Virus record (IMG/VR): IMGVR_UViG_3300044568_004391
Coordinates: 62,001-126,000 of that record
Direction: 5' to 3' (one strand)
Length of the DNA stretch: 64,000 bases
From: a virus
The position numbers were made by a program, and so were the translations under genes. The first letter of the stretch is position 1; each line of letters begins with the position of its first letter. The notes below the pieces were generated by a model. It was not told where the DNA came from. It made no database searches and saw only the letters and a list, made by a program, of their open reading frames with translations. This document shows, piece by piece, positions 1-64,000 of this stretch.

Positions 1-1
1 A

Positions 2-877
2 ATAGTTTGTGACAACAGCGTTCATTTTATGAGAAATATAATGAATGAGAATTCGATTGATCTTATTATTACCAGTCCACCATACGGCGTTGGTATTGAT
101 TATGACAGTTGGGATGATGATGAGGAGTTTGAGGATTACAAAAACTTTTCAAGGGAATGGTTGACCGAGGCTTACAGGGTTTTAAAATCTGATGGTAGAA
201 TTTGTTTGAATATCCCATATGAAATCAATAGACAGAAGAAGGGTGGAAGGATCTTTTTCGCCTCTGAGATTTGGCAGATTATGAAGGAGATCGGATTTGG
301 TTTCTTTGGTATTGTGGATTTGGAGGAGAGTTCACCACATAGAAGTAAAACTACTGCGTGGGGATCTTGGATGAGTCCTTCAGCTCCTTATATCTATAAC
401 CCAAAAGAGTGTGTCATCTTGGCATATAAGAACTTATCCAAGAAACAGGTTAAGGGTACACCTGAGTGGCAGGGTGAATATCAGAGGGTTCCAAGTGAAA
501 AGATTGAGGGTGAGTTCAGAAATAAGTTGGTTTATGATGAGAAGGACAAGAAGGATTTTATGGAACTTGTATTTGGTCAATGGAATTATTTTGCCGATAC
601 AAGATCTTTGACCAAGGCGACCTTCAGTTTGGATATTCCTTGGAAAGCAATTAAGATCTTGTCATATAAAGAAGATATTATCTTTGATCCATTTAATGGT
701 AGTGGAACCACGTGTTTGGCGGCGGAGAAACTCGGAAGAAAATGGATTGGATGTGAAATCAGTGAAAACTATTGTGAGGTGGCAAGAAAAAGAATTAAAG
801 AATATCAGGCAGAAAGAAGCGCTGCCAAAACCTTATTTTGTGATGAAATTAAAACTGGAAGATTTTTGGACATATGA
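2..877 (+). CDS. DNA methyltransferase (N4/N6 type), 5' end outside window
   Basis: Probably methylates adenine N6 or cytosine N4 in DNA. Motif IV, TSPPYG, is at bases 71-88, and the SAM-binding motif I, FDPFNGSGTT, starts near base 683. The order IV before I is that of the beta-class N6_N4_Mtase family. The frame is open from base 2, and the residues before the first ATG (base 29), CDNSVHFMRNIMNENSIDLI, read like the normal lead-in to motif IV. The true start is therefore upstream of the window and ATG 29 is probably internal. The stop overlaps the next ATG by 4 nt, suggesting coupled translation with the PEP carboxykinase gene. Target sequence unknown; no restriction partner is visible, which would suit a phage self-protection enzyme. 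Confidence 0.9.
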   Translation: MVCDNSVHFMRNIMNENSIDLIITSPPYGVGIDYDSWDDDEEFEDYKNFSREWLTEAYRVLKSDGRICLNIPYEINRQKKGGRIFFASEIWQIMKEIGFGFFGIVDLEESSPHRSKTTAWGSWMSPSAPYIYNPKECVILAYKNLSKKQVKGTPEWQGEYQRVPSEKIEGEFRNKLVYDEKDKKDFMELVFGQWNYFADTRSLTKATFSLDIPWKAIKILSYKEDIIFDPFNGSGTTCLAAEKLGRKWIGCEISENYCEVARKRIKEYQAERSAAKTLFCDEIKTGRFLDI

Positions 878-2355
878 TAAAGAGATATAATTATTACAAC
901 GAAGATCTGTATCGGATCGCAATTGACGAAGGGGTAAAGACCACTTCACAAGGGATTCTTTATTTCCCCACCGGCAAGTTCACGGGACGATCTCCCAAAG
1001 ACAGATATTTCTGTGATGGAGAATATGTTGATAAGGTGATAGACAAATCAAGGGAAATCAACCAAATCATATCAAGGGAAACTTATTCTAAACTCAAGAA
1101 TTCTTTGGAAGAACATATCAAGAATTCACCTGTGGAATATAAAACTTCAAGGGTAGTTTGTTATCATAAGAAGTTTCATACTTTGGTTGACCTTCATACC
1201 ACCCATGCATGGGCGAACATATTCTTCAATAATATGACCATCAATGCGACGGGGATACAAGCGGAAGGTGGAGGATTTTTTACCAAGTGGAAGGTTCTTC
1301 ACGGACCGGAGTTTGTTCCCCAAGAAACATACGAAGATCTTAAAAACCCAAACTTTGTCATCATAGATTTTGAGGATAAAACCATCATTATCGGTGGAAC
1401 CAGTTATACCGGTGAGATAAAGAAAAGCATCTTTACCGTTTTAAATACTATCTTTATTGATCACGGAGTTCTTCCGATGCATTGTTCGGCAAATGCAAAC
1501 TCCAAAAATGGAAAAGGGGTTAATCTATTTTTTGGTTTATCGGGAACAGGGAAGACAACTTTATCTTCGGATCCAAATAAGTTTTTTATCGGAGACGATG
1601 AACACGGATGGTTTGAAGATCATATCTTCAACTTCGAGGGAGGATGTTACGCAAAACTTATTAACCTCAAGAAAGAAAACGAACCAATCATTTGGGACTC
1701 CATTCATTCTCCTGATAGATTCAATCATACCAACTGTTCTTTGATGGAGAATATCGTCGTGGACGATGAGAATAACCCCGACTTTTCGGATTCATCAATT
1801 ACGGAGAATATCAGAGCATCATATTCATTGGGACAACTTCCTGAAGAGTTTATGGTAGATGATTTAGGGCTTGGAAAGAATGTCAAAAATATCTTCTTCT
1901 TATCTTTTGATGCTTTTGGTGTCTTACCTCCGATTTCAAAACTTGATTTGGATGACGCAGCAAGATTCTTCAAGATGGGATATACTTCCAAAGTGGCGGG
2001 AACGGAGGTGGGTGTGACCGAACCAACGGTGGTCTTTTCTACTTGTTTCGGTTCACCTTTCTTACCAAGAAAAGTGGAAGATTATGTGGATTTATTCAAG
2101 GAGAAAGTCCGAAAGTCGGGGTGTAATGTATGGTTGGTGAATACAGGGTTTGATGAAAATCTCAAAAGATATCCGATTGATATAACACGAAAAGTTATTA
2201 ATGGTGTGATCGACGGGAAGTATTCAGAGAAAACATTTGATTATCACGGACTCAAAATTCCCAACAGGATATTGGATCTTGATTTGATCACTCTCAAACC
2301 TGATATTGAAGAAGAAAGGATTGAGAAATTATTTGAACTTTTGGATCAACATTGA
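874..2355 (+). CDS. pckA: Phosphoenolpyruvate carboxykinase (ATP type)
   Basis: Converts oxaloacetate plus ATP to phosphoenolpyruvate and CO2. Family landmarks are all present: TGRSPKD near residue 37 (substrate-binding Arg), MHCSAN, the P-loop GLSGTGKTT near residue 221, the metal-binding GDDEHGW near residue 240, and ENIRASY near residue 311. At 493 residues it is about 35-50 shorter than typical bacterial enzymes, the loss being mainly at the C-terminus; the catalytic set looks intact. It overlaps the methyltransferase stop by 4 nt and is followed at once by a terminator, so the two form the end of one transcript. A central-carbon enzyme is unusual next to phage-like genes and would count as an auxiliary metabolic gene if the contig is viral. 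Confidence 0.95.
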   Translation: MIKRYNYYNEDLYRIAIDEGVKTTSQGILYFPTGKFTGRSPKDRYFCDGEYVDKVIDKSREINQIISRETYSKLKNSLEEHIKNSPVEYKTSRVVCYHKKFHTLVDLHTTHAWANIFFNNMTINATGIQAEGGGFFTKWKVLHGPEFVPQETYEDLKNPNFVIIDFEDKTIIIGGTSYTGEIKKSIFTVLNTIFIDHGVLPMHCSANANSKNGKGVNLFFGLSGTGKTTLSSDPNKFFIGDDEHGWFEDHIFNFEGGCYAKLINLKKENEPIIWDSIHSPDRFNHTNCSLMENIVVDDENNPDFSDSSITENIRASYSLGQLPEEFMVDDLGLGKNVKNIFFLSFDAFGVLPPISKLDLDDAARFFKMGYTSKVAGTEVGVTEPTVVFSTCFGSPFLPRKVEDYVDLFKEKVRKSGCNVWLVNTGFDENLKRYPIDITRKVINGVIDGKYSEKTFDYHGLKIPNRILDLDLITLKPDIEEERIEKLFELLDQH

Positions 2356-2379
2356 CCCCTCTTTATGAGGGGTTTTTTT
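2356..2379 (+). terminator. Rho-independent terminator after pckA
   Basis: CCCCTC / GAGGGG stem with loop TTTAT, followed by seven T. Confidence 0.85.
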
Positions 2380-2390
2380 ATGTTTTGATG

Positions 2391-2397
2391 TATTTAT
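2391..2397 (+). promoter_or_regulatory. TATTTAT late-type promoter motif
   Basis: TATTTAT ending 17 nt before the ATG at 2415 and directly after the pckA terminator; same spacing as at three other tagged genes. Confidence 0.55.
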
Positions 2398-2414
2398 ATT
2401 AAAACTATTTTATT

Positions 2415-2777
2415 ATGGGAAGAATTACAACAGACGAAAATGAAAAACAAAGGATTTTGAATCTTCATTTGGAAGCAACCAAAAGACATTATTTGAAAGA
2501 AGATGATGGAAAATTACCACAATCAACGTTGTCAAATGCAACTATAGAAGAAGGTGATGAGGTTTATATTATTGATGGTAAATACACAATCGATGCTGCG
2601 GATGATGGAGTGAGTGTTGCTGGTACATCTGATTTGAGAGGTAAACAATTTACCAAAAATGACATCATTAAAATACCGGTGGGTAAAAGATTGTATTTTG
2701 GAAATCCAAAAAGAGTAGGTCTCGTTGCCTTGGGAGAAAAAGATGGTTCAATATATGTTCACAAACCAAAAGATTGA
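2415..2777 (+). CDS. Hypothetical tagged protein
   Basis: 120 residues, no recognised domain. The N-terminus ITTDENEKQRILNLH resembles the tags of several other proteins here (pattern [IL][ST]E-x-EK-x2-I-x2-[LMH]) and runs to YLKE at about residues 26-29, fitting the (L/I)-x-E cleavage pattern of T4-type prohead proteases. The body has a mixed strand-rich character with many Gly and Asp. It is the first gene after the pckA terminator and has a TATTTAT motif 17 nt upstream. The lysozyme gene follows after 2 nt, so they are probably co-transcribed. Confidence 0.75.
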   Translation: MGRITTDENEKQRILNLHLEATKRHYLKEDDGKLPQSTLSNATIEEGDEVYIIDGKYTIDAADDGVSVAGTSDLRGKQFTKNDIIKIPVGKRLYFGNPKRVGLVALGEKDGSIYVHKPKD

Positions 2778-2779
2778 AC

Positions 2780-3460
2780 ATGAAATTTCAAATTACGGAG
2801 TCCGAGAAAAAGAGGATCAAAGATCTTTATCAAATCAATGAACAAGGTTGGATGACTCATTTTTTTGATTTACTCGACGATGGGTCAACTTCATTAGATT
2901 CTGATGGGAAAGGATCATCATCCGATTCTGATGACAAAGGATCGTCATCCGATTCTGATGGGAAGAAATATTCTTCCACAAACTATGATTCCGGGAATAT
3001 AATTGAACATATAAAAAAATGGGAGGGTTTTGTTGGATTTACTTATGACGACGCCGTATATCCATCAAAACCTGTTAAAGTAGGTGAGCGTTGTAAAGGT
3101 AGGTGTACTATAGGTTATGGTATTACGGATAAAAAAAAGGCAAAACCAGGTGCGACAGTCACTAAAGAACAAGCGGAACAATGGTTGAAAGATGTTGTCA
3201 ATCAAACATGCATACCTTGTATAGAAAGATGGCAGAAAAGAAATAAAATTGAAATATCAAAACCAATATTTGACGCTTTGATCGATGTTGTTTATAACAA
3301 AGGGTGTGATGGATTTACAACTTCACGAATTGCTAAAAAACTTAAAAATAAGGATATTGAAGGAGCGGGTGAGGAACTAAAAAATTGGCAAGGTTGGGGT
3401 GGAAATCAAAAAAGAAGAGACGCGGTATATAAAAACTTCTACACAAAAGGAATTAAATGA
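2780..3460 (+). CDS. GH24 (T4-type) lysozyme with N-terminal tag
   Basis: Predicted peptidoglycan muramidase. Residues 1-20 form a tag (ITESEKKRIKDLY, then QINE) followed by a low-complexity linker of repeated Ser-Asp-Gly blocks (about residues 32-70). The lysozyme domain then starts at HIKKWEGF; the Glu, the Asp in TYDD and the Thr in CTIGYG match the GH24 catalytic triad. Four Cys may form disulphides. I chose ATG 2780 over the upstream TTG because the TTG overlaps the previous stop codon. The next gene overlaps by ATGA. A packaged or virion-associated lysozyme would suit entry or exit; the tag suggests capsid packaging rather than simple lysis (inference). Confidence 0.88.
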   Translation: MKFQITESEKKRIKDLYQINEQGWMTHFFDLLDDGSTSLDSDGKGSSSDSDDKGSSSDSDGKKYSSTNYDSGNIIEHIKKWEGFVGFTYDDAVYPSKPVKVGERCKGRCTIGYGITDKKKAKPGATVTKEQAEQWLKDVVNQTCIPCIERWQKRNKIEISKPIFDALIDVVYNKGCDGFTTSRIAKKLKNKDIEGAGEELKNWQGWGGNQKRRDAVYKNFYTKGIK

Positions 3461-4863
3461 AAAAAGTAATTAACGAAGGTGGGATTAGAGACATAAACGC
3501 ATTATCCAAAAGATATCCGAAAGCAAAGATATATTTTCACCAAGATTTGGATGGTGTAACTTCTGCGTTGGGTATGAAGGAATATTTGGAATCAAATGGT
3601 ATAAAGGTCGTTGATGCTGAAATCATTCAATATGGTGATAAAGAGTTCTCGATCAAGAAGTTGGAAGCTGAAGGTGATATTATGCCAGTTTTAGTTGATT
3701 TTGCTCACGGAAAACCGATGTTCAAAATTCATACAGACCACCACGACAGACAAGCCGGAGCAGAGGACACCAAATCCAAATCATTCAGATCTGCAAGATC
3801 AAATATTGAAACAATATCACAAGTTCTGTCACCGAAAGATATATTTCCATCTGACGACATAAAGTTAATCTCCACCGTTGATTCTGCCAACTTCAAACCC
3901 TACGGAATTAAACCCCGTGACGTTATGAATTATATCCTTAAATTAGATAAGGAGGGAACTTTGGAGAAGAACAAGATGGCTCTTGGGTTGTTAACCAACA
4001 AACTTCTTTTGGCATATAAAAACAAACCAAACTTTATGGAGGAATTGGTTATGACTTCTTCACCTTCTTTGATGAATATCTATCAGAACATCAAAAAAAT
4101 TGCAAAGGAAAGAAGGTTTGCTTCACCCGAAGAAATGGCTCAAAACCAAGAAACATATATCAAATCTCAAAAAGAATCACCCAATGTCGTTTTTGAAGAT
4201 GGAATCATAAAACAATATGGTGGTGGTTCATTATTCAAACCAGGTTCTTATGACAGATATACACCATTCGAAAACTATCCCGACGCAAATTTCTTAATTA
4301 TTGCTTGGCCTTTGGGATTGGTTCAGGCAAGTTGTAATCCATTTAAAGAAGACAGAGCTCTCAAAGGTATTGACTTGGGTGAAATTAAAGATGAGATCCT
4401 CGAAGAAAACAAGGGTTGGATGAAAAAGGAAATGGTTCCTCTCTCAACTCTAAAATGGATCTCTGAAACATCTGTTGGTCCTGAAAGTGTTGGTTTTACA
4501 TCTTCCGACTTGAAAGCGTTTTATATGGACAAAGTTCAAGCGGGGAACGAAGAATATCTTTCAAGATTGGATCAAATTATGGATAAAAAGTTCTCTGAAC
4601 TAAATGAAGATGAACTTACAATATTAGATAGTTTTGCAATTCCATTTTATGACTTGGTGGTGGAAAACTCTGGAGGTCACAAATGTATAACTAATCTCTC
4701 AGGTCTTAATTATTTGAGAAGATCCAAGAGACCACCACAAGGTGATTATAAAAGAGAACCAGGAACGGAAGCCAAGTTCGTTCAAGGGGTGAAATTCTTC
4801 CAAGATCAGTTCTTTGAAAAACTGAAGGGTAGAATTCAAGGGGTTGAGACGGAATCGGAATAA
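3457..4863 (+). CDS. DHH-family phosphoesterase
   Basis: 468 residues. The DHH superfamily signature is clear: HQDLDG near residue 28, VDFAHG near residue 80 and HTDHHD near residue 92 would bind two metal ions. Relatives include RecJ-like nucleases and cyclic-dinucleotide or nanoRNA phosphodiesterases; a C-terminal DHHA1 domain is not obvious, so substrate is open. It begins MKKVINEGG, a minimal version of the (L/I)-x-E tag seen on its neighbours. The start overlaps the lysozyme stop by ATGA. The 3' end overlaps the convergent DUF192 gene by 28 nt. If packaged, it could act on nucleic acid or signalling nucleotides early in infection (inference). Confidence 0.8.
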   Translation: MKKVINEGGIRDINALSKRYPKAKIYFHQDLDGVTSALGMKEYLESNGIKVVDAEIIQYGDKEFSIKKLEAEGDIMPVLVDFAHGKPMFKIHTDHHDRQAGAEDTKSKSFRSARSNIETISQVLSPKDIFPSDDIKLISTVDSANFKPYGIKPRDVMNYILKLDKEGTLEKNKMALGLLTNKLLLAYKNKPNFMEELVMTSSPSLMNIYQNIKKIAKERRFASPEEMAQNQETYIKSQKESPNVVFEDGIIKQYGGGSLFKPGSYDRYTPFENYPDANFLIIAWPLGLVQASCNPFKEDRALKGIDLGEIKDEILEENKGWMKKEMVPLSTLKWISETSVGPESVGFTSSDLKAFYMDKVQAGNEEYLSRLDQIMDKKFSELNEDELTILDSFAIPFYDLVVENSGGHKCITNLSGLNYLRRSKRPPQGDYKREPGTEAKFVQGVKFFQDQFFEKLKGRIQGVETESE

Positions 4864-5204
4864 ATGACAAAGGGATCGCCTTCTTTGATATTGTGATCCT
4901 GACAATAACCACCGGGTAATTCCAAGACGATATTTCCAACTCCTGTGTATGACTCACATTGATCAGAATTACAGGGGGGACAATCGTGATGTATTTTATT
5001 TACAACATTATTTTTGATGAAAATTATATCCAATGGAATGATACAATTTTTCATCCAAAAACTATGAGATTTTCCATTCATCAAGAACACCATTGAATCA
5101 AAACCTTCAAATGTTTTATCCATCATGCCGTTCTCAATTTGATATGGTGTTGCACAAATCTTTGACTTTAGTATATTATTTTTTATTTTGGTTTTTACAA
5201 TCAT
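4836..5204 (-). CDS. DUF192 family protein
   Basis: 122 residues. The central pattern of GMM, then FLM, then FWMKNCIIPLDIIFI is typical of DUF192, a small beta-barrel family of unknown function. No signal peptide is evident. Its 3' end overlaps the end of the DHH gene on the other strand by 28 nt, so the two transcripts converge. Downstream of (5' to) it on the minus strand lies the LRR gene that ends at 5211, only 6 nt away, so the two are probably one minus-strand transcript. Confidence 0.8.
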   Translation of the reverse strand: MIVKTKIKNNILKSKICATPYQIENGMMDKTFEGFDSMVFLMNGKSHSFWMKNCIIPLDIIFIKNNVVNKIHHDCPPCNSDQCESYTGVGNIVLELPGGYCQDHNIKEGDPFVIYSDSVSTP

Positions 5205-5210
5205 AACTTT

Positions 5211-5756
5211 TTAATTACGTCTAAAAATAAACCTACCAACATTTATCATACTTCTAATTTCTTCATTTGTATATTTTTCTGATAGGTATTTGTTCAAATG
5301 CAAACTACCATCAACAGATTTGAGATTTTCAAGGGTTTTAATTTTTGTTTCTCTCACATCCAAACTACTACCAACAGATTGAAGTTTTGGAAGGGATTTG
5401 ATTTGTGTTCCTCTCAAACTTAAATAACCAACAACCGATTGAAGATTATCAAGGGATTCGATTGGCGTTCCTTTCAATTCTAAATAACCACCAACCGATT
5501 GAAGATTTCCAAGAAATTTAATTTTTGTCCTTTCCAAATCTAAAAAACCCGTAATCGAAACAAGTCCTTCAAGCCAAGTTAAATCACCATCATAGCCACC
5601 CAAATTTAATTTATCATCCAACGACCATCTTTTGATGTTCTTTTTTTGGATGAAGTTTTTTAGACCTTCAATTCCATCAGGGAAAAAAGAAAGACTTGGT
5701 ATTGCCAATACCTCTTCGGTTTCCTCTTTTAATATTTGTTTAATAAGTGATCTCAT
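5211..5756 (-). CDS. Leucine-rich-repeat protein, 4-unit paralogue
   Basis: 181 residues from ATG 5756. It starts with the tag MRSLIKQILKEETEE (LKE pattern), then a conserved domain of about 60 residues (FFPDGIEGLKNFIQ, then RWSLDDKLNLGGY), then 20-residue repeats of the form NLQSVGGYLxLxxTxIxSL. I count four such units plus a diverged terminal unit (HLNKYLSEKYTNEEI). It is a close paralogue of the three tandem genes at 18287-20264, which carry five, six and seven units. Function unknown; repeats of this kind usually bind proteins. ATAAATA (TATTTAT on the coding strand) lies only 5 nt upstream of the ATG. Confidence 0.85.
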   Translation of the reverse strand: MRSLIKQILKEETEEVLAIPSLSFFPDGIEGLKNFIQKKNIKRWSLDDKLNLGGYDGDLTWLEGLVSITGFLDLERTKIKFLGNLQSVGGYLELKGTPIESLDNLQSVVGYLSLRGTQIKSLPKLQSVGSSLDVRETKIKTLENLKSVDGSLHLNKYLSEKYTNEEIRSMINVGRFIFRRN

Positions 5757-5761
5757 TTCCA

Positions 5762-5768
5762 ATAAATA
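5762..5768 (-). promoter_or_regulatory. TATTTAT motif upstream of LRR gene
   Basis: TATTTAT on the minus strand, 5 nt before the ATG; the spacing is shorter than at most sites. Confidence 0.35.
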
Positions 5769-5825
5769 CCCAACTCTTGATTAATTGAATTTATATTGTT
5801 AGGTTTAAGGACAGAACTTTTAATT

Positions 5826-6227
5826 ATGAGAAGATCGTCAGGAATTTTACATAAATATAAGGATAAAGTTCTCCTTTGTAAAAGGAGTGAAGAATCAGAA
5901 ACACTTGGTAAGTTTTGGTCAATACCTGGTGGTGGTTGGAAGAAAAACGAATCTTCACAAGCTGCGGCTTTGAGAGAATTCTATGAAGAAACGAATATAA
6001 ATATATCGGACCCACTCATTTATGTTGGAACATCGGTTCACAAAAATGAGGATGGATCGGGAAGTAAGTTGGATGTTTTTATGGTTGAAGCCTCAGAAAT
6101 GATTTCACCTGAGTTAGAAAATGCAAAAGATGGATTTGAGCATTCTGAATGTGGTTATTTTGAAATTGATAAATTACCCTCTCCTATGCCAAGAGATCTT
6201 ATTAACATTATAAAAAAAATTAATTAA
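5826..6227 (+). CDS. NUDIX hydrolase
   Basis: 133 residues from ATG 5826. The NUDIX box reads GGGWKKNESSQAAALREFYEETNI, here split as G-x5-E-x7-RE-x2-EE, with all metal-binding Glu present. The family hydrolyses nucleoside diphosphates linked to another group; the substrate cannot be inferred. The annotated frame is open further upstream but has no good start. The FKBP gene follows 10 nt downstream. Phage NUDIX enzymes that act on NAD-like or capped RNA substrates are known, but nothing here points to one. Confidence 0.88.
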   Translation: MRRSSGILHKYKDKVLLCKRSEESETLGKFWSIPGGGWKKNESSQAAALREFYEETNINISDPLIYVGTSVHKNEDGSGSKLDVFMVEASEMISPELENAKDGFEHSECGYFEIDKLPSPMPRDLINIIKKIN

Positions 6228-6237
6228 TCTAAAAAAA

Positions 6238-6669
6238 ATGGCAGTTAAAAAAGGAGACAAAATCCAAGTTCATTATAAGGGAACTTTGGTTGAAACAGGA
6301 ATGGAGTTTGACAACTCATACGAAAGGGGTGAGACCTTGAATTTTGAGGTTGGTCTTGGACAGATGATCAAAGGTTTTGAAGATGCGGTTTATGATATGG
6401 AAATCGGACAAATCAAAGAGATTCAAATTCCAGCTTCAGAAGCATATGGTGATCATATGGAAGCGGCAATTCAAAATGTTCCACGATCCAACTTCCCACC
6501 CGACTTTGAGGTAAATATCGGATCTATGGTTCAGGGTCAGAATCAGATGGGTCATCCCATCCAAGCTCTTGTTGTTGAAGAAAACGAAGAAGGGATTGTG
6601 TTGGATTTCAATCATCCTTTGGCGGGAAAAGATTTGAATTTCTCTATTGAACTTGTTGGAATTGAATGA
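6238..6669 (+). CDS. FKBP-type peptidyl-prolyl isomerase, SlyD-like
   Basis: 143 residues. The FKBP pattern VHYKGTLVETGMEFDNS followed by GLGQMIKGFEDAVYDM and ASEAYGDH, with a flap insertion before NVPRSNFPPDF, matches the SlyD subgroup of chaperone-isomerases. No signal peptide, so cytoplasmic. The metal-binding His/Cys-rich tail of E. coli SlyD is absent. It stands between NUDIX and a small phage-type gene on one strand and may be co-transcribed with both. Confidence 0.92.
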   Translation: MAVKKGDKIQVHYKGTLVETGMEFDNSYERGETLNFEVGLGQMIKGFEDAVYDMEIGQIKEIQIPASEAYGDHMEAAIQNVPRSNFPPDFEVNIGSMVQGQNQMGHPIQALVVEENEEGIVLDFNHPLAGKDLNFSIELVGIE

Positions 6670-6696
6670 AAATAATAAACTATTAAAATCAAAACT

Positions 6697-6900
6697 ATGG
6701 AAATTAAAAGAAGATTGGTTGAAGCCTTGAGAAGCAAATATCGGGCGGATATGGAACTCGCATCTGCCGCACTTCAGGTATATCTTGAACGACCGGCAGG
6801 AATTGGTGAGCACCCACAAATTTTGGATGAGATGGATAAACTTGTTGAATCTTATGCCAACGCAAAGGATAAACTCGATTCGTTGTTATTCATTAATTGA
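6697..6900 (+). CDS. Small conserved phage-type protein
   Basis: 67 residues, predicted helical. The pattern ALRSKYRADMELASAALQ, then YLERPAGIGEHPQI, then MDKLVESYANAKDKLDSL, matches by memory a small family common in uncultured marine phage genomes; function unknown. It sits 27 nt after the FKBP gene and just before a membrane protein gene. Its presence is one of the stronger hints that the window is viral. Confidence 0.8.
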   Translation: MEIKRRLVEALRSKYRADMELASAALQVYLERPAGIGEHPQILDEMDKLVESYANAKDKLDSLLFIN

Positions 6901-6906
6901 TTTCCC

Positions 6907-7215
6907 ATGAAGACGATAAGTAAAGAAACTCTCAATAAAGTATGGATCATCACCAAGAGAATCATCAACTATATCTTTCTTTTGATCGTTCTCGGAACAG
7001 GATTTTACATCGGAAAAACCTATGTGGAATATATCCCTGAAGAGAAAAACAACCAACCCGTCACTTTGGATAATGTATCCATCGCCGTTGACGAGAAGAA
7101 CCATATATTTATAATAGATAAACATACAGGAGAATACCAAGTATTTTCCGACTCCGTTGGTATCACAATCTTCAAGATGTATGCCGGTAAAATCTATAAC
7201 TCACAACCGAAGTAA
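6907..7215 (+). CDS. Single-pass membrane protein, unknown function
   Basis: 102 residues. One hydrophobic segment (IINYIFLLIVLGTGFYIG, about residues 20-37) follows a basic N-terminus, giving an N-in orientation with a soluble C-terminal part of about 60 residues. The stop shares one base with the transglycosylase start (TAATG), so the two are translationally coupled. It may be an anchor or accessory for the lytic enzyme, but no family is recognised. Confidence 0.7.
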   Translation: MKTISKETLNKVWIITKRIINYIFLLIVLGTGFYIGKTYVEYIPEEKNNQPVTLDNVSIAVDEKNHIFIIDKHTGEYQVFSDSVGITIFKMYAGKIYNSQPK

Positions 7216-7736
7216 TGTATAAAGTAAAATTCGTCACCGTCACCATCATATTTTTTATCGCTTATGTGATATACCAAAATCAATCACAACAAGAAGATAT
7301 AACCCCAACCTATGTGGAGACGGGAACGGTTTTACCTACCAATGAACCCCCCTGTATTCAGATGTATTATTATATAGAACAATATTCCAAACAATACAAT
7401 ATACCAAGAAAATATGCATATGGAATTGCTTACAAAGAAACTGGATACAGGGGACCCTTTCATTGGAAATACAATCACAAACAAGTGAGTTTCGCAGGTG
7501 CGATGGGTCCGATGCAGATCATGCCCTCCACTGCAAAAAGTGTAAACGGATATTATGTATCCAACGAAAAACTTACCTCCGATATTAAATTCAATGTCGA
7601 AACTTCGATGAAGTTGTTACAAAAGTTGAAAAACAAATATGGGAGTTGGGAAGTTGCATTTGGTGTTTATAACACCGGCCGTCCGATGGTAAATCAGTAT
7701 GCTATGGACGTTTATCGGTTTGAACCGAATTGGTAA
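7215..7736 (+). CDS. SLT-type lytic transglycosylase
   Basis: 173 residues. An N-terminal hydrophobic segment (VTVTIIFFIAYVIY) would anchor or export the protein. The catalytic domain has AYKETGYRG, with the expected catalytic Glu, then GAMGPMQIMPSTAKS and later AFGVYNTG, the usual three motifs of the soluble lytic transglycosylase fold. It cleaves peptidoglycan between MurNAc and GlcNAc. With the lysozyme at 2780 the window carries two peptidoglycan-cutting enzymes of different families. Coupled by TAATG to the preceding membrane protein. Confidence 0.9.
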   Translation: MYKVKFVTVTIIFFIAYVIYQNQSQQEDITPTYVETGTVLPTNEPPCIQMYYYIEQYSKQYNIPRKYAYGIAYKETGYRGPFHWKYNHKQVSFAGAMGPMQIMPSTAKSVNGYYVSNEKLTSDIKFNVETSMKLLQKLKNKYGSWEVAFGVYNTGRPMVNQYAMDVYRFEPNW

Positions 7737-7769
7737 TTTAATCAGAAACAATAATTTTTTTAAAAACAT

Positions 7770-8813
7770 ATGAAAGTAAAATTGGAATACATTTGGTTGG
7801 ATGGTTATGAACCAGAACCAAACCTAAGAAGTAAAGTCAAAGTTGTTGATGCAAAGAGACAGCAAGGAGTTGATCGAGATGTTTTTGGTATTGAACTTAA
7901 AGATTGTCCTGAATGGTCTTTTGATGGATCTTCCACCAATCAAGCGGAAGGTCACTTCTCTGATTGTGTCCTTAAACCTGTTTCCCTTTATCCTAATCCA
8001 CTAAACAAAGGAGTTATACCATCCTACTTTGTGATGTGTGAAGTTTATCTTCCTGATGGAACCCCTCATCCTTCAAATACGAGATCATCTATTGAAACAG
8101 AGGATGAAGATCTTTGGTTCGGTTTTGAACAAGAATATACTCTTGTAAAGGACGGAAGACCTTTGGGTTTCCCAAACAATGGTTATCCCGCTCCACAAGG
8201 AAAATACTACTGTGGTGTAGGTAATGGACAGGTCAACGGAAGAACTTTTGTTGATGAGCATTTGGAGATGTGTGTATACGCAGGGATTGATATTACAGGA
8301 ACCAACGCTGAGGTGATGCTCGGACAATGGGAATATCAGGTCTTCAGTAAGGGGAAGAAAAAAGCAGGTGATGATCTTTGGATCACACGATATATTTTGG
8401 AACAGATGTCCGAGAACTACGGATTTAAAATTGAATTCCACCCCAAACCTGTTCAAGGTGATTGGAATGGATCGGGACTTCACTGTAACTTCTCAAACAA
8501 GAGGATGAGAGAAAATGGTAGTAAGGAATATTTTGAGGGAATCTTCAAACAATTTGAGGATAGACACTGGTTACATATTGAAAACTATGGATCAGACAAC
8601 AACCTTCGTTTGACAGGAAAACACGAAACACAACATATCTCCAAATTCAGTTGGGGTGTATCAAATCGTGGAGCGTCAATCAGAGTTCCATTGAATACTA
8701 CACATAATAATTGGGCGAGTGGGTATTTGGAAGATCGTAGACCTGCTTCTCACGCTGATCCATATAAGATTGTGAAAGTAATTTCAGATTCTTTGGATTT
8801 AGTTGAAGTTTGA
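7770..8813 (+). CDS. glnII: Glutamine synthetase, type II (GSII)
   Basis: Makes glutamine from glutamate, ammonia and ATP. 347 residues, the usual length for the eukaryote-like GSII form. Visible signatures: WSFDGSSTNQAEG near residue 48, GFEQEYTL (metal-binding Glu), GQWEYQ, NGSGLHCN, NLRLTGKHET and EDRRPASHADPY near the C-terminus. All active-site motifs look intact. It stands alone between the transglycosylase and the promoters of the large RNA. GSII is known in some Bacteroidota; in a phage it would be an auxiliary gene for nitrogen supply (inference). Confidence 0.95.
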   Translation: MKVKLEYIWLDGYEPEPNLRSKVKVVDAKRQQGVDRDVFGIELKDCPEWSFDGSSTNQAEGHFSDCVLKPVSLYPNPLNKGVIPSYFVMCEVYLPDGTPHPSNTRSSIETEDEDLWFGFEQEYTLVKDGRPLGFPNNGYPAPQGKYYCGVGNGQVNGRTFVDEHLEMCVYAGIDITGTNAEVMLGQWEYQVFSKGKKKAGDDLWITRYILEQMSENYGFKIEFHPKPVQGDWNGSGLHCNFSNKRMRENGSKEYFEGIFKQFEDRHWLHIENYGSDNNLRLTGKHETQHISKFSWGVSNRGASIRVPLNTTHNNWASGYLEDRRPASHADPYKIVKVISDSLDLVEV

Positions 8814-8815
8814 GC

Positions 8816-8846
8816 TTGACAAACCGAAAAAAAGTTCATACATTTG
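8816..8846 (+). promoter_or_regulatory. Bacteroidota sigma-A-type promoter P1
   Basis: TTG (8816-8818), 20 nt spacer, TACATTTG (8839-8846), matching the Bacteroidota TTTG / TAnnTTTG pattern. The -33 region TTGACAAACCGAAAA is nearly repeated at P2. Confidence 0.75.
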
Positions 8847-8890
8847 TAATCCAAACCGAACGAGGTTAGGGTTTTTTCACGAAAACGATA

Positions 8891-8897
8891 TATTTAT
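8891..8897 (+). promoter_or_regulatory. TATTTAT late-type motif between P1 and P2
   Basis: TATTTAT inside the palindrome GATATATTTATATATC, upstream of the large RNA; the same motif precedes many protein genes here. Confidence 0.4.
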
Positions 8898-8926
8898 ATA
8901 TCACAGAAAAAAATAGGGGATTTCAC

Positions 8927-8957
8927 TTGACAAAACGAAAATTAAGTTGTAGTTTTG
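8927..8957 (+). promoter_or_regulatory. Bacteroidota sigma-A-type promoter P2
   Basis: TTG (8927-8929), 20 nt spacer, TAGTTTTG (8950-8957). It places a transcript start near 8963, at the beginning of the structured RNA. Confidence 0.75.
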
Positions 8958-8962
8958 TCCTC

Positions 8963-9796
8963 TGAAATTAGAGTTCTTTGATTAAAACCTTTTATTGATG
9001 GTTTAAACGGTTGGCGGCTTAGCGTCGTTAGATAACCCCGGCGACGGGAATAAAGGGTCGGAATTCAGATCTAGCAATCTGATTATATGACCGCAGAACA
9101 TTAGGTGTTCTGACAACTAAGCAAATTACCTACGATAGAAACCCTAAGGGCAACTGCTAAGGGGGTTCTATTATCCTGAGTCCGTGGAATATCAGGGTTG
9201 AGGTGGTGACACCAATAGGAAAAGGTAAAGATGACGGTTCGAAACAACCTGCCAGTTGTTTGAGGGCTGAGCATCAGTCTGAGGGGCATCCGATGGAAAA
9301 TTAATCCGACGTTGTCCTGAAAGGCCGTGAGTGGGCAGACTCACAGAGAGTAGTGTGGTATTCCGTGTTCAAAAGATATGGAGTCACACCGACAGCGCTA
9401 CTTTCCATTTCCACATTTGCTAATTTAATACTTAAATTAAGCAAAAGTCTGTCGGCGTTGTAAACGAAAGGTGTCTAAAACTTCAGACCGTGAGGTCAAT
9501 GAAGTCTCAGATAAGACCGCAAGTCTTTCTGAGTTGATTGTGAAAGTTCTAGTAGGTCGGCCAACCTTTAGTGAGTGAAAACTCAATAGAAACGAGTATT
9601 AGTCGAGTGGTTTACAACGATACGAGTGGTTACCGATAGTAACCGACACTGATCTGATATCACGGGCAATCGTGATGGACAAGTTGGCAACCTGTCGTGG
9701 GGTACACCAACGAAAGACAGATCACTCAAGCGTGTAGTCTCAGCGCAAACTTAAAGAATCCCCTTACCTTAACCGTAGTTGGTTAAGGTTTTTTTT
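8963..9796 (+). ncRNA. Large structured RNA (GOLLD/ROOL size class)
   Basis: About 830 nt without a plausible gene, GC-richer than its surroundings, between two promoters and a strong terminator. Local hairpins visible by eye: 9066-9081, 9094-9112 (CAGAACA/TGTTCTG), 9416-9445 (TTTGCTAATTTAA arm), enclosed by CCGACAG 9389-9395 with CTGTCGG 9449-9455, 9486-9497 (GACC-GTGA-GGTC), 9506-9533, 9628-9644 and 9659-9676. GNRA-type loops such as GTGA suggest tertiary contacts. Size, ornate folding and a phage-like setting fit GOLLD best (about 800 nt); ROOL and OLE RNAs are shorter. I see no RNase P, tmRNA, rRNA or group I/II intron hallmark. The family assignment is inference; that it is a structured transcript is well supported. 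Confidence 0.75.
9767..9796 (+). terminator. Terminator of the large RNA
   Basis: CCTTAACC / GGTTAAGG stem, loop GTAGTT, then eight T. Confidence 0.92.
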
Positions 9797-9827
9797 GCCC
9801 TATTGACTCAAAACAAAAAAAGTTGTA

Positions 9828-9834
9828 TATTTAT
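9828..9834 (+). promoter_or_regulatory. TATTTAT motif before gene 9858
   Basis: TATTTAT 23 nt before the ATG. The same stretch also reads TTG-N19-like followed by TATATTTA, so a sigma-A reading is possible. Confidence 0.4.
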
Positions 9835-9857
9835 TTATAGTTAATACATTTTATGAA

Positions 9858-10019
9858 ATGAATAATTTAACTGACGAAGATGAAGACCTCTCCTACATTT
9901 GGGGTGGTGGTAAGAAAATTAAAAAACCCAAGAAAAATCAAAAACCGACTGATGGATTTTGGGAAGATGAGTATTACGAATCGGATCAGAAGAAAGGAAG
10001 AGGTAAAAAAAAGTTTTGA
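9858..10019 (+). CDS. Small charged protein, unknown function
   Basis: 53 residues: an acidic N-terminus (NLTDEDEDLSYIWGGG), a Lys/Pro-rich middle and a basic C-terminus ending KKGRGKKKF. Such charge-segregated small proteins often bind nucleic acid, but no family is recognised. It directly follows the large RNA terminator and has its own upstream TATTTAT motif. The gene is short but the reading frame is clean and the codon use matches its neighbours. Confidence 0.6.
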   Translation: MNNLTDEDEDLSYIWGGGKKIKKPKKNQKPTDGFWEDEYYESDQKKGRGKKKF

Positions 10020-10045
10020 AGTTTGAGTAAAATAGCTTATCTTTG
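10015..10045 (+). promoter_or_regulatory. Bacteroidota sigma-A-type promoter
   Basis: TTTG (10015-10018), 19 nt, TATCTTTG (10038-10045), 17 nt before the ATG at 10063. Confidence 0.75.
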
Positions 10046-10062
10046 TATCAAACGAAGATAAG

Positions 10063-10329
10063 ATGACTCAAAAACAAATCTCCATCCTCCATCCTAAACA
10101 CGGATCAATCTTGAGTGAGTCGTTTGTTGACGATGTTCAATTCAAACTTTTCCTCAAGTCCGTCAACGGATGTTTGTCCTTGAAACGAGATCTGACGTTC
10201 TACGATGGTAACCACTTCCTCATACACATCCCGTATGTTGTATTGAAGTCTTCAATCGTTACAACAAAAGTTGAGACAATCACACCTGGAAAGGTTTTGA
10301 TTGAATCGGCTTTGGAAAAGAGCCACTGA
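10063..10329 (+). CDS. Hypothetical protein
   Basis: 88 residues, no recognised domain; predicted alpha/beta with FLIHIPYVVLKSSIV as the most hydrophobic stretch, too polar for a clear membrane segment. It has a good host-type promoter just upstream and a strong terminator 36 nt downstream, so it forms a single-gene unit. The presence of its own host-type promoter suggests early or constitutive expression if this is a phage (inference). Confidence 0.65.
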   Translation: MTQKQISILHPKHGSILSESFVDDVQFKLFLKSVNGCLSLKRDLTFYDGNHFLIHIPYVVLKSSIVTTKVETITPGKVLIESALEKSH

Positions 10330-10364
10330 GCGTAGGACCAAGGTGGAGTGCCTTAATCGGCCCT

Positions 10365-10395
10365 AAAGTCCAGAGAAATCTGGACTTTTTCTTTT
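10365..10395 (+). terminator. Rho-independent terminator
   Basis: AAAGTCCAGA / TCTGGACTTT with GAAA loop, then T-rich tail. The 35 nt before it also contain a small AAGG/CCTT hairpin. Confidence 0.9.
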
Positions 10396-10402
10396 TATGA
10401 TA

Positions 10403-10409
10403 TATTTAT
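10403..10409 (+). promoter_or_regulatory. TATTTAT late-type promoter motif
   Basis: TATTTAT ending 17 nt before the ATG at 10427, just after a terminator. Confidence 0.55.
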
Positions 10410-10426
10410 AGTCAAATGATTTAAAA

Positions 10427-10738
10427 ATGGCAAAATTCGTTATTACCCAAAAACAACTTGACTATATAGTTGAAAATGTTAAAAAAGATAAGTTGAATGA
10501 AGATTCAGATGGTAGTTATATGGCGAAACAACAATTGTTTGTAATTGCTACTATGGCTTATAAGATGTGGGAGATGTTGGACGACAACGCACAACTTGAG
10601 GATTGGATGGAAAGTAAAATCGCTCAGTGTGAACAAAGTGTAAGTTCTGTAGTTAAGGCTTATTTGTATGACGAATTTGATGCCGAATTAAAGGGAATGG
10701 ACACCTTGAGTTATGATGATTTGGTGATAGGACAATAA
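10427..10738 (+). CDS. Tagged helical protein of a marine-phage family
   Basis: 103 residues. The N-terminal segment ends in KLNE at residues 22-25, the (L/I)-x-E pattern. The rest (YMAKQQLFVIATMAYKMWEM, then LEDWMESKIAQCEQSVSSVV) matches by memory a helical family common in uncultured marine phages, where the form without a tag starts at an equivalent Met. That makes the tag look like an addition to a known domain. Function unknown. Own upstream TATTTAT motif and own terminator. Confidence 0.75.
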   Translation: MAKFVITQKQLDYIVENVKKDKLNEDSDGSYMAKQQLFVIATMAYKMWEMLDDNAQLEDWMESKIAQCEQSVSSVVKAYLYDEFDAELKGMDTLSYDDLVIGQ

Positions 10739-10756
10739 TCAAAAGATTTAGAAAGA

Positions 10757-10785
10757 AATCGACCTCAAACGGTCGATTTTTTTTT
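10757..10785 (+). terminator. Rho-independent terminator
   Basis: AATCGACC / GGTCGATT stem followed by a run of T. Confidence 0.88.
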
Positions 10786-10844
10786 GTTTAAACATTTGAT
10801 AAGATCCTAATATTTGAGTATAATTAGAAGTAATTTATAAATTA

Positions 10845-11861
10845 ATGATTAATTTCGCAGACATTATTGTTGATCTTCAGGCGGGTGACACAGGTAAAGG
10901 GAAAGTGGCTCATGCACTTGCAAAAACAAACGACTACACACATGTTATTAGGTATAACGGAGGTGGTAATGCGGGTCACACCGTTTACCATGACGGAGAA
11001 AAAGTAGTAACCCATTTCATACCAGTTGGGGTTCTTTATAACATCCCTTCCATTATTGGACCAGGATGTGTCGTTGATCCAATCAAATTGGAGATGGAAC
11101 TCGATGATTTAACAAAGGTAAATCCAAGAGTTAGAGAATTTCTTTTTATTGATCGTGGAGTCCATATTATAACAGAACAACACAAAGAAGAGGATGGTAA
11201 AGATTTCAAAATCGGAACAACTAAAACAGGAAATGGTCCGGCTTATGTGGATAAGTACAATAGAAGTGGAATCAGATATGAAAATTATGTGACAATCAAC
11301 AATCCTTCCAACAACTACCTTTGTGATATTTATGACATTTTATTTTCTCAAGAGGATGTTAAAATTCTTTTCGAAGGTGCTCAGGGTTTTGAGTTGGATA
11401 TTGATTGGGGTGATTATCCGTTTGTCACATCTTCTCATTGTACGGCGGGTAGTGCTTGTTTGAATGGTGTATCACCCAAATACATCAGAGACATTTATGG
11501 TATTTCAAAAGCATATGTTACTTATGTAGGTGCAAAAGAATTTGAGGGTGGTCTTGATATTTTTCAGAAAATCAGAGAAGTTGGAAATGAATATGGGGCA
11601 ACTACAGGAAGACCAAGACAAGTTAATTGGTTGAATTTAGATAATTTAATCAAAGGATCCAACATCAACGGTGTTACGAAATTAATTATTAATAAAATTG
11701 ATGTATTGGAAAAAATAAACTACTATTGTTTGATTTATTTAGGTGAGGAAATTATTTTTGACAAAAAATTAGAATTCAAAAATTTTATTCACCAAACACT
11801 TATTGAAAAGTGTCCTCTAATTCAAGAAGTAATTTTTAGCTATACACCTTACGAGATATGA
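10845..11861 (+). CDS. Adenylosuccinate synthetase / PurZ-like enzyme
   Basis: 338 residues, about 90 shorter than bacterial PurA and close to phage PurZ length. Motifs: VDLQAGDTGKGK near residue 9, GGGNAGHTVYHDGEK, IGTTKTGNGPAYVDKYNRSG, FEGAQGFELDIDWGDYPFVTSS split across two strands, GATTGRPRQVNW and NKIDVLE. The catalytic Asp of PurA (in GDEGKGK) is kept here as GDTGKGK; from memory, PurZ enzymes that make 2-aminoadenine (base Z) have Ser there. It could thus be a compact PurA or a PurZ-family member with PurA chemistry. No DatZ or MazZ partner gene is in the window. The small gene 11858 overlaps its stop by ATGA. Confidence 0.85.
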   Translation: MINFADIIVDLQAGDTGKGKVAHALAKTNDYTHVIRYNGGGNAGHTVYHDGEKVVTHFIPVGVLYNIPSIIGPGCVVDPIKLEMELDDLTKVNPRVREFLFIDRGVHIITEQHKEEDGKDFKIGTTKTGNGPAYVDKYNRSGIRYENYVTINNPSNNYLCDIYDILFSQEDVKILFEGAQGFELDIDWGDYPFVTSSHCTAGSACLNGVSPKYIRDIYGISKAYVTYVGAKEFEGGLDIFQKIREVGNEYGATTGRPRQVNWLNLDNLIKGSNINGVTKLIINKIDVLEKINYYCLIYLGEEIIFDKKLEFKNFIHQTLIEKCPLIQEVIFSYTPYEI

Positions 11862-12043
11862 AATGGAATTTAGTGATCAACCAGTTTAACAGATCCGACG
11901 AGGAATTTTACCTACTTCCCTGGATCAAGTTTTTCAACATTATGAATTTTCAAACTGAGGAGGGATATGAATCTCCTTTGGTAGGATTTGAATTTGGTCT
12001 TTTCAAATTTTATTATACCTTTGCAATTCAGAAGACCTATTAG
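11858..12043 (+). CDS. Small hypothetical protein
   Basis: 61 residues, rich in aromatic residues (Phe, Tyr, Trp), including FYLLPWIKFFNIMNF and FEFGLFKFYYTFAI. No family recognised. The ATGA overlap with the synthetase gene supports coupled translation and a real gene. Confidence 0.6.
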   Translation: MKWNLVINQFNRSDEEFYLLPWIKFFNIMNFQTEEGYESPLVGFEFGLFKFYYTFAIQKTY

Positions 12044-12097
12044 GACTTTTGATCTTGATTTATTAACTCTAAATTATACTATTAAAAATAAAAACAT

Positions 12098-13501
12098 ATG
12101 AATCGTTTCATCTCTTTTCTTGTTCTGATGTTTATGAGTACTTTTGTGTATTCACAAAAAAACACACCTTTTGGATGTATAACCTTTGGAGAAAATAAAA
12201 ACATTTTACCGATGGGTAGGTTGAAATCCAAATCAACCAATACACCCAAAGAAATCAGATTGGTATTTCACGTTTGTTATACTGACGCGATTCCATTGAG
12301 TGAAATTCCTGTTGAATCAATATATGGTGCGATTGATCAAGCCAATGTAGATTTCGAGGGAACTAACATCAGTTTTGTTTATGCAGGTCATGATTATATC
12401 AATATCCGAGAGTTCGCTTGGCACGACTCATTTGTCTCAGGTCAAGTTTGTTTCCCAACTTATAGAACTCAATCAACAATGATTTCTAACAAATACGCTT
12501 GGGATATTTCAGAGTATTGTAATGTTTATATTATCCCTAAAATGTGTTCCACTATCTTGGGATATGCCTTTATCACATATGGACCTGCAAATAAAGATGA
12601 CGGGGTTTGGGTTAAGACCGAGTCTTTTGGGTATGGACCTTGGCCACACGTAAACCCGAAGTATGTGGAAAACGAAACCTTTAGTCATGAGCTCGGTCAC
12701 TACTGTGGATTGTTTCACGTATTCAATAACACATCGTATTGTGGACAACAAGAGGCAAACATACCTTGTGAATATGAAGGTGATTTTGTATGTGATACTC
12801 CACCCACCAAACTCGCAAGAGGATGTCCTTCCTACCCTGTTGGATCATATTGTCCTGAAGTAAATTACGATGGTGGAGTTCCATATCGTGCGAACAACCA
12901 CATGGACTATTGTCCTGAACAATGTAGAGATGTATTTACTCCAGGTCAGATAGACCGAATGCATAGAATGTTGGACTTCCAAAGATATGAGTTATACACA
13001 GAAGAGCAAGTAACACCCTTCTGTTTGGGTGATTTCGATAAGAACGGAATGATTGGAACTGGTGATCTGTTGATTATATTGTCCCATTATGGTTGTGTGG
13101 AATGTGACTATGAGGAAGGAGATATGAATATGGATGCACTTGTTAATGTTTTGGACTTAAACTTCTTGTTGGCTTTTTGGGGTGATGTTTGTGGTGACGG
13201 GGTAGGACAGATCCAAGCCAAAAGATCAGGACCTCAACCCGAATTAGAAGATCCTTTCGAGATTATCAGTAACTATGATTTTCCTGAACGAGGAACTCCC
13301 ACGAAAGAAAAAGATCGTGAAGAAAAAAAGGAAGAACCTTCTTTTGGTCTTATGAATTTGGTAAAAGAAATTAAAAAAACGGCCCAATTTAAATTGGAAG
13401 AAATTGATGAACTTGATTTGAATACGTTATTTTCTGAATATGGTGTTGATAGTTTGATTGTGAATATCAACGAAGATGAGAAAATTGTGATTGAACGATA
13501 A
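12098..13501 (+). CDS. Secreted M43 (pappalysin-type) metalloprotease with dockerin-like repeats
   Basis: 467 residues. A signal peptide (FISFLVLMFMSTFVYS, then QKN) leads to a zinc protease domain with HELGHYCGLFH near residue 198 and a Met-turn NHMDYC near residue 268, the metzincin/M43 arrangement. After it come two calcium-binding dockerin-like loops (DFDKNGMIGTGDLLIILSHY and DMNMDALVNVLDLNFLLAF). The last 100 residues are a charged tail (EKDREEKKEEPSFG) without a recognisable T9SS signal. It is one of three M43 proteases in the window. A role in degrading host or environmental protein is likely; the specific target is unknown. Confidence 0.9.
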   Translation: MNRFISFLVLMFMSTFVYSQKNTPFGCITFGENKNILPMGRLKSKSTNTPKEIRLVFHVCYTDAIPLSEIPVESIYGAIDQANVDFEGTNISFVYAGHDYINIREFAWHDSFVSGQVCFPTYRTQSTMISNKYAWDISEYCNVYIIPKMCSTILGYAFITYGPANKDDGVWVKTESFGYGPWPHVNPKYVENETFSHELGHYCGLFHVFNNTSYCGQQEANIPCEYEGDFVCDTPPTKLARGCPSYPVGSYCPEVNYDGGVPYRANNHMDYCPEQCRDVFTPGQIDRMHRMLDFQRYELYTEEQVTPFCLGDFDKNGMIGTGDLLIILSHYGCVECDYEEGDMNMDALVNVLDLNFLLAFWGDVCGDGVGQIQAKRSGPQPELEDPFEIISNYDFPERGTPTKEKDREEKKEEPSFGLMNLVKEIKKTAQFKLEEIDELDLNTLFSEYGVDSLIVNINEDEKIVIER

Positions 13502-13516
13502 CAAATCATTTTACAT

Positions 13517-14449
13517 ATGAAATACATCATCACGGGTGCTTATGGATTTATCGGATCCGAGTTTTTGAAACGGGTTTATCGTGAAAACGAATTCTCCGAA
13601 ATTATTGTTGTTGATTCCGTCACCTATGCTGCGGACAAATCAAGGATTCCAATTCAGATTTTGAGAGATCAGAGGGTTACATTTCTTGAGATGGACATCT
13701 GTGACCTGACTTACGATATGATCGGCGATTTTGAATATCTTGTGAACTTTGCGGCTGAAACTCACGTGGACAACTCTATAGAAAATGGTTTTCCTTTTAT
13801 GAAAACAAATGTTCAAGGGGTTTATAACCTTTTGGAAGTTTCAAGGAAATCCAAAACCTTGAAGAAGTTTGTTCAAATATCTACGGATGAAGTCTACGGT
13901 GATGTGAAAGATAAGTTTTGTTCGAACGAAAAGGATATATTGAATCCAAGTTCATATTATTCGGCAACTAAAGCTAGTGCCGATCTTTTGGTTCAATCCG
14001 CTCACAGAACATATGGTGTTCCATATCTTATCACACGATCCTGTAATAATTTCGGTGGGCTTCAAAATGCGGAGAAGTTTATCCCGAAGGTGATCGATTG
14101 TATCAAATCCAACAAACCAATCCCTATTTATGGTGATGGAAACCAGCTTCGGGTTTGGATTTCTGTTGAGGAGAATGCTGACGTAATTTTCAAACTCACC
14201 ACCTATGATGATTGTGTAAATGAGATTATCAATGTCGGTTCCGAACATCAACGAACCAACAACGAGATTGTAAAGATGATTTCAACCAACTTATTCAGAG
14301 AACCAACCATCTATTATGTCCAAGATCGGTTGGGTCACGATGAGGAATATAATTTGGATTTGTGTAAACTAAAAAGTTTGGAATTTGAATTGGATATTTG
14401 TGTTGATGAATTCCAAACTCCCGAAGATTATTTCCAAGAAAATCTATAA
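13517..14449 (+). CDS. dTDP-glucose 4,6-dehydratase-like (RmlB family)
   Basis: Extended short-chain dehydrogenase of 310 residues. It has the NAD motif GAYGFIGS near residue 7, AETHVDNS, the TDEVYG catalytic loop, YSATKAS (YxxxK) and, near the C-terminus, DRLGHDEEYNLD, which resembles the RmlB signature DRPGHDxRYAID. It would convert a nucleotide-glucose to the 4-keto-6-deoxy sugar. The other sugar genes are 30 kb away; the next gene here is glycosyltransferase-like. A terminator follows directly. Confidence 0.88.
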   Translation: MKYIITGAYGFIGSEFLKRVYRENEFSEIIVVDSVTYAADKSRIPIQILRDQRVTFLEMDICDLTYDMIGDFEYLVNFAAETHVDNSIENGFPFMKTNVQGVYNLLEVSRKSKTLKKFVQISTDEVYGDVKDKFCSNEKDILNPSSYYSATKASADLLVQSAHRTYGVPYLITRSCNNFGGLQNAEKFIPKVIDCIKSNKPIPIYGDGNQLRVWISVEENADVIFKLTTYDDCVNEIINVGSEHQRTNNEIVKMISTNLFREPTIYYVQDRLGHDEEYNLDLCKLKSLEFELDICVDEFQTPEDYFQENL

Positions 14450-14457
14450 AAAAATAA

Positions 14458-14483
14458 AACCTCTCCTTTGAGAGGTTTTTTCT
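14458..14483 (+). terminator. Rho-independent terminator
   Basis: AACCTCTC / GAGAGGTT stem, CTTT loop, then T-run. The 170 bases to the next gene hold nothing I recognise. Confidence 0.88.
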
Positions 14484-14659
14484 TATATTCAATTTCGGTA
14501 AAAAAAAGGGAATGAAACATTGAATATATTTCGAAAGTAGACAGATTATGTAAAATGTAAAGTAAATTTAATGATAAATATAATCTTATCTTTTGATTTA
14601 CAAGCAAGGACAACTCTTTTATCTTTATTCAAGAATAAAATGAAAGAATTGAAATAGTG

Positions 14660-15289
14660 ATGACCACTTTAATTACATTTAATAGAGACGATTCTCCTGT
14701 TACGGAGAATTTTTTATCATATTACAATAGATTTGTAGATAGAATTGAGATATGGGATATATCCTCTGACAGTAACGCAGTGAAATTCGTGGGGACAGAC
14801 AAAGTCAAAGTTGTAGCTTTGGCGGAAGGGTATAGGAATGACAACGGATTGATCCAACTCATGTCAACAGAATGGAAAATAATCAGAAACGAAAACGACA
14901 TCATGATTGTTGTGGAACCCGATGAATATATCCATTCAAGAAACTACGATGCGATTATCAGATTGAATAAAGACAATCACAGTTTAATTGAACCAACAGG
15001 ATTTCAAGTTTATGTGGACAGAGATTTTGATTTCAATTTTGATAACAAAGAGATATACGGTAAAGTGGATGGAAATTATACCAAACCTGTAATCGTATTT
15101 GTTAAGAACTTGTTGAAACTAAAATTCACACCTCAATTTAAATTGATTGATTCAATCAAATCCCTCAATGGACAAAAAGCACTGAGGAATACTTCTTCAC
15201 CTTTAAGTTTTCCAGTAAAACTACTAAAAGTAAGATACAACGATGAACTTACAGAAGAAGAAAAGAACAAAAAAATTAGGATTATTTAA
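14660..15289 (+). CDS. Glycosyltransferase-like (GT-A fold) protein
   Basis: 209 residues from ATG 14660. The N-terminal half (TLITFNRDDSPVTENFLSYY, then RIEIWDISSDSN) and a later VVEPDEYIHSR, a possible DxD-type metal site, resemble glycosyltransferases that act on short glycans. The C-terminal half is not recognised. GTG 14657 precedes the ATG directly. No transmembrane segment. Moderate certainty on fold, low on reaction. Confidence 0.55.
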   Translation: MTTLITFNRDDSPVTENFLSYYNRFVDRIEIWDISSDSNAVKFVGTDKVKVVALAEGYRNDNGLIQLMSTEWKIIRNENDIMIVVEPDEYIHSRNYDAIIRLNKDNHSLIEPTGFQVYVDRDFDFNFDNKEIYGKVDGNYTKPVIVFVKNLLKLKFTPQFKLIDSIKSLNGQKALRNTSSPLSFPVKLLKVRYNDELTEEEKNKKIRII

Positions 15290-15311
15290 TTTAAACATCT
15301 AATTTTGTAAT

Positions 15312-15488
15312 ATGTCAAATAAAGAAACTTACCAAAAAATCCTCGAACAATTAGAGGATATGAGAAAGGAGGGTTATACGATTATGAACCACGATTTCAG
15401 AGCTCTTTGTGAGATGAGGAATGAACTCAAACGTAAAATTGACAACAGCGAACCGAGTAGGGACTACAAGAAATTTATGGAGGACTGA
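15312..15488 (+). CDS. Small hypothetical protein
   Basis: 58 residues, helical and charged (ETYQKILEQLEDMRKEGYTI, then CEMRNELKRKIDNSE). Good start 22 nt after the previous stop, and the next gene begins 13 nt after its end. Coiled-coil-like heptads are possible. No family recognised. Confidence 0.6.
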   Translation: MSNKETYQKILEQLEDMRKEGYTIMNHDFRALCEMRNELKRKIDNSEPSRDYKKFMED

Positions 15489-15501
15489 AGTATTTAATAG
15501 T

Positions 15502-15843
15502 ATGGAGGAAAAAATCAAAAAACTATTGGATTCTCATCTTGATGAGTATAATGTAACATATACAATAACAAATTATAACAATAATTATAGGATTTTGTTT
15601 GATATTGACGGAGAAATTATTGCGTTTTATTCTTTTTTCTCTTATAATGATAAGATTGAATCTTTTTTCGATCAGTCCTTTTTTTGGTTTTTAGGTTTAT
15701 TATCCGAAGAAGACCAACTATTTGCATCAAAATACTTTTTAACAAAATATGTACCACCATATTCACCAGACTTTCCAAAAGCTGTACATAAAAGGTGGAA
15801 TATTTCTGATGTTATTTTTGGTGGATTAACAGATTTGAGTTGA
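15502..15843 (+). CDS. Hypothetical protein
   Basis: 113 residues from ATG 15502; the longer frame from 15421 overlaps the preceding small gene and is unlikely. Aromatic-rich (YSFFSYNDKIESFFDQSFFW) with no clear membrane segment or motif. Lies between small genes and umuD-like; may be co-transcribed with the repair genes. Confidence 0.6.
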   Translation: MEEKIKKLLDSHLDEYNVTYTITNYNNNYRILFDIDGEIIAFYSFFSYNDKIESFFDQSFFWFLGLLSEEDQLFASKYFLTKYVPPYSPDFPKAVHKRWNISDVIFGGLTDLS

Positions 15844-15886
15844 TTTAAAATTTGATTATGATAAAATTTTTAATTAAATTTTTATC

Positions 15887-16204
15887 ATGTCGATCACTCA
15901 AAAATACCTTACAATTAAAACAAGAACTTCTGGTTTCTCTTCACCGGCAGAATCCTATGTTGACAAAAGATTGGATCTAAATGAACTAATATGTCAAAAC
16001 TCATTTTCAACCTTTTATTTCAAATATGTCGGACCAAACACACTGGGTGTTAAGGATGGAGATATACTTGTTTTAGACAAGTCAGAAACACCAAAGGAAG
16101 GTGATTTGGTTGTCCTAACAGATAAGACATATTTTAAAATCCGTGAATACAAAGAACAGGATAATCTTTGGGGTAAAGTAACTTGGATCTTAACCAAAAA
16201 ATGA
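15887..16204 (+). CDS. umuD: UmuD-like protein without catalytic serine
   Basis: 105 residues. The order of elements matches UmuD: the region around the self-cleavage site ([20 protein letters not shown]), then the peptidase fold ([20 protein letters not shown]). Where UmuD has GDSM with the catalytic Ser, this protein reads VGPNTLG; the catalytic Lys position still appears as YFKIREY. It should not be able to cut itself. It could be cut by a host UmuD or act as a regulator of UmuC. The stop overlaps the umuC ATG by 4 nt, as in normal umuDC operons. Confidence 0.82.
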
Positions 16205-17406
16205 TGAAACGAAAGATCGGTATTATTGACTGCAACAATTTCTATGTTTCTTGTGAGAGGGTATTTAATCCAACTTCAATTGGAAAACCAACGGTAGTTC
16301 TATCCAATAATGATGGATGTGTAATTGCTAGATCACAAGAGGCTAAAGCGTTGGGTATAAAGATGGGTGAACCATTCTTTCAGAAAAGAGATTTTATGGA
16401 TCAACACAGGTTCTGTGTATATTCATCCAACTATAATCTATATGGTGATATGTCAGACAGGGTGATGAGTGTTATCAAAGAATATGCAAATGAAGTTGAG
16501 GTGTATTCTATTGATGAGGCATTCGTTGATTTTTCAAATATACCTGACGATGAACTTTTGGATCGTTTACATTTTATCAAAAACGAAGTGAAGAGAAAGG
16601 TGGGGATTCCAGTATCTATTGGTGTTGGACCGAATAAAACTTTGGCTAAGTTGACATCACATATTGCAAAACAAACACCCGGTTACGACGGGGTTTGTTC
16701 TTATTGGGGTTTGAAGAACTTCAGGAACATGATGTATAATGTTGAGGTTGATGAGGTGTGGGGAATTGGAAGAAAGTGGTCCAAGAAATTAAAGACAATC
16801 GGTGTGGAATCCATCGGTCAATTTATGAATATGTCGGATTATGTTGTTAGAAAGATGATGAACATAAATGGACTCAAAACCAAACACGAGTTGTTTGAGA
16901 TGTATTGTCATCCGATCCAGCTAAAGTCCAAGATGAAAAAGAATATTGCATCCACACGATCTTTTGGTGAGGATGTTGATCAGTTTGATCAGATTGCCGA
17001 AGCAATGTATTCCTACATAAAATCGGGAGTAAAGAAACTTCAAGACAACGAAATCATCGCATCACGGGCAACCATCTTTGTAAGTGGGAACAAACACAAA
17101 GATCAAGGACATTACAGATCCAAATTGGTTTTTTTCCAAGAACCAACACAAGATGTAGATATGATTTGGTCACAAGTATATCCTCTTCTCAAGAAGATAT
17201 ATTCAAATTCCAAAAAATATAAAAAGTGTGGAATCATCTTCAACGAATTAACTCCTGAAAATTCAAAACAGATTTCTTTGTTTACCGAACCCATCCAATT
17301 GGTGTCACCACCATCGAATAAGGAAAAGAGATGGGAGATGAAACAAGAATATGTATCACAAAAATATACGACATCTTGGAATGAACTACCTCTTGTCTAT
17401 GTTTAA
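16201..17406 (+). CDS. umuC: DNA polymerase V catalytic subunit (UmuC, Y-family)
   Basis: 401 residues. The Y-family catalytic motifs are intact: [13 protein letters not shown] at the N-terminus (first Asp) and [10 protein letters not shown] (Asp-Glu pair) near residue 100. The little-finger region and the C-terminal UmuC-type domain are present. It performs translesion synthesis. I start it at ATG 16201, overlapping the umuD-like stop; a second ATG follows directly. It may carry out error-prone replication of damaged phage or host DNA. Confidence 0.95.
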
Positions 17407-17596
17407 AAAAATAATTAGGAGTAAGTATGTCAAACTGATTATGTCGGTATTGGTGATCTCATCCACAATACCTACCGTAATTTCAGATTTCACAAATGAT
17501 GAAAATAACGGGTGGGAACACTATGGGTTGATGCTGATTGGTATTTTCTATATGATCCAAAGTTTGATAGATCTATTTGAAATTTGGTTTGATTAA
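17399..17596 (+). CDS. Small two-pass membrane protein
   Basis: 65 residues from ATG 17399, which overlaps the umuC stop by 8 nt. Two hydrophobic segments: [19 protein letters not shown] and [20 protein letters not shown], with a polar loop ([11 protein letters not shown]) between. No family recognised; could be holin-like, but nothing proves it. Confidence 0.6.
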
Positions 17597-17607
17597 TAAT
17601 TATAAAT

Positions 17608-18246
17608 ATGTCATATTTAATAGCTAATTTACCCCCGATTCAGTGTTACGTTCGTAAAGAATATCTATATGATTTCGAAAAAGGATTTGGAGAATATGAA
17701 CCTTGTTATTGGGTTTCAGTAAAATCAATAAAAGGTAAAGCTCTTTATTTCGAATCTTACTTGAATGAGTATGGTGCCTTGTACGATAAATTACCCTTAT
17801 CCGCATTTGTTTGGAGAACAGATGTGAGTCAAGATGAACTTTTACCTTTGGATTTTTTGGAAATATGGGATGCGTTTTCTTATAATATTTCTGTAATAAA
17901 AAAAGAATTGTTATTTGGTATGGATGTTAAAGTTTATATGAAGGACAAAAAATTTTATGACGGGTACTATCTTTTTACAATAGATTCTTGTCACTCTAAC
18001 CCTAATGAATTAGATACAACATTATCTGAAACACCCAACGAACACAAGTCATTTAATATTATCAAAATGGACAACGGTCAGTTTGCGGCCCAACCAAATA
18101 ATAGATTATTGTTTTATGATCAATCATTAACACCTAAAGGTTTAAGAATACCTGATTTTAAGGTCTCTACAAAAGAATTTTATTGTGAAGATTCAACAAA
18201 ATGGAGTTTTGGTGATAGTAATGATTTCTTTTATGATGAAAAATAA
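17608..18246 (+). CDS. Hypothetical protein, large-phage type
   Basis: 212 residues, mostly strand-rich and acidic with many aromatic residues. The segment CYWVSVKSIKGKALYFESYL near residue 32 and PKGLRIPDFKVSTKEFYCED near the C-terminus look conserved, and by memory similar proteins occur in large phages. Function unknown. Ends at a strong terminator. Confidence 0.65.
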   Translation: MSYLIANLPPIQCYVRKEYLYDFEKGFGEYEPCYWVSVKSIKGKALYFESYLNEYGALYDKLPLSAFVWRTDVSQDELLPLDFLEIWDAFSYNISVIKKELLFGMDVKVYMKDKKFYDGYYLFTIDSCHSNPNELDTTLSETPNEHKSFNIIKMDNGQFAAQPNNRLLFYDQSLTPKGLRIPDFKVSTKEFYCEDSTKWSFGDSNDFFYDEK

Positions 18247-18252
18247 ATAAAA

Positions 18253-18276
18253 AACCCTCCTCTGAGGGTTTTTTTT
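18253..18276 (+). terminator. Rho-independent terminator
   Basis: AACCCTC / GAGGGTT stem, CTCT loop, T-run; separates plus-strand genes from the convergent LRR array. Confidence 0.85.
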
Positions 18277-18286
18277 ATTAAGTCTT

Positions 18287-18886
18287 TCATAGTCTAACAA
18301 TTAAAGCACCAACATCCACCATACTTTTTATTTCTTCATTTGTTTTTGTTGATAAATAACTGTTCAAATAAAGTCTTGCACCAACAGATTTAAGATTTCC
18401 AAAGGATTCAATTTGTGTTCCTCTTATGTCCAAATAACCACCTACGGATTGAAGATTTCCAAGGGATTTAATTGGTGTTTTATTTAAATCCAAAGATGCT
18501 CCAACAGTCCTGAGATTTCCAAGGGATTCAATTGGAGTTTCTTCCAAATTCAAATCATCACCAACAGATTGAAGATTTCCAAGAGATTCAATTTGTGAGT
18601 TGTATAGGTTCAAATAACCATCAACCGATATAAGATTTTTGAAGGATTTGATTTCTGTTCCATATGCATTAAAATCACCACTAATAGAAACAAGACCTTC
18701 AAGCCAAGTTAAATCACCTTTATATCCACCCAAATCCAAATCATCATCCAACGACCATCTTGTGATGTTATTTTTTTTGATGAAGTTTTTTAGTCCTTCA
18801 ACTCCATCAGGGAAATAGTGAAGACCAGGTATTACAAATATCTCTTCGGTTTCCTCTTTTAATATTTTTTTGATTAGGTCTTTCAT
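18287..18886 (-). CDS. Leucine-rich-repeat protein, 5-unit paralogue
   Basis: 199 residues. Tag MKDLIKKILKEETEE, conserved domain (HYFPDGVEGLKNFIKKNNIT, then RWSLDDDLDLGGY), then five 20-residue units (for example NLQSVGGYLDIRGTQIES) plus a diverged terminal unit (LYLNSYLSTKTNEEI). Last of three tandem genes read on the minus strand; its ATG shares one base with the stop of the upstream gene (TAATG). The protein may bind other proteins; the tag suggests capsid packaging (inference). Confidence 0.85.
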   Translation of the reverse strand: MKDLIKKILKEETEEIFVIPGLHYFPDGVEGLKNFIKKNNITRWSLDDDLDLGGYKGDLTWLEGLVSISGDFNAYGTEIKSFKNLISVDGYLNLYNSQIESLGNLQSVGDDLNLEETPIESLGNLRTVGASLDLNKTPIKSLGNLQSVGGYLDIRGTQIESFGNLKSVGARLYLNSYLSTKTNEEIKSMVDVGALIVRL

Positions 18887-19545
18887 TATCTAATAATTCT
18901 ACCACCAACATTTATCATACCTCTAATTTCTTCATCTGTATAATTCTTCAAAACGTATTTGTTTAACCACAAATTAGTACCAACATATTGAAGTTTTGGA
19001 AGGGATTCAATTTGTGTTCCTCTTATATCTAAATAATCACCAACCGACTGAAGATTTGGAAGGTCTTTAATTGGTGTTCCCTCCAAATCCAAACTACCAC
19101 CAACCGATTGAAGGTTTCCAAGGTCTTTAATTTGTGTTTTTCTTAAATCCAACCCACCACCAACCGATTGAAGATTTGGAAGGGATTCAATTTCTGTTCC
19201 TCTTAAATGTAAAAAACTACCAACCGATTGAAGATTTGGAAGGGATTTAATTTGTGTGCTTCTTATATCTAAATAACCACCAACAGATTGAAGATTTCCA
19301 AGAAATTTAATTTCTGTCCTTTCCAAATCCAAAAAACCCGTGATCGAAACAAGTCCTTCAATCCAAGTTAAATCATCTCCATATTCACGGAAATCCACAT
19401 CATCATCCAACGACCATCTTTTGATGTTCTTTTTTTGAATGAAGTTTTTTAATCCGTAAATTTCATCAGGAAAAAAACTAAGACTAGGTATTACAAATAC
19501 CTCTTCGGTTTCTTCTTTTAATATTTTTTTGATTAAGTCTTTCAT
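18886..19545 (-). CDS. Leucine-rich-repeat protein, 6-unit paralogue
   Basis: 219 residues, same layout as its neighbours: tag with LKE, conserved domain (FFPDEIYGLKNFIQKKNIK), six 20-residue units and terminal unit (LWLNKYVLKNYTDEEI). Its start overlaps the upstream paralogue stop by ATGA. Nucleotide identity between units is high, so unit gain and loss by slippage or recombination is likely. Confidence 0.85.
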   Translation of the reverse strand: MKDLIKKILKEETEEVFVIPSLSFFPDEIYGLKNFIQKKNIKRWSLDDDVDFREYGDDLTWIEGLVSITGFLDLERTEIKFLGNLQSVGGYLDIRSTQIKSLPNLQSVGSFLHLRGTEIESLPNLQSVGGGLDLRKTQIKDLGNLQSVGGSLDLEGTPIKDLPNLQSVGDYLDIRGTQIESLPKLQYVGTNLWLNKYVLKNYTDEEIRGMINVGGRIIR

Positions 19546-20264
19546 GGTCTTAAAATTCCACCACCAACATTTATTATATTTCTAATTTCTTCATTTGTAT
19601 ATTTTTCTGAAAGGAATTTGTTTAAAAATAAATCATATTTAACCGATTGAAGATTTTCAAAGGATTCAATTTGTGTTCTTCTTATATCTAAAGAACCACC
19701 AACAGATTGGAGTTTTGGAAGGGATTTAATTTTTGTTCCTCCTATAAACAAATTACCACCAACCGATTGAAGGTTTCCAAGGGATTTAACTTGTGTTCCA
19801 GTTAAATCCAAATGTTTACCAACATATTTAAGATTTGGAAGGGATTCTATTTGTGTTCCTCTTGTATCTAAAGACCTACCAACCGATTGAAGATTATCAA
19901 GGGATTTAATTTGTGTGCTTCTTATATCTAAATAACCACCAACCGATTGGAGATTTGGAAGGGATTTAATTTGTGTGCTTTTTATATCTAAATAACCACC
20001 AACCGATTGAAGATTATCAAGGGATTTAATTTTTTTTCCTTCCAAATCCAAATAACCACTAATGGAAACAAGACCTTCAAGCCAAGTTAAATCATCTCCA
20101 TATTCACGGAAATCCAAATCATCATCCAACGACCATCTTTTGATGTTCTTTTTTTGAATGAAGTTTTTTAATCCGTCAATTTCATCAGGAAAAAAACTAA
20201 GACCAGGTATTACAAATATCTCTTCGGTTTCTTCTTTTAATATTTTTTTGATTAAGTCTTTCAT
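19542..20264 (-). CDS. Leucine-rich-repeat protein, 7-unit paralogue
   Basis: 240 residues, first gene of the minus-strand array. Tag with LKE, conserved domain (SFFPDEIDGLKNFIQKKN), seven 20-residue units and a terminal unit (LFLNKFLSEKYTNEEI). The unit consensus, NLxSVGGxLDIxxTxIxSL, has the spacing of short 20-residue bacterial LRRs. A TATTTAT motif lies 8 nt before the ATG and probably drives all three genes. Confidence 0.85.
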   Translation of the reverse strand: MKDLIKKILKEETEEIFVIPGLSFFPDEIDGLKNFIQKKNIKRWSLDDDLDFREYGDDLTWLEGLVSISGYLDLEGKKIKSLDNLQSVGGYLDIKSTQIKSLPNLQSVGGYLDIRSTQIKSLDNLQSVGRSLDTRGTQIESLPNLKYVGKHLDLTGTQVKSLGNLQSVGGNLFIGGTKIKSLPKLQSVGGSLDIRRTQIESFENLQSVKYDLFLNKFLSEKYTNEEIRNIINVGGGILRP

Positions 20265-20272
20265 ATAATGTT

Positions 20273-20279
20273 ATAAATA
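20273..20279 (-). promoter_or_regulatory. TATTTAT motif of the LRR array
   Basis: TATTTAT on the minus strand, 8 nt before the ATG of the first LRR gene. Confidence 0.45.
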
Positions 20280-20295
20280 CTTCAAAATTGTTTTG

Positions 20296-20302
20296 TATTT
20301 AT
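20296..20302 (+). promoter_or_regulatory. TATTTAT motif before lipoprotein gene
   Basis: TATTTAT ending 19 nt before the ATG at 20322; divergent from the LRR array motif. Confidence 0.45.
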
Positions 20303-20321
20303 GTAATAAATTGAATTTATC

Positions 20322-20978
20322 ATGAAAACATTATTTATCTTGCCACTTTTATTAATTTTATCTTCTTGCCAAGAGAAGTCGGATATTGAAATTATAAAAG
20401 AAGTTGAACCAACATTAACGGAAGAAACAATAAAGAAAACAATTGGTTCTCAATCAGAGCAATATGGATCCGAAGATCTTTTGGATTTCCTTTCTGTTTA
20501 TGGAGAAAATGTAACGGACATCACACCAGCATTTATGAACTATTATCAAGATATTTCATCATCACAATCGAACTCTCTATATGACAACTTAACCGAACCC
20601 AACGGTAATTACAGTTACAGATGGTTCATCAACGAAAAACTTGTTTCAACAGATTATAATCTTGTATTAAATTCTTTGGTCAATGTCCTTCCTTGTGAAG
20701 GTGTTATGAGAGTTAAATTGGAAGTTACGGACAACAGGTTTAAAAGTGTATATGTAAGAGAAGAATATGGTTTTTTGGAATTTGTGGATAAAGATGATTT
20801 TACTGAATGGTGTGAATGTGGAGGTTGTCCTGACTATTGGGATGTCTTCTACGAATTTTACCCACCAAGAGATCCTTATTTTTATCAAACCAAACCTGCG
20901 AGATGGGATTTTGACAAAAACAACTTCATCAACTCCGAAGATTTGTTAATTTTCTTAAGTAAATACGGAGAACAATAA
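20322..20978 (+). CDS. Lipoprotein with dockerin-like motif
   Basis: 218 residues. Signal peptide with lipobox (LLLILSSC) predicts a lipid-anchored envelope protein. The middle (NYSYRWFINEKLVSTDYNLV) resembles a PKD/Ig-like fold. The last residues DFDKNNFINSEDLLIFLSKY form a calcium-binding dockerin-like loop that closely matches the loops of the M43 proteases at 12098 and 21509. A partial related copy (SEDLLDFLSVYG) lies near residue 48. It may bind the same partner as these proteases. Confidence 0.75.
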   Translation: MKTLFILPLLLILSSCQEKSDIEIIKEVEPTLTEETIKKTIGSQSEQYGSEDLLDFLSVYGENVTDITPAFMNYYQDISSSQSNSLYDNLTEPNGNYSYRWFINEKLVSTDYNLVLNSLVNVLPCEGVMRVKLEVTDNRFKSVYVREEYGFLEFVDKDDFTEWCECGGCPDYWDVFYEFYPPRDPYFYQTKPARWDFDKNNFINSEDLLIFLSKYGEQ

Positions 20979-21024
20979 ACAAGCGGCGGGCGGGGAAAAA
21001 CACCGAAAGGTCAGAAAAAAATTT

Positions 21025-21486
21025 CTAGATCATACCCAAAGAAGTTTCTTTGGACTTCTTTCTAAGTTTCTTCAAGGTAGAGTAAAAAGGGTGGGATCTA
21101 TTTCCTCTGATGTTCAAAGGTAAGTTAAGTTCTTTGATCAATTTAGACTCTCTGTCTTCATAATCTTCACAAACTTCATATCTGACCTTCATCTCTTTCC
21201 TTAAGAACTCATCTACGATCTCTTTGGAAGAAACCATATTTCCCACCAAAAGGGCAGAGAGAGTTTGACGTAACGTAGACACAAATCCTGATCTAATGGA
21301 TGAATGGGAATGAGAGTCATTCAGGTGCCAATTCAGTCGTTCATTTATATTTTTGGCAAGACCGATATATACCAAGAACATATCATCTTCTTTCAAACAC
21401 TCGGACACATCAATCCCCAACTTCTCGGCACCATTTTTACTTACATACCAATAATAAACGCCGCTCAAAGAGGGGAAGTTCTCCAT
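21025..21486 (-). CDS. GIY-YIG domain nuclease
   Basis: 153 residues. The GIY and YIG elements read GVYYWYVSKNG and FLVYIGLAKNINERLNWHL, followed by a Glu-containing EREYESKL-like stretch (YEDRESKLIKELNLPLNIRG), as in stand-alone GIY-YIG proteins. Such proteins nick or cut DNA; they include homing nucleases and repair enzymes. It lies downstream of the M43 protease on the same strand with a 22-nt gap. No intron or split gene is seen nearby, so a homing role is unproven. Confidence 0.8.
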   Translation of the reverse strand: MENFPSLSGVYYWYVSKNGAEKLGIDVSECLKEDDMFLVYIGLAKNINERLNWHLNDSHSHSSIRSGFVSTLRQTLSALLVGNMVSSKEIVDEFLRKEMKVRYEVCEDYEDRESKLIKELNLPLNIRGNRSHPFYSTLKKLRKKSKETSLGMI

Positions 21487-21508
21487 ATCACAATAATACG
21501 ACTTTTTT

Positions 21509-22630
21509 TTATTTTACACAAGTTTGTCCTATACCTGTTAAGAAAATTAAAAAGTCCTGTGAACTAACAAATCCATCGGCATCGAGATCACACTTATAAC
21601 ATTGACCACTTTCTGTGGTGGTTCCGTGACAACTCAAATAGATAAGAAAATCTTGTGAGGTGACTAAACCATCATTATCCAAATCCAATAAACAATTTAA
21701 AGAAAGAGTTTTGAATACATCTTTCCTGTTTTGGTTTACATAACTATGCATTCTGTTGATCTGACCATTGGTAAAACTGCGCCGACAATTATTGGCAAGG
21801 TAATCCATATGATTATCTTGGACATAACCAAACCAGGGATCAGATTCCAAAATGATCACATTACAACCTGGCGTGCAGTCGGGGACAAAGTTAGATCTTT
21901 GAAATGGTGGGGTGTCACAAACAAGATCTCCTGTCGTTCCGCAATCCAATCCATAATTTTCACAAGAGAACGCACCATTAAAGGTATGAAACAAACCAAG
22001 ATAATGACCGACCTCATGGACAAGAGTTGCGTTTCTGTGATATGAAGATGGGTTCAAAGAGAAGGTGGAAGTTCTAATCCAGATCCCGTCAGGTGGTTTG
22101 GGTGCGGGATTGATGATGGTTGCTCCGAAGGGTGGGATAAACGAAAAACCAAGAGAATTATATACTTTGGGTTGAATAAAGATATTGAGAGTTGTGTTGG
22201 GATTTACACTCATGGTATTACCAATTTCAAATAGTTTTGAAGAACCTGGCGGATACATAGCGGGAAGTTTGCTACTATTCATAGGTTCGGTCATATATTC
22301 TTGATACCAAGAGAAATCTTTCAGAGGTTTCCGATTGATTGAAACAAGAACAAATCTAAATTTTGCTTTATTGAATTTAATATTCAAATCATTTAGAGCA
22401 ACCAACAAGGTGGAGTCAGAAACATTCAACAACTGATCGTCATAGAGGACATGGAAGACGATGGGGATTTCTTTGTATGTAATCGGATCGGAGGATTTAT
22501 TGGATAGTCTAGCAGATTTACGAGACAAAGAAGAGAAATCTTTTTTGGAGGTTTGAGTTCCACATTCTTCTTGAGAGAAAGATCCAAATGATATAAAAGA
22601 CAAAAGTATTAATAAGATATAGTTTTTCAT
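21509..22630 (-). CDS. Secreted M43 metalloprotease with two dockerin-like repeats
   Basis: 373 residues. Signal peptide (YILLILLSFISFGSFS), then an M43 domain with HEVGHYLGLFH and Met-turn NHMDYLANNC. The C-terminus has two loops, DLDNDGLVTSQDFLIYLS and DLDADGFVSSQDFLIFLT, typical of dockerin/EF-hand calcium sites. No T9SS sorting domain is visible after them. The dockerin-like repeats link it to the 12098 protease and the 20322 lipoprotein. Confidence 0.9.
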   Translation of the reverse strand: MKNYILLILLSFISFGSFSQEECGTQTSKKDFSSLSRKSARLSNKSSDPITYKEIPIVFHVLYDDQLLNVSDSTLLVALNDLNIKFNKAKFRFVLVSINRKPLKDFSWYQEYMTEPMNSSKLPAMYPPGSSKLFEIGNTMSVNPNTTLNIFIQPKVYNSLGFSFIPPFGATIINPAPKPPDGIWIRTSTFSLNPSSYHRNATLVHEVGHYLGLFHTFNGAFSCENYGLDCGTTGDLVCDTPPFQRSNFVPDCTPGCNVIILESDPWFGYVQDNHMDYLANNCRRSFTNGQINRMHSYVNQNRKDVFKTLSLNCLLDLDNDGLVTSQDFLIYLSCHGTTTESGQCYKCDLDADGFVSSQDFLIFLTGIGQTCVK

Positions 22631-22699
22631 ATTTTCATTCTTTATTTTTCAAAAGATAATCTATGGAAGATATATGTAAATTTTATTATTTTTAAACTT

Positions 22700-23050
22700 A
22701 TGAAAGTAATAATTGCAGGAGGTAGAAACTTCCGTGACTATGACAAATTAAAAGAGTCGTGTGATAATATATTGGTTAATCAAAAAGAGGTGGAGATTGT
22801 TTCAGGAACGGCGGCGGGGGCGGACACTCTCGGAGAGAGATATGCACAAGAGAAGGGTTACGAAGTAAAAAAATTTCCAGCTCAATGGGATCTATATGGA
22901 AAGAGTGCAGGATATAAAAGAAATCAACAGATGGCAGAATATGCGGATGGATTAATTGCGTTTTGGGATGGTAAGAGTAGGGGGACAAAACATATGATAG
23001 ATATTGCAAATAAGATGGGATTAAAAGTTAGGGTCGTAAGATATTTATAA
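22700..23050 (+). CDS. SLOG-superfamily protein (YspA/DUF2493-like)
   Basis: 116 residues. Starts KVIIAGGRNFRDYD and contains VSGTAAGADTLGERYA and KRNQQMAEYADGLIAFWDG, the signature of the small SLOG family that binds nucleotide-derived ligands. Often found in phages and defence-associated loci; ligand unknown. Stands alone on the plus strand, divergent from the M43 gene. Confidence 0.85.
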   Translation: MKVIIAGGRNFRDYDKLKESCDNILVNQKEVEIVSGTAAGADTLGERYAQEKGYEVKKFPAQWDLYGKSAGYKRNQQMAEYADGLIAFWDGKSRGTKHMIDIANKMGLKVRVVRYL

Positions 23051-23069
23051 ACATAAAATTTAAAAAAAA

Positions 23070-23711
23070 ATGAAAAATTTATTATTAACTATTTTGTCGG
23101 TATTTGTTTTGGTGGGATGTGGTCATAATTCTGAACCTGAAGATCAAGAAGTTTTGGTTCTTCACAAAGGTTTATATTCTTTTTGTGGTGCTTCGGGTGC
23201 TGAACCTACGGGTAAAAAAATAATTATTCAAGGTGTAGAGTTTGATGAAGGATGTGCAATTTGTCCTGTGATGGATGGATCATCAATTTCCAATTTAGCA
23301 ATGGAAGGTTCAGGTGGAACATGGGGAGATTTTAATGTGAGAGAAAATCAGCAAACTCCTGATGGTACAAATAAAACAACATGGTCATTCTTTTGGTTTT
23401 TCGGATCCAACGATACTGTTCCACAATTCAACCCCGAAACCAAAGAATGGGAATGGTTGGCACCTGTTAATCGTTCATTTGTCGTAAACACAGATGCGGA
23501 TAGTACGAGTATGAGTAATATGTTCGCAATGCCATGTGAGATTATCGATACTCTCGATAATGGAATTATTTTATCTAAGTGTTATGGTCCATTGAATGAA
23601 GCGGCAGTTCCATTACGTAAACCTATAAAAGTAAAAAGTGGTATGACATCTGTTACTGCAGCTAAGAAAGGTTTTCCTTATCCTGTAGGTACACCAATAC
23701 CTGTAAAATAA
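23070..23711 (+). CDS. Lipoprotein, unknown function
   Basis: 213 residues. Signal peptide and lipobox (VFVLVGC) predict lipidation at the Cys near residue 16. The body has CGASGAEPTG, CAICPVMDGSSISNLAM and paired Cys but no family that I recognise. A terminator follows. Envelope location is likely. Confidence 0.7.
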   Translation: MKNLLLTILSVFVLVGCGHNSEPEDQEVLVLHKGLYSFCGASGAEPTGKKIIIQGVEFDEGCAICPVMDGSSISNLAMEGSGGTWGDFNVRENQQTPDGTNKTTWSFFWFFGSNDTVPQFNPETKEWEWLAPVNRSFVVNTDADSTSMSNMFAMPCEIIDTLDNGIILSKCYGPLNEAAVPLRKPIKVKSGMTSVTAAKKGFPYPVGTPIPVK

Positions 23712-23731
23712 ATTAGGATAGATTTATTCAA

Positions 23732-23759
23732 AACCTCTCCATTACGGAGGGGTTTTTTT
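23732..23759 (+). terminator. Rho-independent terminator
   Basis: AACCTCTCC / GGAGGGGTT stem (one G-T pair), loop ATTAC, T-run. Confidence 0.85.
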
Positions 23760-23769
23760 CTCACACGAA

Positions 23770-23776
23770 TATTTAT
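23770..23776 (+). promoter_or_regulatory. TATTTAT motif
   Basis: TATTTAT directly after the terminator, 32 nt before the ATG at 23809; farther from the start than at most sites. Confidence 0.4.
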
Positions 23777-23808
23777 TAATATTGGATTACAAATACCAAA
23801 TTTATAAG

Positions 23809-24741
23809 ATGCCAACACAAGATCAAATTAACAAAGTAAAATCAAATTTAAGAAACCTTATGGACTTAAATTCTGACATTCTTGTGAATGGTAATCTCAA
23901 AATAGAAAACGCATTTGCTCTTTTATCCATCCAAGACAATAAAGATTTAGGAGTCCAAATCGGAATCAATATTTTAGATGGATCATTTTGGGCAGCATCC
24001 GACGGGGTTACTCAAATCGCCGCCAATTTTTGTTGTGGAGTTGTTTCAAGATATTCAACCAATACGCCACCGAGTCTTTTAAGTGCGACAAGCCGTCTTA
24101 TAGAAAGATTCCAAAATACCTCCAATCAATTTCAGTTAGATTTACAAACATTCTATGATGATCCAACCACATATTGGGACACAGTTTATGAAGGACAAGT
24201 CAACACCGCATTCGGAACTTACACAGTCTCGGGAAAACTATCTGATTTATCAACGGTAGATGTACCAGCCAAAACTGATACAGGTTATACTGACATTATG
24301 CTTCAAGCGGTTTTTGGTCTTGATCAACAAGTATGGAATACACTTTTACCTAATTTTGAAATTACAGCATGGTATCCAAGTAATCAATGTGATGATAGGA
24401 TTTCTGAGTGTAACGAAAATTCCTTTATTTCCAATGCAAGTGAATGGTATATTGAAAACCCGGCATATTGGCAATACTGGCAATGGTATCAGGATATTGG
24501 AATCTTCGGAGGAAAAAAAGATCACGGGGTATGGTACATTACAAACTATAGTATAGGAACAGGATGGTCGATTGGATCATACGGTAATTTAAGTGACGAC
24601 GCTTGTAACTATTTATTTAATGATCTATATAACGGAGTTCCCAATCCAAACGCACCATTCGGAGGAGGATTATTCCCAAGAGAGTTTGTATTTAATAATA
24701 TGCCGAACATTAAAAAAACTTCACATACATTTAGTCATTAA
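23809..24741 (+). CDS. Hypothetical protein, possibly virion-associated
   Basis: 310 residues from ATG 23809. Soluble, with a helical N-terminus (DQINKVKSNLRNLMDLNSDI) and a Trp/Tyr-rich middle (YIENPAYWQYWQWYQDIGIF). No signal peptide, no known domain. It heads a short operon: the next gene starts one base after its stop and carries a capsid-type tag. Upstream TATTTAT motif. A structural or packaged role is possible but only by context. Confidence 0.6.
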   Translation: MPTQDQINKVKSNLRNLMDLNSDILVNGNLKIENAFALLSIQDNKDLGVQIGINILDGSFWAASDGVTQIAANFCCGVVSRYSTNTPPSLLSATSRLIERFQNTSNQFQLDLQTFYDDPTTYWDTVYEGQVNTAFGTYTVSGKLSDLSTVDVPAKTDTGYTDIMLQAVFGLDQQVWNTLLPNFEITAWYPSNQCDDRISECNENSFISNASEWYIENPAYWQYWQWYQDIGIFGGKKDHGVWYITNYSIGTGWSIGSYGNLSDDACNYLFNDLYNGVPNPNAPFGGGLFPREFVFNNMPNIKKTSHTFSH

Positions 24742-24742
24742 A

Positions 24743-25243
24743 ATGAATCTACAAGAACAACTATCAAAAATGAAATCAATGATGGGGATCATTAAGGAAG
24801 ATGATAATCAAAGAGTTCATTTTGATATGCAAGATTTATTGGACAGAGGAATTATCTTTATAACACAAGCCCACGATTTATCTACAGGTGAAATGATTCC
24901 ACCACAAGAAGATCCTCAAACAGGTGAAATATACAACGATTCAACAAATTTAATTACCTTATGGAATGTAACTCATCCAGAAGAAGGTGAACAAGATTTT
25001 ATTTCAAAGGCATTAGAACATCCAAGACCTGACCAAATTTCATATTGGCAAAACGCGCAAAATCAATTAAGTCAGGAAAAATATGATCAGATATTAAGAA
25101 GTATTGAATTACAAAATAAAAACTCAGCCGAACTAACGGAGGGAGAATTAACTGAAAGATGTTGGAAAGGATATACCCAAAAGGGTATGAAAACTATGTT
25201 CGGAAAGAAATACCCTAACTGTGTAAAGAAAACAAAAAAATGA
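24743..25243 (+). CDS. Tagged protein with CWKGY tail
   Basis: 166 residues. Residues 1-19 (MNLQEQLSKMKSMMGIIKE) form a tag that ends in IKE and is nearly identical to the tag of the next gene, while the bodies differ. The C-terminus, CWKGYTQKGMKTMFGKKY, then PNCVKK, resembles a short basic Cys-containing tail I recall from proteins of marine phages. Function unknown. Overlaps the next gene by ATGA. Confidence 0.75.
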   Translation: MNLQEQLSKMKSMMGIIKEDDNQRVHFDMQDLLDRGIIFITQAHDLSTGEMIPPQEDPQTGEIYNDSTNLITLWNVTHPEEGEQDFISKALEHPRPDQISYWQNAQNQLSQEKYDQILRSIELQNKNSAELTEGELTERCWKGYTQKGMKTMFGKKYPNCVKKTKK

Positions 25244-25620
25244 AATTACAAGAACAATTATCAAGAATGAAATCAATGATGGGGATCATCAAAGAGAATG
25301 AGGCAACTGAACTCATACAAGATATGGTGGATGAGGTTTTGGAGTCATTAAGAAAGTATGCTAATGATGCGGATGACTTAGAAGACATAACAACCATAAG
25401 AATAATTAACTCCATAGATAAAATCCAAGTAACCGATTTCACAACAAATAGGTTTGAACCCAATATACATCTTGTAATTTATCAAAACAAAGACATCTCA
25501 AACTATGATTTAGTATTGGAACAAATGTATTCAAAGTTCAATACCCTCATCCCAAATCTATTAATACAGATAGATGATGTGATCAACAGCGAAACAGGAC
25601 AATCTGTATACGGATTTTAA
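25240..25620 (+). CDS. Tagged hypothetical protein
   Basis: 126 residues. Same tag as the preceding gene (MKLQEQLSRMKSMMGIIKE) followed by an unrelated acidic body (ELIQDMVDEVLESLRKYAND). It overlaps the preceding gene by ATGA, so the pair is one operon sharing a repeated 5' segment. Confidence 0.7.
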   Translation: MKLQEQLSRMKSMMGIIKENEATELIQDMVDEVLESLRKYANDADDLEDITTIRIINSIDKIQVTDFTTNRFEPNIHLVIYQNKDISNYDLVLEQMYSKFNTLIPNLLIQIDDVINSETGQSVYGF

Positions 25621-25642
25621 AGTTTCGTAAGAAACGATTTTT

Positions 25643-25969
25643 TTAAGGTCTCCATCTTTTCTGTGATACATCCTTTCTAACCATCAAAAAGGCAATCAAA
25701 GGATATATAACACACCCGTATATTCCAAGAGTCATTGCGTAAGACCACAAGTCCACTTTATATGGTATTAACTTTACAATTATAAGAGTAAAGATACACC
25801 CAAGAACGAGTTTTAAAAACATTCCCGTCTGAATAAAATATATGGAAGATATTCCTTCTATATTTTTAGCATACCATATAAAACCTACACCAATAATGGT
25901 TAAGATTGTACATACAATCAAACCCGCAATTAATCCACTCATAGTTTCATTCGTTTTAAAGTGATCCAA
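25643..25969 (-). CDS. Membrane protein with about four transmembrane segments
   Basis: 108 residues. Hydrophobic segments: GLIAGLIVCTILTIIGVGFI, YFIQTGMFLKLVLGCIFTLI (with VKLI), and YAMTLGIYGCVIYPLIAFLM. The ATG at residue 10 is an equally good start. No family recognised. Convergent with the tagged operon. Confidence 0.65.
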   Translation of the reverse strand: MDHFKTNETMSGLIAGLIVCTILTIIGVGFIWYAKNIEGISSIYFIQTGMFLKLVLGCIFTLIIVKLIPYKVDLWSYAMTLGIYGCVIYPLIAFLMVRKDVSQKRWRP

Positions 25970-26003
25970 TACTAACAGATAATATATAGATAATCAATAT
26001 GTC

Positions 26004-26096
26004 GGGTAATTAATAATACTATTCTCTCCACATTTCACTTCGTGAACCACTCCACTTCGTTCCGTTATGTTTCGTTCATACTATTATTAATTACCC
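26004..26096. repeat. 15-bp inverted repeat pair
   Basis: GGGTAATTAATAATA at 26004-26018 and its exact complement TATTATTAATTACCC at 26082-26096, 63 nt apart; similarity continues for a few bases with mismatches. Confidence 0.85.
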
Positions 26097-26258
26097 ACCC
26101 CTTTATTTGTCCCACCTCCTGAAGTCCCACCCTGAAGAGACTGATAATGTAGGGAAACTTACAGATAAGGATGGTTCCCATCCTTTACTATGAAGAGTTT
26201 CCATATGTAGTGTTTCTCGAATTATAACATAGGGAAGGGACTCTTCGAGTCAAGGATA

Positions 26259-26274
26259 TGTTTCCCGTGAAACA
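26259..26274. promoter_or_regulatory. parS-like site
   Basis: TGTTTCCCGTGAAACA differs at one position from the widespread chromosomal parS consensus TGTTTCACGTGAAACA. It lies in the non-coding island. No parA/parB gene is in the window. Confidence 0.5.
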
Positions 26275-26644
26275 TGTTAGTATGTCAGTCTGACACCCCC
26301 ACTTTTTTATTTGAGAACTACTGAAGAGGGATAAATTTGACCCTCTAAAGTTGGGGAATTTAAAGGAACTTCGTTCTCACGCCCCTTCAGGGGGGATATT
26401 CTTTTTTTTGCTGTAAATAATTACCATCTAATTTTTCCTTGCTGGCACTACTGCCAGAGGGGATTTTTTCCCCTTCTTACTATCAAGAACGACAATATGG
26501 TGGTATAAAGTGGGGGAAGGTGGGAACAAATGGGAGGACAAAATATGGGGGGTGGGATTATCCCATCCCGCAGTCGAGACTGACATTTTGTCATTTCCAA
26601 ATATTTCAGGTTATTTTTTTATTAAAAATTACCCCTCTTTATAC

Positions 26645-27007
26645 TCAGGGGACTAAGTATACTATTGTTTTAGAAGGTCTCCAATCTTGTATTTCAAAAT
26701 CTGTAACCTTATTGATATCCAAGTAATCGGATAAGATGGGTGATATTGATATTATGAATTTTTCAATAAAGGTAAAAAAATCCTCTTCGTTTAAAGTATT
26801 TTTGATAATTCCGTAGGCGGGTAGTGTGTCATATATATCAAATCTACCCAACACATCAATAGAATTATATTCTTCATATGTAAAGATATGAGTTTGATCC
26901 ACATAATAAAATACTGTTATATTACCTCTTGAATCTCTGTGGGGAACTAATCTCCCACCTTTAAGTTCAGATAGAACTAGGGATATGAGTTTATCAATTT
27001 TTTTCAT
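26645..27007 (-). CDS. Small tagged paralogue 4 of 4
   Basis: 120 residues from ATG 27007. Starts MKKIDKLISLVLSELKGGRL, where LSE at residues 12-14 fits the tag pattern. Shares with its three upstream neighbours the start KxDKLxxLxL-x-E and a C-terminal block (ISPILSDYLDINKVTDFEIQ). Overlaps the upstream paralogue by 14 nt. The four genes form one minus-strand operon. Function unknown. Confidence 0.65.
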   Translation of the reverse strand: MKKIDKLISLVLSELKGGRLVPHRDSRGNITVFYYVDQTHIFTYEEYNSIDVLGRFDIYDTLPAYGIIKNTLNEEDFFTFIEKFIISISPILSDYLDINKVTDFEIQDWRPSKTIVYLVP

Positions 27008-27401
27008 GATCGAAATATACTCTTGAGTAACCCCATTGGTCATAGAGATCATTTACATGTATGATGTTCACTTTGTTTATATCCACAATTTCAGAAAATA
27101 TGGGAAGGATTGCCATGGTTAATTTCTCGATAAACTCTTTTAATTCTTCTTTTGAGACGGAAGACAAGATTATTTTAAAGTGGGGTATATTACCATAGAT
27201 GTTAAGAAAGTTTTCTCCGAGTCCTCTGGGAGCAAAACTTCGTTGTAAATATAATACCATTTCTTTATCGACATAATAATAACCCAACCTTTTTCCGTAT
27301 GGATTAAACTCTGATTCACCTGCGGGTCTAAGTTCTTTATATAATCTCCCACCTTCGAGTTCGGGAAGGACCAACTTAACGAGTTTATCTAATTTATTCA
27401 T
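26994..27401 (-). CDS. Small tagged paralogue 3 of 4
   Basis: 135 residues. Starts MNKLDKLVKLVLPELEGGRL (LPE at residues 12-14). The middle has YYYVDKEMVLYLQRSFAPRG; the end has ILPIFSEIVDINKVNIIHVN, matching its paralogues. Overlaps the upstream gene by ATGA. Confidence 0.65.
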   Translation of the reverse strand: MNKLDKLVKLVLPELEGGRLYKELRPAGESEFNPYGKRLGYYYVDKEMVLYLQRSFAPRGLGENFLNIYGNIPHFKIILSSVSKEELKEFIEKLTMAILPIFSEIVDINKVNIIHVNDLYDQWGYSRVYFDHEKN

Positions 27402-27775
27402 TTTAAGTTATAGTATACAATTGTTTTTTCATGTCTTACCTCCGCCACCCTTATGGACGATATATCTTCGGGATCCAAGACTTCCGAGAAGTAGGGTAGA
27501 ATTAGTTTTGCAAATTCTTCCATCAGTTCATAGAATTCTTTTGGGGGTAATGATGACAATAACAAACTATAGGTGGGGAGATTATCGGTAATAAATAAAG
27601 CCCAATAATCAGAACGGTTAAGATAAAATTTGTCTAGCTGTAAGTGGCAAATAGTTTCATGTTCTTTATTATAAAGAATGGCTATTGTGTATTCTGTGTC
27701 TTCAACCACTTTTACATGCAAGTCATCTTGAATTTCAGATAGAATTACTTTTGCGAGTTTGTTGATCTTATTCAT
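27398..27775 (-). CDS. Small tagged paralogue 2 of 4
   Basis: 125 residues. Starts MNKINKLAKVILSEIQDDL (LSE at residues 12-14). Ends with ILPYFSEVLDPEDISSIRVA and EKTIVYYNLK, homologous to the other copies. Overlaps both neighbours by ATGA. Confidence 0.65.
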   Translation of the reverse strand: MNKINKLAKVILSEIQDDLHVKVVEDTEYTIAILYNKEHETICHLQLDKFYLNRSDYWALFITDNLPTYSLLLSSLPPKEFYELMEEFAKLILPYFSEVLDPEDISSIRVAEVRHEKTIVYYNLK

Positions 27776-28128
27776 CTGTATACAATATAAGATATAAAAT
27801 GGTTGGGATAGATGCTCGACACCACCACCTCACCGTAATAATCTATTAAGTCGGGAAGGATCACATATGCGATTTTCAATGCAAAGATTTCCTGATCGGT
27901 CCTATCAAGCAAACCCAGAATCATATTCATATTTTCAATCCGAGCGGAAACGATCCTGAGTTCATAATAACTGCTGTCCTGATCATCAAGCAGTGTGGCG
28001 ATTATCCTCCCCGAAGGGTCCCTCAAATCAGAAACAGTATTGTGATCATTGTAGTGCTTGCTTTTTACAAGATCCAAATTCTCTAACTCAGGTATCATGA
28101 GAGAAACGAGTTTGTCTATCTTCTTCAT
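27772..28128 (-). CDS. Small tagged paralogue 1 of 4
   Basis: 118 residues, first gene of the operon. Starts MKKIDKLVSLMIPELENLDL (IPE at residues 12-14). More diverged in its second half. A TATTTAT motif lies 5 nt before the ATG and probably drives all four genes. Confidence 0.65.
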   Translation of the reverse strand: MKKIDKLVSLMIPELENLDLVKSKHYNDHNTVSDLRDPSGRIIATLLDDQDSSYYELRIVSARIENMNMILGLLDRTDQEIFALKIAYVILPDLIDYYGEVVVSSIYPNHFISYIVYR

Positions 28129-28133
28129 AACAG

Positions 28134-28140
28134 ATAAATA
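28134..28140 (-). promoter_or_regulatory. TATTTAT motif of the four-paralogue operon
   Basis: TATTTAT on the minus strand, 5 nt before the ATG at 28128. Confidence 0.4.
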
Positions 28141-28269
28141 TACAAAAAAAATAATTGATAAAAAAATTGGATCTTAATTTTTTTCGCCGTAACTTAGCAT
28201 CATCTGACTAACCGAGAGGGGAGCAAGTATACTCCAACCTGCTTTATATTTTTTATAAAGGGGTGGGGA

Positions 28270-28626
28270 TTAAGTAAACCAATATTCACCTCCACCCACC
28301 TTTCCCTGAAAAGTTAAATCCTGTGGGTAAACCTTCTTCGGGATCCTTGTTCCCAACATAGAAACCATTTTCTTGAATACTCCCTTGACAACCTTAAACA
28401 TATCAGTCCATTCCAACATATTGACAACACCATTGGATTCAATAAAGTCCTTCTCAAAATAAAACTCCGATCCTATCCTATATGTGAAAAAACCAACCAA
28501 CTGACCATCCTTCCTAACAAATAACTGATTGTATCCATGCAACATATTCGGTTCCCTGATCTCAACCTCCAACGGTCCATCATCCAAGATAGAGTCAACC
28601 AATGTATTTAATTGTCTCTCTGTCAT
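28270..28626 (-). CDS. Hypothetical protein, paralogue of 28628-28966
   Basis: 118 residues from the ATG at 28626. Begins MTERQLNTLVDSILDD, nearly the same as its upstream neighbour, and the two share SNGVxxML in the middle. The tag pattern is weak here (LVD instead of LVE). TATTTAT lies 15 nt upstream. Ends GGGEYWFT. Function unknown. Confidence 0.65.
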   Translation of the reverse strand: MTERQLNTLVDSILDDGPLEVEIREPNMLHGYNQLFVRKDGQLVGFFTYRIGSEFYFEKDFIESNGVVNMLEWTDMFKVVKGVFKKMVSMLGTRIPKKVYPQDLTFQGKVGGGEYWFT

Positions 28627-28627
28627 T

Positions 28628-28966
28628 TCAATTCCTTGTAAATAAATACCCACCCGTAAGTTTACAACAATATTCTAAACTATCCAATATAGATGGGTTG
28701 GGTATATATTCTTTAACAATAGAAGCAACCCTTCCGTATAAACCATAAAGAAGTTCTATCTGATCCTCCTCCTTTAACATATCAAATACACCATTGGATT
28801 TAACAAACTCAGGCCATAAGAAAAAGTTAATGTCACCACCATACGCAGCAACCCAATCACCATCTTGAGTTTGAACATTACACCTCCCTTCTTCACCAAC
28901 ATTAACAACTAATTCATTGTCACCTATTATGCTTTCAACCAAAGTATTTAATTGTCTCTCTGTCAT
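28628..28966 (-). CDS. Hypothetical protein, paralogue of 28270-28626
   Basis: 112 residues from ATG 28966. Begins MTERQLNTLVESIIGDNEL; LVE at residues 9-11 fits the tag pattern only loosely. Contains EFVKSNGVFDMLKEED, shared with the neighbour. TATTTAT 18 nt upstream. Confidence 0.65.
   Translation of the reverse strand: MTERQLNTLVESIIGDNELVVNVGEEGRCNVQTQDGDWVAAYGGDINFFLWPEFVKSNGVFDMLKEEDQIELLYGLYGRVASIVKEYIPNPSILDSLEYCCKLTGGYLFTRN
28642..28648 (-). promoter_or_regulatory. TATTTAT late-type promoter motif
   Basis: TATTTAT on the minus strand, 15 nt before the ATG at 28626; lies within the end of the upstream paralogue. Confidence 0.5.
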
Positions 28967-29342
28967 ATCATTACTATTGATAATATAAATACCAATACAT
29001 AATAAATTTGGAATTGTCAAATATTCTATTACAGGGGGGATCAGGTGTTAGGGGATGGGTAAACCCCCTCCATACCCTATTGACCCCCCCTCCCCCTCCG
29101 TATGCCCCCCATATACCCCCCTAAGATGGGTCAAAAAGGGGGTTTAATCCCCTCTATAAAGTTTTCCCCCCTGAAAGTGAAAAAAATGTTTATAAAATTT
29201 TTTGGAAAAATTTGGGATTTTTGTCTTATATGTTTTTGGAAACATTGACCCCCTCTTTAAGAATGATCTGTATATATGAAATAAAAATTTTTGGAAAAAT
29301 TTACAAAATCGGGTTTTATATATATGATTGAAAAAAAACAAT
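28967..29342. other. Non-coding stretch with C/G tracts and repeated AT motif
   Basis: No gene seen. Bases 29030-29170 are rich in runs of four to seven C or G. Two copies of a near-palindrome AAAATTT-x-TGGAAAAATTT lie at 29194-29213 and 29283-29302; further copies at 30094 and 32463 also precede genes. Confidence 0.55.
28985..28991 (-). promoter_or_regulatory. TATTTAT late-type promoter motif
   Basis: TATTTAT on the minus strand, 18 nt before the ATG at 28966. Confidence 0.5.
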
Positions 29343-30011
29343 ATGTTAGAAAATTTCAAATGGGGGAGTCAAGATTCTGAGACACAAAATTACTGTATAA
29401 ATGAAATTTTGGAAAACAACACATATTCAAAAATCTTCAATGTTGATCAAGGGGATATTGTTGTTGATTTGGGAGGGTCTAATGGGATCTTTAGTTATTC
29501 CATTTTAAATCGTAAACCTATGTTTATCTATGTTCTTGAGGCTATATCCGATCAGGTTAAATTAATTGATGAGAATTTAGGAGAATATCCTCACTTATCT
29601 ATTCACGGGGCACTTTCTGAAAAGAAGACAATTAAGGAAATCAGGTGGGGGTCTTATGTTGATTATAATATCCCAACTTTTTCATTTGAAGAATTTATTC
29701 ACGGGTTTAATATCCCAAAGATTGATTTCTTCAAGGTGGATATAGAGGGTGGGGAGTATGATATATTTAAAAAAGAACATATTGATTATTTGTTATCCAT
29801 TCCAAAGATCGTTTGTGAGTTTCATCTTCATAGGGACGAGAGTTTGAATAACTGTAAATTCAGATATTTCAGGGACAATATCTTACCCAACTTTTCTAAC
29901 TTCCATGTTTTTTCCTTGGACGGTGCTGATATTAAGTGGGATCTATGGAACGAACATTTTTTGGAATATTATACCGAAGTAATTTTTCATTTTGATAATA
30001 GGACACATTGA
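29343..30011 (+). CDS. FkbM-family methyltransferase
   Basis: 222 residues from ATG 29343 (a TTG at 29328 is an alternative). SAM-binding motif VVDLGGSNGIFS, then IDFFKVDIEGGEYDIFK and IVCEFHLH, the typical FkbM pattern. The family O-methylates sugars and other small molecules, often in polysaccharide loci. Here it is isolated from the glycan locus by 15 kb. Ends at a terminator. Confidence 0.85.
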   Translation: MLENFKWGSQDSETQNYCINEILENNTYSKIFNVDQGDIVVDLGGSNGIFSYSILNRKPMFIYVLEAISDQVKLIDENLGEYPHLSIHGALSEKKTIKEIRWGSYVDYNIPTFSFEEFIHGFNIPKIDFFKVDIEGGEYDIFKKEHIDYLLSIPKIVCEFHLHRDESLNNCKFRYFRDNILPNFSNFHVFSLDGADIKWDLWNEHFLEYYTEVIFHFDNRTH

Positions 30012-30016
30012 TTTTT

Positions 30017-30042
30017 AACCCCTCTTAAGTGAGGGGTTTTTT
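30017..30042 (+). terminator. Rho-independent terminator
   Basis: AACCCCTC / GAGGGGTT stem, loop TTAAGT, T-run. Confidence 0.88.
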
Positions 30043-30133
30043 ATTTCTGAAATATTGACCCCTCCTTTATTATGGGGATGGGAAATCTGAAATAAAATTT
30101 CTGGAAAAATTTTTTAATTTTGTTGGGGTTCAT

Positions 30134-30141
30134 TATCTTTG
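30134..30141 (+). promoter_or_regulatory. TAnnTTTG -7 element, leaderless candidate
   Basis: TATCTTTG four bases before the ATG at 30146; no well-placed -33 TTTG, but an AAAATTTCTGGAAAAATTT element lies just upstream. Confidence 0.4.
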
Positions 30142-30145
30142 GGAT

Positions 30146-30490
30146 ATGGAAAGGAAATCTGATTTGATCTTGCTTCGTTTGTTTCAAGAATTTCGGTGGG
30201 TTTCATATGGGTCTATCAAAGATCATATTAACTATAGAATTCCTGATGGGGATATGGTTTTAATTCGCAATGGTGATCCTGACAAGGAGATCTATATCCA
30301 TATGACCGGTGGTGATGCCCGGTTTAACATTGCCTTATACGAAGACCATTTTTGTGATATGTCATTGGAATATTTCAAAAAGTTTCTTCGGGTCTTTCTT
30401 TTGGAACATGGATTGCATCGGTATTCAAGGGTGGTGAAATGGGACTTCCCTTTATTTCGAAGACCTCATGGTTTCATCTCCCCTCTTTGA
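30146..30490 (+). CDS. Hypothetical protein
   Basis: 114 residues, strand-helix mixed, rich in Arg and aromatic residues (LLRLFQEFRWVSYGSIKDHI). The region MSLEYFKKFLRVFLLEHGLH is amphipathic. Shares a general size and feel with the small proteins at 28270-28966 but no clear homology. Bounded by terminators, so a single-gene unit. Confidence 0.6.
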   Translation: MERKSDLILLRLFQEFRWVSYGSIKDHINYRIPDGDMVLIRNGDPDKEIYIHMTGGDARFNIALYEDHFCDMSLEYFKKFLRVFLLEHGLHRYSRVVKWDFPLFRRPHGFISPL

Positions 30491-30503
30491 GGTTAATTTA
30501 TAT

Positions 30504-30532
30504 CCCCTCCCTTATTGGTGAGGGGTTTTTTA
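30504..30532 (+). terminator. Rho-independent terminator
   Basis: CCCCTC / GAGGGG stem around CCTTATTGGT; the same sequence recurs at 31472. Confidence 0.85.
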
Positions 30533-30540
30533 TTTTTTAT

Positions 30541-30641
30541 TATATTTATTTGTAAATAATAATTCTATGACACAACGACTAATATTAACAGAAGAAGAAA
30601 AAAGAAACATCCAAAAGATGTATGGTATGATTAATGAACAA
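30541..30641 (+). repeat. Tag cassette, copy 1 (101 bp)
   Basis: Covers the TATTTAT motif, leader, start codon and tag codons; differs from copy 2 (31042-31142) at three of 101 positions. Confidence 0.9.
30543..30549 (+). promoter_or_regulatory. TATTTAT late-type promoter motif
   Basis: TATTTAT ending 17 nt before the ATG at 30567, directly after a terminator. Confidence 0.6.
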
Positions 30642-30980
30642 CCTGATGACCAATTAAAAATGCTTCAAAATGAAGGTTATATTGATGTAACAGATTCTGT
30701 TCATAAAGGCGAATATGTATTAGAAATTCCTGATGGTAAAAACTATAAAGTCAAAGGTGGTGGTTATCAATTTAAGCTTTTAACAGATGATAATAAAGAA
30801 ACAGGTTATCTTTTTTTATCTGAAAATGGAGTAAGAACACCTTCTATGGAGAAAGGTCCATTCTATGTTGAGGATAATGGAAAAATGATTCGTCTTAATC
30901 AAGAATTTATAGGGATTTTAGGTCAAAATGGAAGGATTTTGTATAACCAAAAATTAAATCAAGTTAAAATTGAAAGATAA
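30567..30980 (+). CDS. Tagged hypothetical protein
   Basis: 137 residues. The tag (LTEEEKRNIQKMYGMINE, ending at residue 25 or so) is essentially identical to that of the next gene. After INEQ the two proteins are unrelated. The body (KNYKVKGGGYQFKLLTDDNK) is strand-rich and no family is recognised. Own TATTTAT motif and terminator. Confidence 0.75.
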   Translation: MTQRLILTEEEKRNIQKMYGMINEQPDDQLKMLQNEGYIDVTDSVHKGEYVLEIPDGKNYKVKGGGYQFKLLTDDNKETGYLFLSENGVRTPSMEKGPFYVEDNGKMIRLNQEFIGILGQNGRILYNQKLNQVKIER

Positions 30981-31004
30981 ATTTTTATAAACTATATATT
31001 TAAG

Positions 31005-31031
31005 AACCTCTCCAATACGGGGAGGTTTTTT
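31005..31031 (+). terminator. Rho-independent terminator
   Basis: AACCTCTCC / GGGGAGGTT stem, loop AATAC, T-run. Confidence 0.85.
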
Positions 31032-31041
31032 TGTTTTCAAT

Positions 31042-31142
31042 TATATTTATTTGTAAACAATAATTCTATGGCACAACGACTAATATTAACAGAAGAAGAA
31101 AAGAGAAACATCCAAAAGATGTATGGTATGATTAATGAACAA
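31042..31142 (+). repeat. Tag cassette, copy 2 (101 bp)
   Basis: 97% identical to 30541-30641; similarity stops right after the tag codons. Confidence 0.9.
31044..31050 (+). promoter_or_regulatory. TATTTAT late-type promoter motif
   Basis: TATTTAT ending 17 nt before the ATG at 31068, part of the duplicated cassette. Confidence 0.6.
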
Positions 31143-31469
31143 GAAGAGACCAATTTCGATAAAAATTACTTTATGTCTAAAAAGACGGGAACTGTAACCT
31201 TCGGTTCTCAAGCCATTCCATTAGAAGTTGACGGGATTAAGGTTTCTGACTACAAGACCCAATGGAAAAGAAATTTCAAAATAGAGAATATAGGGGGTAG
31301 AGGATTTCAACCTGGGGTTTTCACATGGACATACGGAGAGGAAGTTCCAACGGGAGTTATGGGTTATAGTACTGATTCTGATGTACGTACATCAGAACCA
31401 GGTATATCAATAAAAGATAGTGCAAATAAAGAAGTTGGCACACTTATTTTTGAGTTACCTTGGGATTAA
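31068..31469 (+). CDS. Tagged hypothetical protein
   Basis: 133 residues. Same tag as the preceding gene (LTEEEKRNIQKMYGMINE) and then an unrelated strand-rich body (TGTVTFGSQAIPLEVDGIKV, GVFTWTYGEEVPTGVMGYST) that could be an Ig-like or beta-sandwich domain. No family recognised. Own TATTTAT motif and terminator. Confidence 0.75.
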   Translation: MAQRLILTEEEKRNIQKMYGMINEQEETNFDKNYFMSKKTGTVTFGSQAIPLEVDGIKVSDYKTQWKRNFKIENIGGRGFQPGVFTWTYGEEVPTGVMGYSTDSDVRTSEPGISIKDSANKEVGTLIFELPWD

Positions 31470-31471
31470 AC

Positions 31472-31499
31472 CCCCTCCCTTATTGGTGAGGGGTTTTTT
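31472..31499 (+). terminator. Rho-independent terminator
   Basis: CCCCTC / GAGGGG stem; nearly the same sequence as the terminator at 30504. Confidence 0.85.
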
Positions 31500-31510
31500 G
31501 TTTTTTATTA

Positions 31511-31517
31511 TATTTAT
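31511..31517 (+). promoter_or_regulatory. TATTTAT motif with expanded leader
   Basis: TATTTAT followed by a tandem TAAAA repeat (about 31521-31542); the ATG at 31560 is 42 nt away instead of the usual 13-19. Confidence 0.4.
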
Positions 31518-31559
31518 ATATAAAATAAAATAAAATAAAATAATTTTAAAATCAATAAA

Positions 31560-31970
31560 ATGAGAAAAGTTAGATTGACGGAATCAGAATTGGTCCGTAT
31601 CATAGAAAGAATTGTAAAAGAAGAATCCTTAACGGGAGGTAGATCAAAACCAGAATTCAAAGGTAGATTGGCTAAATCCAAAAAAGATTTTGGGATGGGA
31701 TGGAGAGATGAATATGACAGCCCATCTGAAGGACCAGGTGAGAGATCAGGTTCGATTGTGAGTTATGAAGATTTTATGCGTTTCGCAGAAGACCACCCCG
31801 ATTTGGCTGAGTTTTATTTTGGTTGGGCCGGTGATGAATCAGGTGAAGTTTTTGACAAATATGGTGGTGTAGATCTATTTAATCCTGAAGAAGATATGGC
31901 AAATCTTGAAGAGATGAAAAGAAAAGTCAGAGTTATGGAAAATAAACTCAAAAGGAAAATGGGAAGATAA
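31560..31970 (+). CDS. Tagged hypothetical protein
   Basis: 136 residues. Tag MRKVRLTESELVRIIERIVK ends in VKEES, the RLTES-type tag common to four genes here. The body is acidic with GWAGDESGEVFDKYGGVDLF and ends in a basic helix (KRKVRVMENKLKRKMGR). Function unknown. The next tagged gene starts 4 nt after its stop. Confidence 0.75.
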   Translation: MRKVRLTESELVRIIERIVKEESLTGGRSKPEFKGRLAKSKKDFGMGWRDEYDSPSEGPGERSGSIVSYEDFMRFAEDHPDLAEFYFGWAGDESGEVFDKYGGVDLFNPEEDMANLEEMKRKVRVMENKLKRKMGR

Positions 31971-31974
31971 CAAA

Positions 31975-32382
31975 ATGAAAAAAGTTGTAAGATTAACGGA
32001 AAATGATTTGATTAGATTAACCAAGAGAGTTCTACTCGAATCGAAAGCTCAAGAGGCGGTAGACACCGCCTTTGAAAAATTTGAATCAGGTCAAAAACCT
32101 CCAGCAGGTATGGTTCAAAATGTAAAAAAATGTTTGGAGAATACACCTCTCAGAAATATTGTTTTGGCTGGGGGAGATGTTGCTCAGTTAATTTTGAGTG
32201 TATTAGCATTGACGTTACTTGTCATGGTTGGTTGGGAAGCAGCATTGGTTGTGGCGGGGATTCATGGGGCACTTAGTATTTTAGAACACACATATAAAAT
32301 AAAAGGTGTAAATGTTTTTGCAAAATCAGAAAAAGATATAAAATTTTTCGTTAATTGTTTACAATCAAAAGGGGTAATTTAA
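31975..32382 (+). CDS. Tagged protein with hydrophobic hairpin
   Basis: 135 residues. Tag KKVVRLTENDLIRLTKRVLL ends in LLES. The body has a long hydrophobic region (VAQLILSVLALTLLVMVGWE, then AALVVAGIHGALSILEH) that could form a two-segment membrane hairpin. A packaged membrane-active protein would be unusual and may suit DNA entry (inference). Terminator follows. Confidence 0.7.
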   Translation: MKKVVRLTENDLIRLTKRVLLESKAQEAVDTAFEKFESGQKPPAGMVQNVKKCLENTPLRNIVLAGGDVAQLILSVLALTLLVMVGWEAALVVAGIHGALSILEHTYKIKGVNVFAKSEKDIKFFVNCLQSKGVI

Positions 32383-32428
32383 TAATCGATATTTCTTCTT
32401 TTATTGGAATAAAAAATAAAATTATTTC

Positions 32429-32455
32429 GGGGACCGAATTGGTCCCCTTTTTTTT
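32429..32455 (+). terminator. Rho-independent terminator
   Basis: GGGGACC / GGTCCCC stem, loop GAATT, eight T. Confidence 0.9.
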
Positions 32456-32530
32456 GAAATCTAAAATTTCTGGAAAATTTTTTGATATTATGGGGGTTTA
32501 TTCTTATGTTTATAATATAGACCCAAAATT

Positions 32531-32959
32531 ATGAAACATATCATTTCCGTTATTTGTTTTATGATCTTCTCTCTTGTGGGAAGTTCACAAACCATCACAA
32601 AGGCTGCCATCTATAGATCCACCAATCAGAAGATTTCCATTTCAGAATTTGCTGGCGGTGCCATCATCTTCTATTATCAAAATCCTGACTATACTCACAT
32701 CGTTGACCTCCTTCATTTCGGGGTTCAAAACAAGACCGAAGCTCTTGCTCTTATGGATGAATGTCTTCATGTTTTGAGTATGGAAAAAACCGGACAAGAC
32801 CAACATATCTATCATAACTATAAATTCCATCAGATCATCCGGTATGGGTTCAATCAAAACTCCGTCATCATCGGCCGGTTATATCTGAATGCCAAAACCA
32901 TCGAGGAAATCAAACTTGCTCTTCTGAACTATTCTTATTCATCAATCAAAAATCAATAA
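32531..32959 (+). CDS. Exported hypothetical protein
   Basis: 142 residues. Signal peptide HIISVICFMIFSLVGSSQ, probably cleaved near residue 20. The mature part has no recognised domain. Paired with the next exported protein (one base between stop and ATG). An AAAATTTCTGGAAAATTT element lies about 50 nt upstream. Confidence 0.65.
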   Translation: MKHIISVICFMIFSLVGSSQTITKAAIYRSTNQKISISEFAGGAIIFYYQNPDYTHIVDLLHFGVQNKTEALALMDECLHVLSMEKTGQDQHIYHNYKFHQIIRYGFNQNSVIIGRLYLNAKTIEEIKLALLNYSYSSIKNQ

Positions 32960-32960
32960 T

Positions 32961-33569
32961 ATGAAAAAAGTTATTATCTTAATTTGTTTGGGACTTATTT
33001 CCTTGACCTCTTCTTCCCAACAATATATCGATATATTTCATTCAAGTCGCGGACCACATGTGATTAGCGCTTGTGAAGATGGAAAAGGTGGTTATGTTCA
33101 TTTCTATCAAATGGAACCTATGGGGTTTTCAAGATCTACTCTTCTCTTTTTTGAAAATAAATCTGAAGACGATTCTCTGTCCGATGATTTTTATGAGGTG
33201 ATTGACTTAACAAAAAAAATGTTAAAAAGAAAATATGTTGAAAAAAGAAAGGAAACTCCCGACACAACTCTTGTCAATTTCACCACAAATATGAAATGTG
33301 CCTTTCTTCATAAGGATGTTTGGTATTTTGATCGTGATGTAAACCTTTCTTATGAACTCACCAGAGAACCTTGGGGTATGGAAATAAAGGTCGAAACTGA
33401 TCGTCTCTGCGATGATAAAAACCCAAATATCTGCGTCCAAGGTGGAAGGTTTGTATTTTTGGATTATGAAGATTTTTATCTCTTCCCACTTTATTATTTG
33501 GATTGGGATGATGTGAATAGAATTCTAAACGAAAAAAAATCTCTTGAGCAATATTTTATTGATCAATAA
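32961..33569 (+). CDS. Exported hypothetical protein
   Basis: 202 residues. Signal peptide VIILICLGLISLTSSSQ. The mature part is rich in Asp, Phe and Tyr (FVFLDYEDFYLFPLYYLDWD near the end). No family recognised. In an operon with the preceding exported protein. Confidence 0.65.
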   Translation: MKKVIILICLGLISLTSSSQQYIDIFHSSRGPHVISACEDGKGGYVHFYQMEPMGFSRSTLLFFENKSEDDSLSDDFYEVIDLTKKMLKRKYVEKRKETPDTTLVNFTTNMKCAFLHKDVWYFDRDVNLSYELTREPWGMEIKVETDRLCDDKNPNICVQGGRFVFLDYEDFYLFPLYYLDWDDVNRILNEKKSLEQYFIDQ

Positions 33570-33588
33570 TTTTTATTGTTTCCCTATG

Positions 33589-33595
33589 TATTTAT
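33589..33595 (+). promoter_or_regulatory. TATTTAT motif
   Basis: TATTTAT only 4 nt before the ATG at 33600; if it acts as a promoter, the transcript would be leaderless. Confidence 0.35.
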
Positions 33596-33599
33596 TAAT

Positions 33600-34028
33600 A
33601 TGGGAAAAAGAATTGTAATTTCAGAAAATGAGAAAGTAAAAATTCGTAAGTTATATGGATTGTCTGAAGGACTTGATTTTGAGCAGATCATGCTTGGGAT
33701 CGGGTCCATCATTTTTTTAAGAAAGTTTTTTCAAGGACTTCGTTCTGATCCCAAATTCAAAGCATTATTTCTTCGTGATGAAGATGTGGAACAGAATATC
33801 AAACACTTGGATAAGGTGATGGAAAGATATTTGAATGGTCTCGATGAGTATTACAGTGATATTGAAGAATATGACCGGGTGGAAATTCGTGATATATATG
33901 AAAACGATATTAAACCTTTGCTCAGAGAAAAGAAACTTGTGGATATGGAAGATATTGTGAATTATTTGAGTTACAAACTAGATTATCTTAACAAACAAAA
34001 GGAAAAGAAATTCTTTTCCAAAGATTGA
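33600..34028 (+). CDS. Tagged helical protein
   Basis: 142 residues from ATG 33600; the upstream in-frame start lies across the TATTTAT motif. Tag VISENEKVKIRKLYGLSEG (LSE). Followed by a hydrophobic stretch (FEQIMLGIGSIIFLRKFFQG) and a charged helical body (HLDKVMERYLNGLDEYYSDI). Function unknown. Confidence 0.7.
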   Translation: MGKRIVISENEKVKIRKLYGLSEGLDFEQIMLGIGSIIFLRKFFQGLRSDPKFKALFLRDEDVEQNIKHLDKVMERYLNGLDEYYSDIEEYDRVEIRDIYENDIKPLLREKKLVDMEDIVNYLSYKLDYLNKQKEKKFFSKD

Positions 34029-34053
34029 CCCCCCTTTTAATATGGGTGTAGTA

Positions 34054-34060
34054 TATTTAT
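34054..34060 (+). promoter_or_regulatory. TATTTAT late-type promoter motif
   Basis: TATTTAT ending 14 nt before the ATG at 34075. Confidence 0.55.
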
Positions 34061-34074
34061 CATAAAAAAATACA

Positions 34075-34422
34075 ATGAAAAAAATAGTTAGACTTACAGA
34101 ATCCGATCTCGTTAAAATTATCGAACGAGTAATCGAAGAGGGAAAGACAGATAAAGGAGTTAAGGAAAAGGATGTTGACGTAAAAATTGAAACATTTCAA
34201 GATTCCATAAAAAACCATCTCAAATCAAAAGATAATGTTACGGTTAAAAAGGTGGGGGATGATTTTGAAATTCATTCTGATGGTGATCATATCGGTCAGG
34301 TTATGTTTAGGAAAGAAGGGATTACAGTAAAAAAAGTTGGAAACAAGTTTGGAAAGAAATTCGATTTCAACGAACTCGGGAATATAAAAAAGGAAATTAA
34401 TCGGATAATAAAAGAAGATTGA
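34075..34422 (+). CDS. Tagged hypothetical protein
   Basis: 115 residues. Tag KKIVRLTESDLVKIIERVIE, ending VIEEG. The body is Lys-rich and strand-rich (TVKKVGDDFEIHSDGDHIGQ repeated in part as VKKVGNKFGKKFDFNEL), a small repeat of one motif. Own TATTTAT motif and terminator. Confidence 0.75.
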   Translation: MKKIVRLTESDLVKIIERVIEEGKTDKGVKEKDVDVKIETFQDSIKNHLKSKDNVTVKKVGDDFEIHSDGDHIGQVMFRKEGITVKKVGNKFGKKFDFNELGNIKKEINRIIKED

Positions 34423-34430
34423 ATATTTTA

Positions 34431-34459
34431 AACCCTCCGCCTTCAAGGAGGGTTTTTTA
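34431..34459 (+). terminator. Rho-independent terminator
   Basis: AACCCTCC / GGAGGGTT stem, eight-base loop, T-run. Confidence 0.85.
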
Positions 34460-34475
34460 TTTGAATTATTTTTCT

Positions 34476-34483
34476 TATATTTG
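34476..34483 (+). promoter_or_regulatory. TAnnTTTG -7 element, leaderless candidate
   Basis: TATATTTG four bases before the ATG at 34488; no well-spaced -33 element. Confidence 0.4.
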
Positions 34484-34487
34484 TTTT

Positions 34488-34979
34488 ATGAAATACATCC
34501 TCCTTATTTTTGGTCTTTTGGTTTCATCACAGGTGATGAGCCAAACTTTCTACTCTGATTTCATCAGTGACCCAATCGATGGTGAACATGGTTTTGTTGG
34601 AAATGGAGATATTCAATTCCATCAATTTTCTGACACACCCGACTCTGTGGTGGTTTTCGGAATCACCGATTCATATTTCTGTGAAGATTCATTTTTGTAT
34701 GTTGAATTTGCTGTTATGGTTAATGGTGTATGGAACAATCATGAACTTATGCTTTATCCATATAACACATCCAAATGGGCATACCTCGATTTTCATATCA
34801 ACGACCCACTTATTCAGGATCTCATTAGGGGATCCAAATATGTTTATAAGTATATCGATGCTCACTGTAGTATTGAACGAGGTGAGGGATCACTTGCTGG
34901 TGTGACCGCCGGATTTAAGAAAGCCGGTATTCCAATCAGATGGAAAGATGGTGTAAATCACGGGTTGAGTGCTTGGTGA
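34488..34979 (+). CDS. Exported hypothetical protein
   Basis: 163 residues from ATG 34488. Signal peptide KYILLIFGLLVSSQVMSQ. The mature part (strand-rich, HQFSDTPDSVVVFGITDSYF) may be a beta-sandwich. Bounded by terminators; single-gene unit. No family recognised. Confidence 0.65.
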   Translation: MKYILLIFGLLVSSQVMSQTFYSDFISDPIDGEHGFVGNGDIQFHQFSDTPDSVVVFGITDSYFCEDSFLYVEFAVMVNGVWNNHELMLYPYNTSKWAYLDFHINDPLIQDLIRGSKYVYKYIDAHCSIERGEGSLAGVTAGFKKAGIPIRWKDGVNHGLSAW

Positions 34980-34997
34980 TAAACAATTTAAATTTTG

Positions 34998-35027
34998 AAC
35001 CCTCCCCCTTCAAGGAGGGTTTTTTTA
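34998..35027 (+). terminator. Rho-independent terminator
   Basis: AACCCTCC / GGAGGGTT stem, T-run; sister of the terminator at 34431. Confidence 0.88.
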
Positions 35028-35036
35028 TTTTCGATA

Positions 35037-35043
35037 TATTTAT
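35037..35043 (+). promoter_or_regulatory. TATTTAT late-type promoter motif
   Basis: TATTTAT ending 13 nt before the ATG at 35057. Confidence 0.55.
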
Positions 35044-35056
35044 AAAGAAAAATAAG

Positions 35057-36472
35057 ATGTATATTTCTGAATCTGAAAAGAGGCATATCTTAAAACTCTA
35101 TAATCTATTGATTGAAGATACAAGACCTCTGCAAAAACTCAGAGAATGTAAAATTTCGAGTGACGGTCGATATATTGTCTATGATAATCAAGTTTACCTA
35201 ACATCTACGGGGGAACTTGCTCCAATATCTGAAGCGTGGTCATTAAGTGACATTCTTCACACAGGTGCGGACTTAGTATCTATGGGTATGGATTTTGTTA
35301 TTCCTGGATCAGGTGCTGTAATCGACGTTCTCAATGCATTGAGTTATATAATCGAGGCTCAATTCGTTGATCCCGAAAAGAAAGATTCTCTTTATATAAT
35401 GGCGGCAATAACTTTCGGTTTCGTCATCCTTCCTGGTCCACTACAAGCCGTGGCGGTTCCGTTGAAAAGAGCGGTTAAGACAGGTGTTGGATTGGCAAGT
35501 AAAACCGTAGTTGCAGGGTTGAAAATAATTGGGAAATCATTGGATGTTTTACTCGTTAAGATTCCTGAGTATATTGGTCAGGCTCTAAAATCCAAAATGG
35601 GTAAAAGATTATTGGGAAAATGGGGTGATCGATTGAGTGGTTTTATAAGTGGGTTTACTTCAAGAATAAAGACTATATTAAGATCAATTGGATCTGCACC
35701 AACTGCCACCAGGGCTGGTACTCAAACTGCAACTAGAAAATTACTTCAAACGCTCTCTAAAGCTCAACCACAATTTCTCAAAAATTTCATGTCCAAATTA
35801 CCTAAGATTAATAAGGGTAAGATGGTCTTAAGAAAGTTGGGTTTTGCACAAGGTCGATCCTATAGATACGTAGGTAAGTCAGGTAAAGCGTCAACCGCAA
35901 CGATAGTGGGTATTACAGATTCTACGGTAAGAATTTCTTTTAAAACAGGATCCAAAGTTGCTGAATCTACAGTTCCTATAAATACATTTATTTCACGAGC
36001 TGTCGGAGCTCCTTGGATAAGAAGGGGTGCAGGAGTCACAGTTCCATTTTTCATAAAGAGATTTGCGGATTGCTTGACTTCAGATGGAAGTGTGGATGAA
36101 GCGGCGTTGGAAAAATTATCCGATATAAATCCTGATGTGACATCAGAAGAGTCATTGAATTACTTAAGGGAAGAAGTTGCAAGTTACGAAGGGGAAACTG
36201 GTCAATATACAGAAAACGAAAATGCCCAATTATTTCAAGAAGCTTTGAAAAAATTGGAATATGATCTTGGTAATTTTGGGCCCAATAAGGATGGTATCGA
36301 TGGTAAATTTGGACCAAAGACCAAATCGGCTTTGGAAAAATTCCAAACAAAAAACGGTTTAGAGGATTCTCTGGGTAAAATGGACAGAATAACGGCAAAT
36401 ACTCTTGCCGATAGATTACCGGATGATGATGAAACTGCAATTAAATTAAGAAAATTAGTTTACCCGGATTAG
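35057..36472 (+). CDS. Tagged protein: hydrophobic segments plus peptidoglycan-binding domain
   Basis: 471 residues from ATG 35057. Tag YISESEKRHILKLYNLLIED (LIE). Residues about 70-170 hold Gly-rich hydrophobic segments (DFVIPGSGAVIDVLNALSYI, then FGFVILPGPLQAVAVPLKRA) like the pre-toxin regions of polymorphic toxins. A basic central part follows. The C-terminal domain (YDLGNFGPNKDGIDGKFGP, then KSALEKFQTKNGL) is a PG_binding_1 module with its usual repeat of D-G-x-F-G-P-x-T. A packaged protein that binds peptidoglycan and inserts in membranes could help DNA cross the envelope (inference). Confidence 0.75.
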   Translation: MYISESEKRHILKLYNLLIEDTRPLQKLRECKISSDGRYIVYDNQVYLTSTGELAPISEAWSLSDILHTGADLVSMGMDFVIPGSGAVIDVLNALSYIIEAQFVDPEKKDSLYIMAAITFGFVILPGPLQAVAVPLKRAVKTGVGLASKTVVAGLKIIGKSLDVLLVKIPEYIGQALKSKMGKRLLGKWGDRLSGFISGFTSRIKTILRSIGSAPTATRAGTQTATRKLLQTLSKAQPQFLKNFMSKLPKINKGKMVLRKLGFAQGRSYRYVGKSGKASTATIVGITDSTVRISFKTGSKVAESTVPINTFISRAVGAPWIRRGAGVTVPFFIKRFADCLTSDGSVDEAALEKLSDINPDVTSEESLNYLREEVASYEGETGQYTENENAQLFQEALKKLEYDLGNFGPNKDGIDGKFGPKTKSALEKFQTKNGLEDSLGKMDRITANTLADRLPDDDETAIKLRKLVYPD

Positions 36473-36483
36473 AATTTATCATT

Positions 36484-37332
36484 ATGAAGTATGACGAAAA
36501 AAGAATAAGAAAAGTATTATCGGCTTTTAAATCATATTATGGTGAGGATAAGCCTAAACCAAGATATGGTAGTTGGTATGATTTTGATATACCTAATGTT
36601 TTTAAAAGTTTGGGTTATCCCGAAAAGTTTTTGCAAGCTCTGTTGAAACATAATATTGAATTTTATGAGATATGGGACGATCCTGAATATAAAATTGTCA
36701 TACCTAAAGAAAAAACATTTGATGTTGTGATTGACTGGATGGGAAGACAATATTTAACTAAAAGTTATGGTCATAGAATTGATGCGTTTGATAAAGATGA
36801 TATTGAAGATATGATTTCAAACTGTAACCCGTGTTATGATGAAGGTGATGAAATGGACGTTGATTATGGTGATTCAGATGGAGAGTGGGAAATAACGTCT
36901 TTTGAACAAATAACGGAATCCGATTACCAACGAATTAAAAGTAAACTTTTGATAAAAGAATCCGATAAGGAAAATTCAAAAGAAGAAAAATTGATGAGAT
37001 TTTTGAATATATATATGGACCAAATTTTGGACGGAGGTGTTTGGTATGATGATGAGAATTATTGGTTCATAAATCCTGAAACCAAAGAATGGATTTTTGA
37101 ATATCGTAAAAAAACGAAGTATGTGTTTTTTTATAGAAAATATTTTGAGATTATACAAGACCTTACAGGAATGAAATCTCCAATTACAACCGAATTGAAA
37201 AAAATACTCACTAAATGGGTGTCAAAGAAATTTGGTTTTAATGTAGAAGATGTTATACCTTATTATAGTGAAGAAAGGGCTACGGTGAGAGATGTATTAC
37301 AAAAAAATAATAGGTGGGACGAGATGAATTAA
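36484..37332 (+). CDS. Hypothetical two-part protein with internal tag-like segment
   Basis: 282 residues. The N-terminal 140 residues (acidic, unknown) are followed by ITESDYQRIKSKLLIKES near residue 145, which looks like the N-terminal tags of neighbouring proteins, including the (L/I)-x-E end. The rest contains YWFINPETKEWIFEYRKKTK, a block I recall from marine phage proteins, so a second domain begins after the tag. Cleavage at the internal site would split the protein in two (inference). Confidence 0.7.
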   Translation: MKYDEKRIRKVLSAFKSYYGEDKPKPRYGSWYDFDIPNVFKSLGYPEKFLQALLKHNIEFYEIWDDPEYKIVIPKEKTFDVVIDWMGRQYLTKSYGHRIDAFDKDDIEDMISNCNPCYDEGDEMDVDYGDSDGEWEITSFEQITESDYQRIKSKLLIKESDKENSKEEKLMRFLNIYMDQILDGGVWYDDENYWFINPETKEWIFEYRKKTKYVFFYRKYFEIIQDLTGMKSPITTELKKILTKWVSKKFGFNVEDVIPYYSEERATVRDVLQKNNRWDEMN

Positions 37333-37336
37333 TAAC

Positions 37337-37363
37337 AACCCACCTTTAGTGGGTTTTTTTTTG
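37337..37363 (+). terminator. Rho-independent terminator
   Basis: AACCCAC / GTGGGTT stem, CTTTA loop, long T-run; overlaps the end of the convergent rhomboid gene. Confidence 0.85.
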
Positions 37364-38032
37364 GATTATAAAAAACAAAATACCTGAAACAAAACCCCCA
37401 AGATGTGCGTAATCTCCTGATCCTATGTAGTGAGAAAATTCAGGTTCGGTAAAAAAAACTGTGGAAATCATTTCAAATAGGACATACCCAATGAAAAGAT
37501 TTATAAGTATTTTCCGAATTTCCAAGAAGTTAAAAAGAAGATACATAATGGCCATTGAAAAAATAATACCTGAAAAACCTTTTGTATTACCAACAGAATA
37601 TAGGTAATTTTCTACTTGAATTTGTTGGTCAAAAGTTAAATTTTCTTCTTGGTAGTCGTAAGGATCAATACCCTCCTCCATAAGATATTTCGAAGAACTC
37701 ATGTATTTGGTATGTTGGTGGTATTGAGCAAAAGATAAGGATACAATTCCTGCCATCACCATAGATAAGATGTAGCTTCTTGTTCCCAACTTATTTTCCA
37801 AGAAAGGTCCCACCAAAAACAAAACCAACAAATTTCCAAAGATATGGAGTGGGTCGTATAGGTTATGAATGAATAAGGAGGTGATTGGTTGAAACCATTT
37901 AAAATCTTCGGTAAAAGTCCCATATAACCCAAATTGGACACAAAGATCCAAGTTAAAAATGATGGAGATCAGATGAATCACCACCATAAGAATAATTAAA
38001 CTTTTTGTGACGATTGGAACTTTGAAATTCAT
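37346..38032 (-). CDS. Rhomboid-family intramembrane serine protease
   Basis: 228 residues, about six hydrophobic segments. The catalytic Ser lies in GFSGIIFS (GxSG motif) and the catalytic His in AHLGGFVSGILF; HNLYDPLHIFGNLLVLF matches the second transmembrane helix with His-Asn. The large loop with YMEEGIDPYDYQEENL between helices is an insertion. Active by motif. Unusual among phage-like genes; substrate unknown. Starts 29 nt downstream of the 38062-39633 gene on the same strand. Confidence 0.9.
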   Translation of the reverse strand: MNFKVPIVTKSLIILMVVIHLISIIFNLDLCVQFGLYGTFTEDFKWFQPITSLFIHNLYDPLHIFGNLLVLFLVGPFLENKLGTRSYILSMVMAGIVSLSFAQYHQHTKYMSSSKYLMEEGIDPYDYQEENLTFDQQIQVENYLYSVGNTKGFSGIIFSMAIMYLLFNFLEIRKILINLFIGYVLFEMISTVFFTEPEFSHYIGSGDYAHLGGFVSGILFFIIQKKTH

Positions 38033-38061
38033 AAATCAAATATACAGAATATATTTGACTT

Positions 38062-39633
38062 TTACAAATTATCTCTCACTGATTCATTTATCTCTTTATT
38101 ACTAGGGTTAGGATAAACATCAAAATCAAATTTTTCTTTATCGTAGAAGGTGGTTTCGTTTACTATATCCCAAAACGCACTCATAATACTCAACCGATCA
38201 TCAGAACGATGAAAATTCTGATCAAATAACTCTTGAACAAAATCGTCATCCAATAACGTGAGTGTTTGGGTTAAATCAACTTCCAACTTCAAACCCTCCT
38301 CTGTGAGTTCTATAACATGTCCATATTCACTAAGTGAATTTTTGAGTCGATCATATAATTTACCACTAACATCCGATTCTTCAGCATTTATTACCCCCCA
38401 CCTAATTGCGTTTTCAATATCTCCATCATCGTACTCTTGAAATATTTCATATAAATTACCATCTTCTTCTTCACTGATGGTGACACCTTGTTTTTTAGCT
38501 TTTTCTATGAGTTTGGAACGAATAATCTGATCGGTTTTTGAATCTGATACATACTTAAAGAACCCTTCAATATCCACATGGCTTGAATCTCCCCAATATT
38601 CAAAATTTCCATTTACAATTTTTACAACGGGGTGTTCAAATGTGTATTCGTACTGTATTCTATTATCAGGCACCTTTATTCGTTTTTGAATTCTTATAGG
38701 ATCCAAACCACCAACTAAGTACCATATATCCTCTAATTCAATATTCAAAACTTCGGACAATGGGAAGTCCTCTGGTTTTATGCGACCTTCTTTAAATAAT
38801 TTATATCTTGTATAACCATCTGTAAATAAATCCGGTCTATCTTCCAATAACTTTTTCATTTCTTCTTCAGTTAAATCGGATATTTTAAAATCACTTGACG
38901 ATTGATATTCTCTCCCGAAATCTTTGATAAAATACTCACCATCTTCATCTGTGAGATAAAGAAGATCAATTATGTATTTGTGATATTTGCTTTGTGGTTT
39001 TGAGTTTTTCGGACCTTTCATCTGATAAATCACCCCGTCAGGACTAATTGCTGCCGTGAGGTGAGATTTATTAAGTTTGAATTTGGGGTTCAGAGTTTTT
39101 ACTTCCCTCAAAGAATATATGTTCCCTGATGAACTTCTACCACAATGTCCCATCCTTTCACACTCTTCGGGCGAGTTACTTGTCTCTAAATCCGCCCAAT
39201 AAAATCCATCTCCATTTTCATTTCTAAAATCCAATATGACAGGATTTTTTTCAACGTAATTTATATCACCCTGACCTACTTCAAGGGAGTCGTGCCATTC
39301 TCTTGATTTTTTATATAACTCATCGAAGGTGAGAATCATAAACGGTTTTACATTTCCATCCAAACCAACTCTGATCCAATCCATTATAGATGTCATGGTA
39401 TTCATAGCTGTGGATAAAGAAAGTGAATTAATTCTACTCAATGCTTCTTCTTTTGATTCACCTCTGTGTTTTTGAACTCTTTCTATAAATTTATTTGCCA
39501 ACCAAACCGACAAAGGCCCGGCAATTCTATCTACCATTTCCGCATTTTCTGCACTAAGTCCAACCTTATCTATTAGGATTTTTTTCTTGGATGCTTCTAA
39601 AATAATAGATGTTAAATTATCTAACAGTTTCAT
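38062..39633 (-). CDS. Large tagged protein with PcfJ-like core
   Basis: 523 residues from ATG 39633; the TTG 15 nt upstream is less likely. Starts MKLLDNLTSIILEASKKK, where ILE at residues 11-13 fits the tag. The core ECERMGHCGRSSSGNIYSLR followed by HLTAAISPDGVIYQMKGPKN resembles the PcfJ-like domain and phage proteins recalled from marine samples. C-terminal half acidic and unrecognised. Function unknown. Confidence 0.72.
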   Translation of the reverse strand: MKLLDNLTSIILEASKKKILIDKVGLSAENAEMVDRIAGPLSVWLANKFIERVQKHRGESKEEALSRINSLSLSTAMNTMTSIMDWIRVGLDGNVKPFMILTFDELYKKSREWHDSLEVGQGDINYVEKNPVILDFRNENGDGFYWADLETSNSPEECERMGHCGRSSSGNIYSLREVKTLNPKFKLNKSHLTAAISPDGVIYQMKGPKNSKPQSKYHKYIIDLLYLTDEDGEYFIKDFGREYQSSSDFKISDLTEEEMKKLLEDRPDLFTDGYTRYKLFKEGRIKPEDFPLSEVLNIELEDIWYLVGGLDPIRIQKRIKVPDNRIQYEYTFEHPVVKIVNGNFEYWGDSSHVDIEGFFKYVSDSKTDQIIRSKLIEKAKKQGVTISEEEDGNLYEIFQEYDDGDIENAIRWGVINAEESDVSGKLYDRLKNSLSEYGHVIELTEEGLKLEVDLTQTLTLLDDDFVQELFDQNFHRSDDRLSIMSAFWDIVNETTFYDKEKFDFDVYPNPSNKEINESVRDNL

Positions 39634-39647
39634 AAAAAGACTTTTCA

Positions 39648-39654
39648 ATAAATA
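39648..39654 (-). promoter_or_regulatory. TATTTAT late-type promoter motif
   Basis: TATTTAT on the minus strand, 14 nt before the ATG at 39633. Confidence 0.5.
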
Positions 39655-39705
39655 TATGAATTATGTTGATTTGGGGATAAAAGATGAAAAAAACTTGTTT
39701 TGGTT

Positions 39706-39737
39706 TTTGTCAAATAGATAAACATTTATTATCTTTG
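39706..39737 (+). promoter_or_regulatory. Bacteroidota sigma-A-type promoter
   Basis: TTTG (39706-39709), 20 nt, TATCTTTG (39730-39737), four bases before the ATG at 39742; divergent from the TATTTAT motif at 39648. Confidence 0.75.
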
Positions 39738-39741
39738 TAAT

Positions 39742-40176
39742 ATGAATAAATTACTGATCCTATTGTCATTTTGTTTTATGATTGCCGCTTGTGCTTCCAA
39801 GATTGAAGATGGTAAGCTTTGTGTTAAAACCATTGATGGTTATGGTGAAGAGGCTGAAGTTGAATTTTGGGTTGAGGAAATCCTTGTAAATGAAATCCGT
39901 ATCTCTGAAGATGTTCTCAAAACAATCGGAGAAACTGCTTGTCGTTATTCTGATTGGAATATTCAGGACAAGAACTATTTCTACATTGACAACAACCGAA
40001 TCAATATGATTGTCTTCAACGAAGAGAAAAATAACATTCACGTTTGGACTCACGTTGTTAAAACCAACTCAGATGGTTCTCAGAGTTTCATTACAAACTC
40101 ATTTGACTTTGATTTGAACGGAAATATTCTTTTGGATGATGACGGTGACATCAAAGTTTATTCGTATGAATACTAA
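39742..40176 (+). CDS. Lipoprotein, unknown function
   Basis: 144 residues. Signal peptide and lipobox (FCFMIAAC) predict lipidation at residue 17. The mature part contains EAEVEFWVEEILVNEIRISE; no family recognised. Driven by a good host-type promoter so close to the ATG that the transcript may be leaderless. Confidence 0.7.
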   Translation: MNKLLILLSFCFMIAACASKIEDGKLCVKTIDGYGEEAEVEFWVEEILVNEIRISEDVLKTIGETACRYSDWNIQDKNYFYIDNNRINMIVFNEEKNNIHVWTHVVKTNSDGSQSFITNSFDFDLNGNILLDDDGDIKVYSYEY

Positions 40177-40218
40177 ACTCAAATATTTATATCAAGAGAC
40201 CAATTCTCTTCTTAAATT

Positions 40219-40686
40219 TTGATTCAATATATACTAAAATTCGGTTTATCGGCGATGGGGATTATCTATCCACTACTTATGTGGTGGTGGATTGGTCCCC
40301 AAACTTCTATTTCTGCTTATTTTTTGACACAGGCTCAGTTTTTATTCCTACTTTTTAACGCTGGAACTTCATTTTACTTCGCAAATACCAAAAATTGGTT
40401 GATGTCAGGTGTATTTTTGTTACTTCTGTCTTGTTTTTCCATCCAATATTATCAAACTATTCACAATATTTTTGCAATTTCCTTCTTTATTACCTCTGTC
40501 ATCTCCATTTTGAGGTCGAAAAGGTATAAATGGGTGGTTTTTGGTGTAATTTCGGGTCTTTTTGGTCTTTTTCACTCTATTTTCCTTGCGGAATACATCG
40601 CAGTGGTCTTTATTTCCCTGTTTCACATCCTGATTTTGAGAGATCTTTACAAATTTGAGTTCAGAAAACACAAATTTATATCCTGA
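40219..40686 (+). CDS. Multi-pass membrane protein
   Basis: 155 residues if started at TTG 40219; the first ATG, at 40255, removes 12 residues. About five hydrophobic segments (GLSAMGIIYPLLMWWWIG, FLLFNAGTSFYFA, WLMSGVFLLLLSCFSI, FAISFFITSVISI and WVVFGVISGLFGLFHSIFLA). No family recognised. The start codon is uncertain. Confidence 0.6.
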   Translation: MIQYILKFGLSAMGIIYPLLMWWWIGPQTSISAYFLTQAQFLFLLFNAGTSFYFANTKNWLMSGVFLLLLSCFSIQYYQTIHNIFAISFFITSVISILRSKRYKWVVFGVISGLFGLFHSIFLAEYIAVVFISLFHILILRDLYKFEFRKHKFIS

Positions 40687-40693
40687 TATTTAT
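40687..40693 (+). promoter_or_regulatory. TATTTAT late-type promoter motif
   Basis: TATTTAT ending 15 nt before the ATG at 40709. Confidence 0.5.
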
Positions 40694-40708
40694 TTTTAAA
40701 CAAATATT

Positions 40709-40846
40709 ATGGGAAGAGCAAGAAAAAAACTCAAAAAAGCACCAAGTAGGTCAAAAATTGTCAAATTATCAAAAAGAATGACCTTAAATTTGGAAATTAT
40801 CCGACAAATCGAACGAGATTTAATTCAAAATCAAAAATCGGAGTAA
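40709..40846 (+). CDS. Small basic protein
   Basis: 45 residues, strongly basic N-terminus (GRARKKLKKAPSRSKIVK) and a helical tail (NLEIIRQIERDLIQNQ). Good start, upstream TATTTAT with typical spacing. Possible nucleic-acid binder; no family recognised. Confidence 0.55.
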   Translation: MGRARKKLKKAPSRSKIVKLSKRMTLNLEIIRQIERDLIQNQKSE

Positions 40847-40850
40847 TTTT

Positions 40851-40882
40851 TTTGGAAAGTAGGGTTATTTTTTGTAAATTTA
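40851..40882 (+). promoter_or_regulatory. Weak sigma-A-type promoter
   Basis: TTTG (40851-40854), 20 nt, TAAATTTA (40875-40882; last base differs from TAnnTTTG). Confidence 0.45.
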
Positions 40883-40889
40883 CTCTACC

Positions 40890-41030
40890 ATGAAACTAAT
40901 CCTCATTATCCTCATTCTGATGCTCCTTTTTGGAGGTTTCAAATCTGTTTTTAACCTTGTAAAAGGGGTTATGAAGTTCATTTGGATCGCAATTCTTATT
41001 ATTTTTTTACTTATTCTAATTGGTTCTTGA
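40890..41030 (+). CDS. Small two-pass membrane protein
   Basis: 46 residues: LILIILILMLLFGGFKSVF, a short polar loop, then FIWIAILIIFLLILIGS. Hydrophobic hairpin of holin-like or toxin-like size, no family recognised. A weak host-type promoter lies just upstream. Confidence 0.6.
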   Translation: MKLILIILILMLLFGGFKSVFNLVKGVMKFIWIAILIIFLLILIGS

Positions 41031-41037
41031 TATTTAT
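41031..41037 (+). promoter_or_regulatory. TATTTAT late-type promoter motif
   Basis: TATTTAT ending 16 nt before the ATG at 41054. Confidence 0.5.
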
Positions 41038-41053
41038 ATAAAAAAGGGCAAAG

Positions 41054-41305
41054 ATGAAACTTTCAGGTATGAAACATCTAGTGGAAGAGTATGGGTCAAG
41101 TCTAGTAGAAACTGAAGTGACCTTCGACGAGTTGAAATTGACCGCAAAATTAATCAGAGAATACTTAAAACTAACTCCAACACAACATATTGATTATGCG
41201 TCAGATGATGACAACTATCTATCGTTAATCATCCAACAATATGGTATAGGAAACTACGAAGAAGCAAAAAGGGATTTGGATGAGTTCAGTGTATTGTTTA
41301 ATTAA
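41054..41305 (+). CDS. Small tagged acidic protein
   Basis: 83 residues. Starts KLSGMKHLVEEYGSSLVETE, with LVE twice in the first 20 residues; the tag reading is weaker than elsewhere. The body is helical and acidic (QYGIGNYEEAKRDLDEFSVL). Function unknown. Confidence 0.65.
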   Translation: MKLSGMKHLVEEYGSSLVETEVTFDELKLTAKLIREYLKLTPTQHIDYASDDDNYLSLIIQQYGIGNYEEAKRDLDEFSVLFN

Positions 41306-41317
41306 CCAATTTCATCA

Positions 41318-41324
41318 TATTTAT
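41318..41324 (+). promoter_or_regulatory. TATTTAT late-type promoter motif
   Basis: TATTTAT ending 13 nt before the ATG at 41338. Confidence 0.5.
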
Positions 41325-41337
41325 TAAGAAAATATTG

Positions 41338-41784
41338 ATGAAAAAGGTATTACATTTATCCCAAAACGAATTGAAGAATAAAATCAAATCTTTAATTCAA
41401 GAACAAGAGGAAACAGAGTCAAACGACTTTCCAACCATAGTTTCACAACTTTTGTTTTCTCAAACTCAAGTTCATATATTCCATCTTCAGACAAAATCCT
41501 TTGCGGAACACAATGCGTTACAGGATTACTATGATGGAATAGATGATTTGGTTGACACCTTAATAGAATCCTATCAGGGTGAGTTCGGCATTATTGAAAA
41601 TTACAAATCATTTAAGGTAGAATCTTATCAAGACACAGATCAGGTTCTTGCTTATTTCGATATGATCCTAAATTTAGTAAAAAAGGGAAGGGAAACCATT
41701 GAATCAACTCATCTTCAAAACATCATGGATGAGATTATTACCCTTGTTACGAAAACAATGTATAAACTGAAGTTCTTGAAATGA
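41338..41784 (+). CDS. Tagged helical protein
   Basis: 148 residues from ATG 41338. Tag MKKVLHLSQNELKNKIKSLI ends in LIQEQ. The body (HIFHLQTKSFAEHNALQDYY, then DLVDTLIESYQGEFG) has the pattern of a Dps/ferritin-like helical bundle, with conserved His and Asp/Glu spacing of the kind (HxxxxxFxxHxxxxxxY...D); by memory such DUF-type Dps-like proteins occur in marine phages. Moderate certainty. Terminator follows. Confidence 0.65.
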   Translation: MKKVLHLSQNELKNKIKSLIQEQEETESNDFPTIVSQLLFSQTQVHIFHLQTKSFAEHNALQDYYDGIDDLVDTLIESYQGEFGIIENYKSFKVESYQDTDQVLAYFDMILNLVKKGRETIESTHLQNIMDEIITLVTKTMYKLKFLK

Positions 41785-41791
41785 ACAGAAA

Positions 41792-41816
41792 AACCCCTCT
41801 TTGATGAGGGGTTTTA
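41792..41816 (+). terminator. Rho-independent terminator
   Basis: AACCCCTC / GAGGGGTT stem, loop TTTGAT, short T-tail. Confidence 0.8.
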
Positions 41817-41827
41817 ATTTTATTGTG

Positions 41828-41834
41828 TATTTAT
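41828..41834 (+). promoter_or_regulatory. TATTTAT motif
   Basis: TATTTAT 18 nt before the ATG at 41853, the start of a 9-codon mini-cistron that ends (TAA) directly before the ATG at 41883. Confidence 0.4.
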
Positions 41835-41852
41835 TTATATCAAATTATTTTA

Positions 41853-41882
41853 ATGATCGGTTTAATCAAAAATTTCTTCTAA
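41853..41882 (+). CDS. Possible 9-residue leader peptide
   Basis: MIGLIKNFF, ending TAA immediately before the ATG of the next gene (TAAATG). It may tune translation of the downstream gene or mark a late-gene leader. Short; low confidence. Confidence 0.3.
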   Translation: MIGLIKNFF

Positions 41883-42302
41883 ATGAAATTCAAAAAAAAA
41901 GATATAAAATATTTTTTGGATCTCTATAAAAAGATGGGTGTACCCAAAGTGGATGCTGAAGACAATTTGAAAAAACTTATGAGGTGGGTGGAAAACCTAC
42001 CAAAGAAAATTATTCTTTACAGAATCATATTTGTCAATTCCGAAGATGAAATTATCCGTGATATACCGGGTTCACACTACATGATGGATAAAGAACATCT
42101 TATAGATACACATTATATTAACATTAAAAATTCACCTCAAGGTAGTGAGTGTTATCTTTTAACTGTAGAAGCAGACAAGAAGATGATTGATCAATTCCAA
42201 ACAATAGCGACAAATATTGTTTACCCAACTGAAAAAGAAATCACCCTAAAAAATAAAGGAGAGGGGATAAACTATATAGAACACAAAAAAATCAATGAGT
42301 AA
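41883..42302 (+). CDS. Possible ADP-ribosyltransferase-fold protein
   Basis: 139 residues. The order ILYRIIFV (possible NAD-binding Arg), GSHYMMDKEHLI, CYLLTVEADKK and VYPTEKEITLKNKG (with an E-x-E pair) is consistent with the R-S-E type ADP-ribosyltransferase fold and with proteins I recall from marine phages. T4 packages the ADP-ribosyltransferase Alt, so such an enzyme would suit the neighbourhood. No clear tag. Fold assignment is tentative. Overlaps the next gene by 8 nt. Confidence 0.55.
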   Translation: MKFKKKDIKYFLDLYKKMGVPKVDAEDNLKKLMRWVENLPKKIILYRIIFVNSEDEIIRDIPGSHYMMDKEHLIDTHYINIKNSPQGSECYLLTVEADKKMIDQFQTIATNIVYPTEKEITLKNKGEGINYIEHKKINE

Positions 42303-42645
42303 AAAATTAAATTTATCTGATAAGGAAATTCAGGAAATCAGAAAGAAACACGAAACCGAAAGAAACAACCACGAGTTTTTCAGTAAGAAGGTGTTTGAAC
42401 CTAAGAAGAAACTTGATGAACAGTCGGTGGGATCGGTTGCGTCTTCAGGTGTATCCAAATCCAAAGGTGTTGAAGAGTCAGACGGAACCATAAGTTTCAG
42501 TGCTGAATCACCACAAAGAGAAATTGCCGCTAAAATAGCATTGAATAATGCAACTGTAGAAGGGTATAGATTACCATCAAAACCCAGTAAGGTTGAATCT
42601 ACCGATAAAGGGTATAAAGTTACATATTATTTTAATAAGTTATGA
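42295..42645 (+). CDS. Tagged hypothetical protein
   Basis: 116 residues. N-terminus KKLNLSDKEIQEIRKKHE resembles the other tags; the (L/I)-x-E end (KLDEQ) comes late, at residues 39-41, followed by a Ser/Gly-rich linker. The body (REIAAKIALNNATVEGYRLP) is unrecognised. Starts inside the end of the ADP-ribosyltransferase-like gene and overlaps the next small frame by ATGA. Confidence 0.65.
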   Translation: MSKKLNLSDKEIQEIRKKHETERNNHEFFSKKVFEPKKKLDEQSVGSVASSGVSKSKGVEESDGTISFSAESPQREIAAKIALNNATVEGYRLPSKPSKVESTDKGYKVTYYFNKL

Positions 42646-42716
42646 AAAAGAAAATCTGTCAATTTATCTCAAAGATAACTTTTGGAAAAGTTTGTCTTGG
42701 TTGGTGTAAGATTTAA
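42642..42716 (+). CDS. Possible 24-residue peptide
   Basis: KKKICQFISKITFGKVCLGW then CKI; three Cys. ATGA overlap with the preceding gene supports it, and a terminator follows within 10 nt. No family recognised. Confidence 0.35.
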   Translation: MKKKICQFISKITFGKVCLGWCKI

Positions 42717-42725
42717 GAAATGAAA

Positions 42726-42750
42726 AACCCCTCCGATTGGAGGGGTTTTG
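42726..42750. terminator. Bidirectional rho-independent terminator
   Basis: AACCCCTCC / GGAGGGGTT stem with GATT loop and T-runs on both sides; serves the plus-strand tagged operon and the convergent synthetase-like gene. Confidence 0.85.
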
Positions 42751-42787
42751 TTTTATTATTGAAACAATAACTATTGGTTTTGTTTCA

Positions 42788-43633
42788 TTAAACGAACAAT
42801 ACCTCTTCTTCCTTATGTTTTTCTTGTTGAAGAAGTTCATAAGCTCTTGCAAGTCTGGTCATACCGATTCCACCTCCGAATCTTGGGAAGAAGTTATGGG
42901 ATAGGAATTCTTCAAGTTCTTTCTCCACTCTTTCTTGTCCGAACAATTCAAATAGTTTTTCACAATATCTTCCATCTTCAATTGAATAGAACATTTCTCT
43001 CATACCTTCAACATCACAAGATCTTTCAGCCGATCCAATTGTTTCTTGACCATAAAGGATGACATCAACCTTGTTGAAGATCTCACCTTCTCTGTGTTTC
43101 ATATTCCAAAATGGATTTGTTCTTCTTGGGAATAGTTCAAGAGAAACCACAGATCCTTTCTCTTGCCACATTCTTGTTTCATCTTCGTGTTCAATGATTG
43201 AAATACCACCATATTCTTCACATACTGAATCGTATGTCTCACGGATGGGTTGATCAAACCCAAGATATTCCAAAAGTTCTGCTTCCAATTGGATCATATC
43301 TTCAATAGTTCCTTTTGACTCAAACTCAAACATGGGAAAAATTAGAGAGTGTCTACCTTCAATAGGGGTTTTCTCTTCACGATAAGAAGTTGAAATACAG
43401 AATACCCCATCCCACTCAGGGTTTTTAAGAAGTTCATATTCCAACCACATCTGTCCTGTTTGTGGTAAGGGCCATTGTTCCCCACAGTATTCAAAGGTTT
43501 TTACCGAATGAGGATTTTCACATGCCGCAAGAATTGACAAACGGGATTGAACTGGAACTTCAACAAAGTTTTTGTTTAGGAAAAATGTTCTCATCTTTTG
43601 AACAAGTTCGTTGTAGGTTTTTGTGTTTTTCAT
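42788..43633 (-). CDS. Class II aminoacyl-tRNA-synthetase-like catalytic core
   Basis: 281 residues. Motif 2 appears as STSYREEKTPIEGRHS followed by FPMFEFE, and motif 3 as GGGIGMTRLARAYEL, as in the Asp/Asn/Lys-tRNA synthetase group. The N-terminal anticodon-binding domain is missing. Free-standing relatives include ammonia-dependent asparagine synthetase AsnA (an AspRS paralogue) and EpmA/GenX; the length is a little short for AsnA. It may make an amino acid or modify a protein or tRNA; the reaction is unresolved. Single-gene minus-strand unit. Confidence 0.75.
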   Translation of the reverse strand: MKNTKTYNELVQKMRTFFLNKNFVEVPVQSRLSILAACENPHSVKTFEYCGEQWPLPQTGQMWLEYELLKNPEWDGVFCISTSYREEKTPIEGRHSLIFPMFEFESKGTIEDMIQLEAELLEYLGFDQPIRETYDSVCEEYGGISIIEHEDETRMWQEKGSVVSLELFPRRTNPFWNMKHREGEIFNKVDVILYGQETIGSAERSCDVEGMREMFYSIEDGRYCEKLFELFGQERVEKELEEFLSHNFFPRFGGGIGMTRLARAYELLQQEKHKEEEVLFV

Positions 43634-43849
43634 TTTTTTGTTTTTTTATTTGTTTATGTTTATTTGTTCATTATTGGGCAAAAAAAATCCCTCAATAAAG
43701 AGGGAATGATTTTTTTGGTTTTATTTTTGTAATATTTGGATGTCCGTGACTCATGATTTTCTTAAAATTTTTAATAAATATATCTGAAATAAACAAAGTA
43801 TCAAGTTTTTTAAAAAAAAAATTATTATACTTATAAAAAAAGAAATACA

Positions 43850-44593
43850 ATGAAAAACATTATACCATTTATCCTGTTTTTATTATTTATACCGATGATT
43901 TCTCTTTCTCAGAGTGAATCAGACCAGAAGAGACAAAGACGAGTTGAACGATATCAAAGACCTGTACCTACACCTGATGTAGTTGTCGTCCCAAATCCAT
44001 ATATCTCACCCTACTATAATCCATATGTCCCATATTATTACAACAGATATACACCTTATACTCCTTATTACGGATTACCTGTTGCCACACCCACAAGGTT
44101 GTTTAATAGACCCGTATTTTCAATGGGGGTTCTTTCCACCATCGGAACTGATCCTTCCCTCCCAACCTTTGGTGTATATGGAACGGTTGGATCGGAGAAT
44201 GTGTTTTTTAAAATGTCTTATGAAGGAAGCAGAGTTTCCAATATTGAACATTATAACAATATCACCTTAAACGATGTTTATTCTTGGAACGATCAATCAA
44301 GAGGCGAGTTTGAAAGATATTCGGCGTTGTTTGTTGGGATGGGTGGGAAGTTAACACCCTCCATTTATCCATTTTTGGGGGCAAATTTCTACTTTCAAGA
44401 GCAAGACCTGATATTCTACGATGAACTACATATCTTGTCAAATGACGGGGAATATTCAATCAATGGGATTGATAAAAATGGTCTTAATGTGAGAGGTGGG
44501 ATTATGTTCAGAAAAAATAATTTTGAAGCAGGAACAAATATTACTTTGTTGAACCCCGCAAGATTTGGTGCCAATATAGGATTAAATTTTTGA
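43850..44593 (+). CDS. Exported, outer-membrane-like protein
   Basis: 247 residues. Signal peptide (FILFLLFIPMISLS, then QSES), a Tyr/Pro-rich segment (PYISPYYNPYVPYYYNRYTP) and then alternating strands with many Gly and aromatic residues, ending in NPARFGANIGLNF, the terminal Phe typical of outer-membrane beta-barrels. No family recognised. Stands before the glycan locus on the same strand. The 216 bases upstream of it hold a small stem (43687-43700) and nothing else I recognise. Confidence 0.65.
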   Translation: MKNIIPFILFLLFIPMISLSQSESDQKRQRRVERYQRPVPTPDVVVVPNPYISPYYNPYVPYYYNRYTPYTPYYGLPVATPTRLFNRPVFSMGVLSTIGTDPSLPTFGVYGTVGSENVFFKMSYEGSRVSNIEHYNNITLNDVYSWNDQSRGEFERYSALFVGMGGKLTPSIYPFLGANFYFQEQDLIFYDELHILSNDGEYSINGIDKNGLNVRGGIMFRKNNFEAGTNITLLNPARFGANIGLNF

Positions 44594-44646
44594 TATGGTT
44601 TGATTTTTAAAAACCATTTCGTATTTTTTCCATAAAGTTTTTGAAT

Positions 44647-45054
44647 ATGAATTTGATTCAATCTGAAGTTGGAAAAAGTCCCATTTTACCGGATCACGTT
44701 AAGAATTATTTGATTGATATTGACGGAACAATCACCGATGATGTTCCCAATGAAGAACCAGAAAGAATGGTGTCCTGTCTTCCCTTTGTGGATGCCGTTG
44801 AAACCATAAACAAATGGTTTGATGAAGGTCATATAATCACCTTTTTTACATCAAGAACTGAAGAACATAGAAAAATCACAGAAGAATGGTTGATAAAACA
44901 CAACATCAATTACCATAATCTTCTTATGAATAAACCCAGAGGTGGAAACTATCATTGGATTGATAATCATATTGTTAGAGCAACAAGATATGATGGTGTT
45001 TGGGGTGATTTGATAAAAAAGAAAGTTGACATAGAAGTTTTTGAAGAAAAATGA
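44647..45054 (+). CDS. HAD-superfamily phosphatase-like protein
   Basis: 135 residues from ATG 44647. DIDGTITDD (nucleophile Asp motif) near residue 24, FFTSRTEEHR (Thr/Ser and Arg motif) and a late Lys/Asp region define a small HAD phosphatase. In glycan loci such enzymes remove phosphate from sugar or nucleotide intermediates. Its stop overlaps the next gene by ATGA, so it opens the glycan locus. Confidence 0.8.
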   Translation: MNLIQSEVGKSPILPDHVKNYLIDIDGTITDDVPNEEPERMVSCLPFVDAVETINKWFDEGHIITFFTSRTEEHRKITEEWLIKHNINYHNLLMNKPRGGNYHWIDNHIVRATRYDGVWGDLIKKKVDIEVFEEK

Positions 45055-46442
45055 TTACAGTAGGATTTTCAACAAGAAAGATTAATCCCACCTTTGTTGA
45101 GTATATAAAAAATACAATCGGTCCAAAAAATGTTGAGATAATTCCCATTGAAAACGATGGGGTTTATTCTTTAACACAAGCTTACAATATGATTTTGGAT
45201 CAAGCATCCAATGATATTGTTATATTGTGTCATGATGACATTTATTTTGAAAAAACTTACTGGGGAAAAAGGTTATTGGACCACTTCAACAAAAATCCTG
45301 AATATGGGATCTTGGGTGTTGCCGGAACAACTTACTATCCGAAGTCAGGAAGATGGTGGGACATTCAAGGAGAAATGGTTGGTCAAGTTTATCACGAACA
45401 TCAAGGGAAAAAATGGCTTTCCCAATATAACAAACCATTTGGTTCTAAAATAATCGATACTGTAATTGTGGATGGATTATTTTTGGGTGTAAAAAAATCC
45501 AACATAAAGAAAAAGTTTAATGAAGAAGTTCAGGGATTTCATTTCTATGATACAACTTTTTGTCTTGAAAATTTCTTGGAAGGTGTAAAAGTTGGAACTA
45601 TATCTAACATTGAAATTACACACAAATCAATAGGTATGACTAATCAAGAATGGGAAAGAAACAGACAATTATTCGTCAAAAAATTTGAAGATAATTTACC
45701 AATCAAATTAAAATCTCAATATCCAAAGATTGAACTTGACACCACCAAACCTATTGTTTCAGTTATAATTCCAATCTACAATTATGGAATTCAATTTGAA
45801 AAGACATTGAATTCGGTATACGATTCAACATATAAAAATGTAGAAATCATTATTGTTAATGACGGATCCACAGATCAATATGTGTTAGAAAAACTAAAAT
45901 CTTTGTCTGATATACCAAATATCAAAATTATCAATCAAGAAAATAAGGGTCCCTCGGCTGCGAGAAATAGAGGTGTACAAGAATCAAAAGGTGACTATAT
46001 TTTACCTTTGGACGCTGATGACATGATAAAACCGGAATACATTGAATCTTGTTTAAGAATTCTCAAGAAGAATCCAAATGTGAGTCCTGTATATTGTGAT
46101 ACTCATCATATAGGTGAAATGCAAGGAATTGAAAAAAGACCCGAATGGAGCGAGGAAAGATTAATTCAGGGACCTTTTATTGTTAATTGTTCCATGTTCC
46201 ACCGAAAAGCTTTTGAGGATTGTGAAGGTTTCGATGAGGCATTGAAAGGTTGGGAAGATTATCATTTTTGGCTAAAAATGATGAAAAAAGGATATAAGGG
46301 TGTTAGAATACCAAAACCTTTGTTTGTTTATTTTCATCACGAAAAGGATGGTACTATCTCAACTGAGGCTAATGTAAATCAACAAGTTTTATATCAACAA
46401 ATAATGGAAAAAATTAATAATTTTTCAAATCATGAAAATTAA
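45051..46442 (+). CDS. Two-domain glycosyltransferase
   Basis: 463 residues. The N-terminal half (residues 1-220) has HDDIYF, a DxD-type site, and VDGLFLGVKKS and resembles a GT-A fold. The C-terminal half (residues 230-463) is a classical GT2 domain: VSVIIPIYNYG, IIIVNDGSTD, GPSAARNRG, DADDMIKPEY and GWEDYHFWLKM. Probably adds two sugars to one glycan. Cytoplasmic; acts on a lipid-linked or protein-linked glycan. Overlaps the next gene by 11 nt. Confidence 0.85.
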   Translation: MITVGFSTRKINPTFVEYIKNTIGPKNVEIIPIENDGVYSLTQAYNMILDQASNDIVILCHDDIYFEKTYWGKRLLDHFNKNPEYGILGVAGTTYYPKSGRWWDIQGEMVGQVYHEHQGKKWLSQYNKPFGSKIIDTVIVDGLFLGVKKSNIKKKFNEEVQGFHFYDTTFCLENFLEGVKVGTISNIEITHKSIGMTNQEWERNRQLFVKKFEDNLPIKLKSQYPKIELDTTKPIVSVIIPIYNYGIQFEKTLNSVYDSTYKNVEIIIVNDGSTDQYVLEKLKSLSDIPNIKIINQENKGPSAARNRGVQESKGDYILPLDADDMIKPEYIESCLRILKKNPNVSPVYCDTHHIGEMQGIEKRPEWSEERLIQGPFIVNCSMFHRKAFEDCEGFDEALKGWEDYHFWLKMMKKGYKGVRIPKPLFVYFHHEKDGTISTEANVNQQVLYQQIMEKINNFSNHEN

Positions 46443-47166
46443 AATTGTAAGTACTTTTTGGAATTGTAGTCAATATATAGAAGATTGTATACTGTCAGTT
46501 AAGAACCAAACATTCAAGGATTTTGAAATGTTTTTAATTGACGATATGTCACAGGATGATACAGTTGAAAAAATTAAAAAAGTCATAAAAAACGATTCGA
46601 GATTTCATCTCATAGTCAATGAAGAAAAAAAGTATAAATTAAAAAATATGGATGATTTAATTACGGATGAGTCTTTTTTTGACGATGATGATGTGATTGT
46701 AGAGTTAGATGGTGATGATAAGTTATATGATTCATATGTTATTGAAAAAATCAATAACAAGTATTTGAATAATAAAAATTTATGGATTACAAATGGCAGT
46801 TTTATTTTTTCAGATGGAAATCCAGGATTCTCATCCAAAGTAAATCCATTCACCATAAGAAAAGATATTTTTAGATTTTCTCACCTGAGAACATGGAAAG
46901 CTCACTTGTGGCGTTCCATCGATGAAGAATCTTTTATCGGTCCTGACAATGAATATTTTAAGTCAGCACCTGATGTTGCGTATTCTTTCCCAATGGTTGA
47001 AATGGCTGGTTTAAGGCACTACGAATACATACCTGATATAATGTATGTATATAACGCTTCAAGTCCATTCAATGAGAATAAACCCAAAAGTTCTATGGGA
47101 GGTTTAAATGACGTAATAAAAAACGAACATTTCATTAGAAAAATGAAATCATATAATCCTATATAA
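46432..47166 (+). CDS. GT2 glycosyltransferase
   Basis: 244 residues. IKIVSTFWNCSQYIEDCILS, MFLIDDMSQDDT and VIVELDGDDKLYD (DxD) are typical GT2 landmarks. Sugar unknown. Tightly packed with its neighbours. Confidence 0.85.
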   Translation: MKIKIVSTFWNCSQYIEDCILSVKNQTFKDFEMFLIDDMSQDDTVEKIKKVIKNDSRFHLIVNEEKKYKLKNMDDLITDESFFDDDDVIVELDGDDKLYDSYVIEKINNKYLNNKNLWITNGSFIFSDGNPGFSSKVNPFTIRKDIFRFSHLRTWKAHLWRSIDEESFIGPDNEYFKSAPDVAYSFPMVEMAGLRHYEYIPDIMYVYNASSPFNENKPKSSMGGLNDVIKNEHFIRKMKSYNPI

Positions 47167-47168
47167 AA

Positions 47169-48002
47169 ATGATTAAAATTAACATGATTGGAGGCGGATT
47201 TCAACACGACATTTGCTCTTCAGCAATGAATACAAACAAATATGTTGAATGGGTCAAGGACCGATCCGCTAATATAAGCATTCATATAGATGATGCACTA
47301 AAGTCAGAGGTTGACCCAAAAAAAAAGAATTACGGTTGGTTTTCTGAATCGAGTGCTGTTATACCAAAAATTATTGAAGATGTTAAAAACAACATCACAA
47401 TTTATAAAGAAAAATATGAATTTATTTTTACACATGATAAGAGAATTGTTGACACAGATCCAACATTCTTTAAATTTACCCTCCCAAATGCACTACCTTG
47501 GATAAAAAATCAGGAAATTTATACTAAAAATAAAAATATTTCTTTTATTGTTTCTAGTAAAAACTTCACTTCGGGTCACAAGTATCGTTTAGATGTTTTG
47601 AAAAAACATGAAGGTAAAAACATAGAACATTTTGGAAAAGGTTTTCGGAATGAATTACCTTGGTCTATAATTTTCAATAATATAGAAGAAAACGGTAAAA
47701 TATTGGCGTTAAAGGACTTTAGATTTTCATTTGCATTTGAAAATGACAATTACCCATCAATTTTTTGTGAAAAAATAACAGATTGTTTTGCCACAGGTAC
47801 AATTCCTATATATTGGGGTACTCCGGATATTGGTGATTATTTTGACACAAATGGTATTATTTTTTATAATGATGATTTAAATATTGAGAATTTGAATGAA
47901 GACTTATATTATAGTAAAATGGATTCAGTTAGAAACAATTTTGATTTGATCAAAAATTTATTGAGTGCTGAAGATTATATTTATGAAAACTATTTGAAAT
48001 GA
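47169..48002 (+). CDS. GT10-like fucosyltransferase
   Basis: 277 residues. The C-terminal block FSFAFENDNYPSIFCEKITD, then CFATGTIPIYWGTPDIGDYF matches the alpha-1,3/1,4-fucosyltransferase family (GT10), where this region binds GDP-fucose. The N-terminal acceptor domain is diverged. Overlaps the next gene by 4 nt. Confidence 0.85.
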   Translation: MIKINMIGGGFQHDICSSAMNTNKYVEWVKDRSANISIHIDDALKSEVDPKKKNYGWFSESSAVIPKIIEDVKNNITIYKEKYEFIFTHDKRIVDTDPTFFKFTLPNALPWIKNQEIYTKNKNISFIVSSKNFTSGHKYRLDVLKKHEGKNIEHFGKGFRNELPWSIIFNNIEENGKILALKDFRFSFAFENDNYPSIFCEKITDCFATGTIPIYWGTPDIGDYFDTNGIIFYNDDLNIENLNEDLYYSKMDSVRNNFDLIKNLLSAEDYIYENYLK

Positions 48003-48832
48003 TATCGTGTAATTTTTTTGGAGGGTTGGGTAATAATTTATTTCAATTGGCAACAGTGATTGGTATTTCGGAAAAATACAAATTTGATCTATCAATACCA
48101 TCGAAAGTAAACAGAGGTAATATATCCATTTACGGTCAATCAGTTGATTTGGAATTTAATAATCTCTTTGAGAATGAATTTATTTACGACCGAATACCCA
48201 AAAACTTAAGAATATATACACATCCCGATTTAAATTTAAACAGAACTGATTATTCTTTTGTTGAACTACCAGTACAGGATAATACAATTTATCATGGGTA
48301 TTTTCAATCTGAAAAATATTTTTCAGGAGTAAACATCAAAGAAATTTTAAAATTAAAAAAAGAAAATATAGATTTAGTAAAAGACAAATTCAACTCTTTT
48401 TTCGATAGAAAAACAGTTTCATTACATTATAGATTGGGTGGAGATCGGGTTACAAATCACATGCAATACTATCATAAGAATGTTTCGGTTGACTATTACA
48501 AGACGTGTATAGACCAAATCAAAAAAGAAAGCTCTGAAGATTTTAATATATTAATTTTTACAGACAACATGAAAATGTGTAAAGAAAAACTATCAGAGAT
48601 TGATGAAAATTTTATATACATAGATAATGGGAACTCAAACATTTTAGATTTTACATTCATGAGTTTGTGTGACATTAACATTGTGGGAAACTCTACTTTT
48701 TCATGGTGGAGTGCATATCTGAATCAAAATGATAATAACACAGTTTTTGTTACTGAAAGTGAATGGTTTGGTCCCGGATATAAACATTTCAATTTGAAGG
48801 ACACCTTCCCCGAAAAATGGATAAGAATATAA
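47999..48832 (+). CDS. GT11-like alpha-1,2-fucosyltransferase
   Basis: 277 residues. GGLGNNLFQLATVIG at the N-terminus, HYRLGGDRV (variant of HxRRxD) and GNSTFSWWSAYLN fit GT11, which transfers fucose from GDP-fucose. Starts inside the end of the GT10 gene. Confidence 0.85.
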   Translation: MISCNFFGGLGNNLFQLATVIGISEKYKFDLSIPSKVNRGNISIYGQSVDLEFNNLFENEFIYDRIPKNLRIYTHPDLNLNRTDYSFVELPVQDNTIYHGYFQSEKYFSGVNIKEILKLKKENIDLVKDKFNSFFDRKTVSLHYRLGGDRVTNHMQYYHKNVSVDYYKTCIDQIKKESSEDFNILIFTDNMKMCKEKLSEIDENFIYIDNGNSNILDFTFMSLCDINIVGNSTFSWWSAYLNQNDNNTVFVTESEWFGPGYKHFNLKDTFPEKWIRI

Positions 48833-49923
48833 ATTTTTTTTCAACCACAATATCAAAGAAGGGTATAGATAATGTTGTAAAAGTGTTGGAATCAGGATTA
48901 ATTTCTGCAGGTAAAATCGCGGATCAGTTTGAAAATGAGTTATCAAAGTATGGATTTACAAATCCTGTAACCCTGAACAGTGGTACTGTAACAATGCATT
49001 TGGCGTTAATTGCGTCGGGTGTTAAAAAAGGAGATGAAGTTATAATCCCGGCTCAAACTTTTATTGCTACAGGACTTGCTGTTTTATATGTTGGTGCTGT
49101 TCCCGTTTTTGCGGATATTAATAGTTATGACGGTAATATTTCAGTAGAATCAATAAAAGATAAAATAACCGAAAAAACCAAAGCAATTATACCTGTTCAT
49201 TGGGGTGGATATCCTTGTAACATGGATGAAATAAACCAACTCGCTAAGAAATATAATCTATCGGTTATTGAGGATGCGGCACACGCATTTGGGTCTGAAT
49301 ATAAAGGAAAAAAAATAGGTTCAATATCAAGGTTCACTTCTTTTTCATTTCAAGCAATAAAACATTTAACAACTGGTGATGGTGGAGTTTTATGTTGTGA
49401 GAGTAAAAATGATTATGATTTAATTAAAAGATTAAGATGGTTTGATATTGATAGGGAAAATTCTAAGGTGGGTTTTTTAGGTGAGAGAGAGTATGATGCA
49501 ACAAATGTAGGTTTCAAATATCATATGAATGATTTATCTGCTAGTTTGGGTATAGGAAATTTAGAATTCATAAATGAAAGACTAAATAGAATAAAAGAAA
49601 TATCAAATTTTTATAATGAAAAACTAAAAGATATTCCTGGTTTAAAAAAAATGATCTATACCGATGATCGAAAATCATCATATTGGCTTTATCCTATATT
49701 AGTAGAAAGAAGGAATGATTTTATTAAAAAAATGAAAGAAAAAAACATACCAGTTTCAGTTGTTCATTTGGGTATTGATAAAAACACAATTTTTGGTGGT
49801 ATAAATAATGATTTGATTAATCAAAGATTTTTTGATAATAACCAAATACATCTACCAATTAACGATCAACTTAGTGATGATCAAATAGACTACATAATTA
49901 ACTCAGTCACATCAGGGTGGTAA
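48817..49923 (+). CDS. DegT/DnrJ/EryC1-family sugar aminotransferase
   Basis: 368 residues. PLP-binding Lys in SFQAIKHLTTGDGGVL; SGTVTMHLALIASG, EDAAHAFGSEYKG and NDLSASLGIGNLE are family signatures. It would add an amino group to a 4-keto-6-deoxy sugar nucleotide, for example toward perosamine or a similar amino sugar (inference). Contrasts with the His-containing relative at 54035. Confidence 0.9.
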   Translation: MDKNINFFSTTISKKGIDNVVKVLESGLISAGKIADQFENELSKYGFTNPVTLNSGTVTMHLALIASGVKKGDEVIIPAQTFIATGLAVLYVGAVPVFADINSYDGNISVESIKDKITEKTKAIIPVHWGGYPCNMDEINQLAKKYNLSVIEDAAHAFGSEYKGKKIGSISRFTSFSFQAIKHLTTGDGGVLCCESKNDYDLIKRLRWFDIDRENSKVGFLGEREYDATNVGFKYHMNDLSASLGIGNLEFINERLNRIKEISNFYNEKLKDIPGLKKMIYTDDRKSSYWLYPILVERRNDFIKKMKEKNIPVSVVHLGIDKNTIFGGINNDLINQRFFDNNQIHLPINDQLSDDQIDYIINSVTSGW

Positions 49924-50006
49924 ACAATATTACTATTTATATTCTAAAATTTTAGAATATAATGTTATGAATTACTTGGTTAAATAAATTCTATAAGATA
50001 AAAAAA

Positions 50007-50936
50007 ATGAAAAAAATAATATTAGTGGGTGGTTTTGGATTTTTGGGTAAAAATCTACAGGAGGTTTTCAAAAATGATAATTATGAAGTTTTTCCTATTT
50101 CAAGAAAAAACGGATATGATTTGTTGGAAAAAAACAAAATAAAAAAATTGATTGAAGATGTTAATCCTGATTATATCATCAATTGTGCCGCATATGTCGG
50201 TAGTTTGGAGTACGTTAACAATCATGTTGCGGATGTTATCTCAAATAATATTCTGTTAGGGTTAAATTTATGGGAGATTCTCAAAGAAGTTAAATTTGAC
50301 GGAATTGTGATAAATCCTATTTCTAACTGTACATATCCTGGAAAGGCTGATTTACAAAGAGAGGAAGAATGGTGGGATGGTATGGTTCATCCGAGTATTA
50401 TATCATACGGTACTGCGAAAAAAACAATTTACATGATAAATAAATGTTATGAAAAACAATATGGTATAAAAACAATAAACATAATTATGCCAAATTCATA
50501 TGGTGAATATGATTATGAAGATGAAAATAGAGTTCATGCCTTGAATGGTATTATAATCAGAATGTTGAAGATGGTAAAAAAGGGTGAAAAACAATTTACT
50601 GTGTGGGGATCTGGTACACCGATTAGAGAATGGGGTTATATGCCAGACACCGCTAGATTTATTAAATACATAATAGATAATGATATTATTGAATTACCTA
50701 ATCCAATAAACTTAGGTCAAGGTAAAGGACATACTATAAATGAAATTACACAAATGATTAAATCATATATCGATGACGACATAATAATTTCTAATGACAT
50801 TTCTAAGATAGATGGTGATCCAATAAAGATATTAGATGGTAATCTGTTTAGAAATGAGTTCCCTGATTTTGAGTTTACAGATTTGGATGATGGAATACAA
50901 AATACTATCAAGTATTATAAAGAGATAATTTTATAA
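50007..50936 (+). CDS. NAD-dependent sugar epimerase/reductase, GDP-fucose-synthase-like
   Basis: 309 residues. VGGFGFLGKNL near the N-terminus and YGTAKKTIYM (YxxxK) with NCTYPGKADL match the GDP-L-fucose synthase (WcaG) subgroup. It would convert GDP-4-keto-6-deoxymannose to GDP-fucose, feeding the fucosyltransferases of the locus. No GDP-mannose 4,6-dehydratase is in the window. Shares one base with the next gene (TAATG). Confidence 0.82.
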   Translation: MKKIILVGGFGFLGKNLQEVFKNDNYEVFPISRKNGYDLLEKNKIKKLIEDVNPDYIINCAAYVGSLEYVNNHVADVISNNILLGLNLWEILKEVKFDGIVINPISNCTYPGKADLQREEEWWDGMVHPSIISYGTAKKTIYMINKCYEKQYGIKTINIIMPNSYGEYDYEDENRVHALNGIIIRMLKMVKKGEKQFTVWGSGTPIREWGYMPDTARFIKYIIDNDIIELPNPINLGQGKGHTINEITQMIKSYIDDDIIISNDISKIDGDPIKILDGNLFRNEFPDFEFTDLDDGIQNTIKYYKEIIL

Positions 50937-51739
50937 TGAAAAAGTTTTATATAATTACTAAAGTTTATGATGGTGATGGTTTTTTTGCTAAATTCAATCA
51001 TGTTTTGATGCATTTATATAAAGGAGATGAACTTGGTTTAATACCATATGTGGATTATACCAAACCTTCAAATCTCAGAGATTACACAAATAATGAAACT
51101 AACAATGAATGGGAATATTGTTTTGAACAGAATTATACTTTTGATGAAGTTTATAATTCCGATCATACCATGTCAGATGGATTATTTCAAGGTTGGTACC
51201 CAGCTCAAGGTAAGAATTACAGAAATTCTGACTTAACAAAGAGATTGAATTACCTTTATCATAAATACATAAAAGTAAAACCTGAAATTCAAAATAAAGT
51301 AGATCAAGAAATTTTTAACTACAAAACTTTGGGTGTTCATTGTAGGAGAAGTGACATGAACAGATACCACCCCGAAATCGCATTGAATATTACAAACGAA
51401 ATTTTTTTTCAGAAAACTATGAAAATTTATGAAGAAAATAATTTTGAAAAAATATATATAGCGACTGAAGAAATTGAAATAATTAATTATTTTAAATCAA
51501 AAATACCTGAAAAAATTATCTATCAAGATTGTTTTAGAGTTAACAAAAATGAGTCTCCTGTTCATAAACAAGACGACAGACCTTTACACAGAACTCTACA
51601 ATGTCAGGAAGTTTTGATTGATGCTTTGAACCTTGCAAATTGTAATTCTTTTTTATGTGGAATTTCGGGTGTATCGAACGCAGTTGCGTATATCAATGGT
51701 TTAAAATTTGAAAATGTGTACTATTTTGATGAAATATAA
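50936..51739 (+). CDS. Fucosyltransferase-like protein (HxRRxD type)
   Basis: 267 residues. LGVHCRRSDMNRYHP carries the HxRRxD pattern that binds GDP-fucose in GT11/GT23/GT65-68-type enzymes; NSFLCGISGVSNAVAYING is the likely C-terminal binding block. Third fucosyltransferase-like gene of the locus. Exact family uncertain. A 119-base gap without a gene follows. Confidence 0.7.
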   Translation: MKKFYIITKVYDGDGFFAKFNHVLMHLYKGDELGLIPYVDYTKPSNLRDYTNNETNNEWEYCFEQNYTFDEVYNSDHTMSDGLFQGWYPAQGKNYRNSDLTKRLNYLYHKYIKVKPEIQNKVDQEIFNYKTLGVHCRRSDMNRYHPEIALNITNEIFFQKTMKIYEENNFEKIYIATEEIEIINYFKSKIPEKIIYQDCFRVNKNESPVHKQDDRPLHRTLQCQEVLIDALNLANCNSFLCGISGVSNAVAYINGLKFENVYYFDEI

Positions 51740-51858
51740 TTTCATTTTATGTTCGATAAAAAAACAAAATATAAAATAAATTATTAAAATTTTATTTTTA
51801 ATACTTCAAACGGTAATGTTTATAGTCTTAACAAAAAGTATCAATTGATCAGAAAAAA

Positions 51859-52464
51859 ATGAAAAATTATTCAAAAAAAGAACTCATAGATTTTGAAACA
51901 AAAATCGGAGATTTATTCAATGAAGGTAAAATTAGATCACCTATACACTTATACTACGGAAATGAAGATAAAATGATTGAAATATTTAAAAAAATTAAAG
52001 ACGAAGATTGGATTTTTTGTACATGGAGATCTCATTACCAGTGTCTTCTCAAAGGAGTTAATCCTGAATTATTAACAGAAGATATTTTGAAAGGTAAATC
52101 AATAACTTTATGTTATCCAAATTTTAAAATTTATTCTTCAGCAATTGTTGCAGGAAACATTCCAATTGCGACGGGAGTTGCTATGGATATTAAAAGAAAA
52201 AAAGAAAAAAATCATGTTTGGTGTTTTGTTGGGGATATGGCCTCAGAAACTGGTACTTTTTTCGAAAATTGGAAATATTCAGTAAATTATGATTTACCTA
52301 TAACTTTTATTATTGAAAACAACAATAAATCTGTTTGTACAGTAACAAGTGATGTTTGGAAAACTGAAGAACTTTTTTTTAAAAATGAAAAAAGGAAAAT
52401 AATCTATTACGAATATGAATCAAAATATCCACACGCTGGTTCAGGAAAAAGGATTCAATTTTGA
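51859..52464 (+). CDS. Thiamine-diphosphate enzyme, E1-alpha/PP-domain subunit
   Basis: 201 residues, shorter than the usual ~320-residue E1 alpha. The ThDP motif runs from GDMASETGTFFENWKYSVNY to IENNNKSVC (GDG-x-NN type with Met for the second Gly). TWRSHYQCLLKGV, and later AIVAGNIPIATGVAMDIKRK, match the E1-alpha fold. It should pair with the next gene, which carries the pyrimidine-binding half. In a sugar locus such split enzymes can transfer a two-carbon unit to a keto-sugar (inference). Confidence 0.82.
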   Translation: MKNYSKKELIDFETKIGDLFNEGKIRSPIHLYYGNEDKMIEIFKKIKDEDWIFCTWRSHYQCLLKGVNPELLTEDILKGKSITLCYPNFKIYSSAIVAGNIPIATGVAMDIKRKKEKNHVWCFVGDMASETGTFFENWKYSVNYDLPITFIIENNNKSVCTVTSDVWKTEELFFKNEKRKIIYYEYESKYPHAGSGKRIQF

Positions 52465-52484
52465 AAATTAAAGAATATAATTAA

Positions 52485-53021
52485 ATGAAATATTTTGATG
52501 AATTAAAAAAATCAATGAATTGGTTGTCACAAAAAGAAGATACATTATTTTTGGGTCAAGCAATAGAATTTCCAGGTACAGCAATTACAAATACATTAAA
52601 AGATGTTGATAGATCTAAACTTTTGGAAATGCCTGTAAATGAAGACATGCAGATGGGTATGACTTTAGGTATGGCGCTAAATAAAACAGTTCCGATCTCG
52701 ATCTATCCTAGATGGAATTTTTTATTGTTATCCGCCAATCAAATAGTGAATCATGTTGATAAAATTAAAATAATGTCAAATGGTGAATACACACCAAAAA
52801 TCATAATAAGAACATCCATTGGGTCTCAGAGACCTTTACATCCCCAATATCAACATATTGGGGATTTTACCGCCGGATTCAAATCAATGTGTGATTATAT
52901 CGACATAATAAGACTTGATGAACCTAATCAGATATTTGAGTCGTACAAGTATGCATATGAAAGAAAAGATAACAGACCAACTATTTTAGTTGAGTGGGGT
53001 GATTACTATAATGAAAAATAA
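52485..53021 (+). CDS. Thiamine-diphosphate enzyme, E1-beta/Pyr-domain subunit
   Basis: 178 residues. LLEMPVNEDMQMGMTLGMAL carries the catalytic Glu that activates the thiamine; IYPRWNFLLLSANQIVNHVD and PLHPQYQHIGDF are family-like. The C-terminal transketolase domain is missing, so this is a minimal Pyr subunit. 20 nt after the alpha-like gene. Confidence 0.8.
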   Translation: MKYFDELKKSMNWLSQKEDTLFLGQAIEFPGTAITNTLKDVDRSKLLEMPVNEDMQMGMTLGMALNKTVPISIYPRWNFLLLSANQIVNHVDKIKIMSNGEYTPKIIIRTSIGSQRPLHPQYQHIGDFTAGFKSMCDYIDIIRLDEPNQIFESYKYAYERKDNRPTILVEWGDYYNEK

Positions 53022-53030
53022 AATTACAAA

Positions 53031-54038
53031 ATGATTGAAATAATAAATCGAGATATTGATAAAATCTGTAAAAAAATAGATTTCTCCCGGATTCAAAATA
53101 AAAAAATATTAGTGACAGGGGCATCAGGATTAATTGGTGTTTATTTAATTTCTTGTTTAAAAATTTTCAAAAAAAAAAATAATTTAGAAATTTACGCTTG
53201 GATTAAAAATGAAATTGACGAAAATTTTATTGAAATTTTTTCAGGTTGTAATGTAATAAGGAAGGATCTGACAGATGAAAATTCATTTTATGATCTACCC
53301 AAATTTGATATTATAATTCATTCCGCTGGTTATGGTCAACCAATTAAATTTATGGATGATAAAATCAGAACAATAAAATTAAATACAATATCGACTATAA
53401 AATTATTTGAAAATTTAAAAGATGATGGTAAATTTTTATTTGTAAGCTCAAGTGAAGTTTATAGTGGGTTGGATCGTCAAAATGTTTCAGAAACCGAAAT
53501 AGGGACAACAAATACTGACCATGCTAGATCTTGTTATATTGAAGGTAAAAGATGTGGTGAATCTATTTGTTATTCCTACTCAGAAAAAGGTTACGATGTA
53601 AAGATAATTAGATTGAGTTTAGCATATGGACCGGGTACAAAAAAAAATGATCAGAGGGTTTTAAATTCACTAATTCAAAAAGCTTTGGAAAATGATGTAA
53701 TTACATTATTAGATCACGGAACTTCAATTAGAACTTTTTTATATATTACGGATGTTATTGAAATGTTTTGGAATATAATTTTATTTGGAAAAGAAAAGAT
53801 GTATAATGTTGGTGGTGAATCTATTATGAGTATCCTGAATTTATCTAAATTAATTGGTGAAGAATTAGGTAAGAATATTAAAGTACCAGCAACAGATAAC
53901 AAACTTGTTGGTAATGCAAACTTTGTAAATATATCGATTAAAAAATACTTGAATGAGTTCGAAAAAAAGGATTTTGTTTCAATTAAAGAAGGATTGAGGA
54001 ATACAATCGAATGGCAAAAAAAATTATACGAAAAATGA
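53031..54038 (+). CDS. NAD-dependent epimerase/dehydratase
   Basis: 335 residues. VTGASGLIGVYLI, SSSEVYSGLDRQ, YIEGKRCGES (YxxxK) and RLSLAYGPGTKK place it in the extended SDR family near UDP-glucuronate decarboxylases and 4-keto-sugar reductases. Reaction not resolved. Overlaps the next gene by ATGA. Confidence 0.85.
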   Translation: MIEIINRDIDKICKKIDFSRIQNKKILVTGASGLIGVYLISCLKIFKKKNNLEIYAWIKNEIDENFIEIFSGCNVIRKDLTDENSFYDLPKFDIIIHSAGYGQPIKFMDDKIRTIKLNTISTIKLFENLKDDGKFLFVSSSEVYSGLDRQNVSETEIGTTNTDHARSCYIEGKRCGESICYSYSEKGYDVKIIRLSLAYGPGTKKNDQRVLNSLIQKALENDVITLLDHGTSIRTFLYITDVIEMFWNIILFGKEKMYNVGGESIMSILNLSKLIGEELGKNIKVPATDNKLVGNANFVNISIKKYLNEFEKKDFVSIKEGLRNTIEWQKKLYEK

Positions 54039-55183
54039 TAAAATTAGTAAGTGATACAATAGACAGAGGTGATATAGAAAGCCTCATAGAATGGTTAAAT
54101 CAGGACCCAATCCCTAGACTTACAAAAGGTGAACTTACTTTACAATTGGAGTCTATGTGGGCAAAAAAGATTGGAACCAAATACTCTGTTTTTTTGAATT
54201 CAGGTTCCTCTGCTATTTTTCTAACTTTATTGGCATTAAAAGAAACGAATAGATTAAAAAATTTAAAAATAATCGTACCTGCTTTGAGTTGGGTTACTGA
54301 CGTTAGTTCTCCAATGATTTTGGGTTATGAAACTTTTATGTGTGATTGTAATTTGAATGACTTATCATGTGATCTGGATAAATTAGAGAATTTATTTAAA
54401 TCAAAGAACCCTTCTGTTTTCATTTTGGTCTCTCCTTTAGGTTTAGTTCCCAAAATGAAAGAAATAGTAGAGTTATGTGAAAAATATGATGTTTTATTAT
54501 TGGAAGATGTCTGTGAGAGTATGGGATCCAAATATCAAGACACTTACTTGGGTAATTTCGGATTCGCCTCATTTTTTTCAACATATTTTGGACATCATTT
54601 ATCTACGATAGAAGGTGGATTTATTAATACAAATGATGATGATTTTTATCATGCGTTGTTAATGTTAAGAAGTCACGGATGGGACCGTGATTTACCTTCG
54701 AAATTTCAGAAAAAACTTAGAAAAGAATATAATTGTGATGAATTCAACTCTCTTTACAATTTTTATTTACCTGGTATGAATTTAAGATCAACTGATTTAC
54801 AAGCTTTTTTGGGTATTCGAGCGGTAGGTAAGTTAGATAGATTTGCAGAGGAAAGGAGGAAAAACTTCTTCAAGTATAATAATCTAATTTCTAAAAACAT
54901 CCTCTCGTTGAGTGAAAGAGAGGGGGATTTTATATCCAATTTTGCAATGCCTGTACTAAATCACAACAGAAAAAAAATTGTTGATAATCTAATTAAGGAA
55001 CAAATAGAGGTTAGACCATTAATTGCCGGAAATATGGCTCACAAACCGATGTGGAAAGGTGATAGACATGATTTAGAGAATTGTGACTTAATCGATAAAT
55101 TTGGTTTTTACTTACCGAACCATCAAGATTTAACTGACGATGAAATTTATAAAATTTCAAAAATTATAAATGAAAATGGATAA
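54035..55183 (+). CDS. ColD/RfbH-like sugar 3-dehydratase (PLP-Lys replaced by His)
   Basis: 382 residues from ATG 54035, which overlaps the previous stop. DegT fold with LNSGSSAIFLTLLALKE, LEDVCESMGSKYQ and LRSTDLQAFLGIRAVGK. At the PLP-lysine position it reads YFGHHLSTIEGG, as in ColD and RfbH/AscC, which keep His instead of Lys and remove the C3 hydroxyl rather than transaminate. RSHGWDRDL also fits the RfbH type. Predicted to make a 3,6-dideoxy-4-keto sugar; no ferredoxin partner is seen, so ColD-like is favoured. Confidence 0.82.
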   Translation: MIKLVSDTIDRGDIESLIEWLNQDPIPRLTKGELTLQLESMWAKKIGTKYSVFLNSGSSAIFLTLLALKETNRLKNLKIIVPALSWVTDVSSPMILGYETFMCDCNLNDLSCDLDKLENLFKSKNPSVFILVSPLGLVPKMKEIVELCEKYDVLLLEDVCESMGSKYQDTYLGNFGFASFFSTYFGHHLSTIEGGFINTNDDDFYHALLMLRSHGWDRDLPSKFQKKLRKEYNCDEFNSLYNFYLPGMNLRSTDLQAFLGIRAVGKLDRFAEERRKNFFKYNNLISKNILSLSEREGDFISNFAMPVLNHNRKKIVDNLIKEQIEVRPLIAGNMAHKPMWKGDRHDLENCDLIDKFGFYLPNHQDLTDDEIYKISKIINENG

Positions 55184-55721
55184 TATTTTTTTTGATAAAA
55201 AAACTTTAAAATATTGTGGTGAGAATGTCATAATAGGTAAAACAGTAAGGATTAGAAAACCTGAACTGTGTGTTATTGGAGATGGAACAATTATTGATGA
55301 TTTCACTTATATTTCATGTGGAATAACTATCGGTAAATATTGTCACATCGCTTCGAATGTTACAATATCGGGGGGTGAAGGACATCTATATATGGATGAT
55401 TATTCTACAATTTCAAATCATTGTTCTATTCATTGCGCTAGTTCAGATTACAAAGAAGTATCTTTAGACTTACCTTCAGTTCCTGAAGATTTAAGATTTG
55501 GTGGAGAAGTTGGTGAAGTTAACATAGGTAAGTACGTAACAATAGGATCTCATTCTTGTATTCTACCGAATACTATTCTTCCACAAGGTTTTGCTTGTGG
55601 TGCGTTTTCATTACTCAAATCACAAGAGTATAAAGAATTTTCTTTATATGCTGGAATTCCTGCTAAATTTTTATCAAAAAGGAATAAAAATAAACTAAAT
55701 GAAATAATTAAAAAAAAATGA
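55170..55721 (+). CDS. Hexapeptide-repeat (LbH) acyltransferase
   Basis: 183 residues. Left-handed beta-helix repeats from about residue 20 to 150 (VIIGKTVRI, VIGDGTIIDD, ITIGKYCHIASNVTISGGEG, VNIGKYVTIGSHSCILPNTI, then FACGAFSLLKS and IPAKFL). Acetylates a sugar or amino sugar. ATG 55176 is an alternative start. Overlaps both neighbours. Confidence 0.88.
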   Translation: MKMDNIFFDKKTLKYCGENVIIGKTVRIRKPELCVIGDGTIIDDFTYISCGITIGKYCHIASNVTISGGEGHLYMDDYSTISNHCSIHCASSDYKEVSLDLPSVPEDLRFGGEVGEVNIGKYVTIGSHSCILPNTILPQGFACGAFSLLKSQEYKEFSLYAGIPAKFLSKRNKNKLNEIIKKK

Positions 55722-56659
55722 AAATATTCATTACAGGTGGTGCCGGTTATATAGGTACAACTCTAATCCCCTTATTGTTGGAAAAAGAATATCAAGTAAC
55801 TGTTTATGACTCACTGATTTTCAATAACGGTGATAAAATTTTACCTTACATAACGAATGAAAATTTTACCTTTATCAAGGGTGATATAAGGGATGAAAAT
55901 CTACTCAAAGAAAGTTTGAAAGATCATGACGTTGTAATTCACTTAGCGGCTTTAGTTGGATTCCCAATTTGTAGAGAAAAAGGTGAAAAGGAATCCTTCG
56001 ATGTTAATACAAATGGAACAAAAATAATTATAAATAACTTATCCCCAAATCAATACTTACTGTATGGTTCAACTGGATCGAATTATGGTGATGTGGATGG
56101 AATATGTACTGAGGATAGCCCCCTTAACCCTCTGAGTATTTATGGTCAATCTAAAACACGGGCTGAAAATTTAGTAATGAAACGACCCAACAGTACTGCA
56201 TTTAGATTTGCAACTGCGTTCGGAGTTTCACCAAGATTGAGATTGGATCTTTTGATAAATGATCTAACTTATAAATCAATCAAAGAAGGATATGCCGTAA
56301 TTTATGAATCACACTTTTTGAGAACATTTATACACGTGAAAGATATTGCAAGAGTCTTTGTATTTGCGATTGAAAATTCAGAAAAGATGAAAGACAATAT
56401 CTATAATGTAGGATCTGAAAAAATGAATTTTTCGAAAAAAGAAATATGTGAACTTATAAAAAAAGAAATACCTAATTCTTACTTCAACTATGCCGATGTT
56501 GGAGAGGATGCTGATAAGAGAAATTATGTAGTTAGTTACGAAAAAATTAAATCGATTGGTTATGACACAACAATCGATGTTGAAACAGGAATCAGAGAAT
56601 TAATACGATCGATCCCCTTGATAAATCTTCACAATCCTTATTATAATGTTTTGAAATAA
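55718..56659 (+). CDS. NAD-dependent epimerase/dehydratase (GalE-like)
   Basis: 313 residues. TGGAGYIGTTLI, LAALVGFPICREKG, YGQSKTRAE (YxxxK) and FLRTFIHVKDIAR are family-typical. Probably a sugar-nucleotide epimerase or reductase. Last gene of the glycan locus; a terminator hairpin follows. Confidence 0.87.
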   Translation: MKIFITGGAGYIGTTLIPLLLEKEYQVTVYDSLIFNNGDKILPYITNENFTFIKGDIRDENLLKESLKDHDVVIHLAALVGFPICREKGEKESFDVNTNGTKIIINNLSPNQYLLYGSTGSNYGDVDGICTEDSPLNPLSIYGQSKTRAENLVMKRPNSTAFRFATAFGVSPRLRLDLLINDLTYKSIKEGYAVIYESHFLRTFIHVKDIARVFVFAIENSEKMKDNIYNVGSEKMNFSKKEICELIKKEIPNSYFNYADVGEDADKRNYVVSYEKIKSIGYDTTIDVETGIRELIRSIPLINLHNPYYNVLK

Positions 56660-56660
56660 A

Positions 56661-56687
56661 AAAAGGTGGTCATTTGACCACCTTTTT
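56661..56687. terminator. Bidirectional terminator at end of glycan locus
   Basis: AAAAGGTGGTCA / TGACCACCTTTT nearly perfect hairpin with TT loop; A- and T-runs on both sides. Confidence 0.88.
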
Positions 56688-56880
56688 AATCCATCATATC
56701 GATGTGTTTCCTAATTAGTTGTTGAAAAAAATCTGAATTACTTTTCCATTCTTTCCAAACATCAAAATCTTGTAATTCCTCTAACATAGTTTGGGGAATC
56801 AGAACAAAACCTTCAGGTACAAGATGATCAAACTTCTTGTACTTATAGTTTTTGATTGATTCTTGAATATTAACGTCCAT
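56686..56880 (-). CDS. Small hypothetical protein
   Basis: 64 residues: Asn/Lys-rich start, then HLVPEGFVLIPQTMLEELQD and DFFQQLIRKHIDMMD. May be a small regulatory protein; no family recognised. Its ATG lies inside the end of the 28-residue frame upstream. Confidence 0.6.
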   Translation of the reverse strand: MDVNIQESIKNYKYKKFDHLVPEGFVLIPQTMLEELQDFDVWKEWKSNSDFFQQLIRKHIDMMD

Positions 56881-56956
56881 TTTCTTTGTAACAATAAAAC
56901 CTCAATACCATAAGCGTAACCAGTGCCGAAATGAAAATTACCAGGAATGTTGTCAT
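56870..56956 (-). CDS. 28-residue membrane peptide
   Basis: One hydrophobic segment (TTFLVIFISALVTLMVLRF) and a short polar tail (YCYKENGR). Its last codons overlap the start of the next minus-strand gene, supporting coupled translation. Low confidence because of length. Confidence 0.4.
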   Translation of the reverse strand: MTTFLVIFISALVTLMVLRFYCYKENGR

Positions 56957-57024
56957 GTAAGTTTATTTTCTACAAATATAATCTAAATTTATTCAGAATC
57001 CAAATATTAATCAAAGAATTAATA

Positions 57025-57031
57025 TATTTAT
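57025..57031 (+). promoter_or_regulatory. TATTTAT late-type promoter motif
   Basis: TATTTAT ending 16 nt before the ATG at 57048. Confidence 0.55.
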
Positions 57032-57047
57032 AACAAAAAGATTTGTC

Positions 57048-57551
57048 ATGCCAAAAGTTATAAAACTTAACGAAAATGATTTAAGAAAAATTGTTGACAG
57101 GGTTATCACCGAATCCAACAAGCACGATGTTAAATGGACCAAAAACTTCAAAAAATATTTTAAACCCAACCAATACGAGCTCGAGGATAGGGATCAAAGA
57201 GAACTTCTTGAACTTATTGATGATATCAGAAGAGAACTCGACCGTTATGAGGATGGTGTTGTAACCATTAAACTCAAGGGTGGTGAATCCAAAACTCCAA
57301 ACGTTGTTAATGTAAGAGGTGAAGATCAAGTTCACCCACCTGGTGCAATGGCAAAGAGAAGATGTCATTGGACTAAGAAGTTCCTTCAAAATCACGGAGG
57401 TGATCTTTTAAGGGGTGTTAATTATGTAACGGACAAGCCTTTTATCAACGGCCCCGATCATGATCCATCTAAGAGAATTAATTCTCCCGAATATTTGGAC
57501 AATCAGTTTGTCGATCTTCTTGTTACCGTCAACGGTAATGTGAGAAGATAA
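57048..57551 (+). CDS. Tagged hypothetical protein
   Basis: 167 residues. Tag KVIKLNENDLRKIVDRVITE, ending ITES. The body has RELLELIDDIRRELDRYEDG, then RRCHWTKKFLQNHGGDLLRG and a basic C-terminus (VNGNVRR). No family recognised. Far from the other tagged genes but with the same tag and motif. Confidence 0.72.
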   Translation: MPKVIKLNENDLRKIVDRVITESNKHDVKWTKNFKKYFKPNQYELEDRDQRELLELIDDIRRELDRYEDGVVTIKLKGGESKTPNVVNVRGEDQVHPPGAMAKRRCHWTKKFLQNHGGDLLRGVNYVTDKPFINGPDHDPSKRINSPEYLDNQFVDLLVTVNGNVRR

Positions 57552-57564
57552 ATTCTTAAATATT

Positions 57565-57594
57565 TTTGTCCTTTACTTTTTTTTCGTATATTTG
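57565..57594 (+). promoter_or_regulatory. Bacteroidota sigma-A-type promoter
   Basis: TTTG (57565-57568), 18 nt, TATATTTG (57587-57594), 21 nt before the ATG at 57616. Confidence 0.75.
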
Positions 57595-57615
57595 TGATTA
57601 TAGACAATCACAAGT

Positions 57616-59724
57616 ATGAAAAAAATATTTCTTGTATTTTTCTCTTTTATTTCTTTTATTGGTTTTTCGCAGTCAGATCAGTGTGGATTCGATCACATTA
57701 AGATGATGGGTATGTTTGATATTACCGAAAATCACGAAATAACGTATATTGGTAATAGAGATGAAGTTCACACAATTCCTGTTGTTTTTCACGTAATTCA
57801 TTTGGGTGAAGATGAAGGTGTTGGTACAAATATTTCAGATGAACAGATTTTAGATGGATTGAGAATTATCAACGAAGACCTAAGAAAAATTCCAAATTCA
57901 TGGGGTGATGGAATAGGTGTTGATGTTGAAATGGAACTTTGTTTGGCGTCGAGAGACCCTTTGGGAAATCCAACAAATGGAATTACAAGACATGATGGTA
58001 ATATATGGGTGGATTATTCTACAAATGGTATTTCATTCACACCAAACCAAGTAGGTGAACCTGAATTGAATATTAAAAATGCTACAACATGGGATAGAAC
58101 CAAATACCTGAATGTGTGGTTAGTTTCTGAAATTCAAGGAAATGACGGACTGTGGGGTACACAGGGATATGCTTACTATCCAATCCCCAACAATCGTGAC
58201 GGTATTGTTTTATTACACAATGTTATTGGTTCCTTTGGAAATGTCAAACCAACACACAATAGAAGTAGGACTTTTACTCATGAGTTTGGTCATTACTTAG
58301 GTTTGTACCACACATTTGAAAGTTATGAAGATTGTAGTTCTGCGGCTTCAGAAGTGGATTGTGTAACTCAAGGAGATAGAGTTTGTGATACACCACCCAC
58401 CAAAGTGGGTTGGGGTTGTACACCGGCTTGTGTAATCACAAATTCACAATACCAAAACTATATGGATTATAGTGAACAAACTTGTAGAAACACATTTACT
58501 CAAGGACAAAAAGATAGAATGAGGGGTGGTGCAGGAATTATGAATGCTTGGAGAGTTTCTTTATTATCTAGCGATGGTTGTACACCTGTCGAAGGAACCA
58601 ATCTTTCTATTGAAAGTGGTACATATTACCAAAATTGTGGGTTTTCAGGGATCAAACCTGAAGTTAAAATTCAAAACTTGGGGTTAAATCCAATTCATCA
58701 ATTTCAAGTAAGTGCAAGAATTGTTGGTACACCTTACTTTATTGTTAAAAGTTGGACATCTGAAAATCCAATAAACTTATTTGACGTTGTCACAGTTACG
58801 TTCCCTATGGGATCTACAGATTACGGGACAGGAGAAATTATTTATCAAATTTTGGATCAAGATTCCTACATGACTGATAATACCCTTGAAATTATTTACG
58901 AATCATTACCATCGGAAGAATTAACGTTGATTTTGAATCCAGATTTTTTTGCGAACGAAACGACTTGGGAAATGGTAAATATTAATGGTGATATAATTTG
59001 GGAGGGGGGTCCATATAGTACAGGTCCCGATAATCCAATTATCCATATCGATTGTGTCTCGAATGGATGTTATGACTTTACAGTATATGATCAGTTTGGA
59101 GATGGATATGATTTCGGTGGGGATTTTGAGTTGATCAATTCATCAGGTGAAACATTAGCATACGGAGAGGATAATTTCGGTGATGAGGTGACTTTTAACT
59201 TTTGTATAGATGTGCCATTTTTGGAACCCTGTAGTGATATTGGATATAATGGAATTTGTGACGATGATGAGATCGGATTAATTTGGGGTTGTTTAGATCC
59301 GTTGGCGTGTAATTATGATTTTTATGCGAACTTATCAAACGCATCTTGTATTTTTCCGAATGGTATTTACGATTGTTTTGGGAATTGTTTGGTTGATTCA
59401 GATTACGATGGTGTTTGTGACCAATTAGAAATCTTGGGGTGTATAGATCCGATTTCCTGTAATTACGATGAAAATGCAACCGAAGAATCAGAGTGTCAAT
59501 ATCCAATCTTCGGATATTCTTGTGATGGTATACCGTTGACTTCATTGAATACTGTAACAGGTATTAGAGAACTAATTAATTCAAATATCGTTGAAAAAAT
59601 TATTCTATACGATATTCAGGGTAGAGAAATAAACCCTGATAAAATAACATCATCAGGTGTTTACCTAATTAATTTACACTTTAGGGATGGTACAATCAGA
59701 ACTCACAAAGTTCATTTGAACTAA
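57616..59724 (+). CDS. Secreted M43 metalloprotease with T9SS sorting domain
   Basis: 702 residues. Signal peptide (IFLVFFSFISFIGFS), M43 domain with HEFGHYLGLYH near residue 225 and Met-turn NYMDYSEQTC, then beta-sandwich regions and two Cys-bearing loops (GCLDPLACNYDFYA, GCIDPISCNYDENA). The last about 75 residues (IILYDIQGREINPDKITSSG, then VYLINLHFRDG) are a type A T9SS C-terminal sorting domain. So it should be exported through the Bacteroidota type IX system. Own host-type promoter. Confidence 0.92.
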   Translation: MKKIFLVFFSFISFIGFSQSDQCGFDHIKMMGMFDITENHEITYIGNRDEVHTIPVVFHVIHLGEDEGVGTNISDEQILDGLRIINEDLRKIPNSWGDGIGVDVEMELCLASRDPLGNPTNGITRHDGNIWVDYSTNGISFTPNQVGEPELNIKNATTWDRTKYLNVWLVSEIQGNDGLWGTQGYAYYPIPNNRDGIVLLHNVIGSFGNVKPTHNRSRTFTHEFGHYLGLYHTFESYEDCSSAASEVDCVTQGDRVCDTPPTKVGWGCTPACVITNSQYQNYMDYSEQTCRNTFTQGQKDRMRGGAGIMNAWRVSLLSSDGCTPVEGTNLSIESGTYYQNCGFSGIKPEVKIQNLGLNPIHQFQVSARIVGTPYFIVKSWTSENPINLFDVVTVTFPMGSTDYGTGEIIYQILDQDSYMTDNTLEIIYESLPSEELTLILNPDFFANETTWEMVNINGDIIWEGGPYSTGPDNPIIHIDCVSNGCYDFTVYDQFGDGYDFGGDFELINSSGETLAYGEDNFGDEVTFNFCIDVPFLEPCSDIGYNGICDDDEIGLIWGCLDPLACNYDFYANLSNASCIFPNGIYDCFGNCLVDSDYDGVCDQLEILGCIDPISCNYDENATEESECQYPIFGYSCDGIPLTSLNTVTGIRELINSNIVEKIILYDIQGREINPDKITSSGVYLINLHFRDGTIRTHKVHLN

Positions 59725-59746
59725 TCAGTACTTGATCGATAGAAAT

Positions 59747-59998
59747 TTAAAGAGGGGGATTCTCCTCCTCTTTTTTTCTTTCTATTATTTTAGTAAACCG
59801 TTCTGATGCAGTAAAACCTATACCTGCGGCAACCACATACATCATATCATCCCAAACATATTCGGGAAGATCAATGTCTATAAAAACATCAACCAAAAAT
59901 GCAACAGACAGGAGTAAAAATGCTCCTACTGTTACAAATCTTTTTGATGAAAACTGACCGTCTTGGTCTCTCATCATTTCTTTGAAGTATTCAATCAT
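59747..59998 (-). CDS. Holin-like small membrane protein
   Basis: 83 residues. The start MIEYFKEMMRDQDGQFSSKR and the hydrophobic FVTVGAFLLLSVAFLVDVF and MMYVVAAGIGFTASERF match by memory a small family common in phages and thought to be holin-like (start, FSSKR, two segments, charged tail). TATTTAT 15 nt upstream. Good support for a viral origin. Confidence 0.75.
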   Translation of the reverse strand: MIEYFKEMMRDQDGQFSSKRFVTVGAFLLLSVAFLVDVFIDIDLPEYVWDDMMYVVAAGIGFTASERFTKIIERKKEEENPPL

Positions 59999-60013
59999 TC
60001 CCTTTTTTTATTT

Positions 60014-60020
60014 ATAAATA
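60014..60020 (-). promoter_or_regulatory. TATTTAT late-type promoter motif
   Basis: TATTTAT on the minus strand, 15 nt before the ATG at 59998. Confidence 0.5.
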
Positions 60021-60077
60021 TTTTTGATTCCGATTTAATCTTAATATGAAAAAAATATATAATCATACTTTGTCCGA

Positions 60078-60084
60078 TATTTAT
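60078..60084 (+). promoter_or_regulatory. TATTTAT late-type promoter motif
   Basis: TATTTAT ending 15 nt before the ATG at 60100. Confidence 0.5.
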
Positions 60085-60099
60085 ATAAAAAAGGAAAAG

Positions 60100-60735
60100 A
60101 TGAAACATTTGATTTTTTTAATTCTATTCGTGTCTGCGACAAACATTCTAAAGTCACAAGCACCCTGTGATCTACATCTACAAGACGTAGAATTTAACTC
60201 ACAAACAACTAATCCACAACCAATTCTAACGATCCAAAATGTTGGAACTGAACCCATCACGACCGCTCAAATTCAATGGGGTCTCTTAGAAGATTCTCAA
60301 AGTATTTGGCCGTTCAGTTCTTCGGCGTGGGGTGGTGTTTTACAACCCGAAGAGGTTACAACACTTACTATGCCCGAAATCTCAATCCCTCAAGGTTCTT
60401 GGACCTACGTGTTCAGAATTATTGCATTAAATAATTTTAACCCCGCGTTTGGTCCTTGTGTGGGTATTGATGATCATCCTCTTGATAATATGTTGTTCGT
60501 TGAAATTCATGTGGATGAGAATGGTTGTGTTGACGATGATCAAGATGGGTTTTGTGATCAAGTTGTTTCGGTAGAAGAAGTAGAACTTATCGAAATGAAA
60601 ATTATTTCTGTAGAATATTTTGATTTGTTAGGAATAAGTATTAAATTCGAAGACTTAGAGCAAAATAGAATCTATATCAGAAGAACCACATTCGAAAATC
60701 GAGAAACCAAAATCCAAAAAATAATAAAAACATGA
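60100..60735 (+). CDS. Exported protein with T9SS-like C-terminal domain
   Basis: 211 residues from ATG 60100 (an upstream in-frame ATG would hide the signal peptide). Signal peptide KHLIFLILFVSATNILKSQ, a strand-rich domain (ILTIQNVGTEPITTAQIQWG) found in a related form in the 61040 protein, a calcium-loop-like DDDQDGFCDQ, and a C-terminal IISVEYFDLLGISIKFEDLE that resembles a type A T9SS sorting domain. Forms an operon with the next two genes. Confidence 0.75.
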   Translation: MKHLIFLILFVSATNILKSQAPCDLHLQDVEFNSQTTNPQPILTIQNVGTEPITTAQIQWGLLEDSQSIWPFSSSAWGGVLQPEEVTTLTMPEISIPQGSWTYVFRIIALNNFNPAFGPCVGIDDHPLDNMLFVEIHVDENGCVDDDQDGFCDQVVSVEEVELIEMKIISVEYFDLLGISIKFEDLEQNRIYIRRTTFENRETKIQKIIKT

Positions 60736-61043
60736 AAAACTTTCCCTTGTTGATTTTGTCAATCTTTTTGTTGTCCTCCTGTGCTGTTACATTGGAAGAA
60801 ATGCAATCAGAACCAAATGATTGGACAATTCAACCTGCATTTGTTTTAGATTGGGATGGTCAAACACCGGTCAACAGGTGGTGTTCAGTTATCGAACTTA
60901 ATAAATTGGACACAACAACGAATGGTGTTCCTTACATCATCAGAGAAGTTCTGGTTCAAGAAGGTGACAGCACTAAAAGAATTTTGGTGATCGAATCTCA
61001 GTTGGATGAAACCTATAAAATTACCAAAGAAATGTTTAGGTGA
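60732..61043 (+). CDS. Lipoprotein, unknown function
   Basis: 103 residues. Lipobox LLSSC at residue 17. The mature part (EMQSEPNDWTIQPAFVLDWD, then RWCSVIELNKLD) is unrecognised. Overlaps the preceding gene by 4 nt and the following GTG start by 4 nt. Confidence 0.7.
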   Translation: MKNFPLLILSIFLLSSCAVTLEEMQSEPNDWTIQPAFVLDWDGQTPVNRWCSVIELNKLDTTTNGVPYIIREVLVQEGDSTKRILVIESQLDETYKITKEMFR

Positions 61044-63178
61044 GAATCATCTTATCTATATTATTTTTAATCTTAGGTGTAAATTTATATTCCCAATGTG
61101 ACGTTATTATCCAACCTGGGACACTCCAAAAGATAGATGTAAACCCTGGTGTTAAGTTCAGTTTCACAATAAAAAATAATGGAACTACACCTTTTCAAAA
61201 TGGGACATTCCATCTTTCTTTTGGGTGGTTGGATTCTCCAATGAATCCTCAATCTGTTTGGAATATGAATTTAAGTACTCCTATTCAACCGAATGGTACA
61301 CTACAAGTAACGTCACCTGTTTTCGATATTCCGGTTCCACAAAACGCAACAGAGTGGCCTTTTTGGGATGAAACCACAGGACCCAACGGTTGGCCAAACC
61401 CTAACTATGGTCCTTTGATGGTTTATTTAAATGGATGTTTTATAAATGCTCAAACCATAAATTCATTCCTCCCTTTGAGTGATGATTGTCCAAATATAAA
61501 TCAGGATCAATTTTGTGATTGTAATTTTGAGCTCTATGATTTCAGGACAGAACCCGAAATGCAATTAGATGTTGTTGTCCATAGTGATTATAATTGTTTT
61601 CCTGTAGGTTTTCCTCCTGGCCCCAATAGTTTTACAATTAACAATCCTGGTATATATAACATGACGATCGGTATAAACAGTTTGTTAGAAGACAACTGTG
61701 GACCATCTCCTGATCAAGGACATACTTATCTTCATTTTACATCATCTTATTTACCTGATTATGTTTTGGGAGATACGATCACTCTCGATTTAGACCAAGC
61801 ATCAAATTATTCATTAATAACATGTCTTCAAGAATCTTATAATCAAGGTAATTTTGATAATTGTTATGAGGTAGTTTTGTGGCAAATAAATAACAGTCTG
61901 AGTTTGATTTCACCAAACACATTCGAAGTAACAGTTGGTGACAATATAATTCGTGTGGATGAAAATTGTCAGACGGTTGTTGATGTTACTGACTTATCTA
62001 TTGATTCCTTTTCTTACGACATAATAGGGTGTGATGTAGGTTCGCCATATGCTGCTATGAACATCACACTATCCAACGAAGGTAATACAACTATAACCAA
62101 TTTCTGTTTGAATTTGGACATTCTTCCTGATGGTATACCTGGTGAACAATATTGTTTTTCTAATTTAAATATTTTACCTGGTCAAAGTTATGTCGTTGAA
62201 GTCAACGGAGGTTCATTATCAAATGGTGTTACTTCTATCTCAATTGAAACACCGAATGACGTAATTGTAACGAATAATACCTTCGTAACTATTATTGATT
62301 TACCTTGTTATGGTTGTACGATAAGTTCAGCAATAAACTACGATCCTTTCGCAACGGTTGATGACGGATCTTGTATTATGCCCGTTCCAGGTTGTTTGGA
62401 TCCTTTGGCGAATAATTATAATCCAAATGCAACGGTTGACGATGGTTCTTGTACTTATGATGTTCTTGGTTGTACCGATCCTTTAGCGAACAACTTCAAT
62501 CCTGATGCAAATACAGATGACGGATCTTGCTTATATGATGTCTTTGGATGTACTGATCCATCGGCAAATAATTATAACCCTAACGCAACTGTTGACGATG
62601 GTTCTTGTACTTACGACCCAATTTTGATTTTCGGATGTACTGACCCATTAGCAAATAACTATGATCCAAATGCCAATACTGATGATGGATCATGTAATTA
62701 TGATATTTTTGGTTGTACGGATCCCGAAGCAAATAACTACAACCCAAATGCGAACATAGAAGATGGATCTTGTACATACGATCCTGAAATTATATTTGGT
62801 TGTACCGATCCAACGGCCCTTAACTTTGATCCATTTGCAAACTCTGACGATGGGACTTGTATTTATGAAATTGATATTTGTGAGGAAGCGGATTTACATA
62901 CATTCGTACCAAATGTTATAACACCAAACAATGACGGATTAAACGATGTTTGGAGAGTGGTTACTCAGTCAGACTGTTGGAGAACTTGGAAAACTCAAAT
63001 CTATAACAGATGGGGTAGTTTGATCTGGGAATCTGAAGACCCCGATGCCGTGTGGAACGCAAGTAATAGTGGAAGTGTCTACTTTGTTTCCGATGGAATT
63101 TATGTGTATACTATTACAGGGGTCGCTTGGAATAACAAACCAATTCAAAAATCAGGTTACGTTACAATAATGAGGTAA
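61040..63178 (+). CDS. Large secreted repeat protein with type B T9SS domain
   Basis: 712 residues from GTG 61040, overlapping the upstream stop. Signal peptide RIILSILFLILGVNLYSQ. Early part is related to the 60100 protein (strand-rich, many Asn and Pro). Residues about 430-610 carry seven copies of a 24-31-residue repeat around GCTDPxANNYNPNA then DDGSC. The C-terminus (VPNVITPNNDGLNDVWRV, IYNRWGSLIWES) is a gliding-motility-type (type B) T9SS sorting domain. Surface or secreted in Bacteroidota. Confidence 0.92.
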   Translation: MRIILSILFLILGVNLYSQCDVIIQPGTLQKIDVNPGVKFSFTIKNNGTTPFQNGTFHLSFGWLDSPMNPQSVWNMNLSTPIQPNGTLQVTSPVFDIPVPQNATEWPFWDETTGPNGWPNPNYGPLMVYLNGCFINAQTINSFLPLSDDCPNINQDQFCDCNFELYDFRTEPEMQLDVVVHSDYNCFPVGFPPGPNSFTINNPGIYNMTIGINSLLEDNCGPSPDQGHTYLHFTSSYLPDYVLGDTITLDLDQASNYSLITCLQESYNQGNFDNCYEVVLWQINNSLSLISPNTFEVTVGDNIIRVDENCQTVVDVTDLSIDSFSYDIIGCDVGSPYAAMNITLSNEGNTTITNFCLNLDILPDGIPGEQYCFSNLNILPGQSYVVEVNGGSLSNGVTSISIETPNDVIVTNNTFVTIIDLPCYGCTISSAINYDPFATVDDGSCIMPVPGCLDPLANNYNPNATVDDGSCTYDVLGCTDPLANNFNPDANTDDGSCLYDVFGCTDPSANNYNPNATVDDGSCTYDPILIFGCTDPLANNYDPNANTDDGSCNYDIFGCTDPEANNYNPNANIEDGSCTYDPEIIFGCTDPTALNFDPFANSDDGTCIYEIDICEEADLHTFVPNVITPNNDGLNDVWRVVTQSDCWRTWKTQIYNRWGSLIWESEDPDAVWNASNSGSVYFVSDGIYVYTITGVAWNNKPIQKSGYVTIMR
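62307..62866 (+). repeat. Seven GCTDP-type coding repeats
   Basis: Repeats of about 75-90 bp encoding GCTDPxANNYxPxA, then DDGSC, with two Cys each. Similar single loops occur in the 57616 protease. Confidence 0.85.
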
Positions 63179-63841
63179 TTATTTTTTACCGAATTTGAAA
63201 CCTATGGGTTCTCTATCTGAATTTTTAGCAATAGAGATCATTCTTTCGAATCTTTCAATCTCATCGTCTATTATTGTTCTCATCATATAAAGAGTTTCCA
63301 AATCAGAATGATTTTGAACACAGTTGATGAATTCATCTGCAGAGAAATTACATTCTCCGTATGGCTTTTCCTCTACTTCCTCCGATGATTCATTAATATT
63401 ATTATTTTTTAATGGAATAACATCCTCTAATTCAACACCAGAAACAACAGAATCATAAGTTTCTGTATCGAAAGAAGATCCCTCCCAATATTCAAAGTCA
63501 CTGGAGTGAAAGTAATGTTCAACTTGTTCTTTATCGTAACCCTCTACGGTATCTTCATAATAAGTTCCTTGATACAGATTTTCTTTTACAACATAATGTA
63601 ACCTATAGAGTTTTTTTTCAGGAATTATTACGTTGTCTTCTGAAAGAGTGCCATCTATTATATTTTTTTTATTAATTTTTAATAAAGCTACTACAAACCA
63701 CTCATCCCAAAAGGGTACTGATTTTAAAATACTAGGTAAAGATTCTATTTCATATAAATCCCAAGTATTCCAAGTATCTTTGGTGATATGACCTTCACTA
63801 TATAATAAATTTAAATATTTAACAAGAACCTTCTTATTCAT
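63179..63841 (-). CDS. Hypothetical protein
   Basis: 220 residues. N-terminal tag pattern unclear (KKVLVKYLNLLYSEGHITKD). A mid segment has NNNINESSEEVEEKP and a helical tail (DLETLYMMRTIIDDEIERFE). No family recognised. TATTTAT 15 nt upstream. Convergent with the 61040 gene. Confidence 0.65.
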   Translation of the reverse strand: MNKKVLVKYLNLLYSEGHITKDTWNTWDLYEIESLPSILKSVPFWDEWFVVALLKINKKNIIDGTLSEDNVIIPEKKLYRLHYVVKENLYQGTYYEDTVEGYDKEQVEHYFHSSDFEYWEGSSFDTETYDSVVSGVELEDVIPLKNNNINESSEEVEEKPYGECNFSADEFINCVQNHSDLETLYMMRTIIDDEIERFERMISIAKNSDREPIGFKFGKK

Positions 63842-63856
63842 AACATATATTTGAAT

Positions 63857-63863
63857 ATAAATA
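63857..63863 (-). promoter_or_regulatory. TATTTAT late-type promoter motif
   Basis: TATTTAT on the minus strand, 15 nt before the ATG at 63841, directly after the stop of the upstream partial gene. Confidence 0.5.
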
Positions 63864-63998
63864 TCACAAATATGTTTTGAGTGATGCTGAAAGTTGTGTT
63901 ACTTCTTGAATAAATTCTTGATTAAACTTTCCATCTGTAACAATTTCTGAAGGTATAGAACTGAATACCCAATCCATACATAGGATACCAATCAAATG
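63864..63998 (-). CDS. Partial hypothetical protein (C-terminal end only)
   Basis: The minus strand is open from the window edge to a stop at 63864. 44 residues, including CMDWVFSSIPSEIVTDGKFN and VTQLSASLKTYL. Too little to identify. Confidence 0.45.
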   Translation of the reverse strand, partial: HLIGILCMDWVFSSIPSEIVTDGKFNQEFIQEVTQLSASLKTYL

Positions 63999-64000
63999 GT

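Follow-up and report, generated by a model that had tools for sequence, protein, structure and literature searches.

The window analysed here is a 64-kb stretch of the IMG/VR virus record IMGVR_UViG_3300044568_004391 (151,984 bp). Downstream of a glutamine synthetase gene, it carries a noncoding, highly structured transcription unit of about 835 nt (approximately 8962-9796, + strand), the product of which belongs to the GOLLD family of giant RNAs. The features of the locus, in order, are:

8816-8846, + strand: upstream promoter, with TTGACA at 8816-8821 and TACATTTG at 8839-8846, about 111 nt before the second promoter
8927-8957, + strand: main promoter, with TTGACA at 8927-8932 and TAGTTTTG at 8950-8957; predicted start at about 8962
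8960-8973, + strand: weak hairpin CTCT-GAAATT-AGAG, where relatives have their boxB-like hairpin
8973-8981, + strand: boxA, GTTCTTTGA, named by sequence and position
9013-9361, + strand: GOLLD 5' domain as aligned with 33 homologues; its end overlaps the start of the Rfam match
9346-9746, + strand: GOLLD conserved 3' domain (RF02032 model positions 1-416, 263.9 bits, E = 4.7e-74)
9389-9395, + strand: CCGACAG, 5' strand of a long-range helix enclosing the linker, with compensatory change across 36 homologues
9403-9440, + strand: linker, short (about 40 nt), A+T-rich, able to form a hairpin and without a tRNA
9449-9455, + strand: CTGTCGG, 3' strand of the long-range helix, with compensatory change across the same number of homologues (36)
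9766-9796, + strand: intrinsic terminator, a 10-bp stem (9766-9789) followed by a T-run
10063-10329, + strand: 88-aa protein of unassigned function, conserved downstream of GOLLD

An Rfam 15 scan of all 64 kb of the window identifies GOLLD as the sole match above the gathering score. The RF02032 match spans the whole model and exceeds the gathering score of 150 by 114 bits; judged by its sequence, the stretch is certainly a genuine member of the family. The original prediction had proposed a very large structured RNA of GOLLD or ROOL type. The GOLLD assignment stands, on the full-length match and the covariation described below, both of them checks that the prediction had itself proposed, and the ROOL assignment falls, as the models for ROOL, OLE, HEARO, rRNA and introns all fail to match at E ≤ 0.1 within 8801-10000. 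The predicted coordinates were correct to within a few bases, as was the claim that no gene occupies these roughly 830 nt: the + strand contains no ORF of 60 aa or more from the glutamine synthetase stop codon (8813) to the terminator stem, and the only ORF inside the unit is a spurious one of 62 aa on the minus strand (9101-9289). The stable structure claimed for the RNA is also evident, with a fold energy of -269 kcal/mol compared with -224 ± 6 for dinucleotide shuffles (z = -7.2).

The report on GOLLD env-38 (PMC12286853) describes these RNAs as a conserved 3' region joined to a second domain, the 5' region, in which conservation is lower. Here, the 5' domain lies outside the Rfam model and aligns across 33 distinct phage relatives. 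Its consensus contains 83 pairs, 46 of which show compensatory changes, and 98.7% of the alignment cells are able to pair. The covariation score of 0.453 compares with 0.188 for shuffled alignments and at most 0.091 when the pairing partners are slid. The long-range CCGACAG/CTGTCGG pairing noted originally is also confirmed, with compensation throughout: an exact 7-bp complement is found in 36 of 36 homologues examined, in five versions (CCGACAG, CCCGAAG, CTCAGAG, CTCGAAG and CCTGAAG), each with its exact partner. These positions are unpaired in the Rfam consensus line, and a chance 8-bp alternative pairing also occurs in the window. In env-38, the linker is described as disordered and located inside the cage (PMC12286853). 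The strong terminator is present as predicted, and the relatives compared also have a stem and T-run in this position.

GOLLD is phage-borne in this 152-kb virus record, which contains phage lysis-type genes; the carrier is a large uncultivated phage, most likely with a Bacteroidota host. The neighbouring glutamine synthetase has relatives in at least about 600 viral stretches. Fifty records, 46 reached through the glutamine synthetase gene and four through a GOLLD pattern, were tested, and GOLLD scores above the curated threshold in 19 of them. Sequence patterns drawn from the two domains retrieve at least 119, 116 and 112 stretches, in overlapping sets, and a profile search places GOLLD in all told 204 of the viral loci then collected. 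The window-type 5' domain is present in 141 of these, and the other 63, which match in the 3' domain only, mostly have another 5' type. A blastn search of 50,697 phage records with three GOLLD queries gave no match, and two further GOLLD patterns returned only members of the same phage group, or nothing. Twelve pattern matches in a bacterial genome collection were discarded, none being confirmed by Rfam. GOLLD was absent from 142 sampled Actinomycetota and Bacteroidota genomes, in a search that had no positive control.

The tandem host-type promoters of the original prediction are recognisable as two promoters of Bacteroidota type. The TAnnTTTG element sits at -12 to -5 in Flavobacterium (PMC9723704), and transcription is therefore predicted to start near 8962. 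The leaders of relatives were compared in 78 dereplicated GOLLD loci, collected by the 3'-domain pattern. TAnnTTTG occurs 10-50 nt before boxA in 54 of the 78, with a correctly spaced TTG in 52 of these 54; a second TAnnTTTG lies upstream in 28 of the 54 (4.7 expected), nearly always 80-110 nt away. The nine-base GTTCTTTGA element (Y/R allowed) is found near the 5' end of the RNA in 70 of the 78 loci, compared with 0.8 expected from shuffles that keep base composition only; the loci share ancestry despite dereplication, so these counts are not independent events. It usually follows directly after the TTGAC...TAnnTTTG promoter, the spacing between the two varies, and it is retained before unrelated GOLLD 5' domains.

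Relatives with a long spacer also place a hairpin between promoter and boxA. A stem of at least 5 bp is present in 42 of 44 such loci, compared with 8% of shuffles, with 18 compensated cells versus 5 in shuffles. This boxB-like hairpin is strong and covarying in the relatives, but weak in the window, which counts against our preferred explanation. The 8960-8973 hairpin is doubtful in the phage of the window because it lies partly upstream of the predicted start.

The boxA of the window, downstream of its promoter, is identical to the 9-mer found in the rRNA leaders of Bacteroidota, the presumed host group. Among 18 Bacteroidota genomes with a leader longer than 100 nt, 11 carry the same 9-mer, at 82-174 nt before the 16S rRNA; a further two carry GTTCTTTGG in this leader, and one carries GTTCTTTAA. 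One Bacteroidota 16S leader (L325/L332) presents, in order, TTGACA, TAAGTTTG, a hairpin and boxA. In rRNA leaders, boxA binds NusB and S10 (PMC4807359, PMC10250234). The shared layout of promoter, hairpin and boxA, as in L325, would also be expected had the phage simply captured a strong host rRNA-type promoter region in which boxA is incidental for GOLLD. We regard this as very improbable, since boxA persists in 70 of the 78 loci, which are divergent and differ in its spacing, and the preceding hairpin carries compensatory changes.

Strong phage promoters away from GOLLD mostly lack boxA. Among the fetched phage loci, boxA follows within 45 nt in 61 of 120 strong TTGAC-TAnnTTTG promoters near GOLLD, a set in which those without boxA include the upstream tandem promoters, versus 4 of 70 elsewhere; one of these four resembles a GOLLD cut by the contig end. 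In the record of the window, a promoter combined with boxA occurs five times, twice inside ORFs. The remaining three stand before stable RNAs: GOLLD, the tRNA-Met/Thr pair, and 160 nt of unannotated sequence leading to tRNA-Thr/Leu. More broadly, the phage loci contain 111 leading tRNA or tmRNA genes, and boxA occurs within 150 nt before 13 of them (0.2 expected from the same composition-only shuffles). The promoter control argues that shared inheritance is not the whole reason for the conservation of boxA, and so does the reappearance of boxA in front of different 5' domains and of tRNA and tmRNA genes.

Two side observations concern these elements. The boxA-tRNA composite outside the window (L011:15769-15940, - strand: promoter and boxA, about 160 nt unannotated, then tRNA-Thr/Leu) may be a further small noncoding RNA; it matches no Rfam family, and its folding energy is unexceptional (z = -1.5). 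boxA precedes tmRNA genes in L342, L348, L255 and L276, and a tRNA gene in L012.

The position of the element also bears on its function. In some loci boxA occupies the extreme 5' end, and in some relatives it starts only 1-2 nt from the predicted start, which counts against the preferred explanation; in the minimum-energy fold of the window it forms a 9-bp helix with the trailer that precedes the terminator. Both observations would suit a structural or cleavage element at the 5' end of the RNA in place of a Nus-factor site, its likeness to rRNA leaders reflecting a shared processing step. The boxA-trailer helix was rejected as a general feature because it is not retained in close relatives: the trailer complement is lost in L108, L111 and others. 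boxA itself is kept before unrelated 5' domains, tRNA and tmRNA genes, and on balance a structural or processing role is unlikely.

We conclude firmly that the GOLLD units of this phage group start with host-type rRNA leader elements. The RNA adds a member to a known family; what is new is the leader, which the original prediction had overlooked. The published GOLLD accounts that we examined, as far as their available text goes, do not mention an rRNA-type leader, so priority is uncertain.

GOLLD cages rank with the largest known assemblies built of RNA alone. The rRNA-type leader suggests a route by which an untranslated RNA of this length is produced and folded. We consider it likely that this GOLLD gene, from a phage whose host is probably a Bacteroidota bacterium, is transcribed by way of the host NusB-S10 complex of rRNA type, and that its product forms cages. 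The host NusB-S10 would bind boxA as it emerges from RNA polymerase and convert the enzyme to an rRNA-type antitermination complex, which could then cross some 800 nt of untranslated sequence without being terminated by Rho, and may also aid folding of the RNA. We infer this action of the Nus complex from what boxA is known to do and from its second use, at CRISPR arrays. The element binds NusB-S10 and, in reporters, works against Rho (PMC4807359), and the NusB-S10 complex protects noncoding CRISPR arrays (cited in PMC12691694). For E. coli rRNA, the Nus complex may serve maturation more than antitermination (PMC4807359), a point against the proposed mechanism.

The finished RNA would assemble into a homo-oligomeric cage like that of env-38, as expected from its membership of the GOLLD family. 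The earlier suggestion that the RNA is packaged or acts late in infection finds no support: its promoters belong to the host sigma-A class and bear no late signature. As a guess, the cage could have a role independent of the late phase, its RNA being made by unmodified host polymerase, for example in holding or shielding a host or phage component.

The closest known system is GOLLD env-38, a 14-mer nanocage held by specific kissing loops and A-minor bridges (Kretsch et al. 2025, PMC12286853). The two RNAs share the 3' domain, a length of about 835 nt, a phage source, a separate 5' domain and a short linker at the same place. The RNA of the window differs in having its own 5' domain subtype, no tRNA in the window and an rRNA-type leader. 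With rRNA operon leaders of Bacteroidota and E. coli, the locus shares the promoter type, the boxA 9-mer and the tandem arrangement of promoters, and its relatives share the order promoter-hairpin-boxA and, in some, a tRNA in the unit; the GOLLD leader, however, drives a phage noncoding RNA, and the hairpin of the window is weak. The boxA of CRISPR arrays and lambda nut is similarly reused to protect a long RNA, untranslated or phage-encoded, but the RNA is a different one and no N-like protein was identified here. ROOL, according to the literature, is likewise a giant cage-forming phage RNA, but has no sequence or structure match at this locus. An abundant noncoding RNA of about 800 nt is reported for Vibrio phage ICP1; this RNA (L411:14098-15108, - strand) matches neither GOLLD nor ROOL, and no boxA was seen.

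The same leader could act on the host. Strong transcription of lambda nut RNA is reported to titrate Nus factors and lower rRNA expression (PMC4807359), and the GOLLD of a Lactobacillus prophage becomes more abundant during lysis (PMC12286853), which would be in keeping with the boxA transcript being an abundant decoy that ties up NusB-S10 and lowers host rRNA synthesis. A single boxA per 800-nt folded RNA would be a costly decoy, and the conserved sequence lies mostly elsewhere; we give this idea little credence. Returning to antitermination as the preferred reading, it is possible, with the balance leaning against it, that the unit imitates an rRNA operon as a whole, with tandem host promoters, a boxB-like hairpin, boxA, a giant RNA and, in some cases, a tRNA. 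The host machine for rRNA transcription and folding would then be captured to make and assemble the cage, and competition for NusB-S10 may also curb the synthesis of host ribosomes.

The shared leader names a specific host machine for GOLLD synthesis and folding, and its nine-base element is a mutable target. It also indicates the host group for testing, and suggests a wider phage reuse of rRNA antitermination for stable RNAs, including GOLLD, tRNA and tmRNA genes.

GOLLD RNAs often have tRNA genes nearby. No tRNA is found in the window; 13 lie at the far end of the record, on the other strand. In many relatives, a tRNA-Met adjoins GOLLD, as described for env-38. It starts about 10 nt after the 3' domain in L236, L255, L256, L342 and others, and in some relatives no terminator is apparent between the two.

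The 88-aa protein downstream is present in all 16 GOLLD-bearing records searched and in none of the five that lack GOLLD, records that share phylogeny; in a wider set of loci it follows GOLLD in 93 of 165. It yields a confident α/β model (pLDDT 88) with no convincing fold match in the PDB; among viral proteins, the one it matches best comes from a phage and is uncharacterised. It is a possible, putative partner of GOLLD.

Elsewhere in the window, the phage encodes metabolic enzymes on the + strand: PEP carboxykinase (874-2355), glutamine synthetase (7770-8813) and adenylosuccinate synthetase (10845-11861). Two peptidase M43 (pappalysin-type) proteins and a CHU_C protein are found at 12098-13501, 57616-59724 and 61040-63178 (+ strand); CHU_C is a type IX secretion signal domain, as if for export by a Bacteroidota host. 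An N-terminal motif resembling LTExDLxRIIxRVIxE recurs in many small proteins, and the paralogues of one run start with MKDLIKKILKEETEE (examples at 30567-32382, 34075-34422 and 57048-57551 on the + strand and 18287-20264 on the - strand). Such shared N-terminal motifs could be a targeting or packaging tag.
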